Of a DNA stretch of 56,412 bases, positions 1 to 56,412 are shown in pieces (the first letter of the stretch is position 1; each line of letters begins with the position of its first letter). The position numbers were made by a program, and so were the translations under genes. The notes under the pieces were generated by a model. The model saw only the letters and a program-made list of their open reading frames with translations, was not told where the DNA came from and did no database searches. Source of the DNA: an uncultured Clostridia bacterium (lineage in GTDB: Bacteria > Bacillota > Clostridia > Oscillospirales > Ruminococcaceae); assembly GCA_947629905.1 (NCBI GenBank), contig CANRFM010000013.1, positions 1-56,412 on the forward strand. The letters are read 5' to 3'.

Positions 1-84
1 TCGTAAACTTGCATGAGATGAAAATTCTTTGACTTATCCAGCTATTAACATTTGGAATAGAATTGTGGCTTTACACTTGTATGT

Positions 85-1467
85 GTGATTTTCACAAGTG
101 TTGTATGCTATCTGTACTGCGTGAATGACGGAAAGGGAGAGACTGTTGTCGCCCAGACAACACTCAGCAGTTATTTTGCACCAAAAGGGATATATGAAGC
201 GGAGAGTGGCATCGATTTGGATAAGCTTGGCTGCGATTGTTATTTGACTGCTGACATGGGCATAGCACAAGCCAATTATCTTGCACCCCATGACGCAGGC
301 GGAATGAAACAAAGCGACATCGATGCACTTTGTAAAAATGGTGCAGAAAATACATACTGCTGCAGTGAGCCGTTCTATATTTTAGCAGATGCTGACGGAA
401 CAGAAAATAGTATTTTGTTGTCAAATTTAATGCGTGAGGAAAATCGTCAGATACTTGGATTGGAAAAAGATACATCCGCAATTCCCTGTATATTGATGAG
501 CGATGCACTGATCCGGAAATTATTCGGAGCAGAAATTTCCGCAGATGGTGCAGCATGGGTGTCTGTCATGGATCAGGAAAATACGCTTGTCGCCGATACA
601 CCGTATACGATCTATTCGGCAAAAGCGGACAAAACAGGCTGGATGCCGGAAGAAATTCTGGAACGGGAAATGACGGTCAGCAATACGATACATACAGATG
701 CGGAAACGCTCAATGAAGACGAATTTGCTTCGGCAGTATTGGTCGATCTCAGATATTATACGGGATTTCTTCTGATGAACGGAGAATACGCTGAAACACT
801 GGGGATATTCAACAATTCCTATCACAAAGTACTTTTCAAGGCACAAGGGAATGAAGATCAGCTCAGAAATATACTTGCCGCTTCTGTTACAAACAAAATG
901 AGAATGAAAGCCACAACACGCTACGAATTAAAGCGGAATTATATTTACAATAATGTCAATAAGTATTCTACGATTTTATGTCTTTTTGTCCTGCTGTTTT
1001 CCATTTATATTATCGGTTACTGCAATGTGCTGAAACTGAAACTAAGGCAGAAAGCAGGGACTTTCCATATTATCCGCAGCCTTGGACTGACGCATAAAAA
1101 ACTCACCGTGTATCTCATTGCAGACAGCTTAAAACAACCGATCATCAGCATGATCGCAGGTGCAGGTGTGATCGGTATTTTCCGCAGAATATTGATGGAT
1201 AAATATGATACATACTGCGAATTGATAACGAAACGTGACAGCCTGATGAGTACAGACAGTGCAGCCGCAGATGTTATCAGTGAACAGCTCAGATCGCTTC
1301 GCTATACATATCTGTTGGGAGATGAAATGTGGGTGCCGTCATGGTTTCAGGCGTTTGCAGTGATATCGCTTGTAATCTGCGTTCTATGCATAGTGTGTGT
1401 AGCATTTATACAGAAGAAACATATCAAGTCTGAATTGTCAGACGATTTTTCGGACAGGAAGGAATAG
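85..1467 (+). CDS. FtsX/MacB-type ABC transporter permease, 5' end damaged
   Basis: Permease subunit of an ABC exporter, coupled to the ATPase that starts 3 bases after its stop. Visible layout: a short hydrophobic start (residues ~1-12), a large extracytoplasmic domain (~13-290), a membrane segment at ~294-315 followed by the FtsX-like cytoplasmic motif IIRSLGLTHKK, and further membrane segments at ~352-367 and ~419-442. That is the usual FtsX fold, but the first helix looks cut. The only usable in-frame start is GTG at 85, with no ribosome site; an in-frame TAG lies at 58-60. The 60 bases upstream contain coding-like fragments in other frames, so the start has probably been broken by frameshifts, or a sequencing error occurred there. 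The AT-rich codon use differs from the rest of the window. The substrate is unknown. Confidence 0.75.
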   Translation: MIFTSVVCYLYCVNDGKGETVVAQTTLSSYFAPKGIYEAESGIDLDKLGCDCYLTADMGIAQANYLAPHDAGGMKQSDIDALCKNGAENTYCCSEPFYILADADGTENSILLSNLMREENRQILGLEKDTSAIPCILMSDALIRKLFGAEISADGAAWVSVMDQENTLVADTPYTIYSAKADKTGWMPEEILEREMTVSNTIHTDAETLNEDEFASAVLVDLRYYTGFLLMNGEYAETLGIFNNSYHKVLFKAQGNEDQLRNILAASVTNKMRMKATTRYELKRNYIYNNVNKYSTILCLFVLLFSIYIIGYCNVLKLKLRQKAGTFHIIRSLGLTHKKLTVYLIADSLKQPIISMIAGAGVIGIFRRILMDKYDTYCELITKRDSLMSTDSAAADVISEQLRSLRYTYLLGDEMWVPSWFQAFAVISLVICVLCIVCVAFIQKKHIKSELSDDFSDRKE

Positions 1468-1470
1468 AAT

Positions 1471-2154
1471 ATGGATGCAATCATTAAAGCTGAAAATATA
1501 TCTAAAATTTACGGTAAGGGGGAAACATCCGTCAAAGCCTTGGATGATGTAACTATTTCATTTGAAAAAGAAAAAATGACAGCGATTATTGGTGCATCAG
1601 GCAGCGGAAAGTCCACTTTGCTGAATATTATCGGTGGACTTGACCGGCAGGCTGACGGAAAAGTATACATTGGAGAACAGGAAATATTAAAATTGGGTGA
1701 TAAAGAACTTGCCAAATTAAGGGCAGAAAAAATAGGATTTGTGTTTCAATTTTTCAAGCTTGTTCCCGAACTTACAGCACTGGAAAATATCCTATTTCCG
1801 TCCATGATAATAAATAAAAAGCCTGAAAAAAGTTATGTGGATGATCTATGCAAAAAGCTCGGAATTGAAAAGAGGGTGAAACATTATCCCTCACAGCTTT
1901 CGGGCGGTCAGCAGCAAAGAACAGCGATCGCAAGGGCACTTATCAATGATCCGGATATATTGCTATGTGATGAGCCGACAGGAAATCTGGATGGAAAATC
2001 GGGCAAAGAAGTCATGAAACTACTTGAAAGAATGTGCAGAGAAATGAAGAAAACGATAATCATTGTAACGCACGACATGAACATTGCAAAACAGTGTGAC
2101 AGGATCATAACGATTTCAGATGGAAGGATAGCCGATACAGATTTGAGTAATTGA
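1471..2154 (+). CDS. ABC transporter ATP-binding protein (LolD/MacB type)
   Basis: ATPase partner of the preceding permease; 227 residues, the normal size for a single nucleotide-binding domain of the lipoprotein/antimicrobial-peptide exporter type. Walker A is GASGSGKS (~residues 42-49), the Q-loop region reads FVFQFFKLVPELTALEN, the signature is LSGGQQQRTAIARAL, Walker B is ILLCDEPTGNLD, and the switch histidine is in IIVTHD. The start ATG is preceded by AGGAAGG. Such pairs usually export peptides, or protect against them under a two-component system; no such regulator is adjacent, although one lies at 50.2-51.8 kb. The AT-rich composition matches the permease and suggests the pair arrived together. 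Confidence 0.93.
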   Translation: MDAIIKAENISKIYGKGETSVKALDDVTISFEKEKMTAIIGASGSGKSTLLNIIGGLDRQADGKVYIGEQEILKLGDKELAKLRAEKIGFVFQFFKLVPELTALENILFPSMIINKKPEKSYVDDLCKKLGIEKRVKHYPSQLSGGQQQRTAIARALINDPDILLCDEPTGNLDGKSGKEVMKLLERMCREMKKTIIIVTHDMNIAKQCDRIITISDGRIADTDLSN

Positions 2155-2190
2155 GGATATTCCATCCCTATGTGCTGAATTTGAATGAAT

Positions 2191-2239
2191 AATAAAAATC
2201 ACCGATGTGGCTTGAATTGCCATTTCGGTGATTTTTATT
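2191..2239 (+). terminator. Intrinsic terminator after the ABC pair
   Basis: A perfect 15-base inverted repeat (2191-2205 with 2225-2239) separated by 19 bases, ending in ATTTTTATTT. It lies 36 bases after the ATPase stop codon. The arm carries A/T runs on both sides, so it could stop transcription from either direction. Confidence 0.8.
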
Positions 2240-2287
2240 TGTCGAATTTCCTGCTCTATTTTGATGATTGAAAGGGTATATGCAAAC

Positions 2288-2333
2288 AAAAAGAGGGCCA
2301 GTCTCCGCTTTTTGGAGATTGACACTCTTTTTT
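2288..2333 (+). terminator. Second hairpin with T-tract
   Basis: Arms AAAAAGAG..CTCC and GGAG..CTCTTTTT form an imperfect hairpin ending in a T run. It probably backs up the terminator just upstream and insulates the small-peptide locus that follows. Confidence 0.55.
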
Positions 2334-2411
2334 GCTTTTAATTGGGTTTTATAGGAATAAGGTCATTTTGGGAAACTGCCCATTGTTAATGTTTATGAAT
2401 GCCGAAAACTG

Positions 2412-2420
2412 TGCTATAAT
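2412..2420 (+). promoter_or_regulatory. Extended -10 promoter of the small toxin-like gene
   Basis: TGCTATAAT matches an extended -10 (TGnTATAAT). The -35 position 17 bases upstream (TTTATG, 2392-2397) is weak, as expected for an extended -10 promoter. Transcription would start near 2427, leaving a leader of about 60 bases before the ATG at 2487. Confidence 0.5.
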
Positions 2421-2461
2421 AATTTCAGAGCACACCTGAAAACGGTAGGCGGCGAATCCTG

Positions 2462-2475
2462 CTCCCGGAAGGGAG
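2462..2475 (+). promoter_or_regulatory. Hairpin hiding the toxin ribosome site
   Basis: CTCCC GGAA GGGAG forms a five-pair stem closed by a GNRA-type loop. Its 3' arm is the only purine-rich Shine-Dalgarno candidate for the ORF at 2487. Sequestered ribosome sites are typical of type I toxin mRNAs; the structure is inferred from sequence only. Confidence 0.45.
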
Positions 2476-2486
2476 TTGAAGTACCT

Positions 2487-2585
2487 ATGATCATGGAACT
2501 GATTTTGAAAGTCATTGCAGCTGTTTCGCAGCTTGCAGCGATTTATAAGATTTTGTACGATGTACATAAGGACAAAAGGAAGTAA
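2487..2585 (+). CDS. 32-residue hydrophobic peptide, candidate type I toxin
   Basis: Short ORF: residues 1-26 are largely hydrophobic (LILKVIAAVSQLAAIYKILY is the core), followed by a charged tail KDKRK. One membrane helix with a basic C-terminus is the hallmark of type I toxins such as TxpA/BsrG/Fst, but no family could be recognised by sequence. It has its own extended -10 promoter, a folded leader that hides the ribosome site, and a stop codon buried in the terminator stem. A strong promoter on the opposite strand (2675-2703) drives a convergent transcript that overlaps the 3' end. No other gene is in the unit. It could instead be a holin-like or regulatory peptide. Confidence 0.55.
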   Translation: MIMELILKVIAAVSQLAAIYKILYDVHKDKRK

Positions 2586-2668
2586 CCGCCCAGCTGGTAT
2601 CTGGACGGTTACTATTTCATTAAAGTAGCCTGTGGAGCAGCCGTCAAAACGTTTGATGGTGTGCTCTT
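2572..2668 (-). ncRNA. Predicted antisense RNA antitoxin (about 95 nt)
   Basis: The predicted transcript runs from about 2668 to the terminator at 2582-2612 and its T-tract. It is complementary to the 3' end of the toxin-like mRNA, including the stop codon and terminator stem. No ORF with a ribosome site lies within it. The geometry (convergent, 3'-overlapping, strong antisense promoter) matches known Gram-positive type I antitoxins such as RatA and SR4. Ends are approximate. Confidence 0.5.
2582..2612 (+). terminator. Bidirectional terminator shared by toxin mRNA and antisense RNA
   Basis: GTAACCGCCCAG pairs with CTGGACGGTTAC (11 of 12 pairs) across a 7-base loop. On the plus strand it is followed by TATTTCATT; on the minus strand by TTCCTTTT. 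It would end both convergent transcripts. Confidence 0.72.
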
Positions 2669-2674
2669 TCTACC

Positions 2675-2703
2675 ATTATACCACACTGCCCGCACTTTGT
2701 CAA
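2675..2703 (-). promoter_or_regulatory. Consensus promoter of the antisense RNA
   Basis: Read on the minus strand: TTGACA (2698-2703), exactly 17 bases, TATAAT (2675-2680). This is a perfect housekeeping promoter with no ORF behind it, only the shared terminator about 70 bases downstream. It implies a strong non-coding transcript. Confidence 0.75.
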
Positions 2704-2776
2704 GCACTTTTTTCGGCGAATCACGGAAATCATTTTACCAACAAAATTGATTTCCGTGCCCACCCTGATTTACCCC

Positions 2777-2805
2777 TTGACAAAATACGCCGGATATGGT
2801 ATAAT
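2777..2805 (+). promoter_or_regulatory. Promoter of the metK riboswitch transcript
   Basis: TTGACA (2777-2782), 17 bases, TATAAT (2800-2805): a perfect consensus. The predicted start near 2812 leaves about 70 bases before the SAM aptamer. Confidence 0.85.
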
Positions 2806-2880
2806 ATCGACAGCGGCATAACTCCAGCTGACGTTCTGCTGTGAAGCAGTTGTTTTGCGGCAGCGTTTAGCCTAAATACC

Positions 2881-2976
2881 CTTATCAAGAGCGGCTGAGG
2901 AACAGGTCCTGTGAAGCCCGGCAACCTGGCAGAAATTGCTGATGGTGCTAAATCCTGCGGTATTACCGAGAGATGA
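2881..2976 (+). promoter_or_regulatory. SAM-I (S-box) riboswitch aptamer
   Basis: The stretch has the S-box signature: AAGAGCGGCTGAGG, then GAAGCCCGGCAACCTGGC, then GGTGCTAAATCCTGC, closed by GAGAGATGAG. The 5' CTTATC and 3' GATGAG can form the P1 stem. It lies directly upstream of metK, a classic target. When S-adenosylmethionine is abundant the aptamer should favour the terminator at 2996-3024 and switch the gene off. Confidence 0.93.
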
Positions 2977-2995
2977 GGAATTTTCAGTTCATTCA

Positions 2996-3024
2996 CGGCA
3001 TTCGGGAAACCGGATGCCGTTTTT
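2996..3024 (+). terminator. Riboswitch-controlled terminator
   Basis: CGGCATTCGG and CCGGATGCCG form a 10-pair stem with a GAAA loop, followed by TTTTT. It sits between the SAM aptamer and metK, so it is the expression platform of the riboswitch. Confidence 0.87.
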
Positions 3025-3066
3025 GACCGCCTCTGTGTGCCGTATGAAACTACAGGAGGTCAGAAT

Positions 3067-4236
3067 ATGAAACGACTTTTTACATCCGAATCCGTCACAG
3101 AGGGACATCCGGACAAGATCTGCGACCAGATCTCCGATGCCATTCTCGATGCCATTCTGGCACAGGATCCGCTTGCCCGTGTCGCCTGTGAGACGGCTGT
3201 CACAACGGGGATGATCCTTTGCATGGGTGAGATCTCCACCAAGGCAAAAGTGGACATTGCCAAAATTGCCCGGCAGGTTGTAGTCGATATTGGCTATGAC
3301 CGTGCAAAATTCGGCTTTGACGGACATACGTGCAGCGTGCTGACTGCCATTGATGAGCAGTCGCCGGACATTGCCATGGGCGTGAATGAATCCTGTGACA
3401 GCGGCGGCACACCGGAAACGGGTGCAGGCGATCAGGGGCTGATGTTCGGGTATGCCTGCAATGAGACCCCGGAACTGATGCCGATGCCGATCTCTTTAGC
3501 ACACAAGCTTGCCATGAAGCTGACCGAGGTGCGCAAGGACGGCACACTCCGCTACCTGCGCCCTGACGGAAAGACGCAAGTCACTGTGGAATACGATGCA
3601 GCCGGGAAACCCAGCCGTGTGGACACCATTGTTGTCTCCACGCAGCACGCCACGGACATTCCTACCGAACAGATCCGTGAGGACATCCGGGAACTTGTCA
3701 TTGATGCTGTCATCCCTGCCGGGCTGATGGACAAGGATACCAAGATCTTCATCAACCCGACCGGACGTTTTGTGGTCGGCGGGCCGCAGGGGGATTCCGG
3801 TCTGACCGGGCGGAAGATCATCGTGGACACCTACGGCGGCTATGCAAGGCACGGCGGCGGGGCATTCTCCGGCAAAGACCCGACCAAGGTGGACAGAAGC
3901 GCTGCCTATGCGGCTCGCTACATCGCCAAGAACATTGTAGCTGCCGGTCTTGCGGAAAAGTGTGAAATTCAGCTTGCCTATGCCATCGGCGTGGCAAAAC
4001 CGGTTTCGATCCGGGTGGACACGTTCGGGACGGGAACAGTTCCGGACGAGGCACTTGCCGATGCTGTCGCAGCGAATTTTGACCTGACACCGGACGGCAT
4101 TATCCGGATGCTGAACCTGCGCCGCCCGCAGTATAGGAAAGTCGCAGCCTATGGGCATTTCGGGCGTGAAAACCTGAACGTTGCATGGGAGCGCACAGAC
4201 AAAGCCGAAGCGCTCCGGCAGTCTCTTTCCCAATAA
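3067..4236 (+). CDS. metK: S-adenosylmethionine synthase
   Basis: Makes S-adenosylmethionine from methionine and ATP in the cytoplasm; 389 residues, the normal family length. The N-terminus [17 protein letters not shown] carries the conserved ATP-site start (GHPDK), followed by the metal/substrate motif ETAVTTG and the late signature [16 protein letters not shown]. The ATG at 3067 follows ACAGGAGGTCAG; an upstream in-frame start at 3037 is unlikely because it overlaps the end of the riboswitch region and adds unrelated residues. It is a single-gene unit controlled by the S-box riboswitch and closed by the hairpin at 4242-4275. Confidence 0.98.
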
Positions 4237-4241
4237 CACCG

Positions 4242-4275
4242 AAACAGCACCGCCGGAGGGCGATGCTGTTTTTTT
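4242..4275 (+). terminator. Terminator between metK and the collagen-like gene
   Basis: AAACAGCA-C-CGCC, loop GGAG, GGCG-A-TGCTGTTT, followed by T residues. It ends metK and, read from the other strand, lies just after the stop codon of the convergent collagen-like gene. Confidence 0.75.
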
Positions 4276-4281
4276 CAAGGG

Positions 4282-5601
4282 TCAGGTTTCCACCAGACCA
4301 GCCGCCTGCAATGCTGCAACCAGCGCATTGAACTGCGTAGCGATCTGCGCCGTAGTAGCCGTAGCCGGGTCGGCAAGGGTTGCCACTGCCGCTGCCGGTG
4401 TCAGCACTGCAGCTGCACCTGTCGGTCCGGTAGCACCCGTTGCCCCGGTCGGACCTGTCGCTCCAGTAGGACCTGTCGGACCAGTCACTCCGTCTGCGCC
4501 GGTAGGTCCTGTCGCTCCGGTCGGTCCTGTGATACCATCCGCACCCGCTGCTCCATCTGCTCCGGTTGCCCCGGTAGGTCCTGTCGGACCGGTCGCACCA
4601 TCTGCACCAGTAGCACCTGTCGCTCCGGTCGGACCTGTGATGCCGTCTGCACCCGCTGCTCCGTCCGCTCCGGTTGCCCCGGTAGGACCAGTAGCTCCAT
4701 CTGCGCCGGTAGCACCTGTCGCTCCGGTCGGACCTGTGATGCCGTCTGCACCCGCTGCTCCGTCTGCGCCAGTAGCCCCGGTAGGACCTGTCGGACCAGT
4801 CGCACCATCTGCGCCGGTAGCACCTGTCGCTCCTGTCGGACCGGTCGCACCGTCTGCCCCAGTAGCTCCTGTCGCTCCGGTCGGACCAGTGATGCCATCC
4901 GCACCTGTTGCCCCGGTAGGACCTGTCGGACCGGTAGCACCATCTGCACCGGTAGCACCTGTCGCTCCGGTCGGACCTGTGATACCGTCCGCACCAGTAG
5001 CCCCAGTAGGACCAGTCGGACCAGTCGCACCATCTGCACCGGTAGCACCTGTCGCTCCGGTCGGACCTGTGATGCCGTCTGCACCTGTTGCTCCGTCCGC
5101 ACCGGTTGCCCCAGTAGGTCCTGTCGGACCAGTCGCACCGTCTGCGCCGGTAGCCCCTGTCGCTCCGGTCGGTCCAGTGATGCCGTCTGCACCTGTTGCT
5201 CCGGTCGCACCTGTTGCGCCCGTTACACCGGGCACGCCCGGAACACCCGGCACGCCGGCAGGTCCCTGCGGACCGGTCGGACCCGTGATACCGTTCGCAC
5301 CTGTCGCACCAGTCCCGCCTCTTGGTCCTGTCGAACCGGTTGCCCCGTTTGCACCCGTTGCACCGACCGGACCGGTCGGACCTGTTGCCCCCGTTGCCCC
5401 GGTCGCACCTTTCGCACCAGTCGCACCAGTCGCACCTGTTGCGCCGGTCACACCCGTTGCGCCGGTCGCACCTGTTGCGCCAGTCGCTCCGGTTGCTCCC
5501 GTGATACCGGTCGAGCCGGTCGGGGTGGTCGGTACAACGGGGCAGCAGGGCGTCGGGTTTGGGTACGGAACGGGCTGACACCCGCATGAATACATTGCCA
5601 T
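4282..5601 (-). CDS. Collagen-like triple-helix repeat protein
   Basis: 439 residues. A short Cys/Pro-rich N-terminus ([20 protein letters not shown]) is followed by about 120 Gly-X-Y triplets, mostly GAT, GPT, GAD and GIT, and a non-collagenous C-terminus (~residues 395-439) rich in Ala with the end [16 protein letters not shown]. This matches bacterial collagen-like proteins such as BclA-type exosporium or surface filaments, where threonines in the triplets are glycosylated. No signal peptide is visible, as in exosporium proteins. The ATG at 5601 follows AGGAGG; the longer frame to 5646 lacks a ribosome site. The glycosyltransferase gene immediately upstream is a likely modifying partner. 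The C-terminal segment may be the trimerisation or attachment part (inference). Confidence 0.9.
4405..5520. repeat. Long GC-rich tandem repeat coding for Gly-X-Y triplets
   Basis: About 1.1 kb of 9-base-based tandem repetition with higher-order units (recurring blocks encoding [19 protein letters not shown]). Near-identical blocks differ mostly at third codon positions, so expansion and contraction by slippage or recombination are likely. Confidence 0.85.
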
Positions 5602-5642
5602 GCAAATTCCTCCTGTCTGTTGCTTCCCTTCCGGGAATGCTT

Positions 5643-6707
5643 TCAAGATCTCAGCCTATGCCGGAAATAGCTCTGATTTGCCAGAAAATTGGCATCCTGC
5701 GGTTTGATACGTCCTGCTTTGTCATTATATGCCTTTGCCTGTAGGATGTTCCCAAGGCGGTCATAACACACACAGAGCTGCATATAGGGAATGTAATCAT
5801 GACAATCCGGCTTCTGAAACCCGTTCTCCGTAAAAGGTGCTGCCGCTGCGGCTTCATACCAGAAAATGGCTTCCGTGTATTTCTCCTGTTCGAGTTTCAG
5901 CCGTCCGATCTCGCAGCAGATCTCCGCACGGGGACGGTCGTAGCTGAAACTCCGGAACAGTGCCGTCAGTGCTTCTTCCGTTTCCCCCAAAGCCGCATAA
6001 CATTCCGCAAGCAAGGCACACGCCCCGATGCGGTCTTCCACCCATGCAGACGACTCGGCTAAAAATCCCGTACACGCCCCGATCGCTTCCCGGTAACGTT
6101 TGTGGTACAGCAGCTCCCGGGCATAATAATACTGTTCTCTCGGCTTCAGGGGTTTGCCTTCCGCAAGCTGTTTCTCGAAAATGCGCAGATTCCGGTCGGG
6201 GTCGTTCACGTGTTCTTTTCGGTGGCACACAGCTGCCTCCCCGTAAATGACCGTCCCCACAGGCGTGATGGCTTCATGGACTGCCCCTTCCCAACGGAAC
6301 TGCCTTTCCCGCCGCAGCAGACGTTCCCGATAGTACGAAAGCACCGGCATTCCCTGCGCATCGAAAGCGACATGATACGGCAGCATGACGACATCCGCTG
6401 TCAGGTGTTCTTTCATGGCAATCAGCTGCTGCACGCTTTCCGGCGGCAGCACATCATCGGCATCCAGCCACATCTGATAGTCCATTTCCGCCTTGGAAAA
6501 GGAAAAATTCCTTGCCGCCGCAAAATCATCGACCCATGGGAAGTCGTAGACCTTTTCCGTGAACTGCCGTGCGACCGCTTTTGTCCCGTCTGCCGACCCG
6601 GTATCCACAAGGATGATCTCATCCACAGCTGCCCGGACACTTTTCAGACAGCGGGCAAGCACCGGTTCTTCATCCCGCACGATCATACAAAGACTTATTG
6701 TTGCCAT
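5643..6707 (-). CDS. Family 2 glycosyltransferase with C-terminal TPR-like helices
   Basis: 354 residues. The N-terminal GT-A domain begins [14 protein letters not shown] and contains [11 protein letters not shown] (nucleotide-sugar binding), WLDADDVL (DxDD metal site) and the acceptor-side WEGAVHEAI. From ~residue 195 the sequence becomes helical and TPR-like ([35 protein letters not shown]), as in SunS-like and similar peptide glycosyltransferases. It is transcribed ahead of the collagen-like gene with 41 bases between them, so it may glycosylate Thr residues of that protein (inference). The start is ATG 6707 after GGGAAGGGAG; a longer upstream frame has no homologous look. No membrane segment is seen, so it acts in the cytoplasm. 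Confidence 0.9.
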
Positions 6708-6724
6708 TCGCCTGCACTCCCTTC

Positions 6725-6741
6725 CCTGCATCGTATGCAGG
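6725..6741. other. Palindrome in the divergent glycosyltransferase/thioredoxin gap
   Basis: CCTGCAT CGT ATGCAGG, a perfect 7-3-7 inverted repeat in the 72-base gap between divergent genes. It could be an operator or a small hairpin; no clear promoter could be placed beside it. Confidence 0.35.
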
Positions 6742-6779
6742 AAACTTGTACACCGGAACACCCGGAGAAAGGAAGTACT

Positions 6780-7118
6780 ATGCTGTATCAGACAAATGCC
6801 CGTTATTTCGGGGAAGTATTGGCGGAAAGCAAGCGCCGTCCGGTACTGCTCGATTTTTATGCCGGCTGGTGTGCACCCTGCCGGGCGCTTGCCCCCGCAC
6901 TGGATGCACTCAGCGAACGCCTTTCGGAGCAGATCGCTGCCTATTCCGTGAATACGGACACAGAACCTGCCTTGGCAGAACGCTTTGGCATCGACAAACT
7001 CCCGGCAGTGCTGCTCCTGCAAAATGAGACCGTCACCGCCCGTTGGGAGAACAATGTTACTGCCGCTGCGATCGAAGCCCATCTGGAACTGATAGAAACC
7101 GAAAAAGCAGGAAGGTAA
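6780..7118 (+). CDS. Thioredoxin
   Basis: 112-residue thioredoxin, normal length. The redox site is WCAPC (usual WCGPC) in FYAGWCAPCRALAP, and the cis-proline segment is KLPAVLLL. It reduces protein disulfides in the cytoplasm. ATG 6780 follows GAGAAAGGAAG. It is a single gene, divergent from the glycosyltransferase, and closed by the hairpin at 7103-7133. Replacement of the middle Gly by Ala in the active site is found in other thioredoxins and should only tune redox potential. Confidence 0.93.
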   Translation: MLYQTNARYFGEVLAESKRRPVLLDFYAGWCAPCRALAPALDALSERLSEQIAAYSVNTDTEPALAERFGIDKLPAVLLLQNETVTARWENNVTAAAIEAHLELIETEKAGR

Positions 7119-7133
7119 CTCCCTCCTGCTTTT
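7103..7133. terminator. Bidirectional terminator
   Basis: AAAAGCAGGA and TCCTGCTTTT form a perfect 10-pair stem between the convergent thioredoxin gene and the operon ending at 7143. The stem overlaps the thioredoxin stop codon. Confidence 0.85.
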
Positions 7134-7142
7134 CTGCTGTTA

Positions 7143-7748
7143 TTATTGGTTGACTGTAAGATAACGTTTCCCATATTTTTCCTGTAGGATCGCCCGGAGC
7201 TTTTCTGCCTCATCAGGAGAAAGCTGCGATTTTAACAGAAACTCATTCGTATCCCGATCCCGGTAAATCAGAAAGCCGTCCGCACTCTCATAGCAGCGGG
7301 ACTTCCCGTAGCGGTAGAACTCGTGTCCCATTTCCTCGTTGCATTCTTCCCGGTACTGCATATAGTCGGCATCCGCCCGATCCTCGTCCGTCAGGATCTC
7401 ATCTTCATTCTGATAAGCAGCATAAAGGTCGATCTTATCTTCCAGAACGGTCAGTCTGCGGTGCAGGGAATGGTATTTTGCCCTTGCTTCCAGTGAATTG
7501 CTGCCAATGTACTCTTTCCGGAAACTGCCACGTGTGACAAATGCTATCACCAGCCAGATCACCAGACACAACAGCCCCGAGAGGATGTCCCTTTCTATGG
7601 CACAGCCCACAAAACTCAGCACACCGATCACCACAAATGTTGTCATACCTGCTATCTGTTTTTTTCGCAGGATCGTTTTTTCAAGGATCGCCAGTGAAGC
7701 ACGGAAAGAATCTTCTGTATAGTCATATTCCTTTTCAAACAGCATCAT
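7143..7748 (-). CDS. Two-helix membrane protein, YcxB-like
   Basis: 201 residues with two close membrane helices (~residues 34-52 and ~56-72) and a soluble C-terminal part. The stretch ESADGFLIYRDRDTNEFLL followed by LSPDEAEKLRAIL resembles the C-terminal region of YcxB-like proteins, which have no established biochemical role. It overlaps the stop of the preceding gene by 4 bases (ATGA), so the two are translationally coupled. A second ATG lies 3 bases further in. It is the last gene of the dCMP deaminase-trmB operon. The assignment is by pattern only. Confidence 0.8.
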   Translation of the reverse strand: MMLFEKEYDYTEDSFRASLAILEKTILRKKQIAGMTTFVVIGVLSFVGCAIERDILSGLLCLVIWLVIAFVTRGSFRKEYIGSNSLEARAKYHSLHRRLTVLEDKIDLYAAYQNEDEILTDEDRADADYMQYREECNEEMGHEFYRYGKSRCYESADGFLIYRDRDTNEFLLKSQLSPDEAEKLRAILQEKYGKRYLTVNQ

Positions 7749-8602
7749 TTCTTCTTCCTCCGTTTGCCCAGTACGGTCAGCAGTACCGCAGCGCCTGCCG
7801 CTGCACCGATCACAGCCGCTTTCGGGATGGGTTTTCCGTCCGCTGTCATCGGGTCAGGGGGCACTTTCCCCTCGTCCGGTACTTCCGCACCCGTGAGCTT
7901 TAACGTGCCGTTCAGGAGCTGCATGGAAAGCGTATGCCACCCCTTGCGCATAGAGTCCAGTGAAAAGCAGGTCTCTCCGGCATGGCTGTTCTGTATCGTC
8001 ACGGATCCCGAATAGAGATTGCCGTCCAGATAGACAGCGATCTCTGCCTCTTCCGTTTCCCCGAGCAGAAACACGCCGCTGCCGTAAAACCGGAACACTG
8101 CCTTGCTGCCCGCTTCTCCCGTCCATTCCGTCATGGGAAAGGACAGTTTCCGGTGGCAGGCAGGGAGCAGCACCAAAGGTCCTGCATTCAGGTCGGCAAA
8201 GCAACAATCTTCCCCCGTAAGCCCGATACATCCCGACCGCATCAGCGGCTTGCCGTCCAGCTTGACCTGATAGAGCGACTGCCCGTCCACAGCGCAGAAC
8301 AGAAGCGTTCCCATTGCGCCGAGCGTCATGGTATGGGCTTTGCTTTCCGCCGGGAGCGTGCCGTCTGCAAGGATCTCTTCTTGATACGTCAATGCCCAGT
8401 ACCCGTCCCCCTGTAACCGCAGGCTCATGCTGCTTTCGGGTGTGTCTTTCAGGCAGCGGATATGGAGCTGTGCACAGCTTGCCGTGTGCGGGAGACTTAC
8501 CTGCACCGTTGCCCGGTAATTTGCCCAGAGTGCATTTCCTGCCAACGCCGGGAGTGTCGGTATTTCCGGAAGTGCAAACGGCAGTCCGTTTTCGTTATTC
8601 AT
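7745..8602 (-). CDS. Hypothetical beta-rich protein with C-terminal membrane tail
   Basis: 285 residues. No family was recognised with certainty. The body looks like one or two beta-sandwich domains (alternating strands such as VFRFYGSGVFLLGETEEAEI and WHTLSMQLLNGTLKLTGAE), a pattern reminiscent of carbohydrate-associated jelly-roll domains. The end is a single helix AVIGAAAGAAVLLTVLG followed by KRRKKK, a tail anchor or membrane-spanning tail. No N-terminal signal peptide is seen, so export is uncertain. The start ATG 8602 has a GAGGTG site that overlaps the stop codon of trmB; a TTG 12 bases upstream is less likely. Confidence 0.82.
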   Translation of the reverse strand: MNNENGLPFALPEIPTLPALAGNALWANYRATVQVSLPHTASCAQLHIRCLKDTPESSMSLRLQGDGYWALTYQEEILADGTLPAESKAHTMTLGAMGTLLFCAVDGQSLYQVKLDGKPLMRSGCIGLTGEDCCFADLNAGPLVLLPACHRKLSFPMTEWTGEAGSKAVFRFYGSGVFLLGETEEAEIAVYLDGNLYSGSVTIQNSHAGETCFSLDSMRKGWHTLSMQLLNGTLKLTGAEVPDEGKVPPDPMTADGKPIPKAAVIGAAAGAAVLLTVLGKRRKKK

Positions 8603-8610
8603 GGTACACC

Positions 8611-9267
8611 TCAATTTCTGACGGGCTCGGCGATCAGGAAATGAATTGCCTTGCCCTCATCCGTAAACATTTTTTCGTGTTCCGTCTCTAAATTGTCCGC
8701 AAACCCCGCACTATGCAGATCGTCCGTCCGGTACGTCACCCGGAATCCGTTGTCTGCGAGGTAGTCAAGCGTTTCCTCGAACAGCGGTGCATCGTCCGTC
8801 TTGAACCACAGATCCCCTTTCAGGAACGGCTTGTACTGGACAAGCTGCCGGGGGTGGGTAAGGCGGCGCTTCTTGTGTTTTCCCCTTGGCCACGGGTTGC
8901 AGAAATTGATGAAAATTCTGTCCACGCAGTCCTCTTCGCCAAATGCATCGGCAATGTAGGAAATGTTGAAGATCATCACCCGCACCTGTTCATCGGTCAG
9001 CTGGTGCGCCTGTAGGGCAGCTTCGATCTTGCGCTTGGCGAGGACGAGCATTTCGTTCTTGATGTCGACCGCAATGAAATTGACATCCTGCCATTTCAGG
9101 ATCGCCTGACTGGCAAAGCCGCCCTTGCCGCAGCCGAGTTCTAAGTAAATGGGCTTGCCGTTGCCGAAAACCGCATTCCACCGGTTGCGGTTGGCTTTCG
9201 GGTCGGCAATGAAGAAGGGGCAGGCTTCCAATTCGGGGCGAGCCCATGGTTTGGAACGGATACGCAT
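8611..9267 (-). CDS. trmB: tRNA (guanine-46-N7)-methyltransferase
   Basis: 218 residues, usual TrmB size. It methylates G46 in the variable loop of tRNAs using S-adenosylmethionine. Motifs: SAM-binding ELGCGKGGF, the TrmB motif INFCNPWPRGKHKKRRL (usually NFsDPWPK..H.KRRL), and the late segment LETEHEKMFTDEGKAIHFL. ATG 9267 follows GCAAGGAG; it lies 13 bases after the dCMP deaminase stop. The longer upstream frame would overlap that gene and was rejected. Confidence 0.97.
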   Translation of the reverse strand: MRIRSKPWARPELEACPFFIADPKANRNRWNAVFGNGKPIYLELGCGKGGFASQAILKWQDVNFIAVDIKNEMLVLAKRKIEAALQAHQLTDEQVRVMIFNISYIADAFGEEDCVDRIFINFCNPWPRGKHKKRRLTHPRQLVQYKPFLKGDLWFKTDDAPLFEETLDYLADNGFRVTYRTDDLHSAGFADNLETEHEKMFTDEGKAIHFLIAEPVRN

Positions 9268-9280
9268 ACAAACTCCTTGC

Positions 9281-9757
9281 TTACAGGGCAAGCGGAATCG
9301 TTTTTCCGCTGTGCTGATAGGCTTCACAGGTAACACCGGAGAGCTGGAACATCCGCTCCGATGCCTGAATGGCATCCGTCCCGGCGTATTTATTGTCCAG
9401 ATACACCACATGACGGATACCGCTCTGAATAATGGCTTTGGCGCACTCATTGCAGGGGAAGAGCGTCACATACAGCGTGCAGTCCCGCAGAGAAGTGCTG
9501 CTGTTGAGGATGGCATTCAGTTCGGCATGGCAGACGAAGGGGTATTTCGTATCGAGGAAAGCGCCCTCCCTTTCCCACGGCATTTCGTCATCGCTGCACC
9601 CGGTCGGCATACCGTTGTAGCCCACAGAGACGATCTTGCGCTCTGCATTGACGATACACGCACCGACCTGTGTATGATCGTCCTTGCTCCGCTGTGCGGA
9701 AAGCAGGGCGATCCCCATAAAGTAGGCATCCCAGCCGATGTATTCTGTTCGTTTCAT
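9281..9757 (-). CDS. dCMP deaminase family protein (ComEB-like)
   Basis: 158 residues. Zinc-dependent deaminase supplying dUMP from dCMP for thymidylate synthesis. Zinc and catalytic motifs: HAELNAI (His and proton-shuttling Glu) and PCNECAK (two Cys). The N-terminal DHTQVGACIV and GYNGMPTGC are typical of the dCMP/ComEB branch. ATG 9757 has a GGAGG site. First gene of a short operon with trmB and two uncharacterised genes. Confidence 0.95.
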   Translation of the reverse strand: MKRTEYIGWDAYFMGIALLSAQRSKDDHTQVGACIVNAERKIVSVGYNGMPTGCSDDEMPWEREGAFLDTKYPFVCHAELNAILNSSTSLRDCTLYVTLFPCNECAKAIIQSGIRHVVYLDNKYAGTDAIQASERMFQLSGVTCEAYQHSGKTIPLAL

Positions 9758-9776
9758 GATTTCCTCCGTATAGCAG

Positions 9777-9802
9777 TTCAGCCCGCACGGTGACGGGCTG
9801 AA
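9777..9802 (-). other. Hairpin between two minus-strand genes
   Basis: TTCAGCCCG and CGGGCTGAA form a perfect 9-pair stem 20 bases upstream of the dCMP deaminase start. The run of T residues expected of a terminator is missing on the minus strand, so it may be an intercistronic stem rather than a stop. Confidence 0.35.
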
Positions 9803-9808
9803 AATCGC

Positions 9809-10489
9809 TTAATTCTGGTGCATACTGTCCTTGAGCAGATCGTCCGCAGACGGGAAGGACGGCATCGGGGCAGGGGGCACATCTTCTGTCGGTGCTGCGG
9901 AGGCACTTTCAGCGGCATTGAGTTCATTCTGTGCATCCGCTTCGGCAGCCCGGAGCAGCTCTGCCAGATCATCTGAAACGGCAGGTGCTGTGTAATTGAG
10001 TGCTTCTTCAGCAGCACGGGCAGCTTCTTCTGCATGAGCAGCAGCTTCTGCCTCTGCCTGCGCTCTTGCAGCAGCTTCTGCTTCCGCCTGTGCCTTTGCG
10101 GCAGCTTCGGCTTCTGCCTGTGCCTTTGCGGCAGCTTCTGCCTCTGCCTGTGCTTTTGCAGCGGCTTCTGCTTCTGCCTGTGCCTGTGCAGCGGCTTCTT
10201 CATCTGCCTTGTTCTTCGCTTCCGGAGCCGGCGTTTCCTCCTCCCTGATCTCTGCATACATCTCTTCATCTGCCACAGCACCCTCGTTTTCAAGCTGCTT
10301 GACGGGGATACGTTTCAGCGGCGAGTATGTGAATTTCGGACAGGAAGAATTTTCCTCTGTCAGACCCTGCTTTTCGCAGAGGATCTTTCCGCCCTCACGG
10401 GTACGTTTCCCGTACTGACAGTAGGAACAGGAAGGTTCGATCTTCTTGTTGAAGTATTGTGTCTTTCTGAATAAACTGCTTAGATCCAT
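9809..10489 (-). CDS. Cys4-motif protein with Ala/Glu-rich helical repeats
   Basis: 226 residues, family unknown. The N-terminus MDLSSLFRKTQYFNKKIEPS is followed by a four-cysteine element (CSYCQYGKR..ILC..SSCPKF, residues ~22-53) that could bind zinc. The middle (~95-160) is a long charged helix built from about six copies of a 10-residue unit like EAEAAAKAQA, probably a single alpha-helix or coiled coil. The tail is acidic and Ala/Pro-rich. ATG 10489 has GAGGTG; the frame continues upstream to 10648, but that part overlaps the promoter and is not coding. The same Cys module at the N-terminus suggests a cytoplasmic scaffold or nucleic-acid-binding role; this is inference only. Confidence 0.82.
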   Translation of the reverse strand: MDLSSLFRKTQYFNKKIEPSCSYCQYGKRTREGGKILCEKQGLTEENSSCPKFTYSPLKRIPVKQLENEGAVADEEMYAEIREEETPAPEAKNKADEEAAAQAQAEAEAAAKAQAEAEAAAKAQAEAEAAAKAQAEAEAAARAQAEAEAAAHAEEAARAAEEALNYTAPAVSDDLAELLRAAEADAQNELNAAESASAAPTEDVPPAPMPSFPSADDLLKDSMHQN

Positions 10490-10522
10490 GACAATCACCT
10501 CATAAAAAATCAGTTTGATTTC

Positions 10523-10551
10523 ATTATAGCATATTTTCGCAAATTTGTCCA
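10523..10551 (-). promoter_or_regulatory. Promoter of the Cys4/Ala-Glu repeat gene
   Basis: On the minus strand TGGACA (10546-10551), 17 bases, TATAAT (10523-10528). It leaves a leader of about 27 bases before ATG 10489. Confidence 0.75.
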
Positions 10552-10667
10552 GTCTTTTTTGAAATTTTTTTGCCACAGGCACATATTTTTCAGAAGCCGC
10601 TCCTGCATCCTTTTCAAAAGTAAATGCATCTGCTGTGATTTTTTTCATACAATGTCATATAATGTCA

Positions 10668-10701
10668 TTGACTTGACCGGGATTATGTGCTATACTATAA
10701 T
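10668..10701 (+). promoter_or_regulatory. Two overlapping promoters for the pseudokinase operon
   Basis: TTGACT (10668-10673), 17 bases, TATACT (10691-10696), and, shifted by 5 bases, TTGACC (10673-10678), 17 bases, TATAAT (10696-10701). Both have perfect spacing. The starts would fall at about 10703 and 10708, which excludes the upstream in-frame ATG at 10704 as the gene start. Confidence 0.75.
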
Positions 10702-10769
10702 TATTGGACATTTTCAGGAACAGTGTTTCCGAAAAGGTCTACCAATGGGAAAGGTCACAGGAAAAAACA

Positions 10770-12434
10770 ATGGACGAACAATTGCAAATGCCGCTGCCGG
10801 AGGGCACGATCCTGCACGGAAGCTGGCGTGTCATTGCTGTTTTGACAGCAGAAGAGAACAGTTTCCTCTATCTGGGGGCAGACGAAGCGGACGGCAGCAC
10901 GGTCACGATACGGGAATACTGTCCCGCTTTCTGCACCCGTGAGGGAACGGCTGTCCTCTGCGATGAGGACGGTGCAGCAGGTGCGGACGGCAAGGCATTC
11001 CGGGAGGACGCAAGACAATTTCTGCGCAGCAGTGCCATTTACCGGGAACATATCCCCCTGCTGCTGCCGGAACTGGACAGCTTTTCTGAAAATAATACCA
11101 GCTACACCGTCAGCCGACCGCTGCCGGAGGGAAGGCTTTTTTCTGCCGTGCCGCAGATCACGGCTGCCTATGTGCAGAGTCTCGGCATCCGCCTGTGTGA
11201 ATGCCTTGCGGCACTGCATAAAGCAGGATACGGTGCTGTGATCCGGGAAGATGCCCTGCGTTTCGGGGAAAAGGGCAGCCTGTACCTCGTGCCGGACTGC
11301 CTGTACGAAAAGCCTGAACCGGCAGAAGATGTTCATATCCTGTCCGCCTTTCTGAAATCCCTCCTGCCGCCGGATGCAGAAGATACCCCGGCTGTGACCG
11401 TCCGGGAAGCTTTGCGCTTTTCCTATGCGGATGCCAATATTCTGCGCTCTGCCCTGATCGGCAATGCACCCCGGCGCACCCGGAAACCTGTCGGACTGTT
11501 GCTGCTGCCGCTGTGCGCTGTCTGCCTTGCAGCAAGTATTTTAAGCGTACAGCAGATCAAAAAAGCCAACGAGCCGCTTTCAGACGGGCTGGAAACGGGG
11601 CATATCACCCCGGAAGTCATTTCCGTGTGGCTGCCCCTTGCCGAAACAGCCGACGAAAAAACGACCGCTGCCATGTACGAACGCCTTGCCGCAGGCTTTG
11701 AACGGCAGAATCCGGGCTGCGGTGTCAATATCCGCATCTATGCGGACAATTCCTTTGAGGAAGCCCTGACCATGGACGGTATCGAACCGCCTGTCGTATA
11801 CATGGACACCCTTGCGCCCCCCGTACTGGAAAATGCGGCAGACCTGTCCTCCATGACAGAAGCCCTGAACGATGTCTATGCGGCAGATATGACGGCATTC
11901 GGGAATGTCATTCCGCTCGGGTGCAGTGTGCCCGTGCTGTACGGCAGTCTGCACCGGGATGACTTGCCGGAGGCTGTCACCCCCGACACTTTGCCGGACG
12001 GGATACTGTTTGACGAAAGTGCACAGGCATTTTTAGACGTATATGAACCGGATGCCAAGACCGAAGAAACTTTCCCAGCGGACAGCACGCTGCCCATATT
12101 AGGCAGTTCGGACTGTCTCTCCGTACTGTCTGCGGACAGTACCCGTGCCGGAGATGTCTGCCTCTGCCCCGTCACCGTAGACGGCAAAGTGCCGCTGCAA
12201 TATGAGCTGTACTGCACAGTCAATGCCAAATGCCCCCCGAACAGTCAGCGTGTGGGGATGCTCTGGCTGCAATATCTGCTGACGGAAGAAGCGCAGAATA
12301 TCCTGTTCGTGGAGCATTACGGCACACTGCCGCTGCACACATCGGCTTTACAGGCGGCGGAAGCGCTGCACTCGGAACTCGAACCGCTGAAAGAGGTCAC
12401 ATTCGACAGCACAGCCCTACAGACAAGGAGGTAG
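10770..12434 (+). CDS. Membrane pseudokinase fused to a solute-binding-like domain
   Basis: 554 residues. Residues ~1-235 follow the plan of a Ser/Thr kinase: GTILHGSWRVIAV in place of the glycine loop, TVTIREYCP where active relatives have IKEYxP (lysine replaced by Arg), and ALHKAGYGAVIREDALRF at the catalytic loop, without the HRD Asp or metal-binding Asn. Catalysis therefore looks lost. One membrane helix (~240-262, LLLLPLCAVCLAASILSV) leads to an outside domain (~270-554) that begins VISVWLPLAETADEKTTAAM and resembles extracellular solute-binding proteins of ABC systems. The fusion suggests a sensor that passes an outside ligand signal to the cytoplasm (inference). The next gene, another pseudokinase, starts 3 bases after its stop. 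The start at 10770 has only a weak AGGAA site. Confidence 0.82.
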   Translation: MDEQLQMPLPEGTILHGSWRVIAVLTAEENSFLYLGADEADGSTVTIREYCPAFCTREGTAVLCDEDGAAGADGKAFREDARQFLRSSAIYREHIPLLLPELDSFSENNTSYTVSRPLPEGRLFSAVPQITAAYVQSLGIRLCECLAALHKAGYGAVIREDALRFGEKGSLYLVPDCLYEKPEPAEDVHILSAFLKSLLPPDAEDTPAVTVREALRFSYADANILRSALIGNAPRRTRKPVGLLLLPLCAVCLAASILSVQQIKKANEPLSDGLETGHITPEVISVWLPLAETADEKTTAAMYERLAAGFERQNPGCGVNIRIYADNSFEEALTMDGIEPPVVYMDTLAPPVLENAADLSSMTEALNDVYAADMTAFGNVIPLGCSVPVLYGSLHRDDLPEAVTPDTLPDGILFDESAQAFLDVYEPDAKTEETFPADSTLPILGSSDCLSVLSADSTRAGDVCLCPVTVDGKVPLQYELYCTVNAKCPPNSQRVGMLWLQYLLTEEAQNILFVEHYGTLPLHTSALQAAEALHSELEPLKEVTFDSTALQTRR

Positions 12435-12437
12435 GCA

Positions 12438-14483
12438 ATGCACTGGTATACAGAATCAGCGGCGCAATTGCCCGCCGCTGTCACACAGGCAATGTGCCGC
12501 CCCGGTACGCAAGCCGGCGGTTACACGATACAAGAAGTGCTGTACGTCAGCGGTTCGGAGCTGTACTACCGGGCAGCAGGGGCAGACGGAGAAGTCCTGC
12601 TGAGTGAAATGCTCCCCCTGCGCTGGTGCTATGCAGAAGAGGGCAGCTTTGTCCCCTATCATGCACAGGCGGAACTGCAATGGAATGCTGCCCGTGCTGC
12701 CGCTGCGGCAAGGCTCGATATGCTGCGGTCTTTGCCCGAAGAAGCGGCACTCCCGGAGATCTCCGATGTCTTTGAGGAGAAAGGTACACTATGGTACACC
12801 ATGCCCTTGCAGGCTGCGGCATCGCTGCGCTCGGTCATGGACAGCGGAACGCTTTCCCCGGAAGGATCCCTCGGACTCCTGCTGCCCGTACTGGATACGC
12901 TTGCCGGGCTGCACGGGCAGGGCATCACGCACGGCGCACTGACTGCCGGCGCAATTCGTTTGACGGAAAACGGCTGTGTTCTGCGAGACTGGCTCGGCTA
13001 TACGGAAGAAGCCACAGCAGATGTGTGCGCCGTCAGTCAGCTGCTTTACGAAATGATGACGGGTGAGACTGTCTACCGTGACAAGGCTGCCGCCAAACTC
13101 CCTGCCGGGGTACGCAATGCCCTGTACAACGGCATTCACGACCCGGAAATGCACATCGACACCCTCTGGGAACAGCTTCACACCGCAAGACCTGCCCGCC
13201 GGGTGCAGCAGATACGGAAAGCGGCTGCCCTGCTGCCGTGGATGGCTGTACTGTTCTGCGTGGTATGTTTGGCAGTGCCGGTTCTCTACCGGACGCACTG
13301 CGAAAACCGCCCTGCCGAGGAAAAAAAGCGCCTGCCGGACGTGGCATATGCGCTTTCAGAGGGGGAAATGCAGCTGCCGGAACTGCTGAACCTGCCGCAG
13401 GAGGAAGCTGCCGCTTTACTCGAAGAGATGGGACTGGAAATGATCCTCGCCTCCCGCACGGACAACCCGACCGTCCCGGAAAATGCCGTGGCATCGCAGC
13501 AGCCCTCTGCCGGATCGATCGTCCGGGCAGGCGATACGGTCATGCTCGGCATCAGTGACGGGTGGACGAATTATGTGCCGGATGTGTGCGATCTGCTGCT
13601 TGCCGATGCACAGAAAAAGCTCGAAGATTTAGGTTTTGTGGTCGAATATGAGGAAGTCTCCAGTATCGGGGATGCGCCCGGCACAGTCATTGCGCAGGAC
13701 GTTGACCCGGAAACGCTGCTCGAACGGGACAGCACGATCCGCCTGACTGTTTCACTCGGACGGGAAGATCTGGACGTCAACAAGCTCGAAAAAGTCGGCA
13801 ATTACGTGGGTATGCAGTTTGAGGAGGCGAAGGCACAGCTTTCGGAAATTTTCCTCTACGCCCTGCAAATCGAAACCGTCTACGACCCGGAAGTGGCAGC
13901 CGGTGTCATCATTGAACAGGACATTGCCGAGGGTGAAAGCGTTCCGCAGGGAACGACCATTCAGATGAAAGTCAGCCTTGGCGTGCAGATGACACGTGTG
14001 CCCGGTGTCAAGCTGATGGGCGCAGGAACGGCAAGAAACTTGCTCGAATCAGCCGGCTTAAAGTGCGTGCTCTGCTACGTGTCCAACGGGGACTATGTCA
14101 TGGACTGTGTGCTGTCGCAGAATGTGGCAGCCAATTCACTGGTTGCTGTGGGTACAGAAGTCTGGCTGACGGTCAGCATCGGCACAGCGAGTCAGGTCAT
14201 CAGCACCGGCGGCTGGTCCGGTGCGCCCCTGCCAACGTTTGAGGGGACAACGGATACCTCTGAACCGGGTGAGGAGACTCTGCCCCCGGAGGAAATTCCG
14301 CCGATCACAGACCCTGCCGAACCGGATATTCCGGGAATCCCGGACGAACCGACTACGCCCTATATCCCGCCGGCTACCAATCCGCCGCCGCTGACCGATC
14401 CGCCTGCGCCGCCGGATCTGCCTGACGTTCCCGATGTGCCGGACGTTCCCGACCTCGAACCGCCGCCGATGCCAGTCCAATAG
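12438..14483 (+). CDS. PASTA-domain membrane pseudokinase
   Basis: 681 residues. Order: kinase-like domain (~1-255), membrane helix (~264-284), four PASTA-like repeats (~313-580), and a Pro/Asp-rich tail (~600-681). PASTA domains in PrkC/Stk1 kinases bind peptidoglycan fragments or lipid II. Here the catalytic loop is GITHGALTAGAI instead of HRDLKPEN, so the catalytic Asp, Lys and Asn are all missing, and the DFG site reads RDWLGY. It is a pseudokinase on sequence grounds. The start has AAGGAGGT overlapping the stop of the preceding gene, so the two are coupled and may form a complex at the cell wall (inference). No partner PP2C phosphatase lies nearby. Confidence 0.88.
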   Translation: MHWYTESAAQLPAAVTQAMCRPGTQAGGYTIQEVLYVSGSELYYRAAGADGEVLLSEMLPLRWCYAEEGSFVPYHAQAELQWNAARAAAAARLDMLRSLPEEAALPEISDVFEEKGTLWYTMPLQAAASLRSVMDSGTLSPEGSLGLLLPVLDTLAGLHGQGITHGALTAGAIRLTENGCVLRDWLGYTEEATADVCAVSQLLYEMMTGETVYRDKAAAKLPAGVRNALYNGIHDPEMHIDTLWEQLHTARPARRVQQIRKAAALLPWMAVLFCVVCLAVPVLYRTHCENRPAEEKKRLPDVAYALSEGEMQLPELLNLPQEEAAALLEEMGLEMILASRTDNPTVPENAVASQQPSAGSIVRAGDTVMLGISDGWTNYVPDVCDLLLADAQKKLEDLGFVVEYEEVSSIGDAPGTVIAQDVDPETLLERDSTIRLTVSLGREDLDVNKLEKVGNYVGMQFEEAKAQLSEIFLYALQIETVYDPEVAAGVIIEQDIAEGESVPQGTTIQMKVSLGVQMTRVPGVKLMGAGTARNLLESAGLKCVLCYVSNGDYVMDCVLSQNVAANSLVAVGTEVWLTVSIGTASQVISTGGWSGAPLPTFEGTTDTSEPGEETLPPEEIPPITDPAEPDIPGIPDEPTTPYIPPATNPPPLTDPPAPPDLPDVPDVPDVPDLEPPPMPVQ

Positions 14484-14570
14484 GCAGCGAGGCGCTGTAC
14501 CGATTTGCCTCCCAATGCACCTTGCGGCGCAAAGGGCAGCGAGGCGCTGCACCCGTTTTTGACCCCTCTG
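14483..14570 (+). repeat. Extragenic palindromic repeat, two copies
   Basis: Copy A (14483-14534) begins GGCAGCGAGGCGCTG and contains TTTGCCTCCCAATGC and GCAAAGG; copy B (14535-14570) begins with the same hairpin GCAGCG AGG CGCTGC. A third copy lies at 48539-48592. The rest of the gap holds GTCACTTCGTGAC, another small palindrome, and then the terminator. Confidence 0.7.
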
Positions 14571-14645
14571 TCACTTCGTGACATCTCCCCTTACAGGGAA
14601 GACTGTGCAGCCTTGCACGGTTGATCGTATAATTTAGATCGATCA

Positions 14646-14675
14646 AGGGGGTGAATCAAATTCACCCTCCTTTTT
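14646..14675 (+). terminator. Terminator after the pseudokinase operon
   Basis: GGGTGAAT, loop CAA, ATTCACCC, then TCCTTTTT. Near-perfect stem and T run, about 160 bases after the operon's last stop. Confidence 0.85.
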
Positions 14676-14730
14676 CGTCCGCTGTATATTCTTCCAAAAC
14701 ACGTCCATACTATAGGCGGAGGTGATGGAT

Positions 14731-14904
14731 ATGACATCCAAAGAATTGCAGTACGTGGAAGATGCGCTCGGACATGAGCAGTTTTTCCAGAGCAAATGCA
14801 ACGAGACCATGAGCCAGTTACAGGACGAAAGTCTGCGCAGCTGTGTGCAGCAAATGGCACAGAAGCACCAGCAGATCTTCACAAGCCTGTACGGACTGCT
14901 GTAA
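14731..14904 (+). CDS. Small CotF-like spore coat protein
   Basis: 57 residues beginning MTSKELQYVEDALGHEQFF. It is all helical, with the look of half of the two-helix/ferritin-like unit found in CotF coat proteins. Paired with the next gene 12 bases downstream, which is clearly of that family. GGAGG at 14718-14722 is 8 bases from ATG 14731; the GTG (14722) and ATG (14725) upstream are too close to the site. Likely a structural protein of the spore or a spore-like surface. Confidence 0.72.
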   Translation: MTSKELQYVEDALGHEQFFQSKCNETMSQLQDESLRSCVQQMAQKHQQIFTSLYGLL

Positions 14905-14916
14905 GGAGGGAAACAC

Positions 14917-15165
14917 ATGAACGACCAGAATCTGATGGAAAACCTGCTGCTTGTGGAGAAAGGTGTCTGCGACCTGTATCTGCATGGCACGATCGAAGCA
15001 AGCACACCGGATGTGCAGCAGTCCTTCAAGACTGCCCTGAATGAGTCGCTCGGTATGCAGGGGCGCATCTACTCGGAGATGTCCTCAAAGGGATGGTATA
15101 CCGCCGACAACGCAGAACAGACCAAACTGCAGCAAGTAAGGCAGAAATTCCAGACTGCCGGCTGA
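14917..15165 (+). CDS. CotF-family spore coat protein
   Basis: 82 residues. MENLLLVEKGVCDLYLHGTI, then MQGRIYSEMSSKGWYTADNA, matches the clostridial short form of the spore coat protein F family (helix pair ending in a GWY segment). It follows its small partner with a strong AAGGAGGG site that overlaps that gene's stop. Coat F proteins are structural parts of the outer coat. The presence of this family argues that the organism can, or once could, form endospores. The pair is closed by the hairpin at 15172-15200. Confidence 0.87.
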   Translation: MNDQNLMENLLLVEKGVCDLYLHGTIEASTPDVQQSFKTALNESLGMQGRIYSEMSSKGWYTADNAEQTKLQQVRQKFQTAG

Positions 15166-15171
15166 AACAGA

Positions 15172-15200
15172 AAACCCCTTGCCGGAAAAGCAAGGGGTTT
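15172..15200. terminator. Bidirectional terminator between coat genes and hydrogenase operon
   Basis: AAACCCCTTGC and GCAAGGGGTTT, an 11-pair perfect stem with a 7-base loop and T-rich flanks on both sides, between convergent genes. Confidence 0.88.
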
Positions 15201-15209
15201 CGTTTTCTC

Positions 15210-16961
15210 TTAGTTCACGGAGCGCTTTACATAGGAAGTATGCAGCAGCTCGTGTGCCTTGTGACTGCCGGGCTTCTCCAGATACTCTTCGTAGAGCTTC
15301 TGTACGTCGGCATTCAGGTGAGACAGACGGAGCGACTTTGCAGCATCCTCATCGTAGAGTGCCTTTGCACGCAGTGCACGGATGTCCTCAAAGTTGCGGA
15401 CACTTGCCGGCTGCTGCGGCTGACCGCCGCCATTGACACAACCGCCGGGGCAGCCCATGATCTCGATGAAGTCAACCTGCTCCTCACCGCTCTGCACCTT
15501 CCGGAGCAGTTCACCGGCATTTGCCAGACCGCTTGCGACAGCGACACGGATCTGTGTGCCGTTGATGTCCACAGTCGAACGCTTGATGCCGTCCGTACCA
15601 CGGACTTCATGGAACTCTACCACTTCCTCGTTATTGCCGGACAGCCAGCAATAAGCAGTACGCAGGGCAGCTTCCATAACACCGCCGGTCACACCGAAGA
15701 TGTCGCCCGCACCAGCAGACAGACCCAGCGGATTGTCAAAGTCCTCATCCGGCAGTGCTGTGAAGTTCAATCCTGCACGGCGGATCATTCTTGCCAGCTC
15801 ACGGGTGGTGAGAACGTAATCTACGTCCGGAACACCTGCGGCGTTCTCGTTATCTCTGCCGATCTCAAACTTCTTCGCTGTGCAGGGCATTACGCTGACA
15901 ACGACAATATCCTCAGCCTTGATGCCAAGCTTTTCCGCATAGTAGGTCTTGGCAACAGCACCCAGCATCTGGTGCGGGGACTTACAGGTGGAGAGGTTGT
16001 CGGTCATCTCCGGGAAGTAGTGCTCGCAGTATTTTACCCAGCCGGGCGAGCAGGAGGTGATCATCGGCAGCTTGCCGCCGTTCTGGAATCTGTCTACGAA
16101 TTCAGTAGCTTCTTCCATGATCGTCAAGTCTGCGCCCCAGTCGGTGTCGAATACATCATCAAAGCCCAGACGGCGCAGTGCAGCAGCCATCTTGCCCTCT
16201 ACATTCGTGCCGATCGGGTAGCCGAATTCTTCGCCCAGTGCTGCACGGACAGCCGGAGCCGTCTGCACGATCACGTGCTTGGACTCATCAGCAATGGCAG
16301 CAAATACCTGCTCGGTGAAGTCCTTTTCCGACAGTGCGCCTACCGGGCAGACAGCGATACACTGACCGCAGGAAACGCAGCTTGTCTCGCCCAGACCCAT
16401 CTCAAAGGCAGAGCCGATATTGGTCTTGAAACCACGCTCGTTCGGTCCGATCACGCCGATGCCCTGCCACTTGGAGCAGGCTGCTACGCAGCGGCGGCAC
16501 AGGATGCACTTGTTATTGTCACGGTACATATGCACAGCGGAATCGTCAATTGCATAGGTCGGCTTCTCACCTGCATAGGTCTCCTCGTTTTCAATGCCCA
16601 TCTCGTTGCAGAGTGCCTGCAATTCGCAGTGACCGCTTCTCACGCAGGAGAGGCACTTCTTGTCGTGGGTAGACAGGATGAGTTCGAGGGTCTTTCTTCT
16701 CGAGTCGAGTACCTTCGGGGAGTTGGTGCGTACTTCCGTGCCGTCAAAGGCAAGCGGATATACGCAGGCAGCTACGAGACGGAAACCTCTGCCCTCGTTG
16801 ATCTCTGCCATACAGATACGGCACGCACCGATCTCGTTGATCTCTTTCATATAGCAGAATGTCGGAATGGTGACACCTGCCTTGTGTGCAGCTTCGAGAA
16901 TGGTCGTACCCTTGGGAACAGAAACTGCAATGCCGTTGATTTTTACATTGATATCTGCCAT
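15210..16961 (-). CDS. hydA: [FeFe] hydrogenase catalytic subunit HydA
   Basis: 583 residues. Produces H2 by passing electrons to protons at the H-cluster in the cytoplasm. Order of domains: plant-type 2Fe-2S ferredoxin (~1-75), His/Cys3 cluster (HDKKCLSCVRSGHC), two 4Fe-4S clusters (CILCRRCVAAC and CVSCGQCIAVCP), then the H-domain with its three signatures: TSCSPGWVKYCE, MPCTAKKFE and MGCPGGCVNGGGQP. All cluster cysteines are present. ATG 16961 has an AAGGAGG site; the longer upstream frame overlaps hydB. It is the last gene of the operon, 14 bases after hydB. Together with the NuoF- and NuoE-like subunits it forms the trimeric NADH-using enzyme, often ferredoxin-bifurcating (family knowledge). 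Confidence 0.97.
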   Translation of the reverse strand: MADINVKINGIAVSVPKGTTILEAAHKAGVTIPTFCYMKEINEIGACRICMAEINEGRGFRLVAACVYPLAFDGTEVRTNSPKVLDSRRKTLELILSTHDKKCLSCVRSGHCELQALCNEMGIENEETYAGEKPTYAIDDSAVHMYRDNNKCILCRRCVAACSKWQGIGVIGPNERGFKTNIGSAFEMGLGETSCVSCGQCIAVCPVGALSEKDFTEQVFAAIADESKHVIVQTAPAVRAALGEEFGYPIGTNVEGKMAAALRRLGFDDVFDTDWGADLTIMEEATEFVDRFQNGGKLPMITSCSPGWVKYCEHYFPEMTDNLSTCKSPHQMLGAVAKTYYAEKLGIKAEDIVVVSVMPCTAKKFEIGRDNENAAGVPDVDYVLTTRELARMIRRAGLNFTALPDEDFDNPLGLSAGAGDIFGVTGGVMEAALRTAYCWLSGNNEEVVEFHEVRGTDGIKRSTVDINGTQIRVAVASGLANAGELLRKVQSGEEQVDFIEIMGCPGGCVNGGGQPQQPASVRNFEDIRALRAKALYDEDAAKSLRLSHLNADVQKLYEEYLEKPGSHKAHELLHTSYVKRSVN

Positions 16962-16975
16962 CTCAAAGTTCCTCC

Positions 16976-18880
16976 TTAACCTTTGGAAATTGCTTTCGGG
17001 CGGCAGTTGTCCATACAAGCACCGCACTTCACGCACTTCGTGGTGTCAATGACATACGCCGCACGCTTCTTGCCGGGTGCCGTATAATCGCCCTGAGAAA
17101 TGGCACCAACCGGGCAGTTCTTTGCGCACAGACCGCAGCCAACGCACTTCTCCGGGTCAATGGAGAACATCAGCAGATCCTTGCAGACACCGGCAGGACA
17201 CTTCTTGTCAACAACGTGTGCCTCATATTCATTGCGGAAATTCTTGAGCGTGGACAGAACCGGGTTCGGGGCTGTCTGACCCAGACCGCAAAGGGAGTTC
17301 GCCTTGATGTAATAGCACAGTTCTTCGAGCTTGTCGAGATCTTCGAGGGTCGCATTGCCCTTGGTGATCTTGTCAAGCATTTCGTACATTCTCTTTGTAC
17401 CGATACGGCAAGGCGTACACTTGCCGCAGGACTCGTCAACGGTGAATTCGAGGAAGAACTTGGCAATATCTACCATGCAGTTGTCCTCGTCCATAACGAT
17501 CAGACCGCCGGAACCCATCATCGAACCGATAGAGATCAGGTTGTCATAGTCGATCGGAATGTCAAAATTCTCCGCAGAGATGCAGCCGCCGGAAGGTCCG
17601 CCGGTCTGTGCAGCCTTGAACTTCTTGCCGTTCGGGATGCCGCCGCCGATCTCTTCAACGACTTCACGCAGGGTAGTACCCATCGGTACTTCTACGAGCC
17701 CCGTATTCTTGATCTTGCCGCCGAGGGCGAATACCTTCGTACCCTTGGACTTTTCCGTACCCATGGAAGCGAACCACTCTGCCCCGTTGAGGATGATCTG
17801 CGGAATATTCGCATAGGTCTCCACGTTGTTGAGGATGGTCGGCTTCTGATACAGACCTTTTTCAGCCGGGAACGGCGGTCTCGGACGAGGTTCGCCACGG
17901 TTGCCCTCGATAGAGGTCATCAGGGCTGTTTCCTCACCGCAGACGAATGCACCTGCACCCAGTCTCAGGTCAATATCAAAATCAAAGCCCGTGCCAAAGA
18001 TGTTCTTGCCGAGCACACCGTACTCTCTTGCCTGCCCGATAGCGATACGCAGACGCTCAACAGCGATCGGGTACTCTGCACGGACATAGATATAGCCCTG
18101 TGTTGCACCGATCGCATAGCCAGCAATTGCCATAGCTTCGAGAACAACATGCGGGTCGCCCTCCAGCACGGAACGATCCATAAATGCGCCGGGGTCGCCT
18201 TCATCGGCGTTGCAGCATACATATTTCTGGTCAGCATCCGGCACGATGTCACGGGCAAGCTGCCACTTTCTGCCAGTCGGGAAGCCGCCGCCGCCACGGC
18301 CACGCAGCCCGGAATCGAGCACGGTCTTGATGACCTCTTCCGGTGTCATTTCTTTCAGGACTTTGGCAAGTGCCTTGTAGCCGTCCTTACCGATGTACTC
18401 ATCGATGCACTCCGGGTTGATGTTGCCGCAGTTACGCAGTGCAACACGATGCTGCTTCTTGTAGAAGCTTGTTTCATTCAGGGACTCGATGCCGCTGTCG
18501 GTCACGGTCTCCTCATACAGCAGTTCCTTGACGGGTTCACCGTTGACGAGGTGACTTTCCACGACTTTCGGAATGTCCTCTGCCTTGATGCGGGAATAGA
18601 ACGTACCCTCCGGGTACACGATCATGATCGGACCAAGTGCGCACAGACCAAAGCATCCGGTCTTTACGACCTGAACCTTGTCATGCAGTCCTGCCTTGTC
18701 GATCTCTGTATGCAGTGCAGCCTCAATGGCAGCAGAACCGGAAGATGTACAGCCGGTACCGCCGCAGATGAGGACGTGCTTCTCGTACTTGCTCGAAGCT
18801 TCCTGAGAGCCTTCATGCCGCAGCTCAAGCTCCGGGTGCATAGCCTCACGAATCGCCTGGATTTCCTGCAACGATTTCAT
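16976..18880 (-). CDS. hydB: NADH-binding hydrogenase subunit HydB (NuoF-like)
   Basis: 634 residues. Carries FMN and the NAD(H) site and links pyridine nucleotides to the hydrogenase. An N-terminal thioredoxin-like 2Fe-2S domain (CGGTGCTSSG and KTGCFGLCALGP, ~38-90) precedes the NuoF core with GLRGRGGGGFPTGRKW (NADH site), VCCNADEGDPGAFMDR (FMN site) and ESCGKCTPCRIGTKRM (4Fe-4S). The C-terminus adds two ferredoxin-type 4Fe-4S clusters (CVGCGLCAKNCPVG and CVKCGACMDNCRP). This is the typical HydB plan. The start has AAGGAGG; 63 bases separate it from hydC. Confidence 0.96.
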   Translation of the reverse strand: MKSLQEIQAIREAMHPELELRHEGSQEASSKYEKHVLICGGTGCTSSGSAAIEAALHTEIDKAGLHDKVQVVKTGCFGLCALGPIMIVYPEGTFYSRIKAEDIPKVVESHLVNGEPVKELLYEETVTDSGIESLNETSFYKKQHRVALRNCGNINPECIDEYIGKDGYKALAKVLKEMTPEEVIKTVLDSGLRGRGGGGFPTGRKWQLARDIVPDADQKYVCCNADEGDPGAFMDRSVLEGDPHVVLEAMAIAGYAIGATQGYIYVRAEYPIAVERLRIAIGQAREYGVLGKNIFGTGFDFDIDLRLGAGAFVCGEETALMTSIEGNRGEPRPRPPFPAEKGLYQKPTILNNVETYANIPQIILNGAEWFASMGTEKSKGTKVFALGGKIKNTGLVEVPMGTTLREVVEEIGGGIPNGKKFKAAQTGGPSGGCISAENFDIPIDYDNLISIGSMMGSGGLIVMDEDNCMVDIAKFFLEFTVDESCGKCTPCRIGTKRMYEMLDKITKGNATLEDLDKLEELCYYIKANSLCGLGQTAPNPVLSTLKNFRNEYEAHVVDKKCPAGVCKDLLMFSIDPEKCVGCGLCAKNCPVGAISQGDYTAPGKKRAAYVIDTTKCVKCGACMDNCRPKAISKG

Positions 18881-18943
18881 GTATATTTTCCTCCTTGTTA
18901 TGTAGGTTCTGTCCGGGAAAGCATACGCCCCGGACGGCGGGCA

Positions 18944-19441
18944 TTACTCGTATTTTGCCAGAATGTCGGCAACATCATCCACTGTCAGGCGGCCGTAAAC
19001 GTCCTCGTTCACCGTCATGACGGGAGCAAGACCGCACGCACCGATGCAGCGGCACGCTTCGAGGGAGAATTTGCCGTCAGCCGTGCATTCACCGCTGCCG
19101 ATCTGCAGTACTTCCTGAAGCTTGTTGAAAATGTCACCGGAGCCCTTTACATAGCAAGCCGTACCGAGGCAGACGGAAATATTATACTTGCCCTTCGGAT
19201 ACAGCGAGAACTGTGCATAGAATGTCACAACGCCGTAGATCTTTTCCATCGGGATGCCCATTTCGTCCGAAATGATCTTCTGCACCTCGATCGGCAGATA
19301 TCCGTAGATATCCTGCGCTTTCTGAAGAACCGGCATCAGTGCGCCCTGGCTGTCCTTGTGTGCGTCGATGACGGCACGGAGCTGCTGTTCCTGTTCAGGT
19401 GTGCCGCTGAAGGGAACCGTTTTCTTTGTTGTTTCAGCCAT
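18944..19441 (-). CDS. hydC: Hydrogenase 2Fe-2S subunit HydC (NuoE-like)
   Basis: 165 residues. Thioredoxin-fold 2Fe-2S subunit that completes the trimeric hydrogenase. The helical N-terminal part includes VLQKAQDIYGYLP, then VVTFYAQFSLYPKG, and the four cluster cysteines in SVCLGTACYVKGS and CRCIGACGLAP. ATG 19441 follows GGGAGG; the frame runs on to 19525 without family residues. First gene of hydCBA, with its promoter at 19546-19574. Confidence 0.96.
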   Translation of the reverse strand: MAETTKKTVPFSGTPEQEQQLRAVIDAHKDSQGALMPVLQKAQDIYGYLPIEVQKIISDEMGIPMEKIYGVVTFYAQFSLYPKGKYNISVCLGTACYVKGSGDIFNKLQEVLQIGSGECTADGKFSLEACRCIGACGLAPVMTVNEDVYGRLTVDDVADILAKYE

Positions 19442-19545
19442 TGTGTAACCTCCCAGTATGTATTGCATGGCACCGTAGAGCCGGTGCTTCGGTAAACCAG
19501 CTGATCCTACAGGAAAATGTTGCACTGGTTTACATGCCTGACAAT

Positions 19546-19574
19546 ATTATAACACATAAAAAATAAAAAGTCTA
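19546..19574 (-). promoter_or_regulatory. Promoter of the hydCBA operon
   Basis: On the minus strand TAGACT (19569-19574), 17 bases, TATAAT (19546-19551). The leader is about 100 bases. The rest of the gap up to 19655 is AT-rich; AGTCGTT..AACGACT at about 19600 is a possible weak hairpin after the nucleoside kinase gene. Confidence 0.65.
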
Positions 19575-19655
19575 TCCGCATTCTGAACTAACGCAAAGTC
19601 GTTTTATTGTACATTTTGCACAACGACTGGTTTTTTCAGCCGGAAATGGGGATTT

Positions 19656-20576
19656 TCAGGAATTGAACTGTCCGTTTCCGGTAAATTCGCAGATGAGGGA
19701 ATCTTTCGGCATACAGGCAGCATCCAGCGGTGCGGTCTTTTCGAGATAGGTCAGCATATCGCTTACCAGAGGGTTTTCCGGCATTTCCCGGAACGCATTC
19801 AGCAGGAATGGCTGGTAGGCGCAGATCTCATAGGCATGGAACGTGTCCACATCATAAGTAGAACGGTATTTGTAGGGCATGATGTACTTGTTTTCGCCCG
19901 CCTCCACGCTGGAGAACATCATCAGCGTATCGTGGAACGACCGGTCACGGAAGATCTTATCCCGCACCAGACGGCGCATGAGGCGGATCTTGGACGGGTG
20001 CAGCTCCATGCCGTCCAGCGTGATTCGGGTGCGGACGGAAACGTAGATCTTGGCGCTTTTTTCATCCGGGAAGCTGATAATGTCCGGGTTCAGGCTGTGG
20101 ATGCCCTCTAAGATGACCAGTTCCCCCGGCTTGCGGTGCAGGATCTTCCCCGGAAACGTGCGCAGGGAGTGCCGGAAATCATACTCCGGCAGCACAACCG
20201 GCTCACAATTATAGATAGCAGTAAGCTGCCGTGTCAGGAAATCACTGTCAATGCGGCTCGGCGATTCCAGATCCAGCCCCCCTTCAGCGAACAGCTTCTT
20301 CTCCGCATCGGAGAGCGGGCTGAAATAGTTGTCTAACGACAGCGTGTGTGTCTCAAAGCCGCCCTCATCGAGATATTTCTCGATCATCAGCGCTGAGGTC
20401 GTTTTCCCCGAACCGGACGGACCGCAGAGCAAGATGATCGGACGCTCGTGGCGGTGCTCCTTGATGTCCTCCGCAATGGCATGGAGCTGGGCGTGGTAGT
20501 TTTCGTTGACGGACTGCACATAGGCAGCCGGGTCTTTCTGCACTGCGGCATTGATGGCAGCAAGTTCGATCGACAT
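19656..20576 (-). CDS. Uridine kinase-like nucleoside kinase
   Basis: 306 residues, larger than a plain Udk (~210). The P-loop is GPSGSGKTTSA (~residues 53-63), followed by LSLDNYFSPLSDAE (the substrate-side DxYF motif of uridine kinases) and the Walker-B-like LVILEGIHSLNPD. The N-terminal ~45 residues and a long C-terminal helical part are typical of the clostridial nucleoside kinase group related to the TGS-containing uridine kinases, here without the TGS part. Probably phosphorylates a pyrimidine nucleoside. The start ATG 20576 follows GGGGG; the longer upstream frame lacks a site. Monocistronic, with a perfect promoter upstream. Confidence 0.88.
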   Translation of the reverse strand: MSIELAAINAAVQKDPAAYVQSVNENYHAQLHAIAEDIKEHRHERPIILLCGPSGSGKTTSALMIEKYLDEGGFETHTLSLDNYFSPLSDAEKKLFAEGGLDLESPSRIDSDFLTRQLTAIYNCEPVVLPEYDFRHSLRTFPGKILHRKPGELVILEGIHSLNPDIISFPDEKSAKIYVSVRTRITLDGMELHPSKIRLMRRLVRDKIFRDRSFHDTLMMFSSVEAGENKYIMPYKYRSTYDVDTFHAYEICAYQPFLLNAFREMPENPLVSDMLTYLEKTAPLDAACMPKDSLICEFTGNGQFNS

Positions 20577-20687
20577 AGACGGATACCCCCTTGAATGAAA
20601 AGCTCTGCACACCTGAGATATATGCAAAACACCAGTCTGTCATACCCCGGCGGCAGGCAGTTTGACGATACATGACGATACTATTAT

Positions 20688-20716
20688 ATTATACCATACT
20701 GTCTCCAAAATGTCAA
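20688..20716 (-). promoter_or_regulatory. Promoter of the nucleoside kinase gene
   Basis: On the minus strand TTGACA (20711-20716), 17 bases, TATAAT (20688-20693); perfect consensus, with a leader of about 105 bases. Confidence 0.83.
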
Positions 20717-20798
20717 TCTGTAAACAAGCCTGAAAAATGCAGCAGGAACGGCAGAGCACGGTATCACAAAAGTTTTTGAAAAAAATTTGAAAAAAGAC

Positions 20799-20827
20799 TT
20801 TACAAATACAGAAAATTATGCTATAAT
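20799..20827 (+). promoter_or_regulatory. Promoter of rpsO
   Basis: TTTACA (20799-20804), 17 bases, TATAAT (20822-20827), preceded by A/T tracts that may act as an UP element. Divergent from the nucleoside kinase promoter. Confidence 0.82.
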
Positions 20828-20833
20828 AGAAAA

Positions 20834-20929
20834 TGTTCCGTGTACTTGGAATAAGGGATACGCCCGGAATGGGAATTTTACCTGCCTTACTCTATGTTGC
20901 GGAGAATTTCATGCAAAGAGGTGAAACAA
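20834..20929 (+). promoter_or_regulatory. rpsO 5' leader, possible S15 autoregulation
   Basis: The ~96-base leader contains several self-complementary patches (GGGATACGCCCGGAATGGGA is one). Ribosomal protein S15 often binds its own mRNA leader to limit synthesis. I see a leader of suitable size, but could not confirm a known S15-binding fold. Confidence 0.3.
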
Positions 20930-21196
20930 ATGCTGCGTAAGGAAGAAAAGACGGCAGTCATCGAGAACAACCGTACCCACGAGAATGACACAGGTTCTCC
21001 GGAAGTGCAGATCGCTATCCTGACACGCCGGATCAATGACCTGACTGAGCATCTTAAGGTGCACAAGAAGGATCATCATTCCAGAAGAGGTATGCTGAAG
21101 ATGATCGGCAGAAGAAGAAATCTGCTTGCCTATCTGAAGAAGAAGGACATCAACAGATACCGTGCCGTTATCGCAAAACTGGGCATCCGTAAGTAA
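20930..21196 (+). CDS. rpsO: 30S ribosomal protein S15
   Basis: 88 residues, standard S15. The motif [20 protein letters not shown] and the later [20 protein letters not shown] are diagnostic. S15 binds 16S rRNA early in assembly of the small-subunit platform. ATG 20930 follows AGAGGTG; an earlier in-frame ATG at 20894 lacks a site. The rpsO-pnp order is conserved in many bacteria and is kept here, with a 177-base gap holding structured RNA. Confidence 0.98.
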
Positions 21197-21210
21197 ACAA
21201 GTCTGCGCAG

Positions 21211-21236
21211 GGCAGCGGAGAGTCTCTCCGTCTGCC
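21211..21236 (+). terminator. Hairpin after rpsO
   Basis: GGCAGCGGAGA, loop GTC, TCTCCGTCTGCC, followed by TTTCTG. Possibly a partial terminator or processing site between rpsO and pnp; the T run is short. Confidence 0.45.
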
Positions 21237-21264
21237 TTTCTGTGCATACACACATTTGAGTCGG

Positions 21265-21351
21265 CAGCGCTTTATTAGCATCTGACCGTACACCGGACAG
21301 GCAGCATCCGTGGGAGACTGCGCCGGTGCAGGGTTTTTTGCTAAAACGCTG
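21265..21351 (+). promoter_or_regulatory. Structured RNA leader upstream of pnp
   Basis: A closing stem can form between 21265-21280 (CAGCGCTTTATTAGCA) and 21339-21351 (TGCTAAAACGCTG). Inside are CACCGG (21291-21296) with CCGGTG (21323-21328) and GCAG with CTGC, and a TTTTTT run follows the inner stem. The inner stem plus T run looks like a terminator that the closing stem could compete with. PNPase is autoregulated through its leader in other bacteria. It is not assigned to a known RNA family here. Confidence 0.5.
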
Positions 21352-21373
21352 TCTGGCACAAGGAGGAATCGTT

Positions 21374-23497
21374 ATGTTTGAAAATTACAGAGTATTTGAA
21401 ACGACCTATGCCGGCCGTCCGCTAATCGTAGAGACCGGCAAGACCTGTGCGCTCTCCAATGGTTCTTGCTGGGTGCGCTACGGGGAAACAACGGTCATGG
21501 CAAACGTGACCGCAAGCGCAAAGCCCCGTGAGGGAATTGACTTTTTTCCGCTTTCCGTGGATTATGAGGAAAGGCTGTATTCCGTGGGCAAGATCCCCGG
21601 TTCTTTCACCAAGCGTGAGGGGAAGCCGTCGGAAAAGGCGATCCTGACCTCCCGCATGGTCGACCGTCCGATCCGTCCCCTGTTCCCGAAAGATATGCGC
21701 AATGACGTTTCCGTTGTCATGACTGTGCTGTCGGTCGATCCGGATTGTTCGCCGGAAATTGCCGGGATGATCGCCACTTCCATTGCGATCTCCATTTCGG
21801 ATATTCCGTGGAACGGACCGATCGCAGGTATCAGTGTCGGTCTGGTAGACGGAGAGATTGTCCTCAATCCGACCTTGGAACAGAGGGCGCACAATGACCT
21901 GAACCTGACTGTTGCCGGCAGTGCGGAAAAGATCGTCATGATCGAAGCCGGTGCAAATGAGGTCGATGAAAAGACCATGCTTCAGGCAATTCTGACAGGG
22001 CATGAGGAGATCAAGAAACTGGTCGCTTTCATTGCGGACATTCAGAAGCAGATCGGCAAGGAGAAGTTTGCCTTTGAGTCGCAGGAGATCCCGCACGAGA
22101 TGTTTGATGCCGTGGAAGCACTGGTCGGCGAAAAGGTACAGGCTGCACTGGATACCAATGACAAGAATGTCCGGGATGCCCGCCTGAAGCCTATCATTGA
22201 CGAAGTACACGAGAAGTTTGATGAACAGTACGGCGAGGGCGGCGCAGCCAAACTCGATGAGTGTCTGTATAAGCTTCAGAAGAAGATCGTCCGCAACTGG
22301 CTGTACAACGGCAAGCGTGTGGACGGCAGAGGGATTGATGAGATACGCCCGCTGGCAGCAGAGGTCGGACTTGTGCCGAGAGTACACGGTTCCGGGCTGT
22401 TCACGAGAGGACAGACGCAGGTGCTGACGATCGCTACCCTCGGACCGGTCAGCGATGCCCAGAAGATCGACGGACTGGATGAGGAGACTTCCAAGCGGTA
22501 TATGCACCAGTACAACTTCCCGTCCTATTCCGTTGGCGAGACGAAGCCCTCCAGAGGACCCGGCAGACGTGAGATCGGTCATGGCGCACTTGCCGAAAAG
22601 GCTCTTGTCCCGGTACTGCCGAGCGTGGAGGAATTCCCCTATGCGATGCGTCTCGTTTCCGAGGTGCTCAGTTCCAATGGTTCGACTTCGCAGGGGTCGA
22701 TCTGCGGTTCTACACTGGCACTGATGGATGCCGGTGTGCCGATCAAAGCACCGGTTGCTGGTATCTCCTGCGGTCTGATCACACTGCCTGACAGTGATGA
22801 TTTCATGACAATGGTCGATATTCAGGGGCTTGAGGACTTCTTCGGCGATATGGATTTCAAGGTAGGCGGTACACGCAAGGGTATCACTGCCATTCAGGTG
22901 GACATCAAGGTTGACGGTCTGACACCTGCTATCATTGAACAGGCGTTTGAAAAGACCCGCAAGGCACGGCTGTATATCCTCGATGAGATCATCTGCAAGG
23001 CAATTCCTGCGCCACGTGCTGAGGTCAATACATATGCGCCCAAGATGCTCCAGACGAAAGTGCCGGTCGACAAGATCCGTGAGGTCATCGGACAGGGCGG
23101 AAAGGTCATTCAGAAGATCTGCGCCGAGTGCGATGTCAAGATCGACATCAACGAGGACGGTAATGTATTTGTCAGCGGCATTGATATGGGCAATTGCAAG
23201 AAAGCCATTCAGATCATCGAGACGATCGCCAACGATCCGGAAGTCGGGGCAATTTACAAGGGCAAGGTCGTTCGTCTGATGAACTTCGGTGCTTTCGTGG
23301 AGATTGCACCGGGCAAGGACGGACTGGTACACATTTCCCAGCTCGAAAACCGCCGGGTAGAGCGTGTGGAAGATGTCGTGCAGATCGGTGATGAGATCGT
23401 TGTCAAGGTCATTGAGATCGACAAGCAGGGCAGGATCAACCTCTCCCGCAAGGAAGCGCTCAACGACATTGCAGCGAAGAAGAACGCAAATCAGTAA
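21374..23497 (+). CDS. pnp: Polyribonucleotide nucleotidyltransferase (PNPase)
   Basis: 707 residues, normal length. Phosphorolytic 3'-to-5' exonuclease of mRNA decay, working as a trimer in the cytoplasm. Two RNase PH-like domains (N-terminal ~1-220; second ~310-540 with TRGQTQVLTIATLGP and SNGSTSQGSICGSTLAL) are joined by a helical domain. Then come a KH domain (IREVIGQGGKVIQKI, ~565-615) and an S1 domain (YKGKVVRLMNFGAFVEIAPG, ~630-700). ATG 21374 follows AAGGAGGAATCG. It ends with a terminator at 23502-23530. Confidence 0.98.
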   Translation: MFENYRVFETTYAGRPLIVETGKTCALSNGSCWVRYGETTVMANVTASAKPREGIDFFPLSVDYEERLYSVGKIPGSFTKREGKPSEKAILTSRMVDRPIRPLFPKDMRNDVSVVMTVLSVDPDCSPEIAGMIATSIAISISDIPWNGPIAGISVGLVDGEIVLNPTLEQRAHNDLNLTVAGSAEKIVMIEAGANEVDEKTMLQAILTGHEEIKKLVAFIADIQKQIGKEKFAFESQEIPHEMFDAVEALVGEKVQAALDTNDKNVRDARLKPIIDEVHEKFDEQYGEGGAAKLDECLYKLQKKIVRNWLYNGKRVDGRGIDEIRPLAAEVGLVPRVHGSGLFTRGQTQVLTIATLGPVSDAQKIDGLDEETSKRYMHQYNFPSYSVGETKPSRGPGRREIGHGALAEKALVPVLPSVEEFPYAMRLVSEVLSSNGSTSQGSICGSTLALMDAGVPIKAPVAGISCGLITLPDSDDFMTMVDIQGLEDFFGDMDFKVGGTRKGITAIQVDIKVDGLTPAIIEQAFEKTRKARLYILDEIICKAIPAPRAEVNTYAPKMLQTKVPVDKIREVIGQGGKVIQKICAECDVKIDINEDGNVFVSGIDMGNCKKAIQIIETIANDPEVGAIYKGKVVRLMNFGAFVEIAPGKDGLVHISQLENRRVERVEDVVQIGDEIVVKVIEIDKQGRINLSRKEALNDIAAKKNANQ

Positions 23498-23501
23498 ACA
23501 G

Positions 23502-23530
23502 AAAAGCCCCCCCTTTCCGGGAGGCTTTTT
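23502..23530 (+). terminator. Terminator after pnp
   Basis: AAAAGCC..GGCTTTTT with internal C/G pairs. The next gene starts only 17 bases later, so some read-through is likely. Confidence 0.72.
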
Positions 23531-23546
23531 GGAAAGAGAGGCTGAA

Positions 23547-24071
23547 ATGCTGCTTTTGAGCTTACTGGCTGCGCTGTGTTTTATCGGCATGGCATATCAT
23601 ATGAAACGCAGAAAATTTTATCAGAAAAATGCCAAGGAACTGCATGGGGAAGTCGTTTCGTGGGAAAAGAAACGAGATGCAAGAGGCAATGTCAGTTATG
23701 AGCTGGAAGTGCTTGCGGAGGATGGTGAACATTACCATGTTACCTCTTACCATGCAGCAAAGTACAGGCGGAAAACGGACGTTGTGATACTTGTTCCGGA
23801 AGCGGAAGATCTGGATAAATTGGATACGCTGCAGGAACAGCTCCGGGAAAAAATGCAGGAACTGGATCTGGATGAGAAGCAGCGTGAAGAAATGCTTCAG
23901 ATGAGCGAAAAATGGGAGGAAAATAGAAGAAGTTTTCAAGCCGCACGCAGCAAACTTGCCATTCTGAGCGAACAGTATCAGGGCGACAGACGGGATGCGT
24001 TCCTGCTGTTGTTTTTCGGGTGCTTTTTTATGGCACTGGCGGTTTTATGGCTCGTTGCAGAATTTATGTAA
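23547..24071 (+). CDS. Membrane protein with central coiled coil, DUF3592-like fragment
   Basis: 174 residues, family uncertain. Membrane helices at ~1-16 and ~151-172 flank a soluble part. Residues ~30-82 (ELHGEVVSWEKKRDARGNVS onward, ending DVVILVPEAEDL) look like the small beta-domain of DUF3592-type proteins. Residues ~88-140 are a charged coiled coil. ATG 23547 follows GAGAGG. It sits between the pnp terminator and the convergent purB operon and probably depends partly on pnp read-through; no promoter was seen in the 49-base gap. Confidence 0.75.
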   Translation: MLLLSLLAALCFIGMAYHMKRRKFYQKNAKELHGEVVSWEKKRDARGNVSYELEVLAEDGEHYHVTSYHAAKYRRKTDVVILVPEAEDLDKLDTLQEQLREKMQELDLDEKQREEMLQMSEKWEENRRSFQAARSKLAILSEQYQGDRRDAFLLLFFGCFFMALAVLWLVAEFM

Positions 24072-24084
24072 TTTTTATACGATC

Positions 24085-24118
24085 AGCTCCCCTGCGCAGC
24101 AGCACAGGGGAGCTTTTG
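24085..24118. terminator. Bidirectional terminator before purB end
   Basis: AGCTCCCCTG, 10-base loop, CAGGGGAGCT, then TTTTG. Perfect 10-pair stem between convergent genes. Confidence 0.85.
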
Positions 24119-24120
24119 TG

Positions 24121-25560
24121 TTATACGGAGATCTCTGCCTTGTCGTCTGAAACGCCATTGGCATCGAGGACGGGCTGCACGCAGTTGGCAATAAATTCCT
24201 CGACCTGCTGCGGACAGCGCCCGATGAAGTTTTCAGGCTTCATAATATGTTCCATCTCTGCGGGGGTGATCTGGAAGATCGGGTCGGCAAGGATCAGTTC
24301 ACACAAATTGTTATCCAGTCCCTCTTCCTTGACACGCTTGCCCGCCTGAATGGAATACTGCCGGATCTTCTCGTGCAGTTCCTGCCGGTTGCCGCCTTTT
24401 TTGACGGCATCCATCATGATATTTTCGGTCGCCATGAAAGGCAGCTCCGCCATGACACGGCGGCGGATGATCTTCTCATAGACTACAAAACCGCATTCCG
24501 GGTCGGTAACGTTGAGCATGATGTTCAGGATCGCATCCGTGCCGAGGAATGCTTCCGCTACGGAAATACGCTTGTTTGCCGAATCATCGAGGGTGCGCTC
24601 AAACCACTGCGTTCCGGCGGTAAAGGCAGGATTCAGCACGTCACACATGACATATCTGGCAAGAGAGGTAATGCGCTCATCCCGCATGGGGTTGCGCTTG
24701 TATGCCATGGCAGAAGAGCCGATCTGGTTCTTTTCAAAGGGTTCTTCCATTTCCTTGAAGCTCTGCATCAGGCGGATGTCGTTGGAGAATTTGCTTGCGG
24801 ACTGCGCAATGCCCGCAAGGACGGAACAGACCTGATAGTCCACTTTCCGGGAATAGGTCTGCCCGGAGACCGGAACGACGGCATCGAAGCCCATTTCCTT
24901 GGCGATGCGGGCTTCGAGTTCCTTGACCTTGTCCGTATCTCCCTCAAACAGCTCCATAAAGGAAGCCTGTGTGCCGGTCGTGCCCTTGGAGCCGAGGAGC
25001 TTCAGGGAATGCAGGCGGAAATCCAGATCTTCCAGATCCATCAGCAGTTCATTGCACCAGAGAGTCGCACGCTTGCCGATCGTGGTGAGCTGTGCGGGCT
25101 GGAGGTGGGTATAGGCAAGGCAGGGCAGCGCCTTGTATTTGTCGGCAAATTTGGCAAGCTGGGAAATGACCTTGATGAGTTTGCGCTTGATGACTTGCAG
25201 GGCATCCCGCATGATGATGATGTCGGTATTGTCTCCCACATAGCAGGACGTTGCGCCAAGGTGGATGATACCTGCGGCATTCGGGCAGACTTCCCCATAG
25301 GCAAGGACGTGTGCCATGACATCGTGGCGGCGTTCTTTCTCAAATGCCGCAGCGGCGGCGTAGTCGATGTTTTCGATGTTGGCTTCGAGCTCGTCTACCT
25401 GTGCCTGTGTGACGGGCAGACCGAGCTGCATTTCCGCACGGGCAAGAGCGACCCACAGCTTGCGCCATGTGGTGAATTTTTTATCGGCTGAAAATAAATA
25501 CTGCATTTCCCGGCTGGCATACCGGGTGCAGAAAGGGCTTTCATAGCTTTGTGTTGACAT
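24121..25560 (-). CDS. purB: Adenylosuccinate lyase
   Basis: 479 residues. Catalyses two fumarate-releasing steps of purine synthesis (SAICAR to AICAR and adenylosuccinate to AMP). Signature SSAMAYKRNPMRDER (flexible catalytic loop of the fumarase/aspartase superfamily), THLQPAQLTTIGKR (catalytic His region) and RRHDVMAH near the N-terminus. Length is typical of the longer clostridial/animal-type form. ATG 25560 follows CTGGAGGAATC. It is 18 bases downstream of the cysteine-cluster gene, so the two are co-transcribed. Confidence 0.97.
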   Translation of the reverse strand: MSTQSYESPFCTRYASREMQYLFSADKKFTTWRKLWVALARAEMQLGLPVTQAQVDELEANIENIDYAAAAAFEKERRHDVMAHVLAYGEVCPNAAGIIHLGATSCYVGDNTDIIIMRDALQVIKRKLIKVISQLAKFADKYKALPCLAYTHLQPAQLTTIGKRATLWCNELLMDLEDLDFRLHSLKLLGSKGTTGTQASFMELFEGDTDKVKELEARIAKEMGFDAVVPVSGQTYSRKVDYQVCSVLAGIAQSASKFSNDIRLMQSFKEMEEPFEKNQIGSSAMAYKRNPMRDERITSLARYVMCDVLNPAFTAGTQWFERTLDDSANKRISVAEAFLGTDAILNIMLNVTDPECGFVVYEKIIRRRVMAELPFMATENIMMDAVKKGGNRQELHEKIRQYSIQAGKRVKEEGLDNNLCELILADPIFQITPAEMEHIMKPENFIGRCPQQVEEFIANCVQPVLDANGVSDDKAEISV

Positions 25561-25578
25561 AATGATTCCTCCAGAATT

Positions 25579-26070
25579 TCAGATTTCCTGCGGTTTCCAC
25601 AGCAGAACGGGGTACAGCGCATCATAGGGTCTGACCACATCCGGGTTCTGCTCTGCATAGGCAAATATCGTTTCGCCAAGCTCCTCTTTCAGGAAGCGGA
25701 GCAGCGTGCCGACGGGCAGTGCATTCACAGCATCACAGAGCGGCGCAAGGGTGATCACCTGCCGCCCGTGCAGTTCCATGATACAGAACGGCCAGATCTG
25801 ACAGTCAAAGGGCTTTTCCGTGCCGAGCATACAGCCTTTGTCAGGGTCGAGCAGCGGACAGGCGAAACGGTCGTCCGCATCCAGTACAGGAATGCAGAAC
25901 AGATAGGAGCACTCCCCTTTTGAGACAAATTGAGCAGACGGCAGCAGTTTTTGCGCCTTCTCCCTGACTTCTGTGGAAAGTACAGGGGTATTCCACATAT
26001 CATAGCTGTCAAAGTGGCAGCATTGCCGGCACGCTGCACAGGTTTCACGGCGCAGCAGTTTCGTCAGCAT
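25579..26070 (-). CDS. YkgJ-family cysteine cluster protein
   Basis: 163 residues. The N-terminal CAACRQCCHF and the later CPLLDPDKGCMLGTEKPFDC form the eight-cysteine pattern of the CxxCxxCC (YkgJ/UPF0153) family, which is thought to bind zinc or an iron-sulfur cluster; the exact role is unsettled. ATG 26070 has GGAGG at good distance; the GTG 9 bases earlier overlaps that site. It is the first gene of a two-gene unit with purB, and its promoter is at 26109-26137. Confidence 0.88.
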   Translation of the reverse strand: MLTKLLRRETCAACRQCCHFDSYDMWNTPVLSTEVREKAQKLLPSAQFVSKGECSYLFCIPVLDADDRFACPLLDPDKGCMLGTEKPFDCQIWPFCIMELHGRQVITLAPLCDAVNALPVGTLLRFLKEELGETIFAYAEQNPDVVRPYDALYPVLLWKPQEI

Positions 26071-26108
26071 GGGGATCACCTCCGTCCGGGAATGCAGCTG
26101 CTGTTCTT

Positions 26109-26137
26109 ATTGTACCATATTTTGCCCCGGATTGCAA
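26109..26137 (-). promoter_or_regulatory. Promoter of the YkgJ-like/purB unit
   Basis: On the minus strand TTGCAA (26132-26137), 17 bases, TACAAT (26109-26114). No purine-box operator was recognised. Confidence 0.65.
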
Positions 26138-26287
26138 GGGGCAGGACGGGATCCCGGCTGTTTTTTTGTAATGCGATGGATTTCGTGAAGCGGTTTCTTT
26201 CGGAAGTTACAAAATAGTTACGAAATTACAAATTGTATCTCCTTATTTTCAGGGATTTTTTCAGAAATCCAAAACTTTTTTCAAAAA

Positions 26288-26331
26288 AATAGTAACAAAC
26301 TATTGACAAATCAAACAAAATGGTGTATAAT
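26288..26331 (+). promoter_or_regulatory. Promoter with overlapping inverted repeat, secreted dockerin protein
   Basis: TTGACA (26303-26308), 17 bases, TATAAT (26326-26331). A 6-5-6 inverted repeat AATAGT AACAA ACTATT (26288-26304) overlaps the first two bases of the -35, so it could be a repressor or activator site. The gap 26140-26287 is otherwise AT-rich without genes. Confidence 0.75.
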
Positions 26332-26386
26332 TACTATGTTGCTTCCCGAAAATAACACAAAAAACACGAAATTTAGGAGGAGAGCT

Positions 26387-28096
26387 ATGAAACAACACAG
26401 GAAATGTATGCTGCCGGTGATGGCAGCAGCGCTGGCATTCTGCGCACCGCTGTCTGTGATGTCTGTCAGCGCCGCAAATAAGGATATGGTCTATTCTGCT
26501 GCTTCCGGTCTGGATCTCACAGAAGACGGGTATGCCTATGCGGACGGAGATGCTGTATCGGGGAAATTTGGTGTAGACCCGGATCTGCCGATCGGCGATA
26601 TAGATGACACAGGGGACATTTCTGTTCAGGATGCGAGCCTGATCCTGAACGTTGCTGCTTACCATATGATGGGTATGGACGATCAGGAAATGTGGCAGGA
26701 ACTTCTGCCGGATAGTCAGGCAGATACGGCATATCTCAATACAGTCGCTGATGTAAACGGGGACGGCGAGATCAATGTCGAGGATGCTTCCGTCATTCTG
26801 GGGTATGCATCCAGACAGATGTTTGGCGGAGATCTGCATCCGCTTGGATTTTCCCTTTATTATGCAGATGCAGACGGCAAGCTAAAGACCGGCTTCATTG
26901 AAGCAGACGAAAATACCTACTATGCCGGAGAGGATCACAAGCTGCTTACCGGCTGGAATATAATCGATCAGAACTGGTACTACTTCAATGAAGAAGCAGA
27001 ATTGCAGAAAGAATGCTGGATCACTTCCGGAAGCAGTCGGTATTATGTGGACATTCAGGGCATCCGGCTGACGGGTTGGCAGACCATTGACGGAGATACG
27101 TATTACCTTGGCACAAACGGTGCGAAAAAGACCGGACTGACCGAGGTGGACGGTGATACATACTGGCTGGGGACGGATGGTGTTCTGACAACGGGATGGC
27201 AGGATATTGACGGGACAACGCACTATTTCTATCCGGAAAATGGCTGCATGGCAACCGGCTGGCAGTTTATTGACGATGCGGAGTATTATTTTGATGCCGA
27301 TGGCAATATGGCTTCCGGCTGGCAGGATCTGGACAACGGGCGCTATTATTTCACAGAGGACGGCAGTTTAGCAACGGACTGGCAGGTCATTGACGGTGAA
27401 ACGTATTACTTTGATGAATATGGCAATATGGCAACTGGCTGGCTGTTCATCGGCGATGAGGAGTATTATTTCACAGAGGACGGCTGCATGGTAACGGGCA
27501 GCCTGACAATGGACGGCGTGACCTATGAATTTGATGCAAACGGCGTGCTGATCAGCACCTATATCGAGGAAGAGGAGGACAGTGAGGTAGAGGGAGATAT
27601 TGCCTCTCTGCTCAATAACGCACAGCTCTCCCCCAGACGGCAGATCACGGTCTACAACCGTCAGGTTGATCCGGTGACGATCGACTTCACGATCAAGCTG
27701 TCCGATAAGGATATTGCCATCATCGAACAGTTCGCCGCAGAGCATTTTGATGCGGACGACACACTTGCGGAAAAGCTTTACAAGACACACCAGTGGATTC
27801 ACTACAATGTCGATTATGCCTATGCCGGAGAAAAGTGGAATGAGATCGTCAACCTCTCCTACGTAGATGCGATCTTCAACCACAAGAAAGGACAGTGCGT
27901 ACAGTACAATGGTGCCATGGCTTCCGTGCTGGCATATTATGGGTTTGATGTGTACATGGTACGTGGCTGGACAAGTCCCGGCACACAGCACTTCTGGACG
28001 GAGGTCAACCTCAATGGCAAGACCTACATGGTCGAGTGCGGTAACTCCGGTAAAAACGGCGACTGGTGGCAGTATTTCTTTAGTGAAATTGAGTAA
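26387..28096 (+). CDS. Secreted protein: dockerin, cell-wall-binding repeats, transglutaminase-like domain
   Basis: 569 residues. Order: signal peptide (~1-31, KHR start and VSA-A cut); a type I dockerin-like module (~60-150) with two calcium loops, DIDDTGDISVQD and DVNGDGEINVED; about eight cell-wall-binding repeats of the GWxxIDGxxYYFxxDG type (~155-400); a short linker; and a C-terminal transglutaminase/protease-like domain with KKGQCVQYNGAMASVL (Cys) and TQHFWTEV (His). The usual Asp after the His strand reads MVECGN, so activity is uncertain. It is likely displayed on the wall or docked to a cohesin scaffold. ATG 26387 follows AGGAGGAG; a hairpin at 28115-28162 ends the unit. Target unknown; a peptide-processing or crosslinking role is inference. 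Confidence 0.92.
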   Translation: MKQHRKCMLPVMAAALAFCAPLSVMSVSAANKDMVYSAASGLDLTEDGYAYADGDAVSGKFGVDPDLPIGDIDDTGDISVQDASLILNVAAYHMMGMDDQEMWQELLPDSQADTAYLNTVADVNGDGEINVEDASVILGYASRQMFGGDLHPLGFSLYYADADGKLKTGFIEADENTYYAGEDHKLLTGWNIIDQNWYYFNEEAELQKECWITSGSSRYYVDIQGIRLTGWQTIDGDTYYLGTNGAKKTGLTEVDGDTYWLGTDGVLTTGWQDIDGTTHYFYPENGCMATGWQFIDDAEYYFDADGNMASGWQDLDNGRYYFTEDGSLATDWQVIDGETYYFDEYGNMATGWLFIGDEEYYFTEDGCMVTGSLTMDGVTYEFDANGVLISTYIEEEEDSEVEGDIASLLNNAQLSPRRQITVYNRQVDPVTIDFTIKLSDKDIAIIEQFAAEHFDADDTLAEKLYKTHQWIHYNVDYAYAGEKWNEIVNLSYVDAIFNHKKGQCVQYNGAMASVLAYYGFDVYMVRGWTSPGTQHFWTEVNLNGKTYMVECGNSGKNGDWWQYFFSEIE

Positions 28097-28114
28097 ATAG
28101 CAAGATGAAACAAT

Positions 28115-28167
28115 TGCGGTCATTGTGTGCAGAAAACGGAATGTTTGCACGTAATGACCGCATTTTT
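28115..28167 (+). terminator. Terminator after the dockerin protein
   Basis: TGCGGTCATT..TGCA and TGCA..AATGACCGCA pair over about 14 bases, followed by TTTTT. Confidence 0.83.
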
Positions 28168-28192
28168 CCTGCCGAACCGTTTCCGCAGGTTC

Positions 28193-28221
28193 TTGACTAA
28201 TTTGAAATTTTGTGTTATACT
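28193..28221 (+). promoter_or_regulatory. Promoter of the apbE operon
   Basis: TTGACT (28193-28198), 17 bases, TATACT (28216-28221), with a 30-base leader to the ATG. Confidence 0.78.
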
Positions 28222-28257
28222 GCAAATATAGGCTTAAACCCTGAAAGGAGGAACCGG

Positions 28258-29277
28258 ATGAACCTGTTTCCTACGCTGCGCCTTTCTGCTGTCCTGCTCT
28301 GTGCCGGACTGCTGACAGGCTGTTCCCAAGCCGATACCACTGCCGTTTCCCGTGACCTGTTCGCCATGGATACCTATATGCACCTACAGGCTTACGGTCC
28401 GGAGAAAGCCCTTGACGAAGCCGAAGCCCGTATTCAGGAACTGGAACAGGACTTCTCCGTTACACGCCCGAACAGCAGCATCAGCCGCATCAATGCCGTC
28501 GCCGGTGAGCCCGTGACCGTGGAAGAAGATACCGTCACGCTCCTGCAAGCTGCCCTTGCCATGGGCAAGGAAAGCGGCGGTGCGTTAGATATTACCCTCT
28601 ATCCGCTGTTAGCAGAATGGGGCTTTACGAAAGAGGAAAAACACGTCCCGCCCCCTGAAACCATTGCCGCCCTGTTGAATAATGTGGACTATACCGCCGT
28701 TTCCGTCACAGATGACACCGTGCAGCTCCCGGCAGGGATGATGCTGGACTTGGGGGCAGCGGCAAAGGGCTATACAAGCGATGCGGTCATGAAAATTTTC
28801 CGGGAGAACGGCATTACCTCGGCGGTCATCAGTCTCGGCGGCAATGTGCAGACTCTCGGCAGAAAGCCCGACGGCACACTCTGGAAAGTCGGCATCACCG
28901 ACCCCTTTTCCCCCTCGGAGCTCTGCTGTACTGTAGCGGTCGAAAACAAGGCGGTCATCACTTCCGGAACGTATGAGCGTTATTTTGAGGAGGACGGGCA
29001 GCGTTGGTGGCATATCCTCGACCCGGCGGACGGATACCCGGCAGATAACGGGCTGATCTCCGTCACGGTCATCGGCGAGTCCGGCACAGAATGCGACCTG
29101 CTCTCCACGGCTTTATTTGTAGAGGGAACGGAACAAGCCGCCGAACACTGGCGGAAACGGGAGGATTTTGAAATGATCTGCGTGACAGAGGACGGCAAAC
29201 TGCTCGTGACCGAAGGCATTGCCGACAGTTTTACCAACCAGTCCGCCATGCCAACGGAGGTGCTGACACGTGAATAA
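28258..29277 (+). CDS. apbE: FAD:protein FMN transferase (ApbE family), lipoprotein
   Basis: 339 residues. Transfers FMN from FAD onto threonine of target flavoproteins outside the membrane. The lipoprotein signal LCAGLLTGCS (Cys near residue 21) puts it on the outer face. ApbE motifs: FAMDTYMHLQAYG, the DLGAAAKGYTSDAV motif, SLGGNVQTLG, the RWWHILDPADGYPA motif and VTVIGESGTECDLLSTALF (magnesium site). It overlaps the following NusG_II gene by 8 bases, and a Gx-type membrane gene overlaps in turn. The trio resembles flavin-based redox loci (inference). Confidence 0.95.
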   Translation: MNLFPTLRLSAVLLCAGLLTGCSQADTTAVSRDLFAMDTYMHLQAYGPEKALDEAEARIQELEQDFSVTRPNSSISRINAVAGEPVTVEEDTVTLLQAALAMGKESGGALDITLYPLLAEWGFTKEEKHVPPPETIAALLNNVDYTAVSVTDDTVQLPAGMMLDLGAAAKGYTSDAVMKIFRENGITSAVISLGGNVQTLGRKPDGTLWKVGITDPFSPSELCCTVAVENKAVITSGTYERYFEEDGQRWWHILDPADGYPADNGLISVTVIGESGTECDLLSTALFVEGTEQAAEHWRKREDFEMICVTEDGKLLVTEGIADSFTNQSAMPTEVLTRE

Positions 29278-29614
29278 GAAAGCAGCAGCACTGGCGCTGT
29301 GCATTGGCATCGTGCTGATTGGTTCGGTGGTGTGGCTGATACTCGGCAGCCAGAAGCCGCATACAAACCGTGTGGAGATCGTGCAGGACGGGAATATCCT
29401 TTACAGCTTCCCCCTTTCGGAAATGCAAGATCAGACGATCCGCATTGCAGCGGAGAACGGCTCCTACAACGTGGTCACGATACAGGACGGAACGATCTGC
29501 ATTTCTGAAGCGGGCTGCCCCGATCAGATCTGTGTAAGATCCGGCACGCTCAATTCCGAACTGCGCCCGATCGTCTGCCTGCCGAACAAGCTGGTGATCC
29601 GCTATGCAGCATAA
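29270..29614 (+). CDS. NusG domain II-containing protein
   Basis: 114 residues. One N-terminal membrane helix (~5-26), then an outside beta-rich domain with VVTIQDGTICISEAGCPDQIC, the pattern of NusG_II proteins that sit next to ApbE and Gx genes. Starts with GTG 29270, supported by CGGAGG 10 bases upstream and by overlap with the apbE stop. The two cysteines in AGCPDQIC and the later IVCLP could be redox-active or bind a cofactor. The function of these proteins is not settled. Confidence 0.87.
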   Translation: MNKKAAALALCIGIVLIGSVVWLILGSQKPHTNRVEIVQDGNILYSFPLSEMQDQTIRIAAENGSYNVVTIQDGTICISEAGCPDQICVRSGTLNSELRPIVCLPNKLVIRYAA

Positions 29615-30110
29615 CGGGGGAAAACTGCATAGGCTGACAAGGCTGTCCCTGTTGACGGCAGTAGCCCTGATCCTGTTTGTGGTCGAACTGCGGCTGCCGG
29701 ACATTGCCATTCCGAGTGTCAAACTGGGACTGGCGAACATCATCACCGTCTATGCCGTCTATTCCTGCACGGCAGGAGAGACCTGCCTGCTGGTTGCTGT
29801 CCGGCTGCTGTTGGGGGCGATGTTTGCCGGGAATGTGTCCACACTGCTGTACAGTGCAGCCGGAGCAGCGCTCTGCCTTTTGGGGATGCTGTGTGTCCGG
29901 CATTTCGTACCGGAAGCACACATTTGGCTGTGCAGCATCTTCGGGGCAATGCTCCACAACACCGGACAAATGGCAGCGGCAGTGCTTCTCATGCAAACGC
30001 CTGCGGTGCTGAGCTATCTGCCGTTTTTGCTGATCGCCGGAAGCATTGCAGGTCTGCTGACAGGGCTGTGTGCACAGGCAATTGTAAAACGGCTTCCAAA
30101 AAAACTGTAA
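29604..30110 (+). CDS. Gx transporter family / Hpre_diP_synt_I membrane protein
   Basis: 168 residues with five to six membrane helices. IPSVKLGLANIITVYAV and LLLGAMFAGNVSTLLYSAAG are the conserved core of this family, once annotated as heptaprenyl diphosphate synthase component I but looking like a small ECF-type transporter. It overlaps the NusG_II gene by 11 bases. Its constant pairing with ApbE and NusG_II suggests a role in supplying or housing a flavin or quinone component (inference). Confidence 0.88.
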   Translation: MQHNGGKLHRLTRLSLLTAVALILFVVELRLPDIAIPSVKLGLANIITVYAVYSCTAGETCLLVAVRLLLGAMFAGNVSTLLYSAAGAALCLLGMLCVRHFVPEAHIWLCSIFGAMLHNTGQMAAAVLLMQTPAVLSYLPFLLIAGSIAGLLTGLCAQAIVKRLPKKL

Positions 30111-30167
30111 CATTTCCCGCATACGGTGCACTAACTGGTAACAACATTTCCAAAGGGAGGCATACAT

Positions 30168-31208
30168 ATGGCAGCTATTACCATACTTGGTTCAGGGGCT
30201 TTCGGGCTGGCACTGGCACTGATGTGCCGCAATGCCGGGCATGAAGTCACCGTCTGGTCAAAATTTGAAAGCGAACTGACAGAGATCCGCACCACAGGCG
30301 AATCCTCCAAACTCCCCGGTGTCCGCATTCCGGCAGACATTCCGCTGACCACAGACATCAGCTGCGTGGCAGAGCAGGATATTGTCATTGTCGGCATTCC
30401 CTCGTCCTTTGTCCGCAGCGTTGTTAAGGAAGCAGCACCCTTTCTCACCCCGAAAACCGTCCTTGTCAACACGGCAAAAGGTCTGGAAGCAGACACTTTC
30501 AAGCGCATGAGCGAAGTCATTCACGAGGAATGCCCGCACAACCCGATCGTCGTGATCACAGGTCCTTCCCATGCCGAAGAGCTTTCACGGGGCATTCCGA
30601 CAACCGTGGTTGCGGCGTGTGATGACGTGACCTATGCGGAATATATTCAGGACGTATTCACAACGGGGACATTGCGCATTTACGTCAATGCCGATGTGAT
30701 CGGCTGCGAACTGGGGGGCGCTATGAAAAACATCATCGCCCTTGCCTGCGGCATCAGTGACGGCATGGGATTCGGGGACAATACCAAAGCTGCCCTGATG
30801 ACACGGGGCATCCATGAGATCACCACGCTCGGGCTTGCCGTGGGGGCAGAATTTGACACGTTCACCGGGCTGACGGGGATCGGCGATCTGATCGTGACCT
30901 GCACCAGTATGCACAGCCGCAACCGGCGGGCTGGCATTCTGATCGGGCAAGGCACACCTGCCGAAGAAGCCGTAAAACAGATCGGCACGGTCGAGGGCTA
31001 TTTCTGCTGCAAGGTCGCCCACGGACTGGCAAAGAAAATGAACGTGAATATGCCCATTACCGAAGAACTGTACCACCTGCTGTTTGAGGGCGGCGACATC
31101 CGGAAATCCATGCGGAATCTCATGGGCAGACCTACCCGCCACGAGTGTGAACACTCCATAACCGCCGAACAGCTTGCCCTGCTGGACAGCATGGAGCAGA
31201 AGAAGTGA
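30168..31208 (+). CDS. gpsA: Glycerol-3-phosphate dehydrogenase [NAD(P)+]
   Basis: 346 residues. Makes sn-glycerol-3-phosphate from dihydroxyacetone phosphate for phospholipid synthesis. N-terminal Rossmann motif LGSGAFGLALALM, then NTAKGLE, ITGPSHAEEL (usual GPSfA.E) and GCELGGAMKNIIALACGISDGMG with the catalytic Lys, and the C-terminal GLTGIGDLIVTCTS..SRNRR. ATG 30168 follows AAAGGGAGG. It overlaps the next gene by 4 bases (GTGA). Confidence 0.97.
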   Translation: MAAITILGSGAFGLALALMCRNAGHEVTVWSKFESELTEIRTTGESSKLPGVRIPADIPLTTDISCVAEQDIVIVGIPSSFVRSVVKEAAPFLTPKTVLVNTAKGLEADTFKRMSEVIHEECPHNPIVVITGPSHAEELSRGIPTTVVAACDDVTYAEYIQDVFTTGTLRIYVNADVIGCELGGAMKNIIALACGISDGMGFGDNTKAALMTRGIHEITTLGLAVGAEFDTFTGLTGIGDLIVTCTSMHSRNRRAGILIGQGTPAEEAVKQIGTVEGYFCCKVAHGLAKKMNVNMPITEELYHLLFEGGDIRKSMRNLMGRPTRHECEHSITAEQLALLDSMEQKK

Positions 31209-31771
31209 GCAAGATCAGCTGGAAAGGCAGCGCCCTGCTTGCGCCCGTGCCGCCTGCGCTCGTGAGCTGCGGGACACTCGAACAGCCCAATATCCTGACA
31301 GTCGCATGGACAGGCATTGTCTGCACCCACCCGCCTATGACTTATATTTCCGTGCGCCCGGAACGGTTTTCCTATGCCATCATTGCCCAAAGCGGAGAAT
31401 TTGCCATCAATCTGCCCACCTCATCCATGGCAAAGACCGTGGACTTCTGCGGCATGAAAACCGGTGCAAAGCTCAACAAGGCACAGCGCTGTCATCTGGA
31501 ACTGCTGCCGGGCGAACAGATCGCCGCCCCCGTCATTGCCGCCTGTCCGGTCAGTCTGGAATGCCGTGTCACGGAGCAGAAAGCCCTTGGCACGCACACC
31601 ATGTTTTTAGCGGAGATCGTTGGAGTGCAGGTCGAAGAACGCCTGATCGACAGCAAAGGCAAGCTGAATCTTCAGCAGGCTGGTCTGCTTGCCTATGCAC
31701 ACGGAGAGTATTTTGCACTGGGGCGCAAATGCGGAGATTTCGGATTCTCTGTACGGCGAAAGAAGAAATAA
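31205..31771 (+). CDS. Flavin reductase family protein
   Basis: 188 residues. FMN-binding split-barrel fold: start WKGSALLAPVPPALVSCG, then ILTVAWTGIVCTHPPMTYIS (FMN-binding strand), FAINLPTSS and CGMKTGAKLNK. Related to FlR/DIM6-type proteins that reduce or carry flavin, usually using NAD(P)H. The GTG start at 31205 overlaps the gpsA stop, so translation is coupled. Coexistence with an ApbE operon just upstream gives a flavin theme, but a direct link is not shown. Confidence 0.9.
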   Translation: MSKISWKGSALLAPVPPALVSCGTLEQPNILTVAWTGIVCTHPPMTYISVRPERFSYAIIAQSGEFAINLPTSSMAKTVDFCGMKTGAKLNKAQRCHLELLPGEQIAAPVIAACPVSLECRVTEQKALGTHTMFLAEIVGVQVEERLIDSKGKLNLQQAGLLAYAHGEYFALGRKCGDFGFSVRRKKK

Positions 31772-31800
31772 CAGGGGCTGCCGGTTCAGCCCCTGTTCTT
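31770..31800 (+). terminator. Terminator after the flavin reductase gene
   Basis: AACAGGGGCTG, loop CCGGTT, CAGCCCCTGTT, then CTTCG; perfect 11-pair stem that overlaps the stop codon. Confidence 0.8.
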
Positions 31801-31874
31801 CGTGCAATTGTACCATAAGCCGGACAGTAATTTTTAACGAAGCGTAAAATACTTTTGACGGTTCTTTATTTCCC

Positions 31875-31903
31875 TTGACTTTTTCGGGCAGGTACTGTAT
31901 AAT
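31875..31903 (+). promoter_or_regulatory. Promoter of the transglutaminase/RiPP-like operon
   Basis: TTGACT (31875-31880), 17 bases, TATAAT (31898-31903). No other promoter was recognised before 39666, so all seven genes downstream may share it. Confidence 0.8.
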
Positions 31904-31955
31904 TAAGGTACATCACCCAGAAAAGGGCAGACACAGGAAAGGAAGGATGACATTT

Positions 31956-34900
31956 ATGAAATTCAGAAAAGCACTTGCCTCTCTGCTTGCCGTCTCGCTT
32001 GCAGCCACACAGCTCACAGCCGGATTTGCCATGCAGACGGTCAACATCGTACAGACCTTTGCTGCCGATACCGCAGCCGTGCAGGACACGGAAGGGTATT
32101 TCTGTCAGCAGCTCTCTGACGAGTCCAAGGTCTTTTACGATGCTATCCACACCATGTACACCACGGGAATGCTTAAGACCGGCACGGAAAGTTTCGACCT
32201 GACCGCCAACGGTCTGCTCACACAGGAAGAAGCTGCCGCATACGCTGACGGCGGTCCCGGTGTGCTGACGGCATTCGGTGCAGCAAGGGATGCCTTTTAC
32301 ATGGATCACATGGACACGTTCTATGTGGATTTCTCTGCACTCTCCATCCGTGTGACGACCGGTGAGGACGGCTATCATGTGTATTTAGGCGCATTCAGGC
32401 GGGATAATTACTATGCAGAGGGCTTCACCAGTGCAGCGGATGTCGAAAGCGCTCTCGGACAGTATCAGGAAGCCGTTGCGGAAATTGCCGCTGCTGCCAA
32501 AGCTGCTCCCGTGGAGGAGGGCAAAAATGCCGCAGCCGAACAGGTGCGCTATGTGCATGACTATATCACCCACCACACTTCCTATCGGTTAGAGGATGCC
32601 TGCAATCCTGCCAATATCGGCTTTATCCGGAATGCCTACGGTCCTCTGCTCCGGGAAGAGGGTGTCTGCGAAGGCTACTCCCGTGCCTTTAAGGCAGTAC
32701 TGGACGAGCTGGGCATTCCCTGCGTTCTCGTCAGTGGTGTCTACAACGTGACGGAAAATCATCCGGAACTGCATATGTGGACACTCGTGCAGATCGACGG
32801 CGGCTGGTACGGCGTTGACCCGACCATGGACGACCCGATCACCCAAAACCCCTCGGAAGGCGGCGTGGACGGCGGGGAGAACGAGGAATATTTCCTTGTC
32901 GGTGAGGACATTCTGAACCGTCACCACACCCCGAGCAATATCCTCTCGGAAGCCAATTATCCTTTCACCTACCCGAACCCGGAGATCAATGCACTCGGCG
33001 TGGAAACCCTCACCGATGCCGGCGGGCTTGTGGTGAAGTATAAGGCAGACTCCGAAATGGAAGGCGTTCCGGCAGGCGATTTCATCGTCAGCTACAATGG
33101 CATGGGCTACGCCAAAACTGCCGAACAGGGCAAGTACATCATCGTCCGCTTCATCAACTACTATGAAGAAAATGATGAGACCGTTGACAGCGGCTGGTGC
33201 TACATCGAACCGCAATACTACCCCGGCATAGAGGACACGGACACCGAACTGACACTGACACTTGCCTCGGCGCAGAATGTGCAGTTTGCTGTCACGGATA
33301 TTCCGCCGACAATGAATGAATACGGCATCCCGGATCTTGTCTTTGACGAAGAACCGGTCATGCTCGAACAGAGCAATGTGATCCACAACGAAAACGGCTA
33401 CTATATGCCCGCTCCCTATGCAAGAAACCTCACGCCCCGGAACAGCGGCTACCTTATTATCGAACGGGGCACACAGCACGTGAGTGCCACCTTTGACGAA
33501 GTCCTCGTTCCCATTGAGGGGGAGGAATTTGAGGTCGTCATGACGTGCAGCTCCCCGTCCGGTCAGGTCAACAGCACCATGACAAAGGCGCAGTGGGACG
33601 GCGTTTCGACCATTTCCTTCGACTTCACGCCAAGCAAAATGTGGGCTGACGACCGTGCAGCGTACACGTTCTCTGTCAAGGGGCTCAAGAGCGCCCGCAG
33701 CGGCAAAGCTCCCATGGACATCACCTATGAAGCCAAGTTCCAGAGCTATGTCTGCGCTTACCGTTCGCAGGGCATCCAGTGGAATGTCTTTGCACAGCCG
33801 AGACTGCTTGACAATTCCGATATTTCCATGAACGACTGGAAAACCACCGATGGTTCTACCGTGAGCAACAAGCTCCGTGACCGCATGGTGCTTGTGGCAA
33901 GCGCTCCGTCCCACAAGGAACAGGATCAGATGACAGAACTGGTCGACACCCAGACAAATGACACCGTTCTCGAAAGCAAGAGCTTTGAGATCAGCCTGTC
34001 CATCTGCAAGGCGCAGGTGGCAAGCACCGGTGACGGCGTGCGTGTGATGCTCGGTTTCCCGGACGGTTACGGTCCGGAAGATGCCGGGGTGACGTTCAAG
34101 GTCTACCACTTCATCAAGGATGCCGCAGGCAACTGCACCGGGGTCGAGGAGATCCCCTGTGTCATCACCGAATATGGTCTGGTCGTGACCTGCATGAGCT
34201 TCAGCCCGTACATGGTCGCAGCCGTCGAGGATGACGGCACGGAAAGCGCTGCCAAGTCTGTCGTAGCATCTGCCTCCAAGGGCGGTTCTGTCTCCTGTGA
34301 CGGTATCGTTACCCTTGCCGAGGGAGAGAGCGTGACCATGTTCCTCCAGCCGGACGAGGGCTATGTCCTTGATTCCGTTTCCGTTGGCGGCAAGCTGACA
34401 GAGATCACGGATGCATCCGGTATGCCGCTGACACTGAGCTATGCGGATATTGACGGAAACAGCAGTATCGTGGATGTGAAATTTGCTCCTGCTGCTGTCG
34501 CAGAAGCAGAAGCTGCCAAGGGTGAAACGCCCGTTCCGGTCGATGCCGAGGCAGAAGCTGCCCCTGCCGGCAATCTGGTAACAGCGCCCGACAAGCCCGG
34601 CGAGACCACACCACCTGCCACAGAACCCGTGGAAACCACCACAGAAGCACCTGCCACGACTACTGCTGAAACGACCCTTCCCGAAACCACAGCCGTTGTA
34701 ACAACTTCTTCTACGGCTGCAACGACCACCACAGCGACGACAACAACTACCGCTGCAACGACAACGACTACCGCAGCGACGACAACGACTACTGCAGCGA
34801 CAACAACGACCACCGCAACGACAACAACTACCGCAGCGACAACAACGACTACCGCAGCGACGACAACAACAACTGCGCCGACCACCACGCCCTCTGTGGA

Positions 34901-35279
34901 AACCATTCCCGGCACACCCGGCAAGACGGCATCCAAAGTCCTGCTCCCGCCGGAAGATGGTCTGACAGATATGTACCTGCTCTATGCAGTCGATTCGCTG
35001 AATTACAGCCGTGCAGGGCTGACGATCGCAGCAGACGGCAAGACCTATGTATGGGATACCAATACGGTTTATCAGTCTGTGATCATTGATGGCAAGACCT
35101 ACACAGCGGAAGAATTTGGCGGCAAGTATCTGCTGGCGCTCGGCGTGACGGGTATTCCCGCAGATGCTGCTAAGACTGCCGCAGCTATCCCAAGGCTGAC
35201 AGAACTGAAACAAGAAACAGCCGAACTGCCGAAAAAAGCATACAGGCTGCCTGAGGCACAGAAGGAGGAGATCGTATGA
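31956..35279 (+). CDS. Large secreted transglutaminase-like protein with Thr-rich linker
   Basis: 1107 residues. A signal peptide (~1-38) is followed by a transglutaminase/protease-like domain (~175-290) with EEGVCEGYSRAFKAVLDELG (Cys), HMWTLVQIDGGWYGVDPTMD (His and Asp), so the triad is complete. Then come several beta-rich domains (~340-820), an acidic stretch, a long Thr-rich linker (~895-985, mostly TTTTTAA units) and an unusual C-terminal domain (~990-1107) with DGLTDMYLLYAVDSLNYSRA. There is no dockerin or LPXTG. Its stop overlaps the ATG of the 47-residue peptide gene (ATGA), linking it to the RiPP-like cluster. SD AAAGGAAGG favours ATG 31956 over 31947. Role is unknown; surface display or peptide processing is inference. 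Confidence 0.9.
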   Translation: MKFRKALASLLAVSLAATQLTAGFAMQTVNIVQTFAADTAAVQDTEGYFCQQLSDESKVFYDAIHTMYTTGMLKTGTESFDLTANGLLTQEEAAAYADGGPGVLTAFGAARDAFYMDHMDTFYVDFSALSIRVTTGEDGYHVYLGAFRRDNYYAEGFTSAADVESALGQYQEAVAEIAAAAKAAPVEEGKNAAAEQVRYVHDYITHHTSYRLEDACNPANIGFIRNAYGPLLREEGVCEGYSRAFKAVLDELGIPCVLVSGVYNVTENHPELHMWTLVQIDGGWYGVDPTMDDPITQNPSEGGVDGGENEEYFLVGEDILNRHHTPSNILSEANYPFTYPNPEINALGVETLTDAGGLVVKYKADSEMEGVPAGDFIVSYNGMGYAKTAEQGKYIIVRFINYYEENDETVDSGWCYIEPQYYPGIEDTDTELTLTLASAQNVQFAVTDIPPTMNEYGIPDLVFDEEPVMLEQSNVIHNENGYYMPAPYARNLTPRNSGYLIIERGTQHVSATFDEVLVPIEGEEFEVVMTCSSPSGQVNSTMTKAQWDGVSTISFDFTPSKMWADDRAAYTFSVKGLKSARSGKAPMDITYEAKFQSYVCAYRSQGIQWNVFAQPRLLDNSDISMNDWKTTDGSTVSNKLRDRMVLVASAPSHKEQDQMTELVDTQTNDTVLESKSFEISLSICKAQVASTGDGVRVMLGFPDGYGPEDAGVTFKVYHFIKDAAGNCTGVEEIPCVITEYGLVVTCMSFSPYMVAAVEDDGTESAAKSVVASASKGGSVSCDGIVTLAEGESVTMFLQPDEGYVLDSVSVGGKLTEITDASGMPLTLSYADIDGNSSIVDVKFAPAAVAEAEAAKGETPVPVDAEAEAAPAGNLVTAPDKPGETTPPATEPVETTTEAPATTTAETTLPETTAVVTTSSTAATTTTATTTTTAATTTTTAATTTTTAATTTTTATTTTTAATTTTTAATTTTTAPTTTPSVETIPGTPGKTASKVLLPPEDGLTDMYLLYAVDSLNYSRAGLTIAADGKTYVWDTNTVYQSVIIDGKTYTAEEFGGKYLLALGVTGIPADAAKTAAAIPRLTELKQETAELPKKAYRLPEAQKEEIV
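34718..34890 (+). repeat. Minisatellite coding a poly-Thr/Ala linker
   Basis: Repeating ACGACAACGACTACCGCAGC-like units encode TTTTTAA blocks. Similar Thr-coding tracts occur at about 39950-40030 and 40190-40290 on the minus strand. Such linkers are often O-glycosylated in Ruminococcus surface proteins (family knowledge) and can vary in length by slippage. Confidence 0.75.
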
Positions 35280-35419
35280 CAAAAGAACCCTATATCACGC
35301 CGATCATGGAGGTCTGCACATTTGACACGGAAGATGTCATCACCACCAGCGGTGAGCTGATCAACGGCGGCACAGAAGGCACACCGGAAACGGTTGCCTA
35401 TACGGACGTATTCCAATAA
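35276..35419 (+). CDS. 47-residue lasso-like RiPP precursor peptide
   Basis: Small ORF starting ATG 35276 with a strong GAAGGAGGAG site; its ATGA overlaps the stop of the large secreted protein. The leader (residues 1-25) contains Y6-I-T-P9-I-M11-E-V, which fits the YxxPxL motif that PqqD-like B1 proteins recognise in lasso precursors. T24 sits two residues before G26, as the conserved Thr(-2) does in lasso peptides. The putative core G26 to Q47 (22 residues: GELINGGTE, then GTPETVAYTDVFQ) has Gly1 and Glu9, the spacing of a 9-residue lasso ring. No Cys lies in the core. It is followed by kinase, PqqD, peptidase-like, ABC and nucleotidyltransferase genes. The ring is inference; no cyclase is present in the window. 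Confidence 0.72.
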   Translation: MTKEPYITPIMEVCTFDTEDVITTSGELINGGTEGTPETVAYTDVFQ

Positions 35420-35479
35420 GCGGCGTGCTGCCCCTTGCGCCTGTGGTGCAGGGGGCAGCATTTCCGGAAAGGAGCTGCT

Positions 35480-36232
35480 ATGTACGGTATCTATCGCATA
35501 GCCGAAAATAACATTGGCATCCGGTCACTGTTTCCGGATGTTCATGCACTCTGCCGGGATTACCGGACAGATGCACAGCCGGAAATTTTCATAGAGGTCT
35601 CCCCTGCTGATATTGCTGCCGAACGGGAACAGTCTGCCCTGACGGACAAGCGAGAGGGCAAGCCTGTGCGGGCATTTCCGGACGGGTATCTGGAGACGTT
35701 GGCAGTCTACCGGAAAATAGCTGAAACGCTCATCCCCTCGGATATTCTGCTGTTTCACGGGTCTGCCGTGGCAGTGGACGGAGAGGGCTATCTGTTCACG
35801 GCAAAAAGCGGCACAGGAAAATCGACCCACACCAGCCTGTGGATGACGTATTTCGGGGAGCGGGCTTTCATGGTCAATGATGATAAGCCGCTCCTGCGCT
35901 GCACGGATGGCGGTGTGATCGTTTACGGTACGCCGTGGGACGGGAAACATCACCGCAGCACGAACACCTCTGTTCCGCTGAAAGCGGTCTGCGTTTTGGA
36001 ACGGGGCAAGGAAAACCGGATCACACCCCTTGACCGGCACGAAGCATTTCCGCTGCTGTTACAGCAGAGTTACCGCCCTTCTGATCCGGCGCTGCTGCAA
36101 CGTACACTGGCTCTGGTGTCCCGGCTTTCTGCCGGAGTAAAGCTGTACCGCCTGCAATGCAACATGGAACTGTCGGCGGCAAAGATCGCCTATGCGGGCA
36201 TGAAAGGAGAAACCCATGCAACTGAAACCTGA
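35480..36232 (+). CDS. HPr-kinase-like RiPP-associated kinase
   Basis: 250 residues. The C-terminal two thirds have the HprK fold: ILLFHGSAVAVDGEGYLFTA, P-loop AKSGTGKSTHT (~residues 113-123), MVNDDKPLLR (the acidic DD of the kinase site) and VIVYGTPWDGKHHRS. In lasso clusters of the paeninodin type, such kinases phosphorylate a C-terminal residue of the peptide. Here the predicted C-terminus is Gln, with Thr and Tyr nearby as possible targets (inference). ATG 35480 follows AAAGGAG. It overlaps the PqqD gene by 17 bases. Confidence 0.88.
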   Translation: MYGIYRIAENNIGIRSLFPDVHALCRDYRTDAQPEIFIEVSPADIAAEREQSALTDKREGKPVRAFPDGYLETLAVYRKIAETLIPSDILLFHGSAVAVDGEGYLFTAKSGTGKSTHTSLWMTYFGERAFMVNDDKPLLRCTDGGVIVYGTPWDGKHHRSTNTSVPLKAVCVLERGKENRITPLDRHEAFPLLLQQSYRPSDPALLQRTLALVSRLSAGVKLYRLQCNMELSAAKIAYAGMKGETHATET

Positions 36233-36473
36233 ATTTCTGACCTACGAAGCAGACGGCGAACAGATCTTAGTCGCCGCCGGAACGGCTTTCAGCGGCATTG
36301 TACGCAGCAATCCGACGGCTGCTTTCATTGTCAACTGCCTGAAAACGGAAACGACCGAAGCGGAGATCACCGCCCGGCTGCTGGAACGATACGATGTCCC
36401 CGAAGCTACTGCTGCCGCAGATGTCCACCGTATCGTGGAGACCCTGCGCAGCATTGATGCAATTCATGGCTGA
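36216..36473 (+). CDS. PqqD-family peptide recognition protein
   Basis: 85 residues. Wing-helix RRE of the PqqD type: a short beta hairpin (QLKPEFLTYEADGEQILVAA), then AFIVNCLKTETTEAEITARL and the final helix ADVHRIVETLRSIDAI. These proteins bind the leader of RiPP precursors and hand the peptide to modifying enzymes. ATG 36216 follows GAAAGGAGAAACCC and overlaps the kinase gene; its stop overlaps the next start. In lasso clusters it corresponds to the free B1 protein. A B2 peptidase partner is missing next to it. Confidence 0.9.
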   Translation: MQLKPEFLTYEADGEQILVAAGTAFSGIVRSNPTAAFIVNCLKTETTEAEITARLLERYDVPEATAAADVHRIVETLRSIDAIHG

Positions 36474-36897
36474 GTCCAGCTTTGAAGCGGAACTGGCACG
36501 GACGGGGAAACTGGTCTACACGAATGTCGGTGACAGCATGATGCCTCTCATCCGGGAAAAGCGTGACCTGCTGATCCTCGAACCGCCGCAAGGCAGGCTG
36601 CACCGGCTGGATATTCCCCTCTACAAGCGGGATTCCGGTCAGTATGTGCTGCACCGTGTCCTGAAAGTACGGAAGACGGACTATATACTCTGCGGCGACA
36701 ACCGCTGGCAGCGGGAGACCGGTATCACGGATGAACATATCATCGGTGTGCTGACTGGCTTGGTGCGGGACGGAAAGACCCTTTCCGTGAAAGACTGGCG
36801 GCTGCGGCTGTATGCCCATATCTGGTGTGATTTCTTCTGGGTGCGGGCTTGCGTGCTGCGGGTAAAGCATTTCCGGAAAGGGCGGTGGAAACGGTGA
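36466..36897 (+). CDS. S24/S26 peptidase-like protein
   Basis: 143 residues. VGDSMMPLIREKRDLLILEP is the signal-peptidase/LexA catalytic Ser region (GxSMxP), and QYVLHRVLKV and YILCGDNRWQRETGITDEHI match the other conserved boxes. A Lys that could act as the base lies at LYKRDSG. No membrane anchor is seen, unlike true signal peptidases. Such proteins accompany PqqD, kinase and nucleotidyltransferase genes in clostridial peptide clusters and might trim the leader or process the product (inference). The start is uncertain (36457 or 36466), because it overlaps the PqqD stop and no clean ribosome site is seen. Confidence 0.82.
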   Translation: MAESSFEAELARTGKLVYTNVGDSMMPLIREKRDLLILEPPQGRLHRLDIPLYKRDSGQYVLHRVLKVRKTDYILCGDNRWQRETGITDEHIIGVLTGLVRDGKTLSVKDWRLRLYAHIWCDFFWVRACVLRVKHFRKGRWKR

Positions 36898-38612
36898 AAC
36901 AAACGGCTGTCCGGTGGCTCTGGCAGGTCACGGGAAAGCGGAAAGCTGCCATTGCATGGCTGACGGTGCTGCAAATGATACTCGGTGTGAGCGGTGTTGC
37001 CTTTGCGCTGGCACTGCGGGATGTCATCGATGCGGCAGCGAATGGAGACCGCAAGGGCTTCGGGTACGGGCTTATGGGGGCGGCAGGTATTGTAGCCGGG
37101 CAGATCCTTTTGCGAACCGTGCTCCGGCACTGGGAGGAACGCACCCGTGCGGATATGGAAAACGCCTGCAAGCGCCGGCTATTTGGGGTGCTGCTGCACA
37201 AGGACTATGCCTCGGTGACGGCTGTTCACTCCGGTGAATGGCTCAACCGCCTGACCTCGGACACGGCAGTCTGTGCAGCGGGGGCTGTGGATATTCTGCC
37301 GGGGGCAGCAGGCATGGCGGTAAAACTGTTAGCAGCGCTTTCGATGATGCTTGTCCTCGAACCGGGGTTTGTGTATCTGCTTCTGCCGGGCGGAGCAGTA
37401 TTGCTGCTGCTGACCTGCCTGTTCCGGAAAACCCTCAAAGCCCTGCACAAACAGATGCAGACGGCGGACGGAAAAGTGCGTATGTTTTTGCAGGAACACC
37501 TCGAAAGCCTGCTGATCGTCCGTTCTTTCTCCGCAGAACAGCGGACACTTGCGGGCGCAGAGGAACGCATGGCTGCGCACAAATCTGCCCGGATGGCTCG
37601 TGTCCGGTTCTCCAACCTGTGCAATTCCGGTTTTTCTGCAGCCATGAATGGTATGTATCTGCTGGGGCTGGGGTACTGCGGGTACGGTATCCTACAGGGG
37701 AAATATTCCTACGGTACGCTGATGGCAGTGTTACAGCTCATTGGGCAGCTCCAGATGCCGCTGGCGGGCATTACGGGCTTTCTCCCGAAATTCTATGCCA
37801 TGACAGCAAGTGCCGAACGGCTGTCCGAAGCGGAAGCTTTTGCGGAGGACTGCCCGGAGGGAGCGAAAAGCGGTGACGACATCCGGGCATTCTATGAAAA
37901 CGAATTTGCCGGGCTTGGCTTTGCGGGCGCAAGTTTTGCCTACCGGAGCAGAGAGGGAGAACGGGTGCTCGAAAATATATCCGTCACCCTGAAAAAAGGC
38001 TCATTCACGGCGATCACAGGGCATTCCGGGTGCGGTAAATCGACACTTCTGAAACTGCTCATGTGCCTGTACCCGCTGCAAAGCGGGGAGCGTTTTCTCA
38101 TCGGCAGGGACGGCACACGCCTGCCTCTGACGGCGCAGTGGCACAGGCTGTTCGCCTATGTGCCGCAGGGCAGTCAGCTCCTGAGTGGCTCGATCGGGGA
38201 TGCTGTAAGCTTCTCGGAGAAATCCCCGGATGCGGAGCGCCTTGCAAGGGCGCTGCACATCGCCTGTGCCGATTTTGCGGAAACGCTTGGCACGGAAACA
38301 CAGCTTGGCGAACGGGGGCAGGGGCTTTCAGAAGGGCAGCTGCAGCGGCTTGCCATTGCACGGGCGATCTATTCGGACAACCCAGTTCTGCTGCTCGACG
38401 AATCGACGAGCGCCCTTGACGGCGAAACGGAACAGCGCCTGCTGTGCAATTTGCGGCAGCTCACGGATAAGACGGTCATCCTTGTCACGCACCGCCCGGC
38501 GGCACTGGACATCTGTGATACTATCATTCATATGCACGAAAACGGAGTGGAGGTCAATTATGCAGACACAGGAAGCCCTGCTGTACCTGACAGCGTGCGG
38601 CATACAGAATAA
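36894..38612 (+). CDS. ABC transporter, fused permease and ATPase
   Basis: 572 residues. Six-helix membrane domain (~15-310) followed by an ATPase domain (~345-560) with Walker A GHSGCGKST, Q-loop YVPQGSQLLSGSI, signature LSEGQLQRLAIARA, Walker B VLLLDESTSALD and switch VTHR. It works as a homodimer exporter. No C39 peptidase domain is attached, as in many lasso (D-type) exporters. The GTG start at 36894 overlaps the peptidase-like stop by 4 bases. Probable exporter of the modified peptide, possibly providing immunity (inference). Confidence 0.93.
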   Translation: MKQTAVRWLWQVTGKRKAAIAWLTVLQMILGVSGVAFALALRDVIDAAANGDRKGFGYGLMGAAGIVAGQILLRTVLRHWEERTRADMENACKRRLFGVLLHKDYASVTAVHSGEWLNRLTSDTAVCAAGAVDILPGAAGMAVKLLAALSMMLVLEPGFVYLLLPGGAVLLLLTCLFRKTLKALHKQMQTADGKVRMFLQEHLESLLIVRSFSAEQRTLAGAEERMAAHKSARMARVRFSNLCNSGFSAAMNGMYLLGLGYCGYGILQGKYSYGTLMAVLQLIGQLQMPLAGITGFLPKFYAMTASAERLSEAEAFAEDCPEGAKSGDDIRAFYENEFAGLGFAGASFAYRSREGERVLENISVTLKKGSFTAITGHSGCGKSTLLKLLMCLYPLQSGERFLIGRDGTRLPLTAQWHRLFAYVPQGSQLLSGSIGDAVSFSEKSPDAERLARALHIACADFAETLGTETQLGERGQGLSEGQLQRLAIARAIYSDNPVLLLDESTSALDGETEQRLLCNLRQLTDKTVILVTHRPAALDICDTIIHMHENGVEVNYADTGSPAVPDSVRHTE

Positions 38613-39666
38613 AGCCCCCGACAAGGCAAAGCTTGCCGGGACGGATATGCAGGCACTGCTGCAGGTGAGTCGGTTTCACAGCCTGTCCGCACTGGTCTGC
38701 ACGGCACTGGAAGCTTCCGGGGCGGCGATGCCGGATGATTTCCGGCAGGACAAGGCAAAGGCGATCCGCAAGAATCTCCTCTTGGATGCGGAGCGCAGCC
38801 GGATATGCAGCTTTCTGGAAGAACATGGTATCTGGTATATGCCCCTCAAGGGGGTCATCCTCAAGGAACTGTACCCCGGTGTCGGTCTGCGGCAGATGGC
38901 AGATAATGACATTCTCTTCGATGCGGCATTTCAGCGGGAGGTGCTTGCCTTCATGCAAGCCTCCGGTTACACCCCTGAAAGCGTTGGAAAATGCCATCAT
39001 GACACCTACCTGAAAGAACCGATCTACAATTTCGAGCTGCACACGATGCTGTTCGATCAGAAAAGCGAATTTTACAGCTACTATGCAGACGTGAAAGAAA
39101 GGCTTGTGCAGGATGCGGGGAAAGCCTACAGCTATCATTTTACGGATGAGGATTTTTTCATCTTTTTTCTGGCTCATGCGTATAAACACGCCAGCGCTGC
39201 CGGAACCGGGCTGCGGACGCTGCTTGACTGCTATGTATTCTTGAAAGCGCACCCTGACCTTGACCGGGCATATCTCGAACGGGAGCTGACAACGCTTGGC
39301 ATTGCGGATTTTGCTAAAAAAATGGGAACGCTTGCCTGTCAGGTCTTTACCGACCCGGAAGCACCCCTGACGGAAGAACAGCAGACACAGCTGCACTTCT
39401 ATCTGCATTCCGGCACGTATGGCACAGTGGAACAATCCGTCCGGAACCGCATGGAAACACTCGGCACGGGGTGGAAATACTACTGGAAACGTCTGTTTCC
39501 GGATCTTGCCTTTTATAAAGTATATTACCCGTTTTGCTATCGTCACAAGCTTCTGATCCCTGCGGCGTGGCTGCACCGGCTGCTCCGGGGGATCACGTTC
39601 CGCCGCAAAAAAGTCCTCATGGAACTGAAAGTACTGCACCGGCAGGACAAACAAAAAAGAGCCTGA
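38560..39666 (+). CDS. RiPP-cluster nucleotidyltransferase family protein
   Basis: 368 residues. LEEHGIWYMPLKGVILKELY and GLRQMADNDILFD carry the motif KGxxL..lY....R.m.D.Dll of the nucleotidyltransferase family (PF14907-like) that is common in lasso and related peptide clusters; the two acidic residues expected for metal binding are present (D-N-D). HAYKHASAAGTGLRTLLDCY is the matching second box. Starts at ATG 38560 with GGAGTGGAGG, 53 bases inside the ABC gene. It may adenylylate or otherwise nucleotidylate the peptide or a partner (inference). It is the last gene of the operon. Confidence 0.9.
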   Translation: MQTQEALLYLTACGIQNKAPDKAKLAGTDMQALLQVSRFHSLSALVCTALEASGAAMPDDFRQDKAKAIRKNLLLDAERSRICSFLEEHGIWYMPLKGVILKELYPGVGLRQMADNDILFDAAFQREVLAFMQASGYTPESVGKCHHDTYLKEPIYNFELHTMLFDQKSEFYSYYADVKERLVQDAGKAYSYHFTDEDFFIFFLAHAYKHASAAGTGLRTLLDCYVFLKAHPDLDRAYLERELTTLGIADFAKKMGTLACQVFTDPEAPLTEEQQTQLHFYLHSGTYGTVEQSVRNRMETLGTGWKYYWKRLFPDLAFYKVYYPFCYRHKLLIPAAWLHRLLRGITFRRKKVLMELKVLHRQDKQKRA

Positions 39667-39688
39667 GATATTTCACTCAGGCTCTTTT
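39655..39688. terminator. Bidirectional terminator closing the RiPP-like operon
   Basis: AAAAGAGCCTGAG, 8-base loop, CTCAGGCTCTTTT. Perfect 13-pair stem between convergent genes. Confidence 0.9.
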
Positions 39689-39691
39689 CAT

Positions 39692-41707
39692 TCAGCTCAC
39701 TGCTTGCGGGGTAACGATCGCTGCTGCTTGCTGGCTGGCGATCAGCATATATTTGAGCACCGCAAGGTCAAATACATCGATCACACCATCCTTGACCAGA
39801 TCGCACTTTGCAGCATCCTCACCGGAGAGTTTAACTGCACCGGTAAGATAACGGTTCAATGTCACCAGATCGGTCAGTGTTATGCCCTGATCCCCATTGA
39901 GATCACCCGGAACAGCCGGTGGTGTTGTCTCTGCTTCTGTAGCAGGTGCTTCTGTTGCCGTGGTCGTTGTTGTGGTAGTAGTTGTTGTCGTTGTGGTTGT
40001 GGTCGTAGTTGTTGTCGTGGTTGTCGTTTCTGTGACAGTAGTCACAACAGCAGCCGTCGTGGTGGTAGCTGCCGGCGCTGTAGAAGTGCTCTCCGGGAAA
40101 GATTCATCCGGAATCGCACGTGCATCGACCGGCGGTTCTGTTGCCGGAAGTGTGATCACCTGTGCAGTTTCTTCCGGTGCAGCGGTTGTTGCAGGGGCAT
40201 TTGTTGTTGTCTCTGCAAGAGTCGTTGCAGCCGTTGTCGTCGTAGTTTCCGGGAGCGTTGTTGTCGTTGCAGCCGTTGTCTGTACAGGAATAATACCCGT
40301 GCTGACAGGTCCTGCGACTGCTTCGATCTGTGCTTCATACTCGGCAAGCGGTACGGCAAATTCGGTCACAGCACCCGTAGAGGTGGCAGAAATGTCATAG
40401 TACAGCATACCGTCCTTGACATACATACCATAGATGCAGCCGATCTGTTTCTGCTCCTCGGTGAGGTTGAACAGCCAGATGATGATACCGTTGCGCAGTG
40501 CGAACACCGTGGTCGGTGTGGAGTAGTAGACCGTTCCCTCATAGGCAGAAGGCACAATAAATGTGGACGAATAATACTTGTTCGCCATTCCGACTACTGT
40601 CCAGCGCTCATTCAGGGAGAACAGCGACTGACTTTCTGAAAGTCCCGTAGCAGGGTCAAATGTGTACACATTGAACCAGCCTGTCGTCTTGTCATACTCA
40701 CCGGGCACAACTGCCAGCCATTTGCCCTGATAGGGCTGCACGGCTGCGTTGCTCTCTGTCCAGAAAGCATTGTTGTACAGCGAAGAAACCTGCAAAGTAG
40801 ATTCCGGCTTGCCGGTGCTGAGCGTCCAGTCATCCGAATTATGTCCGGTTTCCGTCATTGCATTGCGGTCTTTCAGGAAATTCTTGTGAACCACAAGCCC
40901 GGCATGATTCTGATAGGAGTCATCCCACGTGATGTCCACATGATACCATGCATCCCCGATCTGTACCACATTCCATGCGTGTGCTTTTTTCAGGCTCGTC
41001 ACCATCAGAGAATCGATACCCTCCCGGCGGAGCAGCAGATTGTACAGCCATGCATAGGCATCGCACACGCCTTTGCCACGGCTGAGCATACCGTAGGCAG
41101 TGTGGCAGAGATACTCCTCGTCTTTGGTCTCATACGAAGATGCACCGTTGTCATAATTGTAATGAACGGCAATGTATTCATGGAGATAGAGTGCTTTTTC
41201 TGCCGGTGACCAGTTATCCTGCACACCTGCGGAAATGGCATCGAGCTTGTCAATGGTGTCCGCATAGGCAGCATCAAATTCTTCCGGCTCGACCAGATAG
41301 TACAGCATCATGCCACGGACGAAGTTGCCACGTGTGACACTCGTGGTCAGGAGCATATTGGTGGAATTTCGCACGGAAAGCACACCAACATCCCACCCGG
41401 CTGTGATCGTGGAATAGACATTCATGATCGACTGGAAAGCATCCGCATCCGGACGGATGAGCGAATCATCCGAACTGGTGTCAAACTCGGCAGTCTCGGC
41501 GTGTTCCGCCAGACCCTTGTAAATGCTTGCAGCTACCATCTGTGTCTGTTCCTCTGTCAGCGTACCGATCGCACCCAGCTCGGAGAAATCCGGAATGACC
41601 AGCTGCTCCTCATCCGCAGCAACAGGAAACATGGCAAGCTGCATCAGCCCGACTGCACCAGCGGCGGCGGCAGCGATCACCTTTCTTAAACGATTACTAT
41701 GCAGCAT
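39692..41707 (-). CDS. Secreted transglutaminase-like protein with C-terminal dockerin
   Basis: 671 residues. Signal peptide (~1-31); helical region; transglutaminase-like domain (~165-260) with RGKGVCDAYAWLYNLLLRRE (Cys) and HAWNVVQIGDAWYHVDITWD (His, Asp), triad complete; a beta-propeller-like or repeated beta region (~290-460); two Thr-rich linkers (~470-600); and a C-terminal type I dockerin (~607-660) with calcium loops DLNGDQGITLTD and DLVKDGVIDVFD. It is probably docked to a cohesin on the cell surface or a scaffold. Its catalytic domain is related in kind to that of the protein at 31956. ATG 41707 follows AAAGGGGG. The promoter is at 41770-41798. Substrate unknown. Confidence 0.93.
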   Translation of the reverse strand: MLHSNRLRKVIAAAAAGAVGLMQLAMFPVAADEEQLVIPDFSELGAIGTLTEEQTQMVAASIYKGLAEHAETAEFDTSSDDSLIRPDADAFQSIMNVYSTITAGWDVGVLSVRNSTNMLLTTSVTRGNFVRGMMLYYLVEPEEFDAAYADTIDKLDAISAGVQDNWSPAEKALYLHEYIAVHYNYDNGASSYETKDEEYLCHTAYGMLSRGKGVCDAYAWLYNLLLRREGIDSLMVTSLKKAHAWNVVQIGDAWYHVDITWDDSYQNHAGLVVHKNFLKDRNAMTETGHNSDDWTLSTGKPESTLQVSSLYNNAFWTESNAAVQPYQGKWLAVVPGEYDKTTGWFNVYTFDPATGLSESQSLFSLNERWTVVGMANKYYSSTFIVPSAYEGTVYYSTPTTVFALRNGIIIWLFNLTEEQKQIGCIYGMYVKDGMLYYDISATSTGAVTEFAVPLAEYEAQIEAVAGPVSTGIIPVQTTAATTTTLPETTTTTAATTLAETTTNAPATTAAPEETAQVITLPATEPPVDARAIPDESFPESTSTAPAATTTTAAVVTTVTETTTTTTTTTTTTTTTTTTTTTTTATEAPATEAETTPPAVPGDLNGDQGITLTDLVTLNRYLTGAVKLSGEDAAKCDLVKDGVIDVFDLAVLKYMLIASQQAAAIVTPQAVS

Positions 41708-41769
41708 ACAAGCAACCCCCTTTTCTAAAAAAATTTATTTTTTTCAGAACTTTGCGTTCCGTTATTATT

Positions 41770-41798
41770 ATCATAGCACCATTATTCTGAAATGTCAA
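41770..41798 (-). promoter_or_regulatory. Promoter of the dockerin/transglutaminase gene
   Basis: On the minus strand TTGACA (41793-41798), 17 bases, TATGAT (41770-41775). The 41800-41940 region upstream is very AT-rich, with no gene. Confidence 0.72.
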
Positions 41799-41943
41799 TG
41801 GGTTTTTTATGAATTTTTTTAGAAAATGGGCTTTTTTTCTATGCAAAATGTAATTTTTTTGATTTTTTATTACAAAAAGTATATTTTCAGTGCCGAAAGA
41901 ATCCTGAAAAAGCACTTGTGCACCTTGCTGTTATACATAAAGT

Positions 41944-41985
41944 AGAAAGCAGCAGTCAGAGAACGACTGTCCTCTGTCCTGCTGC
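41944..41985 (-). terminator. Terminator after the amidase gene
   Basis: On the minus strand GCAGCAG-GA-CAGAG..CTCTG-A-CTGCTGC followed by TTTCT; it lies 10 bases past the amidase stop. Confidence 0.75.
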
Positions 41986-41995
41986 GGTCGGTCTT

Positions 41996-42724
41996 TCATA
42001 CCCCTGCACAATGCTGTACAATGGCAGCATAGAGGGTAAAAGCGACTTTCTGCTGATACTCCTCCGTCACGAGCAGGGCAGCTTCTTCCGGGTTGGAGAG
42101 GAAGCCGCATTCTGCCATGACAGTCGGGTTGTTACTGAAATAGCAGAGGAACAGCTCCTTGCCGCAGAGCTTGATCTCCCGCTTGTTGTCCGGCTGAAGA
42201 AATTTCACAAACTGCTCCTGTAACTCCTGCGCAAGTACGGCGCTTTCGGAATTGGTGTCAGAATAAAACATCTGCGCACCGCTGTATTTCGGGTCGGTGA
42301 ACTGGTTCTGGTGGATGGAAAGACAAATTGCATCGTCCACGCTGTTGAACAGGGCAAGGCGGTTGTCCATGTCGGAGCTTTTCTGGTTGGCAATGCCCTC
42401 AACACCGGCATCGTGAATGGACACGTCTGTTTCCCGTGTGGCGATCACCTCATAGCCTGAAGCCCGCAGGAGCGCCTGCAGATCCAACAAAATGGCAAGG
42501 TTGATGTTTTTCTCCACATCCCCGTTTGCCGAGGAGCAGCCGCCGTCTATACCGCCGTGTCCGGCATCGAGGATGATCACCTGTTTTTCCGTCTCGCCCG
42601 TGCTTGTCTGTATGGTATTCTGCCCGGCACGCTTTGCTGCATACAGAGAACCGCAGATCGTCAGGGCAACAGCAGCCGTTACTGCCCCCACCCGCAGCAG
42701 CAGGCTTCTTGCATTCGGTATCAT
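41996..42724 (-). CDS. N-acetylmuramoyl-L-alanine amidase, CwlD-like
   Basis: 242 residues. One N-terminal membrane anchor or signal (~8-28), then an Amidase_3 zinc domain: ILDAGHGGIDGGCSSANGDV (first His), VEKNINLAI (Glu), SIHQNQF (second His) and MAECGFLSNPEEA (catalytic Glu). It cuts the bond between MurNAc and L-Ala in peptidoglycan. Size and plan are those of CwlD, which acts in spore cortex maturation, but a vegetative amidase is equally possible. ATG 42724 follows AGGTGGTG. Monocistronic. Confidence 0.92.
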   Translation of the reverse strand: MIPNARSLLLRVGAVTAAVALTICGSLYAAKRAGQNTIQTSTGETEKQVIILDAGHGGIDGGCSSANGDVEKNINLAILLDLQALLRASGYEVIATRETDVSIHDAGVEGIANQKSSDMDNRLALFNSVDDAICLSIHQNQFTDPKYSGAQMFYSDTNSESAVLAQELQEQFVKFLQPDNKREIKLCGKELFLCYFSNNPTVMAECGFLSNPEEAALLVTEEYQQKVAFTLYAAIVQHCAGV

Positions 42725-42812
42725 GTACACACACCACCTGTATGAATTTTGGGATGACCCTGTTGTATCTCTATGCAGCGGTGCGGAACAATAGACCTCG
42801 CCAAAAGCAGAA

Positions 42813-42845
42813 AAGAGGTGCAGCGGCAATTGCGCTGCACCTCTT
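42813..42845 (-). terminator. Terminator after the anchored surface protein
   Basis: AAGAGGTGCAGC and GCTGCACCTCTT, perfect 12-pair stem with T-rich 3' flank on the minus strand (TTTCTGCTTTT). Confidence 0.85.
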
Positions 42846-42868
42846 GGGGTTGTCAGATTCAGTTCAGC

Positions 42869-44194
42869 TTACTTCTTCTTTCTCAGTGCGCAGGACAGGA
42901 ACAGTGCAGCCCCGGCTGCCACAAAAATACCGCCGGATGCAGCATCCCCCGTCCCCGGAGAGCTGTCCGTGGAAGCACCGGATGCAGTCACTGTCGTGCT
43001 TGCTGTGCTGCCTGTGGTGGTGTTGGTGTCTGTAGAACCGGCAACATTTGTCGAAACGGCTGTCGTTGTCTGGCTGTCGTTGGCACTGTCACCCGATACA
43101 AGAGTAGTCGTGGTCTGTGCATCACTGGCATCATCGTCCGTTACAGCAGTTGTCTCTGTGGTGGTCGCTGCTGCTACAGTCGTCGCCGGGGTAGTGGTTG
43201 TTTCAGAGGATGTATCTTCCATAGACAGATCGGTCGGGTTGAACATGGAATACCCGAACTGGATGCCGCCTGAGAACGACTTCGCAAAGGTCGCACCTGC
43301 GACATGACCGCCCTCTTCACCGGATGCATCGGCGTGCGGTGCAAGGGTCGAACCGAAGATAGAACCCGTGTAGTGCATCGTCTCTGCTTCCGGGAGATTG
43401 AACAGAATGGGCATATTTTCATCGGAAGTATAAAGCTCCGTGCCGTCAAGGTCGTAGCCTACAATGGTATTGGTCGGCATTTCGACATCTGTTCCGCCGG
43501 CATTGATGACCAGATAAGCGCCTGCCGGCATATAGATCTCCATCTGGAGATAGCCGCCGTTAAACAGCTCCAGTTCCTCATCGTTCAGCGTGAGGACGTT
43601 GAGGTTATCGTCTTCCCCACGGATGGTCCATTGCCGCTTGTAATCCGGGTTCATCTCCAGTGTTGCATTGTCCTCGTAGGAAGCCAATGCCTCGCTGCGC
43701 TGTGTCAGCAGCTCAAATTCCTTGTCAAAGTCGATCAGCTGTCCCTCATACACTGCAGACTGTCCGTTTTTCGCATAGTCAAGAATGGTCTGCCCGACAT
43801 TCGTGGCAGTACCGACAACAAATTTCTTACCGTCCGGCTGGAAATTGACAAGCGTATCGCCGCCGACAACGACCTCGGCAAAGTTTGCATTTTCTTCAAG
43901 CTTTGCGCCGACGGAGTAATTCGGGGTCACCTCGCCCAAATTGGCATTGCCGCCTGCACCCAGTCTGCCCTCACAGTCAGAGCCGTCTGCGGTGAAATCC
44001 TCCTGTACAAATACAGAAAATGTCGATGCAATGCCCAGATAATAGGCATCCGGATTTTCCACGCCGAGCAATGCGGTGCGGTTGGCATCGGTGATTTTCT
44101 GAACGGGTTCTGCATCTGCCAGAACATTCGTTGTCAGCCCCATGCAGCCGACTGCGGCAGCAGCGACGGCACAGATAAGCGCAAGTTTTTTCAT
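42869..44194 (-). CDS. Cell-wall-anchored surface protein, choice-of-anchor A type
   Basis: 441 residues. Signal peptide (~1-27). The N-terminal domain begins YLGIASTFSVFVQEDFTADG and has GRLGAGGNANLG and FAEVVVGGDTLVN, the pattern of choice-of-anchor A (collagen-binding-like) domains, and extends to ~residue 300. A Ser/Thr-rich stalk (~325-405) follows. The C-terminus SPGTGD, hydrophobic helix and RKKK is a sorting signal of sortase type (SPGTG in place of LPXTG). It is likely fixed to peptidoglycan and exposed. Two start codons exist; AGGAGG is best placed for ATG 44194. Promoter at 44244-44272. Confidence 0.9.
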   Translation of the reverse strand: MKKLALICAVAAAAVGCMGLTTNVLADAEPVQKITDANRTALLGVENPDAYYLGIASTFSVFVQEDFTADGSDCEGRLGAGGNANLGEVTPNYSVGAKLEENANFAEVVVGGDTLVNFQPDGKKFVVGTATNVGQTILDYAKNGQSAVYEGQLIDFDKEFELLTQRSEALASYEDNATLEMNPDYKRQWTIRGEDDNLNVLTLNDEELELFNGGYLQMEIYMPAGAYLVINAGGTDVEMPTNTIVGYDLDGTELYTSDENMPILFNLPEAETMHYTGSIFGSTLAPHADASGEEGGHVAGATFAKSFSGGIQFGYSMFNPTDLSMEDTSSETTTTPATTVAAATTTETTAVTDDDASDAQTTTTLVSGDSANDSQTTTAVSTNVAGSTDTNTTTGSTASTTVTASGASTDSSPGTGDAASGGIFVAAGAALFLSCALRKKK

Positions 44195-44243
44195 TTTCAT
44201 GTCCTCCTGTCGTCAAATAAAAGGATTTATCCGATACATCTTT

Positions 44244-44272
44244 ATTTTAACACATTTTTGTCCGGGTGTCTA
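44244..44272 (-). promoter_or_regulatory. Promoter of the anchored surface protein
   Basis: On the minus strand TAGACA (44267-44272), 17 bases, TAAAAT (44244-44249). Confidence 0.65.
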
Positions 44273-44318
44273 CAGGCTTTCTGCACAACATTTGAAAACG
44301 ATATCCCTCTTTTTTTGT

Positions 44319-44651
44319 TCAGCTATCCCAATCTTCGAGCAGCTGCCGCAGTTCCTGCTCGGTTTTCAGCAGAATACCGTCCTCCAGTGCTGTCCTGTCC
44401 TCCTCCGGCAGCAGCCAGACCTCCGTGTCCAGCACCCGGTAGGGGCGGATGCCATTTTCCCGGTAAATTGCCAGATGCCCTTCATACGCCCGGAGCACAT
44501 AGCCGACAGGGGCACGCTCCTGCATCTCCGCCTGCCGGGCAGCAGCGGCGGATTTCCGGCGCTCCACGCCCTTTCCGGCGGAAACAAGTATCAGCACGGC
44601 AGAAATGGTCATTGCTGTCAGCATCAGTATGATACAGCGGTAACGGTTCAT
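44319..44651 (-). CDS. BofC-like C-terminal domain protein
   Basis: 110 residues. N-terminal membrane helix (~6-26). The rest, GYVLRAYEGHLAIYRENGIR, then VWLLPEEDRTALEDGI and RQLLEDWDS, matches the C-terminal domain of BofC, which in Bacillus restrains pro-sigmaK/SpoIVB signalling between the two cells of the sporangium. Many clostridia carry this domain alone. ATG 44651 has a GGAAAGGGAG site. It stands alone, with no clear terminator seen between it and the surface protein gene. Confidence 0.78.
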   Translation of the reverse strand: MNRYRCIILMLTAMTISAVLILVSAGKGVERRKSAAAARQAEMQERAPVGYVLRAYEGHLAIYRENGIRPYRVLDTEVWLLPEEDRTALEDGILLKTEQELRQLLEDWDS

Positions 44652-44798
44652 CGCAGCACTCCCTTTCCTTTTATAGCCATTCTGCCCGCTTTCGGGAAAA
44701 TTATGCAGCGGCTTTGTCTATTTTGCTGATTCCGGGGTAAATATGTGCCCCTAAACCCTTAATTTTTATTAAAATTTGCAGAAAATCCGGAAAAGGAC

Positions 44799-44827
44799 TT
44801 AACAAAATCAAAAACTTGTGGTATAAT
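44799..44827 (+). promoter_or_regulatory. Promoter of the penicillin-binding protein gene
   Basis: TTAACA (44799-44804), 17 bases, TATAAT (44822-44827). The gap between the BofC-like gene and this promoter is AT-rich and empty. Confidence 0.8.
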
Positions 44828-44900
44828 AAAGTAAATATGTCACTTCGGATGCTGCTCCTGCGCTGTGGCAGGCAGCCGGCTGATAAATAGGAGGTACTAC

Positions 44901-47408
44901 ATGGAAGAACGCAGAAATACCCGGCGTTCCCGTTCCGCTGAACGGGAACCGCAGAAGAAACGCCCCTCACGGGGATGGCGCATTGCCCGAAAGCTGCTGT
45001 CTATTCTCTTTTCCACACTGCTTTCCATTTTTCTGATCTGTATCATCACGGGAACGATTGTCGGCACGGCAGCAGCTGTGTACGTCATGGACTTCATGGA
45101 TGAAGCTTCGAGCGTCACCCTTGAGGAAATGGAAATGCACTACAACACCGATGTCTACGGCTATGACACGGAAGGCAAGCTTGTCACCCTCTACGAAGTA
45201 CAGCAGCCGGAACAGCGTATTCCTGTTTCACTGGAGGACATTCCGCAGCATACCGTGGATGCCTTTGTCTACACGGAGGACGAGCGTTTCTACACCCATG
45301 ACGGCGTGGACTACAAGAACACCATTGCTGCCTGTGTCAACTTGGTGCTGCACTTCTGGGATTCCGAGCGTGGCGGTTCGACCATCACGCAGCAGCTCAT
45401 CAAGAACGTGACCGGTGACGATGAAGAGTCCCCGTCCCGTAAGATCCGGGAAATTTTCCGTGCCATGACACTGGAGAAGAACTATTCCAAGGACGAGATC
45501 ATGGAAACATACCTGAACTACATCGGCTTCGGCGGTCCGACCAACGGCATCGAGGCGGCTGCCATCAAGTATTTCGGGAAGAACGTGGGAGATCTTACTG
45601 TTGCAGAATCCGCCTGCCTTGCGGCGATTCCGCAGTCTCCGGAGACGATCAACCCCTTTGCCTACTACATCGATGACGAGACCGGAGAAAAAGTTATGTC
45701 CGGCAGGACACGCAACCGGGAACGTCAGGAATATGTCCTCTGGCAGATGTATCAGCACGGTGCGCTGTCCTATGACGACTATCAGGCTTCTTTGAATGAG
45801 CACCTGATCTTTACGGACACGGATGAGTATAAGCGGCTTCATCCGGAGCTCGAAGTGGAGGAGTACGACCCCGAAGAGGCTGTCACAAGCTGGGTCGTGG
45901 ATGCCGCTATCCGGGAAGTCGTGGACTATCTCATGGAGACCTACAGCCTTGACTTTGACGATGCGCTGTCTAAATTCAATGACGGCGGCTATCAGGTCTA
46001 TACGACCGTTGACCCGAATATGCAGGCATACGTCGAGGAAAAATACCTTGACCTCAACAACCTCATCAGTACCAAAAATTCCGCACGCTACAACGATACC
46101 AACGGTGACGGAACGATCGATGATCTGGACGGTGTGATCTACCCGCAGTGCACGTTCATCGCCATGAATTATCAGGGCGAGATCCTCGCCTGCATCGGTG
46201 CGCTCGGGGAAAAGAAAGATGCCCTCATCACCAACTATGCCACCATGGAACCCCGGCAGCCCGGCTCGACCATCAAGCCCCTTGCCGGTTACGGTTACGG
46301 CATTTACAGCGACCAGTTCCACTGGGGCTCTAAAATCAAGGACTACGGTCTGGAAATGCCGGACGGCTCGCTCTGGCCGCACAACTACAGCTCCAATTCC
46401 ACAGCGACCAATTACTCCAACAATGACCTGCACCTCTACTATGGTCTGATGAAGTCGCTGAATACCATTTCCGCACGTCTGGTCGATGCCCTGACACCGG
46501 AAGCGGTCTATAATTTCACCACCAAGAAAATGGGGCTGGAGCTGACCGAAATGGACGGCAAAGGCAATACGGATATGGCACTTTCGCCGCTGTCTGTTGG
46601 TGCGCTGACCTACGGTGTCACCCTTGAGAACCTCGTCAACGGCTACGTTCCCTACGGCAACGGCGGTACGATGTACAAGGCACACATCGTCTCCCGGCTG
46701 GAACAGGGCAACCATGAGCTGGTATACGAGAACGACGGCGAACCGTATGAAGCCGTAGACCCTGAAACTGCCTATGTCATGAACCGCCTGATGAAGAATG
46801 TTGTCTCCTCGGAGGGTACTGCCGGTGCAGCACAGCTTTCCAACAAGGAAGTTGTCGGCAAAACCGGTACGACACAGAACTGGGATGACCTCTGGTTCGT
46901 GGGACTGACGGAGGACTTTGTTTCCGGTGTCTGGATCGGCTATGTACAGCGTGAAAAGCTTGACACTTCCATCAGCTCCGCAAGGCTGTGGAAGAACGCC
47001 ATCGGCGAATATGCCAATTCCATTGAATCCGATGCCGAATACCCGACCTGTGAATCTGTCATCGAAGCCCCTGTCTGCACCAATACCGGACTGATCGCCG
47101 GTGCAAGCTGCCCGAAAGGACCGGTAGGTTACTGGAAATCCACCAATGCCCCCGTGTGCAGCGGCTGCAAATCTACCAAGCCGACAGGCTCGGATGAGGA
47201 TGACGAAGACGATGAGGAAGATGAGAGCGGTGAGAATCCGCCGAAGCCGACTACCGGCGGCGAGGGTTCAGCATCGCCCGGCGGTGAGGATAACCCCGAC
47301 ACACCGGATACGCCGGATGTTCCGGACACACCCGATGTACCAGTTACACCGCAGGATCCGGTCGAACCGCCAAGCCCGGTAACACCGCCCCTTCCGGTGG
47401 GGGAATAA
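44901..47408 (+). CDS. Class A penicillin-binding protein (PBP1A type)
   Basis: 835 residues. Polymerises lipid II and crosslinks peptidoglycan. A cytoplasmic basic tail and one membrane helix (~32-60) precede the GT51 domain with YTEDERFYTHDGVD (catalytic Glu) and GGSTITQQLIKNV. The transpeptidase domain has RQPGSTIKPLAGY (Ser of SxxK), KSLN (SxN) and VGKTGTTQNWDDLW (KTG). An EF-hand-like calcium loop DTNGDGTIDDLD sits at ~residues 399-410, ahead of the SxxK motif, which is unusual. The C-terminus is acidic, then Pro/Asp-rich. ATG 44901 follows GGAGGTACTAC. It is probably co-transcribed with the methyltransferase gene 4 bases downstream. Confidence 0.96.
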   Translation: MEERRNTRRSRSAEREPQKKRPSRGWRIARKLLSILFSTLLSIFLICIITGTIVGTAAAVYVMDFMDEASSVTLEEMEMHYNTDVYGYDTEGKLVTLYEVQQPEQRIPVSLEDIPQHTVDAFVYTEDERFYTHDGVDYKNTIAACVNLVLHFWDSERGGSTITQQLIKNVTGDDEESPSRKIREIFRAMTLEKNYSKDEIMETYLNYIGFGGPTNGIEAAAIKYFGKNVGDLTVAESACLAAIPQSPETINPFAYYIDDETGEKVMSGRTRNRERQEYVLWQMYQHGALSYDDYQASLNEHLIFTDTDEYKRLHPELEVEEYDPEEAVTSWVVDAAIREVVDYLMETYSLDFDDALSKFNDGGYQVYTTVDPNMQAYVEEKYLDLNNLISTKNSARYNDTNGDGTIDDLDGVIYPQCTFIAMNYQGEILACIGALGEKKDALITNYATMEPRQPGSTIKPLAGYGYGIYSDQFHWGSKIKDYGLEMPDGSLWPHNYSSNSTATNYSNNDLHLYYGLMKSLNTISARLVDALTPEAVYNFTTKKMGLELTEMDGKGNTDMALSPLSVGALTYGVTLENLVNGYVPYGNGGTMYKAHIVSRLEQGNHELVYENDGEPYEAVDPETAYVMNRLMKNVVSSEGTAGAAQLSNKEVVGKTGTTQNWDDLWFVGLTEDFVSGVWIGYVQREKLDTSISSARLWKNAIGEYANSIESDAEYPTCESVIEAPVCTNTGLIAGASCPKGPVGYWKSTNAPVCSGCKSTKPTGSDEDDEDDEEDESGENPPKPTTGGEGSASPGGEDNPDTPDTPDVPDTPDVPVTPQDPVEPPSPVTPPLPVGE

Positions 47409-47412
47409 CCTG

Positions 47413-48522
47413 ATGGAGCGCATACGATTTTCCGCACCCTGTCACTTCGGGCTGGAGAAAGTGCTCCGGTTTGAGGTGACAAGGATCGGCGGAGAGGACA
47501 TTGCCGTGCAGGACGGCAGGGTGAACTGGTCGGGCGGCTGGGATACCCTCGCCCATGCAAACCTGATGCTTTCCGTGGCAGAACGGGTGCAGATCGTGCT
47601 TGCGGAATATGAAGCACAGACATTCGAGGAATTGTTTGACGGGATGTACCGTGCACCGCTCGAACGCTTTATCGGGCGGGAGGATGCATTCCCGGTCAAG
47701 GGACACTCCGTCAATTCCGTGCTGCACAGCATCCCTGCCTGTCAGAAGATCCTCAAAAAAGCAGCCGTGAAACGCTTGCAGAAAGCTTACAAGACGACGG
47801 GCTTTCTGCCGGAGACAGGCAGCCTGCACCAGTTACAGTTTACCATTCTGAAAGATCATGTCACACTTTACCTTGACACGACCGGAGAGGGGCTGCACAA
47901 ACGGGGCTACCGGCGCAATGCCAATCTTGCGCCCATCCGGGAGACACTTGCGGCAGGCATTCTGGATTTAGGACGGGTGCGGAGTGATACCCTCGTCTGC
48001 GACCCGTTTTGCGGCAGCGGCACATTCCTCATCGAGGCGGCACGGCGGGCTTGTCATATCGCCCCCGGACTGGACAGGCGTTTTATTGCCGAACAGTGGG
48101 GCTGTATGCCGCAGGAGGCATGGCGGCTTGCCCGTGCGGAGGCACTGGACAGGATTGATAGGAATGTGGCATTTGAGGGGTACGGCTATGACTGCGACCC
48201 CGAAGCCATTCGCCTCACAGCGGAAAATGCCAAAAAAGCCGGCGTGGACAAATGCATCCATGTGCAGCAGCAGGACATTACCGCTTTCCGGAATTTGCCG
48301 GGTGCTGTGATATTCTGCAACCCGCCCTACGGGGAACGGATGCTCGAACAGGTATCCGCCCGCAAAATTTACCGCACGATGGGCAAAGTACTCCGCCCGC
48401 CGCTGTATGTCATCTGCGGAGACAACGAATTTGAAAATGCATTCGGCAGAAAAGCTGACAAGCGCAGAAAACTGTACAATGGCATGATCTCCTGTCAGCT
48501 GTATTGTTACTATGCTACATAA
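47413..48522 (+). CDS. THUMP/RlmL-like rRNA methyltransferase
   Basis: 369 residues. N-terminal THUMP-type RNA-binding region (~1-155), then an N2-methylguanine methyltransferase domain with VCDPFCGSGTFLIEAARRA (SAM site) and IFCNPPYGERM (catalytic NPPY). It belongs to the YpsC/RlmL-like group that modifies 23S rRNA. It follows the penicillin-binding protein by 4 bases, so it is in the same transcript although the functions differ. The start ATG 47413 has a purine-rich site GGTGGGGG. Confidence 0.92.
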   Translation: MERIRFSAPCHFGLEKVLRFEVTRIGGEDIAVQDGRVNWSGGWDTLAHANLMLSVAERVQIVLAEYEAQTFEELFDGMYRAPLERFIGREDAFPVKGHSVNSVLHSIPACQKILKKAAVKRLQKAYKTTGFLPETGSLHQLQFTILKDHVTLYLDTTGEGLHKRGYRRNANLAPIRETLAAGILDLGRVRSDTLVCDPFCGSGTFLIEAARRACHIAPGLDRRFIAEQWGCMPQEAWRLARAEALDRIDRNVAFEGYGYDCDPEAIRLTAENAKKAGVDKCIHVQQQDITAFRNLPGAVIFCNPPYGERMLEQVSARKIYRTMGKVLRPPLYVICGDNEFENAFGRKADKRRKLYNGMISCQLYCYYAT

Positions 48523-48538
48523 ACAGATAACCCTCTCC

Positions 48539-48592
48539 GGCAGCGTGACGCTGCACCCGTTTTGCCTCCCAATGCGGCTACACCGCAAAGGT
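48539..48592 (+). repeat. Third copy of the extragenic palindromic repeat
   Basis: GGCAGCG TGA CGCTGC hairpin, then ACCCGTTTTGCCTCCCAATGC and GCAAAGG; aligned along its length with the copy at 14483. The bases to 48758 hold the hairpin at 48631-48660, then TTCCGCC TTTA GGCGGAA (48686-48703), a further palindrome; no gene is seen. Confidence 0.7.
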
Positions 48593-48630
48593 CGGCTTGC
48601 TTGACTGCTGCTTTTATCTTAGCTAAGAAC

Positions 48631-48660
48631 AGGGACACTTTTGGCAAAAAAAGTGCCCCT
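48631..48660 (+). terminator. Terminator after the methyltransferase gene
   Basis: AGGGACACTTTT, loop GGCA, AAAAAAGTGCCCCT with one mismatch, then CTTTCCTTTTTT. Confidence 0.6.
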
Positions 48661-48758
48661 GCTTTCCTTTTTTCCGAACTATCCCTTCCGCCTTTAGGCG
48701 GAAGCGTAATGAATGCACATAATGACCACAATTATCCACTTCAATTTTTTAGAAACTC

Positions 48759-48787
48759 TTTACAAATCCGCCGGAATGCGGTATAAT
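48759..48787 (+). promoter_or_regulatory. Promoter of the SGNH esterase gene
   Basis: TTTACA (48759-48764), 17 bases, TATAAT (48782-48787); leader of about 30 bases. Confidence 0.8.
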
Positions 48788-48825
48788 AGAAATACAGAGA
48801 TATTTTACAGAAAGGGTATGATTTT

Positions 48826-50151
48826 ATGCATTTCCGAAAAACAATCGCCTTGCTTTTTGCACTGGCATTGCCGGCAGCGGGTGCTTTTCCGGCACTGACG
48901 GCTTCTGCTGCCGTCACCCCCAATCCCGTCATCAGCCGGAACTGTCCTGCCTATTCCGGCAGCAACCCTGCCACTGCCACGGCTGCCAATGATGAGCACT
49001 ATTTCTCATTCTGGAGCGGCAGCGCCCCCGACTACATCGCCTACGACCTTTCCGGTGTCCCGGAGGAAAACCGGCAGGTCATTGATGCCGTGTGGTACAA
49101 CACCAGTTCCTACGATGTGCTTGGCTTGTATGTCATGCGCAATATGCAGCCCTCGGACTACACTGTAGAAGTCAATGCTGCCCCCGGCGGCACGTATCCG
49201 GAGGACGGCTGGGAAGTCGTGGAAACGGTCAGAGACTGCACCTATTCTTCCCGGCAGCACATTGTGGATTTTGCCGGGTATAACTGGATCCGCCTGTCCA
49301 TCACCGGGGCAGACGGCAAAGAGGGCGGCAATGTCAGCCTGAATTTTGACATACATGACGTGTCAGAGGGCGTGAGCGATTCGTGGATGTTCTACGGGGA
49401 TTCTATCACGTTCGGTGGGATGAATAACTGCTATGGCACGGGCTTTGCAACGCACGTCAATTCGCTGGACGAGGCGTATTTTCCCGTGCAGGAAAACGGC
49501 GGCATCGGCGGCATTACCAGCAAAGACGGCAAGGAGAACATCGACCGCTGGCTCGCTGACTGCAAGGCGCATTTCGTAAGCATTGCCTACGGCACAAATG
49601 ACGCATGGGGCAATCAGACCGGCGCTGCGGGCTATTATGAGAATACCGTCTACATGATCGAGCAGATCTTAGCAGCCGGGAAGATCCCCGTCCTGCCGAC
49701 TATTCCGCATTCCACCAATCCGGATGTAGCCAATTATCTCGATGACTACAACGACATGGTGCGGAAAATTTATGAGGACTACCCGGAAGTCATTCCCGGT
49801 CCGGACTTTGATGCTTTCTTTGCGGAAAATCCGGATATGCTCAGCGGCGACGGCGTTCACCCGAATGACACCGGCTATGCCGAAATGCGCCGTATCTGGG
49901 CGGAAACCATGTATGAGCGGGTCTATACCGCCGAAGATACACCGCAGCCCGGCACAGAACCGGAACCGGAAGCCCTTGCCGGCGATGTGAACGGAGACGG
50001 TGCGGTCAACTTGGCGGATGTGGTGCTGCTGCAAAAATATCTCCTCGGTCAGGCGGAACTGGACAAGCCGGAACTGGCAGAGCTTTGTGAGGACGGGGTG
50101 ACGGATGTGTATGACCTTGCCCTCCTGAAACACCTCATTTCTGCCGGATAA
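48826..50151 (+). CDS. Secreted SGNH-type carbohydrate esterase with dockerin
   Basis: 441 residues. Signal peptide (~1-28). An N-terminal beta-domain (~30-180) is followed by an SGNH hydrolase domain (~185-365) with FYGDSITFGG (Ser), ENGGIGG (Gly), AYGTNDAWG (Asn) and SGDGVHPNDTG (Asp-His). A C-terminal type I dockerin (~385-438) has calcium loops DVNGDGAVNLAD and CEDGVTDVYD. The two-domain plan fits acetyl esterases (CE2/CE-like) that remove acetyl groups from plant polysaccharides. It likely docks to a cellulosome-like scaffold. ATG 48826 has a modest AAAGGG site. The response regulator gene starts 10 bases after its stop. Confidence 0.93.
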   Translation: MHFRKTIALLFALALPAAGAFPALTASAAVTPNPVISRNCPAYSGSNPATATAANDEHYFSFWSGSAPDYIAYDLSGVPEENRQVIDAVWYNTSSYDVLGLYVMRNMQPSDYTVEVNAAPGGTYPEDGWEVVETVRDCTYSSRQHIVDFAGYNWIRLSITGADGKEGGNVSLNFDIHDVSEGVSDSWMFYGDSITFGGMNNCYGTGFATHVNSLDEAYFPVQENGGIGGITSKDGKENIDRWLADCKAHFVSIAYGTNDAWGNQTGAAGYYENTVYMIEQILAAGKIPVLPTIPHSTNPDVANYLDDYNDMVRKIYEDYPEVIPGPDFDAFFAENPDMLSGDGVHPNDTGYAEMRRIWAETMYERVYTAEDTPQPGTEPEPEALAGDVNGDGAVNLADVVLLQKYLLGQAELDKPELAELCEDGVTDVYDLALLKHLISAG

Positions 50152-50161
50152 GGAGATGCGC

Positions 50162-50830
50162 ATGACACCGATCCTGCTTGTGGAGGATGACCGCAGTATC
50201 TGCGAAAATCTGACGGCTTTCCTAAAAACGGAGGACTTTGACGTGACCTGTGCGCCCGGACAGCAAGGCGCTGCGGAACTGCTGCAAAAGAGGACATTTG
50301 CGCTGGTGCTGCTCGATATTTCACTGGCGGACGGGAACGGATTTTCCGTCTGCCGGGAAATCAAGGCGGAGTATGGGCTGCCCGTCATTTTCCTGACGGC
50401 TTCCTCGGATGAATACAGCACGGTGGCAGGGTTCGATTTAGGGGCGGATGACTACATTGCAAAACCCTTCCGCCCCCGGGAACTGGTCTCCCGGATCCGC
50501 AACGTCCTGCGGCTGACCTCCGGGGCAGGGGCGGTGACGAAGATCGGGGACATCTGCATTGATACCGTGCGTGGCACTGCCTCCAAAAACGGCTGCGACC
50601 TCAATCTTTCCGCCCTCGAATACCGCCTGCTGCTGGTGTTCCTCAATCACCGGGGGGCAGTGCTTTCCCGCACTATGCTGCTCGAATCAATCTGGGACAT
50701 TGCGGGGGAATTTGTCAACGACAATACCCTTACCGTCTACATCAAACGACTGCGGGACAAGTTAGAGGATGACCCGCAGGACCCGAAGCTGATCCTGACG
50801 GTGCGGGGGCTTGGGTACAAGCTGCCATGA
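50162..50830 (+). CDS. OmpR/PhoB-family response regulator
   Basis: 222 residues. Receiver domain with acidic pocket VEDD, phospho-acceptor Asp in LVLLDISLADGNG, Thr in IFLTASSDE and Lys in YIAKPFRPRE; then a winged-helix DNA-binding domain ending LTVYIKRLRDKLEDD and VRGLGYKLP. The ATG at 50162 is 6 bases from AAGGAG; the ATG at 50156 abuts the site. It overlaps the kinase gene by 4 bases (ATGA). The spacing from the esterase gene is only 10 bases, so the esterase promoter may also read it. Confidence 0.95.
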   Translation: MTPILLVEDDRSICENLTAFLKTEDFDVTCAPGQQGAAELLQKRTFALVLLDISLADGNGFSVCREIKAEYGLPVIFLTASSDEYSTVAGFDLGADDYIAKPFRPRELVSRIRNVLRLTSGAGAVTKIGDICIDTVRGTASKNGCDLNLSALEYRLLLVFLNHRGAVLSRTMLLESIWDIAGEFVNDNTLTVYIKRLRDKLEDDPQDPKLILTVRGLGYKLP

Positions 50831-51831
50831 CGGGCTTTCTGCGCAACCCGGAAGTGCGACGCTCTTTGCTGCTGTTTATAGGTATCACTGTAATTGGCAG
50901 CGTGGTCGGGTTTCTGATCGGAACAGCCTGCGGGATACTTGTGCTGATACTGGGCATTGCCTATACCGGGGCGCACCTATTGGTGACACTGAAACGGTAC
51001 CGGCGGATCGCACAGCTTTCGGCAGAACTGGACCGCATTCTGCACGGGAACGGCTCGGAGGGGCTTTCTGCCTGTACAGAGGGCGAACTGGCGGTACTGC
51101 ACTCGGAAATTTACAAAATGACCGTCCGCCTGCGGGAAACGGCTGAAAACCTCACGGTGGAAAAAAGCCGTCTGGCGGATTCGCTGGCAGATATTTCCCA
51201 TCAGCTGCGCACACCGCTGACCTCGATGCATTTGCTGCTGACGATGCTGGGGGACTCTGAACTGGAAGAGCCACGGCGGGCAGAACTGCTCCGGGAGCTG
51301 CACAGCATGATCTCCCGCATTGACTGGCTTGTGAATGCGCTGCTGAAGCTCTCCAAACTCGATGCGGAGACGGTACAGCTGCGGCAGGATACGCTGCCGC
51401 TTTCAGAACTGTTGCAGCAGTCCTGCGAACCGCTCCGGCTGCCGATGGAACTGCGGGAGCAGACACTGACAACAGAAGCTGCCGGGGATTTCTGCGGCGA
51501 TGCGGCGTGGACGGCAGAAGCACTCGGCAACATCCTCAAAAACTGCATGGAGCACACCCCTGCCGGCGGAACGATCCGCATACAGGCTGCGGAGAACCCG
51601 CTCTATGCGGAGATCATCATCTCCGATACGGGGACGGGTATTTCGGAAAAAGACCTGCCGCACATCTTTGAACGGTTTTATAAAGGGCAGGATGCCGGGG
51701 CAGGGAGTTTTGGTATCGGGCTTGCACTTGCCCGGACGATCATCACTTCCCAGAATGGAACGCTCAAAGCCGGCAATTTGCCTGACGGGGGTGCTGTGTT
51801 TACGGCACGGTTTTACAAGGGGACTGTCTGA
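50827..51831 (+). CDS. Sensor histidine kinase
   Basis: 334 residues. Two close membrane helices (~13-32 and ~36-52) with almost no outside loop, the plan of intramembrane-sensing kinases (BceS type). DISHQLRTPLTSM carries the phospho-His, NILKNCMEHTP the N box, DTGTGI the G1 box, FERFYKG the F box and FGIGLALAR the G2 box. Coupled to the response regulator. Such kinases usually sense through an ABC transporter; the only FtsX-type pair in the window is at its far left end, so the partner is not next to it. Confidence 0.95.
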   Translation: MTGFLRNPEVRRSLLLFIGITVIGSVVGFLIGTACGILVLILGIAYTGAHLLVTLKRYRRIAQLSAELDRILHGNGSEGLSACTEGELAVLHSEIYKMTVRLRETAENLTVEKSRLADSLADISHQLRTPLTSMHLLLTMLGDSELEEPRRAELLRELHSMISRIDWLVNALLKLSKLDAETVQLRQDTLPLSELLQQSCEPLRLPMELREQTLTTEAAGDFCGDAAWTAEALGNILKNCMEHTPAGGTIRIQAAENPLYAEIIISDTGTGISEKDLPHIFERFYKGQDAGAGSFGIGLALARTIITSQNGTLKAGNLPDGGAVFTARFYKGTV

Positions 51832-51896
51832 TTCCGTCAAAATGCACAGACCGAGCGCACAGAAACTAACGAAATCGTATAATTTGCAAAAACATC

Positions 51897-51925
51897 TTGC
51901 CATTTCCGGATGGGTATGGTATAAT
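51897..51925 (+). promoter_or_regulatory. Promoter of the zinc-ribbon/Met-rich gene
   Basis: TTGCCA (51897-51902), 17 bases, TATAAT (51920-51925). The preceding 60 bases after the kinase gene show no terminator. Confidence 0.75.
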
Positions 51926-51957
51926 ATAATTAGGTAACAGAAAGGAGGGCGGCAGCT

Positions 51958-53487
51958 ATGATCTGTCAGCACTGTGGAAAGGTTCTCAGTAATGAGAAGC
52001 TTGCGTTCTGCAATTTCTGCGGGTATCCGCTGAAAGGCGAGAACAGGGGCTTTTTTTCAAAATCCGAGGAAACCGGCACATCCCGTGCGGAGGACTATGC
52101 CGCTGCGCAGACTGCTCCGCCGCCCGCACCTGCTCCCATGCCGCAAATGGGCATGATGCCGAATGGTATGCCACAGCAGCCGCAGATGAACGGTATGCCG
52201 CAAATGGGTATGCCCGGTATGATGCCGCAACAGCAGATGGGTATGATGCCGAACATGATGCCACAGCCGCAAATGGGCATGATGCCGAACATGATGCCAC
52301 AGCCGCAAATGGGCATGATGCCGAACATGATGCCGCAGCCGCAGATGGGCATCATGCCGAATATGATGCCGCCGCAGCCGCAGATGGGCGTGATGCCCGG
52401 TATGATGCCGGGTGCCGTACAGCCGATGATGAATCCGGAAACGGACGGCAGTATGGTAGGTTATGCCATGCCGCAGATGTACGGGATGCCGCAGCTTGCG
52501 GGATATGATACCGCAGGAAATCCGCTCTACGTACAGATGATGCCGCAGCTGATCGGCTATGACCCCTATGGAAACCCCATGTACACAATGGTTGCCGTGC
52601 CGTGTCAGATGCCAATGCTGAACCCACAGCAGCCGGCAGTGATCCCTGTTCCGATGCAGCCGGTACAGCCGGAAGTTTATGCACAACCCGTTCCGCAGCC
52701 GGAGGCTTACGCACAACCTGCTCCGCAGCCGGAGGTTTACGCACAACCTGCTCCGCAGCCGGAGATTTACGCACAGCCTGTTCCGCAGCCGGAGGCTTAT
52801 GCACAGCCTGTTCCGCAGCCGCAGCCGGAAGCTCCTGTACAGTCTGCACCGGTTGAAGAGAAAGAACCTGCTCCGGCAGATGTTCCTGTAGAACACGTGG
52901 TAGAAGTCCGGGGCGAGGAGGATATTCCGCTCAGTGCGGATTCCCTGATGCATGAACCGGAAGAAGCTGCACCTGCCAAACCGCAGATGCCGGATGAACA
53001 GGAGATTCTTGACCGTATTTTCAGCGATGCGCCGAAAGGTTACACCATGAGCGAGGGAACGGCTCCGTCTGAACATATTTTTTCGATCAGTCTCGGCTCG
53101 GATGAGGTGACAAGTGTTGCCGATGAGGAAGCACAGCCGCCGAAATCCAAAAAATCTGCCAAATCCAAAGAGGGCAAGGCAGAAAAGCCTGAAAAAGCGG
53201 AAAAGGCAGAAAAAAAAACGACCTCAAAAAAAAAGACAGCAGCCCCCCAGAAACCTCCGGTTAAAATCATTTCACCGGATGAGTTCTTTGACGACAAGCC
53301 GAAGGGTAGGGATGCGCTTGGCATAGCGGAACTGGAAAGGCTCAGTGATGAACAGCTTGTGGCGCAGCTCAATGCGATGAACGGCGGGGCAAAGGCGCAC
53401 CGTTCTATCATGAAATCGGCAGGCATGGATGAAATCGACCTTTCTAATGCAGTGGATATGTCCGATGTGACAGCTCTGCCGCATTAA
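51958..53487 (+). CDS. Zinc-ribbon protein with Met/Pro/Gln-rich repeats
   Basis: 509 residues, family unknown. N-terminal zinc ribbon CQHCGKVL..FCNFCGYPL (residues 3-23). Residues ~60-150 are Met/Pro/Gln-rich, with a 12-residue unit like PQMGMMPNMMPQ, and ~170-220 are Gly/Tyr/Met-rich. A nine-residue unit like VYAQPAPQPE recurs at ~240-285. The rest is acidic, then Lys-rich (~395-430), with a final structured segment DEFFDDKPKGRDALGIAELE. The composition suggests a disordered scaffold, possibly condensate-forming, in the cytoplasm. Preceded by AAAGGAGGG. Separated from mscL by only 32 bases. Confidence 0.85.
   Translation: MICQHCGKVLSNEKLAFCNFCGYPLKGENRGFFSKSEETGTSRAEDYAAAQTAPPPAPAPMPQMGMMPNGMPQQPQMNGMPQMGMPGMMPQQQMGMMPNMMPQPQMGMMPNMMPQPQMGMMPNMMPQPQMGIMPNMMPPQPQMGVMPGMMPGAVQPMMNPETDGSMVGYAMPQMYGMPQLAGYDTAGNPLYVQMMPQLIGYDPYGNPMYTMVAVPCQMPMLNPQQPAVIPVPMQPVQPEVYAQPVPQPEAYAQPAPQPEVYAQPAPQPEIYAQPVPQPEAYAQPVPQPQPEAPVQSAPVEEKEPAPADVPVEHVVEVRGEEDIPLSADSLMHEPEEAAPAKPQMPDEQEILDRIFSDAPKGYTMSEGTAPSEHIFSISLGSDEVTSVADEEAQPPKSKKSAKSKEGKAEKPEKAEKAEKKTTSKKKTAAPQKPPVKIISPDEFFDDKPKGRDALGIAELERLSDEQLVAQLNAMNGGAKAHRSIMKSAGMDEIDLSNAVDMSDVTALPH
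52231..52830 (+). repeat. Tandem 36-base and 27-30-base coding repeats
   Basis: Four near-identical 36-base units (ATGATGCCGAACATGATGCC etc.) at 52231-52374 and about six units of the CCTGCTCCGCAGCCGGAGGT type at 52670-52830, inside the Met-rich gene. Confidence 0.75.
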
Positions 53488-53519
53488 GATCATAATGAAA
53501 AAGCAGGAGGACAGCAACC

Positions 53520-54041
53520 ATGGCAAACGAACACAAGGCAGCAGATGCTGCCAAGGATGCCGCATTGAAAGGCGTTAAGAGCGCCGGCGGTTTCCTGAAG
53601 GAATTCAAAGAATTTGCACTCAAGGGCAATGTGATGGATCTGGCGATCGGTGTTATTATCGGCGGTGCATTTCAGGGTCTGGTCACTTCCCTGACGGCTG
53701 ACTTCATCAACCCGCTGATTTCGTCCGTGGGCGGTGCAGAAGTTGCCGGCTCGATTCGGCTTCCGTGGGTCGATTATTCGGGGATGTCACTGGATGAGAT
53801 ACAGAGTATGTCGCTCAATTACGGTGATTTCATCACGGCTGTCATCAATTTCATCATCATGGCTTTCATCATTTTCCTGATGATGAAGAGCATCAACAAG
53901 CTGTTGAGCTTTGGCAAGAAGAAGGAAGAAGAAGCCCCGCCCGCACCGCCGGAACCCACGAAAGAGGAATTGCTCCTCACGGAAATCCGTGACCTGCTCA
54001 AGGCACAGGCTGGCGTGCAGGATACACAGAAAAAAGAATAA
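53520..54041 (+). CDS. mscL: Large-conductance mechanosensitive channel
   Basis: 173 residues. Opens under membrane tension to release solutes on osmotic downshock. FLKEFKEFALKGNVMDLAIG, VIIGGAFQGLVTSL (TM1) and FIIMAFIIFLMMKSINKL (TM2) are diagnostic. The N-terminal extension (~20 residues) and the Pro-rich C-terminal tail are longer than in E. coli MscL (136 aa). ATG 53520 follows AGGAGG. Terminator at 54051-54090. Confidence 0.97.
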   Translation: MANEHKAADAAKDAALKGVKSAGGFLKEFKEFALKGNVMDLAIGVIIGGAFQGLVTSLTADFINPLISSVGGAEVAGSIRLPWVDYSGMSLDEIQSMSLNYGDFITAVINFIIMAFIIFLMMKSINKLLSFGKKKEEEAPPAPPEPTKEELLLTEIRDLLKAQAGVQDTQKKE

Positions 54042-54050
54042 TACATACAG

Positions 54051-54090
54051 CAAACCGCATTTCCGGAAGCCGAAAATGCGGTTTGTTTTT
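54051..54090 (+). terminator. Terminator after mscL
   Basis: CAAACCGCATTT, 10-base loop, AAATGCGGTTTG, then TTTTT. It lies at the 3' edge of the convergent small gene and could serve both. Confidence 0.87.
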
Positions 54091-54310
54091 AGTCTTTTTT
54101 CCCGAAAATGCCGGCTACCTTGCCAAGCAGATCGCCGCCTGCGATCTGTGCCTTCACGCCGTCGGCAACGGCACGCACCTGATCGTCCGGCAGGTCAATG
54201 CCAATCACACCCTCGACTGCTTTTACCGGGTCAGCAGAGAATTTTGCAGCGAAGTCCTTGTCGTTCTTCACCTTGTTGACAAGCTCGTCAATTTTTGCCT
54301 TAATGTCCAT
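54089..54310 (-). CDS. 73-residue peptide with NHLP/Nif11-like leader features
   Basis: Helical small protein. DFAAKFSADPVKAVEGVIGI and DLPDDQVRAVADGVKAQI resemble leader peptides of the Nif11/NHLP type (F..KF..DP..A...G..LP). The helix ends at AGG, a possible double-glycine cut, leaving DLLGKVAGIFGKKD. Small clostridial proteins of this type without a clear product are common, so a RiPP or bacteriocin role is unproven. No modification gene is adjacent; a MATE exporter lies just upstream on the same strand. ATG 54310 has an AGGAGG site; the promoter is at 54361-54389. Confidence 0.75.
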   Translation of the reverse strand: MDIKAKIDELVNKVKNDKDFAAKFSADPVKAVEGVIGIDLPDDQVRAVADGVKAQIAGGDLLGKVAGIFGKKD

Positions 54311-54360
54311 TGAAATTCCTCCTGTTACATAATTTGCACGGGAACATTTTCCCTGTTTTT

Positions 54361-54389
54361 ATTGTACCACAAGCGCCGGGAAAAGTCAA
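54361..54389 (-). promoter_or_regulatory. Promoter of the 73-residue peptide gene
   Basis: On the minus strand TTGACT (54384-54389), 17 bases, TACAAT (54361-54366). Confidence 0.75.
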
Positions 54390-54424
54390 TGCTTTTCCGC
54401 ATTATCCGGAAATGACTTTTGCGG

Positions 54425-55840
54425 TCAGGCGGAGACGGGCTGTACGGTCAGCTGTCGGTCGGATAGCTGTCTGATCGTAGACAGGATCACAGCACAAGAG
54501 ATCAGGACTGTCAGGAAATCGGACACAGGCATGGAATACAAGACACCATTCAACCCGAAGAACACCGGCAGCAACAGGGAAAAACCTACACCGAATACAA
54601 TTTCACGTACCATGGACAGAAAAGTGGAAGCGGCAGCTTTCCCCATCGCTTGCAGGAAAATGAAGGCAGCCTTATTGATACAGGCAAACACGATCATGCA
54701 CAGATAGATGCGGAACGCTTTGACTGCAAATTCGGTATAATACACGCTCTCGTTCGCAGCCCCGAAAATCTGGATCAGCTGCATCGGGAACAACTCAACA
54801 ATGACAAAGGCGACCGCTCCTACGATCCCCTCCGCACACAGCAGCATGGTGAAAAGCTTTCTGACACGTTCTTTCAGCCCTGCCCCCATGTTGAAGCCCA
54901 CGATCGGGATACATCCGGCAGCCATACCAACCACAATGGAAATCACGATCTGGAAGAATTTCATGACGATGCCGACGACTGCCATAGGGATCTGTGCATA
55001 TGCCTGCTGCCCGAATACAGCATCCATAGCGCCGTATTTCCGGATCATGTTGTTGATCGCTGCCATGGCTGCCACAAGGGAGATCTGAGAAAGAAAGCTG
55101 CAAATGCCAAGCATCAGGGTATGGCGGATGATGCTGCTATCAGGGACAAAATCAGCTTTGGACAGGGAAACGATTTTGGTGCGGAACAGATACCCGGCGG
55201 CAAGAACAGCTGTCAGGAATTGCCCGATAATGGTGGCAAGCGCTGCGCCCATCATTCCCATTCGAAATACAAAAATGAACAGCGGGTCTAAGAGGATGTT
55301 GAGGAATGCGCCTGCCAGCGTGGAAAACATAGCAAATTTGGGACTGCCGTCTGCACGGATGACCGGGTTCATCGCCTGTCCGAACATATAAAACGGAATG
55401 CCCATGGTGATCCAGAAGAAATACTCCTTGGAGCAGCGGAAGGTCTCCGCATTGACCGTACCGCCGAACACGGCAATGAGCTGCGTATTGCCTATCAGAT
55501 ACACAGCTGTCAGGAGCAGACCTGCAAAAATACTCAGCACCACGGCGTTTCCGATGCTCCGGGCGGCATCTCCGGGCTTTTCCCTGCCAAGGCTCAGGCT
55601 GACAAAAGCACAGCAGCCGTCACCGATCATGACCGCAATGGCAAGCGCAATGACTGTCAGCGGAAATACGACTGTATTGGCAGCATTTCCATACGACCCA
55701 AGATAAGCCGCATTGGCAATGAAGATCTGATCGACAATGTTATACAGCGCCCCCACGAGCAGGGAAATGATGCAGGGGACAGCATATTTTTTCATCAGTG
55801 TGCCGATCTTCTCCTCTGCCAGATACCGATTTTGTTCCAT
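54425..55840 (-). CDS. MATE-family multidrug exporter
   Basis: 471 residues, 12 predicted membrane helices, typical MATE length. The first helices carry the MATE pattern ALYNIVDQIFIANAAYLGSY, and the halves are repeated (GAFLNILLDPLFIFVFRMGM). It uses Na+ or H+ to export cationic compounds or antibiotics. ATG 55840 follows AAGGAGG. It is preceded by an intrinsic terminator with a built-in uORF (55862-55911), so expression is probably attenuated and induced by translation stress (inference). Confidence 0.94.
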   Translation of the reverse strand: MEQNRYLAEEKIGTLMKKYAVPCIISLLVGALYNIVDQIFIANAAYLGSYGNAANTVVFPLTVIALAIAVMIGDGCCAFVSLSLGREKPGDAARSIGNAVVLSIFAGLLLTAVYLIGNTQLIAVFGGTVNAETFRCSKEYFFWITMGIPFYMFGQAMNPVIRADGSPKFAMFSTLAGAFLNILLDPLFIFVFRMGMMGAALATIIGQFLTAVLAAGYLFRTKIVSLSKADFVPDSSIIRHTLMLGICSFLSQISLVAAMAAINNMIRKYGAMDAVFGQQAYAQIPMAVVGIVMKFFQIVISIVVGMAAGCIPIVGFNMGAGLKERVRKLFTMLLCAEGIVGAVAFVIVELFPMQLIQIFGAANESVYYTEFAVKAFRIYLCMIVFACINKAAFIFLQAMGKAAASTFLSMVREIVFGVGFSLLLPVFFGLNGVLYSMPVSDFLTVLISCAVILSTIRQLSDRQLTVQPVSA

Positions 55841-55861
55841 AAAAAATACCTCCTTGAAAAT

Positions 55862-55911
55862 AAAAAAGACGTAAGCCCAGAAAGCTGGACTTACGCCTGA
55901 TGGCTACGCAC
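55862..55911 (-). promoter_or_regulatory. Attenuator leader of the MATE gene with 6-codon uORF
   Basis: On the minus strand a short ORF GTG CGT AGC CAT CAG GCG TAA (55911-55891, MRSHQA) runs into the 5' arm of a 13-pair hairpin (55868-55897, loop CTTT, two G-U pairs), followed by TTTTTT (55862-55867). The stop codon is inside the stem. Transcription from the promoter at 55919-55947 would start at or next to the GTG, so the uORF would be leaderless or nearly so. Confidence 0.7.
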
Positions 55912-55918
55912 TGTTATT

Positions 55919-55947
55919 ATTATACCACAGTTTCACGTTTTTGGCAA
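55919..55947 (-). promoter_or_regulatory. Promoter of the MATE gene
   Basis: On the minus strand TTGCCA (55942-55947), 17 bases, TATAAT (55919-55924). The predicted start is about 55912. Confidence 0.8.
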
Positions 55948-56023
55948 AGGGCATTTTGCACAAAGCTTTTGCGGAAAATTTCTGTTCTGTTGGGGATTTT
56001 GTAGCATATTTTCCACAGAGACA

Positions 56024-56056
56024 TAAAAAACCCCGAAAAGAAACTTTCGGGGTTTT
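56024..56056 (-). terminator. Terminator of the stable-RNA operon
   Basis: On the minus strand AAACCCCGAAA, short loop, TTTCGGGGTTT then TTTATG; it follows tRNA-Asn immediately. Confidence 0.87.
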
Positions 56057-56131
56057 GGCGCCACCTGTTGGACTCGAACCAACGACCCTGCGGTTAACAG
56101 CCGCATGCTCTACCGACTGAGCTAAGGAGGC
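56056..56131 (-). tRNA. tRNA-Asn (GTT)
   Basis: 76 bases on the minus strand, ending in an encoded CCA. Arms: acceptor GCCTCCT/AGGTGGC with one T-T mismatch at the fourth pair, D arm AGCTCAGTCGGTAGAGC, anticodon loop CTGTTAA with GTT, T arm with TTCGAGT. The last tRNA of the operon. Confidence 0.93.
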
Positions 56132-56137
56132 ATATAA

Positions 56138-56254
<117 letters not shown>

Positions 56255-56257
56255 GAA

Positions 56258-56329
56258 TGACTCGTACCAGATTCGAACTGGTGATGCCGCCGTGAGAGGG
56301 CGGAGTCTTAACCACTTGACCAACGAGCC
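56258..56329 (-). tRNA. tRNA-Glu (CTC)
   Basis: 72 bases without encoded CCA: GGCTCGTTGGTCAAGTGGTT, anticodon stem CCGCC, loop CTCTCAC with CTC, T arm TTCGAAT, acceptor ACGAGTC plus discriminator A. CTC reads GAG, so another tRNA-Glu (TTC) must exist elsewhere. About 3 bases separate its end from 5S. Confidence 0.93.
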
Positions 56330-56335
56330 TAAAAG

Positions 56336-56408
56336 TGCACCATCGGGGACTCGAACCCAGGACCCACTGATTAAGAGTCAGTTGCTCTACCAACTGAGCT
56401 AATGGTGC
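56336..56408 (-). tRNA. tRNA-Lys (CTT)
   Basis: 73 bases without encoded CCA: GCACCATTAGCTCAGTTGGT, anticodon loop CTCTTAA with CTT, T arm TTCGAGT, acceptor ATGGTGC plus A. It reads AAG. It is the first tRNA visible at this edge; the operon may continue outside the window. Confidence 0.93.
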
Positions 56409-56412
56409 ATAT

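What the first reader, a model, noticed from the sequence alone, without database searches (positions are those of the whole stretch)
35276..35419. Uncalled 47-residue peptide with lasso-type leader and core spacing
Seen: a 144-base ORF with a strong ribosome site, overlapping the previous stop (ATGA). The leader has Y6xxP9xM11, T24 at -2, then a core starting at Gly26 with Glu at core position 9. Known: lasso precursors carry YxxPxL in the leader, Thr at -2, Gly at core 1 and Asp/Glu at core 7-9. Inference: this is a lasso-like or lasso-derived RiPP precursor with a 22-residue core. The short length means routine annotation would miss it.
Basis: partly seen in the sequence, partly recalled or inferred. 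Interest (0 to 1): 0.86.

Follow-up and report, generated by a model that had tools for sequence, protein, structure and literature searches.

The report
Leader peptide paired with secreted protein
A short uncalled gene makes a precursor peptide that is probably phosphorylated, trimmed and exported by a dedicated gene set; it is not a lasso peptide, and its variable end appears matched to the tail region of the large secreted protein encoded just before it, which offers a testable idea of what such peptides are for.

Summary
The 47-residue ORF is real, overlaps the preceding stop, and belongs to a large conserved family. It looks like a RiPP precursor, but not a lasso precursor: in 88 distinct members (the window's included) residue 26 is Gly in 30, residue 24 Thr in 57, residue 34 Glu in 10, while Asp20 (88) and Ser25 (87) are near-invariant. 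No lasso B2 match exists in the genome; no cyclase match lies on this contig. The downstream genes (HprK-like kinase, PqqD-like RRE, SipW-like peptidase, exporter, nucleotidyltransferase) repeat, in order, the lpp cluster of linear polyphosphorylated peptides published in 2026, whose role is stated to be unknown. This is a clostridial variant with a different leader. New here: peptide tails covary with the C-terminal domain of the large secreted protein encoded just upstream; in one genus that domain sometimes carries a similar tail in cis; in other loci stalk proteins end in a related motif. I infer that the tail docks on, or marks, the secreted partner, here a transglutaminase-like protein. 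Docking is untested.

The parts
31875..31903 (+). promoter-like site upstream of the transglutaminase-like gene (TTGACT-17-TATAAT, 11 of 12)
   Evidence: consensus match only (9 sites found, mean 4.3 in shuffles)
31947..35279 (+). large partner, secreted by its signal-peptide-like start: Transglut_core domain, Thr-rich linker, C-terminal domain; start codon inferred
   Evidence: ORF; Pfam Transglut_core 1.3e-11
34887..35276 (+). C-terminal domain of the partner ('class D')
   Evidence: alignment A4; strong hits in the same six genomes of the genus as the class-D peptides
35276..35419 (+). precursor peptide (LppA-like), 47 aa
35276..35350 (+). conserved leader region through Ser25
   Evidence: D20 88, S25 87, I22 85, Y6 84, F16 81, E19 75 of 88
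35348..35350 (+). codon of Ser25, proposed phospho-acceptor by analogy with LPP core Ser3
   Evidence: conservation; analogous Ser in PMC13381572
35351..35416 (+). variable tail GELINGGTEGTPETVAYTDVFQ (class D)
35421..35466 (+). strong RNA hairpin between peptide and kinase genes, without a U tract
   Evidence: -38.5 kcal/mol, z -5.4
35480..36232 (+). HprK-like kinase (LppK-like)
   Evidence: TIGR04249 9.4e-6, below its cut-off; model pLDDT 94.3; Foldseek matches PEPCK (best 2.6e-8) and HPr kinase (2.8e-5)
36216..36473 (+). PqqD-like RiPP recognition element (LppB-like)
   Evidence: PF05402 9e-16; the only PqqD match in the genome
36466..36897 (+). SipW/archaeal-type signal-peptidase-like leader peptidase (LppS-like)
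   Evidence: TIGR02228 8.2e-4, below its cut-off; Ser24, His63, Asp78 in 63 of 63 aligned
36894..38612 (+). ABC exporter (LppD-like); GTG start inferred
   Evidence: ABC_membrane 7.3e-25, ABC_tran 3.2e-25
38560..39666 (+). NTP_transf_5 nucleotidyltransferase (LppN-like)
   Evidence: PF14907 1.7e-42
39654..39689 (.). terminator-like hairpin between this operon and the convergent gene 39692-41707; scored on the - strand only
   Evidence: 18 terminator-like sites found, mean 7.0 in shuffles

Best explanation
The ORF is the precursor of a linear RiPP made by a clostridial variant of the lpp (linear polyphosphorylated peptide) system. Steps inferred by homology: the PqqD-like RRE binds the YxxP leader; the HprK-like kinase phosphorylates the near-invariant Ser25; the nucleotidyltransferase may extend that phosphate; the SipW-like peptidase cuts near the DVITTS boundary; the ABC exporter sends the tail out. 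New inference from this work: the tail is a recognition element matched to the C-terminal domain of the large secreted protein encoded directly upstream (here a transglutaminase-like protein). A similar tail can be presented on the exported peptide, fused to the C-terminus of domain-bearing proteins, or at the tip of a stalk protein with a membrane-anchor-like start. The simplest reading is a docking system that holds or marks secreted proteins at the cell surface, with the modified peptide as ligand, anchor or competitor. Shown by computation: gene order, conservation, tail-domain covariation, cis/trans resemblance of tails. Inferred: phosphorylation, cleavage, export, physical docking.
For: Cassette: gene order A-K-B-S-D-N as in lpp. 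Co-occurrence: peptide in 75 and kinase in 86 of 295 genomes, both in 67. Of 80 loci found by the kinase profile, PqqD is seen in 65, peptidase in 62, exporter in 45, peptide (E 0.05, anywhere in the locus) in 42, nucleotidyltransferase in 41. Peptidase Ser/His/Asp in 63 of 63, Ser-His spacing 39 as in LppS. Kinase fold. Ser25 in 87 of 88, never Thr; LppK needs Ser. Partner: 59 of 82 non-edge peptides lie just 3' of an ORF of 400 aa or more, against 276 of 784 control pairs. Tail versus partner C-terminal domain: Mantel r 0.46, 0.34 after removing leader and N-terminal similarity; 0.45 with one per genome and class, 0 of 5000 permutations as high. Class-D domain (strong hits) and class-D peptide occur in the same 6 of 37 genus genomes. 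Cis tails resemble class-A free tails (26.4 against 19.7 in shuffles, 0 of 1000). 16 of 6332 ORFs of 80 aa or more end in ELP[FI][IVL]P; 15 of these flank a peptide gene and 15 pass a rule for stalk-like proteins.
Against: No interaction was tested and no peptide was seen. Covariation can arise from co-inheritance: similarity of partner N-termini (r 0.30-0.31) and of leaders (r 0.22-0.23) also correlates with tails, each with no permutation as high. 23 of 82 peptides have no upstream ORF of 400 aa, and 3 of the 59 such ORFs are not secreted partners. Of 33 class-A proteins that end at the domain, 13 have neither peptide nor cis tail, one of them in the window's own genome (L201). The class-A motif [DN]E[TSL][EDP][IF] is in only 10 of 36 free and 4 of 8 cis tails (0 of 24 of other classes). 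Cis tails come from one genus. The stalk pattern was chosen after seeing examples; testing each local lipobox ORF against its own peptide gives a combined p of 0.007 over 26 candidates, with 3 of 26 below 0.05. No stalk protein was found in the window or five other class-D loci by a rule that finds 15 of the 16. The leader lacks the Px9Fx[T/A] motif of published LPP precursors. The class-A domain model has no match among solved structures.
Confidence: 0.5

Rival explanations
1. It is an LPP-type linear phosphopeptide with an independent activity (signal or antimicrobial); the tail tracks the neighbour's C-terminal region only because the two genes travel and duplicate together.
For: Cassette identity with lpp. 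Similarity of partner N-termini and of leaders also correlates with tail similarity. Tails are variable, as in toxins or pheromones.
Against: Covariation stays after regressing out leader and N-terminal similarity, and in 1023 pairs with unrelated N-termini (r 0.28, 0 of 5000). Similar tails occur fused in cis and on stalk proteins. Class-D peptide and domain co-occur in G009 although on different contigs.
Confidence: 0.25
2. The tail is a sorting or processing tag read by a third component (protease, transpeptidase or receptor) that handles peptide, stalk protein and cis-tailed protein alike; it does not bind the C-terminal domain.
For: Tails sit at extreme C-termini in all three contexts, like sorting signals.
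Against: A third component would not readily explain why tail class follows domain class, nor why 0 of 8 distinct cis-tailed proteins are followed by a peptide gene against 20 of 33 without an extension (p 0.003). Clustering of neighbour genes in the 80 kinase loci showed no such recurrent component.
Confidence: 0.15
3. Lasso or lasso-derived peptide with a 22-residue core starting at Gly26.
For: YxxP leader, Thr at 24, Gly at 26, and kinase, RRE, transporter and nucleotidyltransferase genes shared with paeninodin-type lasso clusters.
Against: Gly26 30, Thr24 57, Glu34 10 of 88; no PF13471 match in the genome; no Asn_synthase match on the contig. In G009 one Asn_synthase ORF ends about 2.6 kb upstream of the peptide with an ABC-F-like gene between; the other five class-D genomes have none on the peptide's contig.
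Confidence: 0.03
4. A non-modified small protein, for instance a chaperone or inhibitor of the secreted partner; the cassette acts on something else.
For: Some peptide-partner pairs lie away from any cassette, such as G013 contig 38 (L054). 8 of 75 peptide genomes had no kinase hit.
Against: G013 has the cassette on another contig (L047). Genome-level co-occurrence is strong (67 of 75). Eight of the 80 kinase loci have a radical SAM/SPASM protein by the peptide; there 9 of 9 tails contain Cys, against 1 of 78 elsewhere, which speaks for tail modification in the family.
Confidence: 0.07

Closest known systems
Linear polyphosphorylated peptides, lpp cluster (Popov et al., Nat Commun 2026, PMC13381572; seen: abstract, passages, five Results/Discussion sections and the Bioinformatics methods section)
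   Same: Order of precursor, HprK-like kinase, discrete RRE, SipW-like peptidase, exporter and NTP transferase; YxxP leader; conserved Ser near the boundary; precursors with conserved N-terminus and variable C-terminus; no cyclase.
   Different: Leader reads YxxPxM..F..EDVITTS, not YxxPxVLxHQxIxFETxxS; Px9Fx[T/A] is absent. Preceded by a secreted transglutaminase-like gene; the published clusters often lie in capsular polysaccharide loci (of the window ORFs given to Pfam only one, about 28 kb away, is a family 2 glycosyltransferase). Tails track a co-encoded secreted protein and elsewhere stalk proteins, which the parts I read do not describe.
Paeninodin-type phosphorylated lasso peptides and pseudomycoidin (PMC8498205, passages seen)
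   Same: HprK-like kinase, PqqD-like B1, nucleotidyltransferase, exporter.
   Different: No cyclase C and no B2 protease here; Thr -2, Gly 1 and the ring acid are not conserved.
SynChlorMet cassette (NCBIfam ScmC/ScmD names)
   Same: HprK-like and PqqD-like proteins together.
   Different: Matches are far below the cut-offs (25.2 of 125 bits; 12.3 of 100); no radical SAM gene among the six cassette genes.
Cohesin-dockerin and donor-strand docking (recalled, functional analogy only)
   Same: Short partner element recognised by a domain of a secreted protein.
   Different: No sequence relation was tested; here the element also comes as a leader-bearing peptide with its own modification cassette.

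Membership tests
LPP (linear polyphosphorylated peptides) | Core gene set of SpI-like peptidase, discrete RRE, HprK-like kinase, NTP transferase and MsbA-like exporter | tested here: met
   order as in lppA-K-B-S-D-N
LPP (linear polyphosphorylated peptides) | No macrolactam cyclase or B2 in the core cluster | tested here: met
   no PF13471 in the genome, no PF00733 on the contig
LPP (linear polyphosphorylated peptides) | Leader motif YxxPxVLxHQxIxFETxxS / Px9Fx[T/A] | tested here: not met
   YxxP and a conserved Ser 19 residues after Tyr (18 in LPP) are present, but FET is replaced by EDV; motif, conservation here
LPP (linear polyphosphorylated peptides) | Catalytic Ser, His and Asp of the SpI-like peptidase | tested here: met
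   Ser24, His63, Asp78 in 63 of 63 (window plus 62 loci); Ser-His spacing 39 as in LppS S29/H68; Ser-Asp spacing is 54 here and 64 there, so which Asp equals D93 is not settled
LPP (linear polyphosphorylated peptides) | RRE falls in the LPP clade of the RRE tree | not tested
   the published alignment is not held
LPP (linear polyphosphorylated peptides) | Multiple phosphorylation of the conserved Ser; cleavage by RRE plus peptidase | not testable with these tools
   needs expression and mass spectrometry
Lasso peptide | Asn-synthetase-like cyclase (C) in the cluster | tested here: not met
   7 PF00733 matches in G000, none on contig 13
Lasso peptide | B2 leader protease (PF13471) | tested here: not met
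   0 matches in G000, which is 89.65% complete
   Thr24 57, Gly26 30, Glu34 10 of 88; only residue 34 was counted, not 32 or 33
Lasso peptide | YxxP/WxxP leader and a discrete RRE | tested here: met
   Y6 84 of 88, P9 62 of 88; PqqD-like gene; shared with LPP, so not diagnostic; binding itself not testable

The most novel reading that the evidence does not exclude
A modular surface-docking system in which a leader-directed, phosphorylated (perhaps phosphoglycosylated) exported peptide carries a tail recognised by the C-terminal domain of a large secreted protein. The same tail code is also presented in cis on such proteins and at the tips of anchored stalk proteins, with several matched tail-domain classes, one of them the window's transglutaminase-like protein. 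This would give the LPP family its first function.
Probability: 0.38. Interest if true: 0.88.

Novelty: new variant of a known kind. Interest (0 to 1): 0.76.

Why it matters
LPPs were described in 2026 with the statement that their biological role is unknown. Here the same kind of machinery is found in many clostridial genomes (at least 552 encoded relatives of the kinase), among them strain genomes of Ruminococcus flavefaciens and Coprococcus catus, and in Faecalibacterium prausnitzii at least kinase and peptides. The variable tails stop looking random once set beside the neighbouring secreted proteins. That turns an open question into a simple binding test. If right, it is a new way to hold or mark proteins on the surface of Gram-positive gut bacteria, and a source of short matched peptide-domain pairs.

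Tried and rejected
Lasso reading: rejected. Radical-SAM RiPP: no radical SAM gene among the cassette genes here; 8 of the 80 kinase loci have one by the peptide. PDB sequence searches gave nothing useful for kinase, peptidase, RRE, nucleotidyltransferase or class-A domain; RRE to TfuB1 at E 0.29 only. Foldseek found no solved relative of the class-A domain (best E 0.7). Published text: the strings EDVITTS, EDIITTS, DVITTSG and ELPFVPV, ELPFIPV, ELPFVPA, ELPIIPV occur in no paper of the held library; a search for RiPP plus surface-protein terms found nothing relevant; most subscription papers are not held.

Limits: the 295-genome co-occurrence is not corrected for phylogeny, and the two handle lists were copied by hand. 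Signal-peptide calls use a loose home-made rule that, for peptide neighbours but not for the control pairs, also passes ORFs cut by a locus edge; two upstream ORFs (L056, L032) are counted twice because two peptides follow them. The 88-member table was gathered with a leader profile and not thinned, so conserved positions are favoured. Before the Mantel test I dropped three upstream ORFs that are not secreted partners (L158, L053, L145), repeats and near-duplicates (56 to 54 to 51; the window went out as a near-copy of L051). Genome assignments were typed by hand, each L119-L198 locus counted as its own genome. The cis/trans table was counted by hand: 51 rows, 9 with internal domains left out, 9 cis rows entered as 8 distinct tails, 33 others; two peptides (L204, L215) were added by eye, and L215 may be a lasso-type precursor. 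The class-D count uses strong hits only; weak hits in G006 and G062 were left out.

Full report
OBSERVATION. The ORF 35276-35419 reads MTKEPYITPIMEVCTFDTEDVITTSGELINGGTEGTPETVAYTDVFQ, starts in an ATGA overlap and has a strong ribosome site. The five best hits in other genomes of the genus are 85, 61, 59, 53 and 62% identical (G007, G033, G009, G013, G001). A profile of 27 members (A1) finds the family in 75 of 295 genomes of the order at E 0.01.

OPERON. Seven same-strand genes follow one another: transglutaminase-like secreted protein, peptide, HprK-like kinase, PqqD-like RRE, signal-peptidase-like protein, ABC exporter, NTP_transf_5. A promoter-like site lies at 31875 and a terminator-like hairpin, scored on the minus strand only, at 39654-39689 (consensus matches). 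A very stable hairpin without a U tract separates peptide and kinase (-38.5 kcal/mol, z -5.4). Of three relatives folded, L051 (z -4.3) and L055 (z -5.5) have one too, L052 a weaker one (z -2.1). I infer that partner and peptide may be made in excess over the enzymes.

CASSETTE. Kinase-profile hits occur in 86 of 295 genomes at E 1e-6. Of the 75 peptide genomes 67 have one and 8 do not; 19 genomes have the kinase only and 201 neither (Fisher 2e-39, not phylogeny-corrected). A scan of named genomes gave at least 552 relatives, of which 80 loci were kept. In those 80, PqqD is seen in 65, the peptidase in 62, the exporter in 45, the peptide in 42 and the nucleotidyltransferase in 41 (some loci are cut by contig ends). 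The kinase model (pLDDT 94.3) matches PEPCK and HPr kinase structures.

NOT LASSO. In 88 distinct peptides from the fetched loci, the window's included, D20 is 88, S25 87, I22 85, Y6 84, F16 81, E19 75, P9 62; T24 is 57, G26 30, E34 10. The B2 family is absent from the genome as held. Asn_synthase hits lie on other contigs in five of six class-D genomes; in G009 one ORF ends about 2.6 kb upstream of the peptide behind an ABC-F-like gene.

KNOWN FAMILY. PMC13381572 describes linear polyphosphorylated peptides with operon lppA-K-B-S-D-N, the same order as here. LppK multiply phosphorylates core Ser3, and S3T or S3Y was not phosphorylated; LppS (Ser29, His68, Asp93) cuts the leader with the help of the RRE; the role is stated as unknown. 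The window matches in genes, in the peptidase residues (Ser24, His63 and Asp78 in 63 of 63; Ser-His spacing 39 in both) and in a near-invariant Ser close to the boundary, but not in the FETxxS part of the leader or in Px9Fx[T/A]. I therefore file it as a variant, with Ser25 phosphorylation an inference. Word searches of the paper's main text found no 'clostrid', 'ruminococc', 'secreted' or 'surface'.

PARTNER PROTEINS. Of 88 distinct peptides 6 lie at locus edges; of the other 82, 59 follow within -4 to 213 bases an ORF of 400 aa or more, 56 of the 59 with a signal-peptide-like start by a loose rule. Three of the 59 are other kinds of gene (nucleotidyltransferase, ABC-F, radical SAM). Control: among 784 consecutive same-strand gene pairs in the same loci, 276 upstream genes are that long and 149 also pass the rule (Fisher 1.4e-10 and 1.2e-19). 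Pfam on 8 of the large proteins shows diverse N-terminal parts (Transglut_core in two, Glug, PKD, CAP, DUF4838; one without a hit), while the C-terminal regions fall into a few classes and some singletons.

TAIL-DOMAIN COVARIATION. With 51 non-redundant pairs, similarity of C-terminal regions correlates with similarity of peptide tails (Mantel r 0.46; partial r 0.34 after leader and N-terminal similarity; none of 5000 permutations as high). Leaders (0.23) and partner N-termini (0.30) also correlate with tails, more weakly. With one pair per genome and class (47) r is 0.45 and partial 0.31; in 1023 pairs with unrelated N-termini r is 0.28, 0 of 5000. Class A has 17 members; class C (5, tails mostly ending GDIxI) comes from two genomes only; class D, the window's, shares a GG..P...[YF].[DE][LV]F pattern. 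In the genus the class-D domain (strong hits; 61 genomes searched) and the class-D peptides occur in the same 6 of 37 genomes, in G009 on different contigs.

CIS COPIES. The class-A domain was searched in 295 genomes (23 with a match) and in 6 of one genus (4 with a match). Of 51 rows examined, 9 have an internal domain, 9 (8 distinct tails) carry a 17-20 residue C-terminal extension and no peptide gene, and 33 end at the domain, 20 of them followed by a peptide gene (Fisher 0.003). The extensions resemble class-A free tails from outside that genus (mean score 26.4 against 19.7 in shuffles, 0 of 1000) far more than tails of other classes (19.9 against 18.7, 11 of 1000); the motif [DN]E[TSL][EDP][IF] is in 4 of 8 cis, 10 of 36 class-A free and 0 of 24 other tails, with 0.2-0.7% expected per tail from shuffles. 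In one genome, G223, a cis tail reads SQASITLDEDESEIIPW and a free peptide ends SIVEDEDETGILPW. All cis tails come from one genus.

STALK PROTEINS. In R. flavefaciens ND2009 (L190) a 124-residue lipoprotein-like ORF with a Thr-rich stalk ends NLDENEWA and the next gene, the peptide, ends NIDENEWA. Across the loci 16 of 6332 ORFs of at least 80 aa end with ELP[FI][IVL]P in the last 14 residues; 15 lie by a peptide gene on the same strand and the 16th (L119) abuts the kinase ORF (L058 and L142 are the same region). Fifteen of the 16 pass a home-made stalk rule, an N-terminal hydrophobic segment followed by a low-complexity chain. The pattern was chosen after the first examples. In L039 stalk, leader and tail lie in one frame, with a ribosome-site-like sequence before the peptide's start. 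No stalk was found in the window or in five class-D loci.

RADICAL SAM BRANCH. Eight of the 80 loci have a radical SAM/SPASM protein; the four scanned match TIGR04463, a RiPP maturase model, best but below its cut-off. There 9 of 9 tails contain Cys, against 1 of 78 elsewhere: good evidence that the tails of this family are modification substrates.

MODEL. Supported by homology: RRE binding, Ser phosphorylation, peptidase cleavage, export. Supported by covariation and fusions but untested: the tail is recognised by the C-terminal domain of its secreted partner. Possible roles are anchor, ligand or competitor of the stalk. I put the LPP-type assignment at about 0.9 and the docking function at about 0.4.

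VERDICT. A real, uncalled RiPP precursor; not lasso; a new clostridial variant of the LPP kind with an unexpected and testable link to a secreted protein.

Noticed in passing
window 35421-35466: Very stable RNA hairpin without U tract between peptide and kinase genes; hairpins of unlike sequence lie at the same place in L055 and, more weakly, L052.
   Followed up: partly
window 39692-41707 (-): Second transglutaminase-like protein with a signal-peptide-like start and a dockerin domain, convergent with the operon.
   Followed up: no
window 26303-28096 (+): Protein with choline-binding repeats, a dockerin-like stretch below cut-off and a Transglut_core domain: a third transglutaminase-like protein in the window.
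   Followed up: no
L133, L141, L145, L152, L160, L170, L190, L193: A radical SAM/SPASM protein sits by the peptide and all nine tails in these loci carry Cys (1 of 78 elsewhere): a further modification plugged into the same leader and cassette.
   Followed up: partly
L039 2510-2968 on the reverse strand (positions counted on that strand): Lipoprotein-like stalk, LPP-like leader and ELPIIP tail in one open frame with an internal ribosome-site-like sequence.
   Followed up: partly
L168 9164-9922: Four precursor genes within 0.8 kb upstream of the kinase.
   Followed up: no
L125 6492-6839 (Kandleria vitulina): Leader with an unusually long tail of about 95 residues rich in Tyr, Asn and Gly.
   Followed up: no
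L215 (reverse strand), just after a class-A domain ORF: Peptide MEKKIYHTPCLEEVILLTEQAMGPSFPELPDHDW... looks more like a lasso precursor than the window's.
   Followed up: no
L201 (own genome, contig 25): A class-A domain protein with neither a detected peptide gene nor a cis tail.
   Followed up: no
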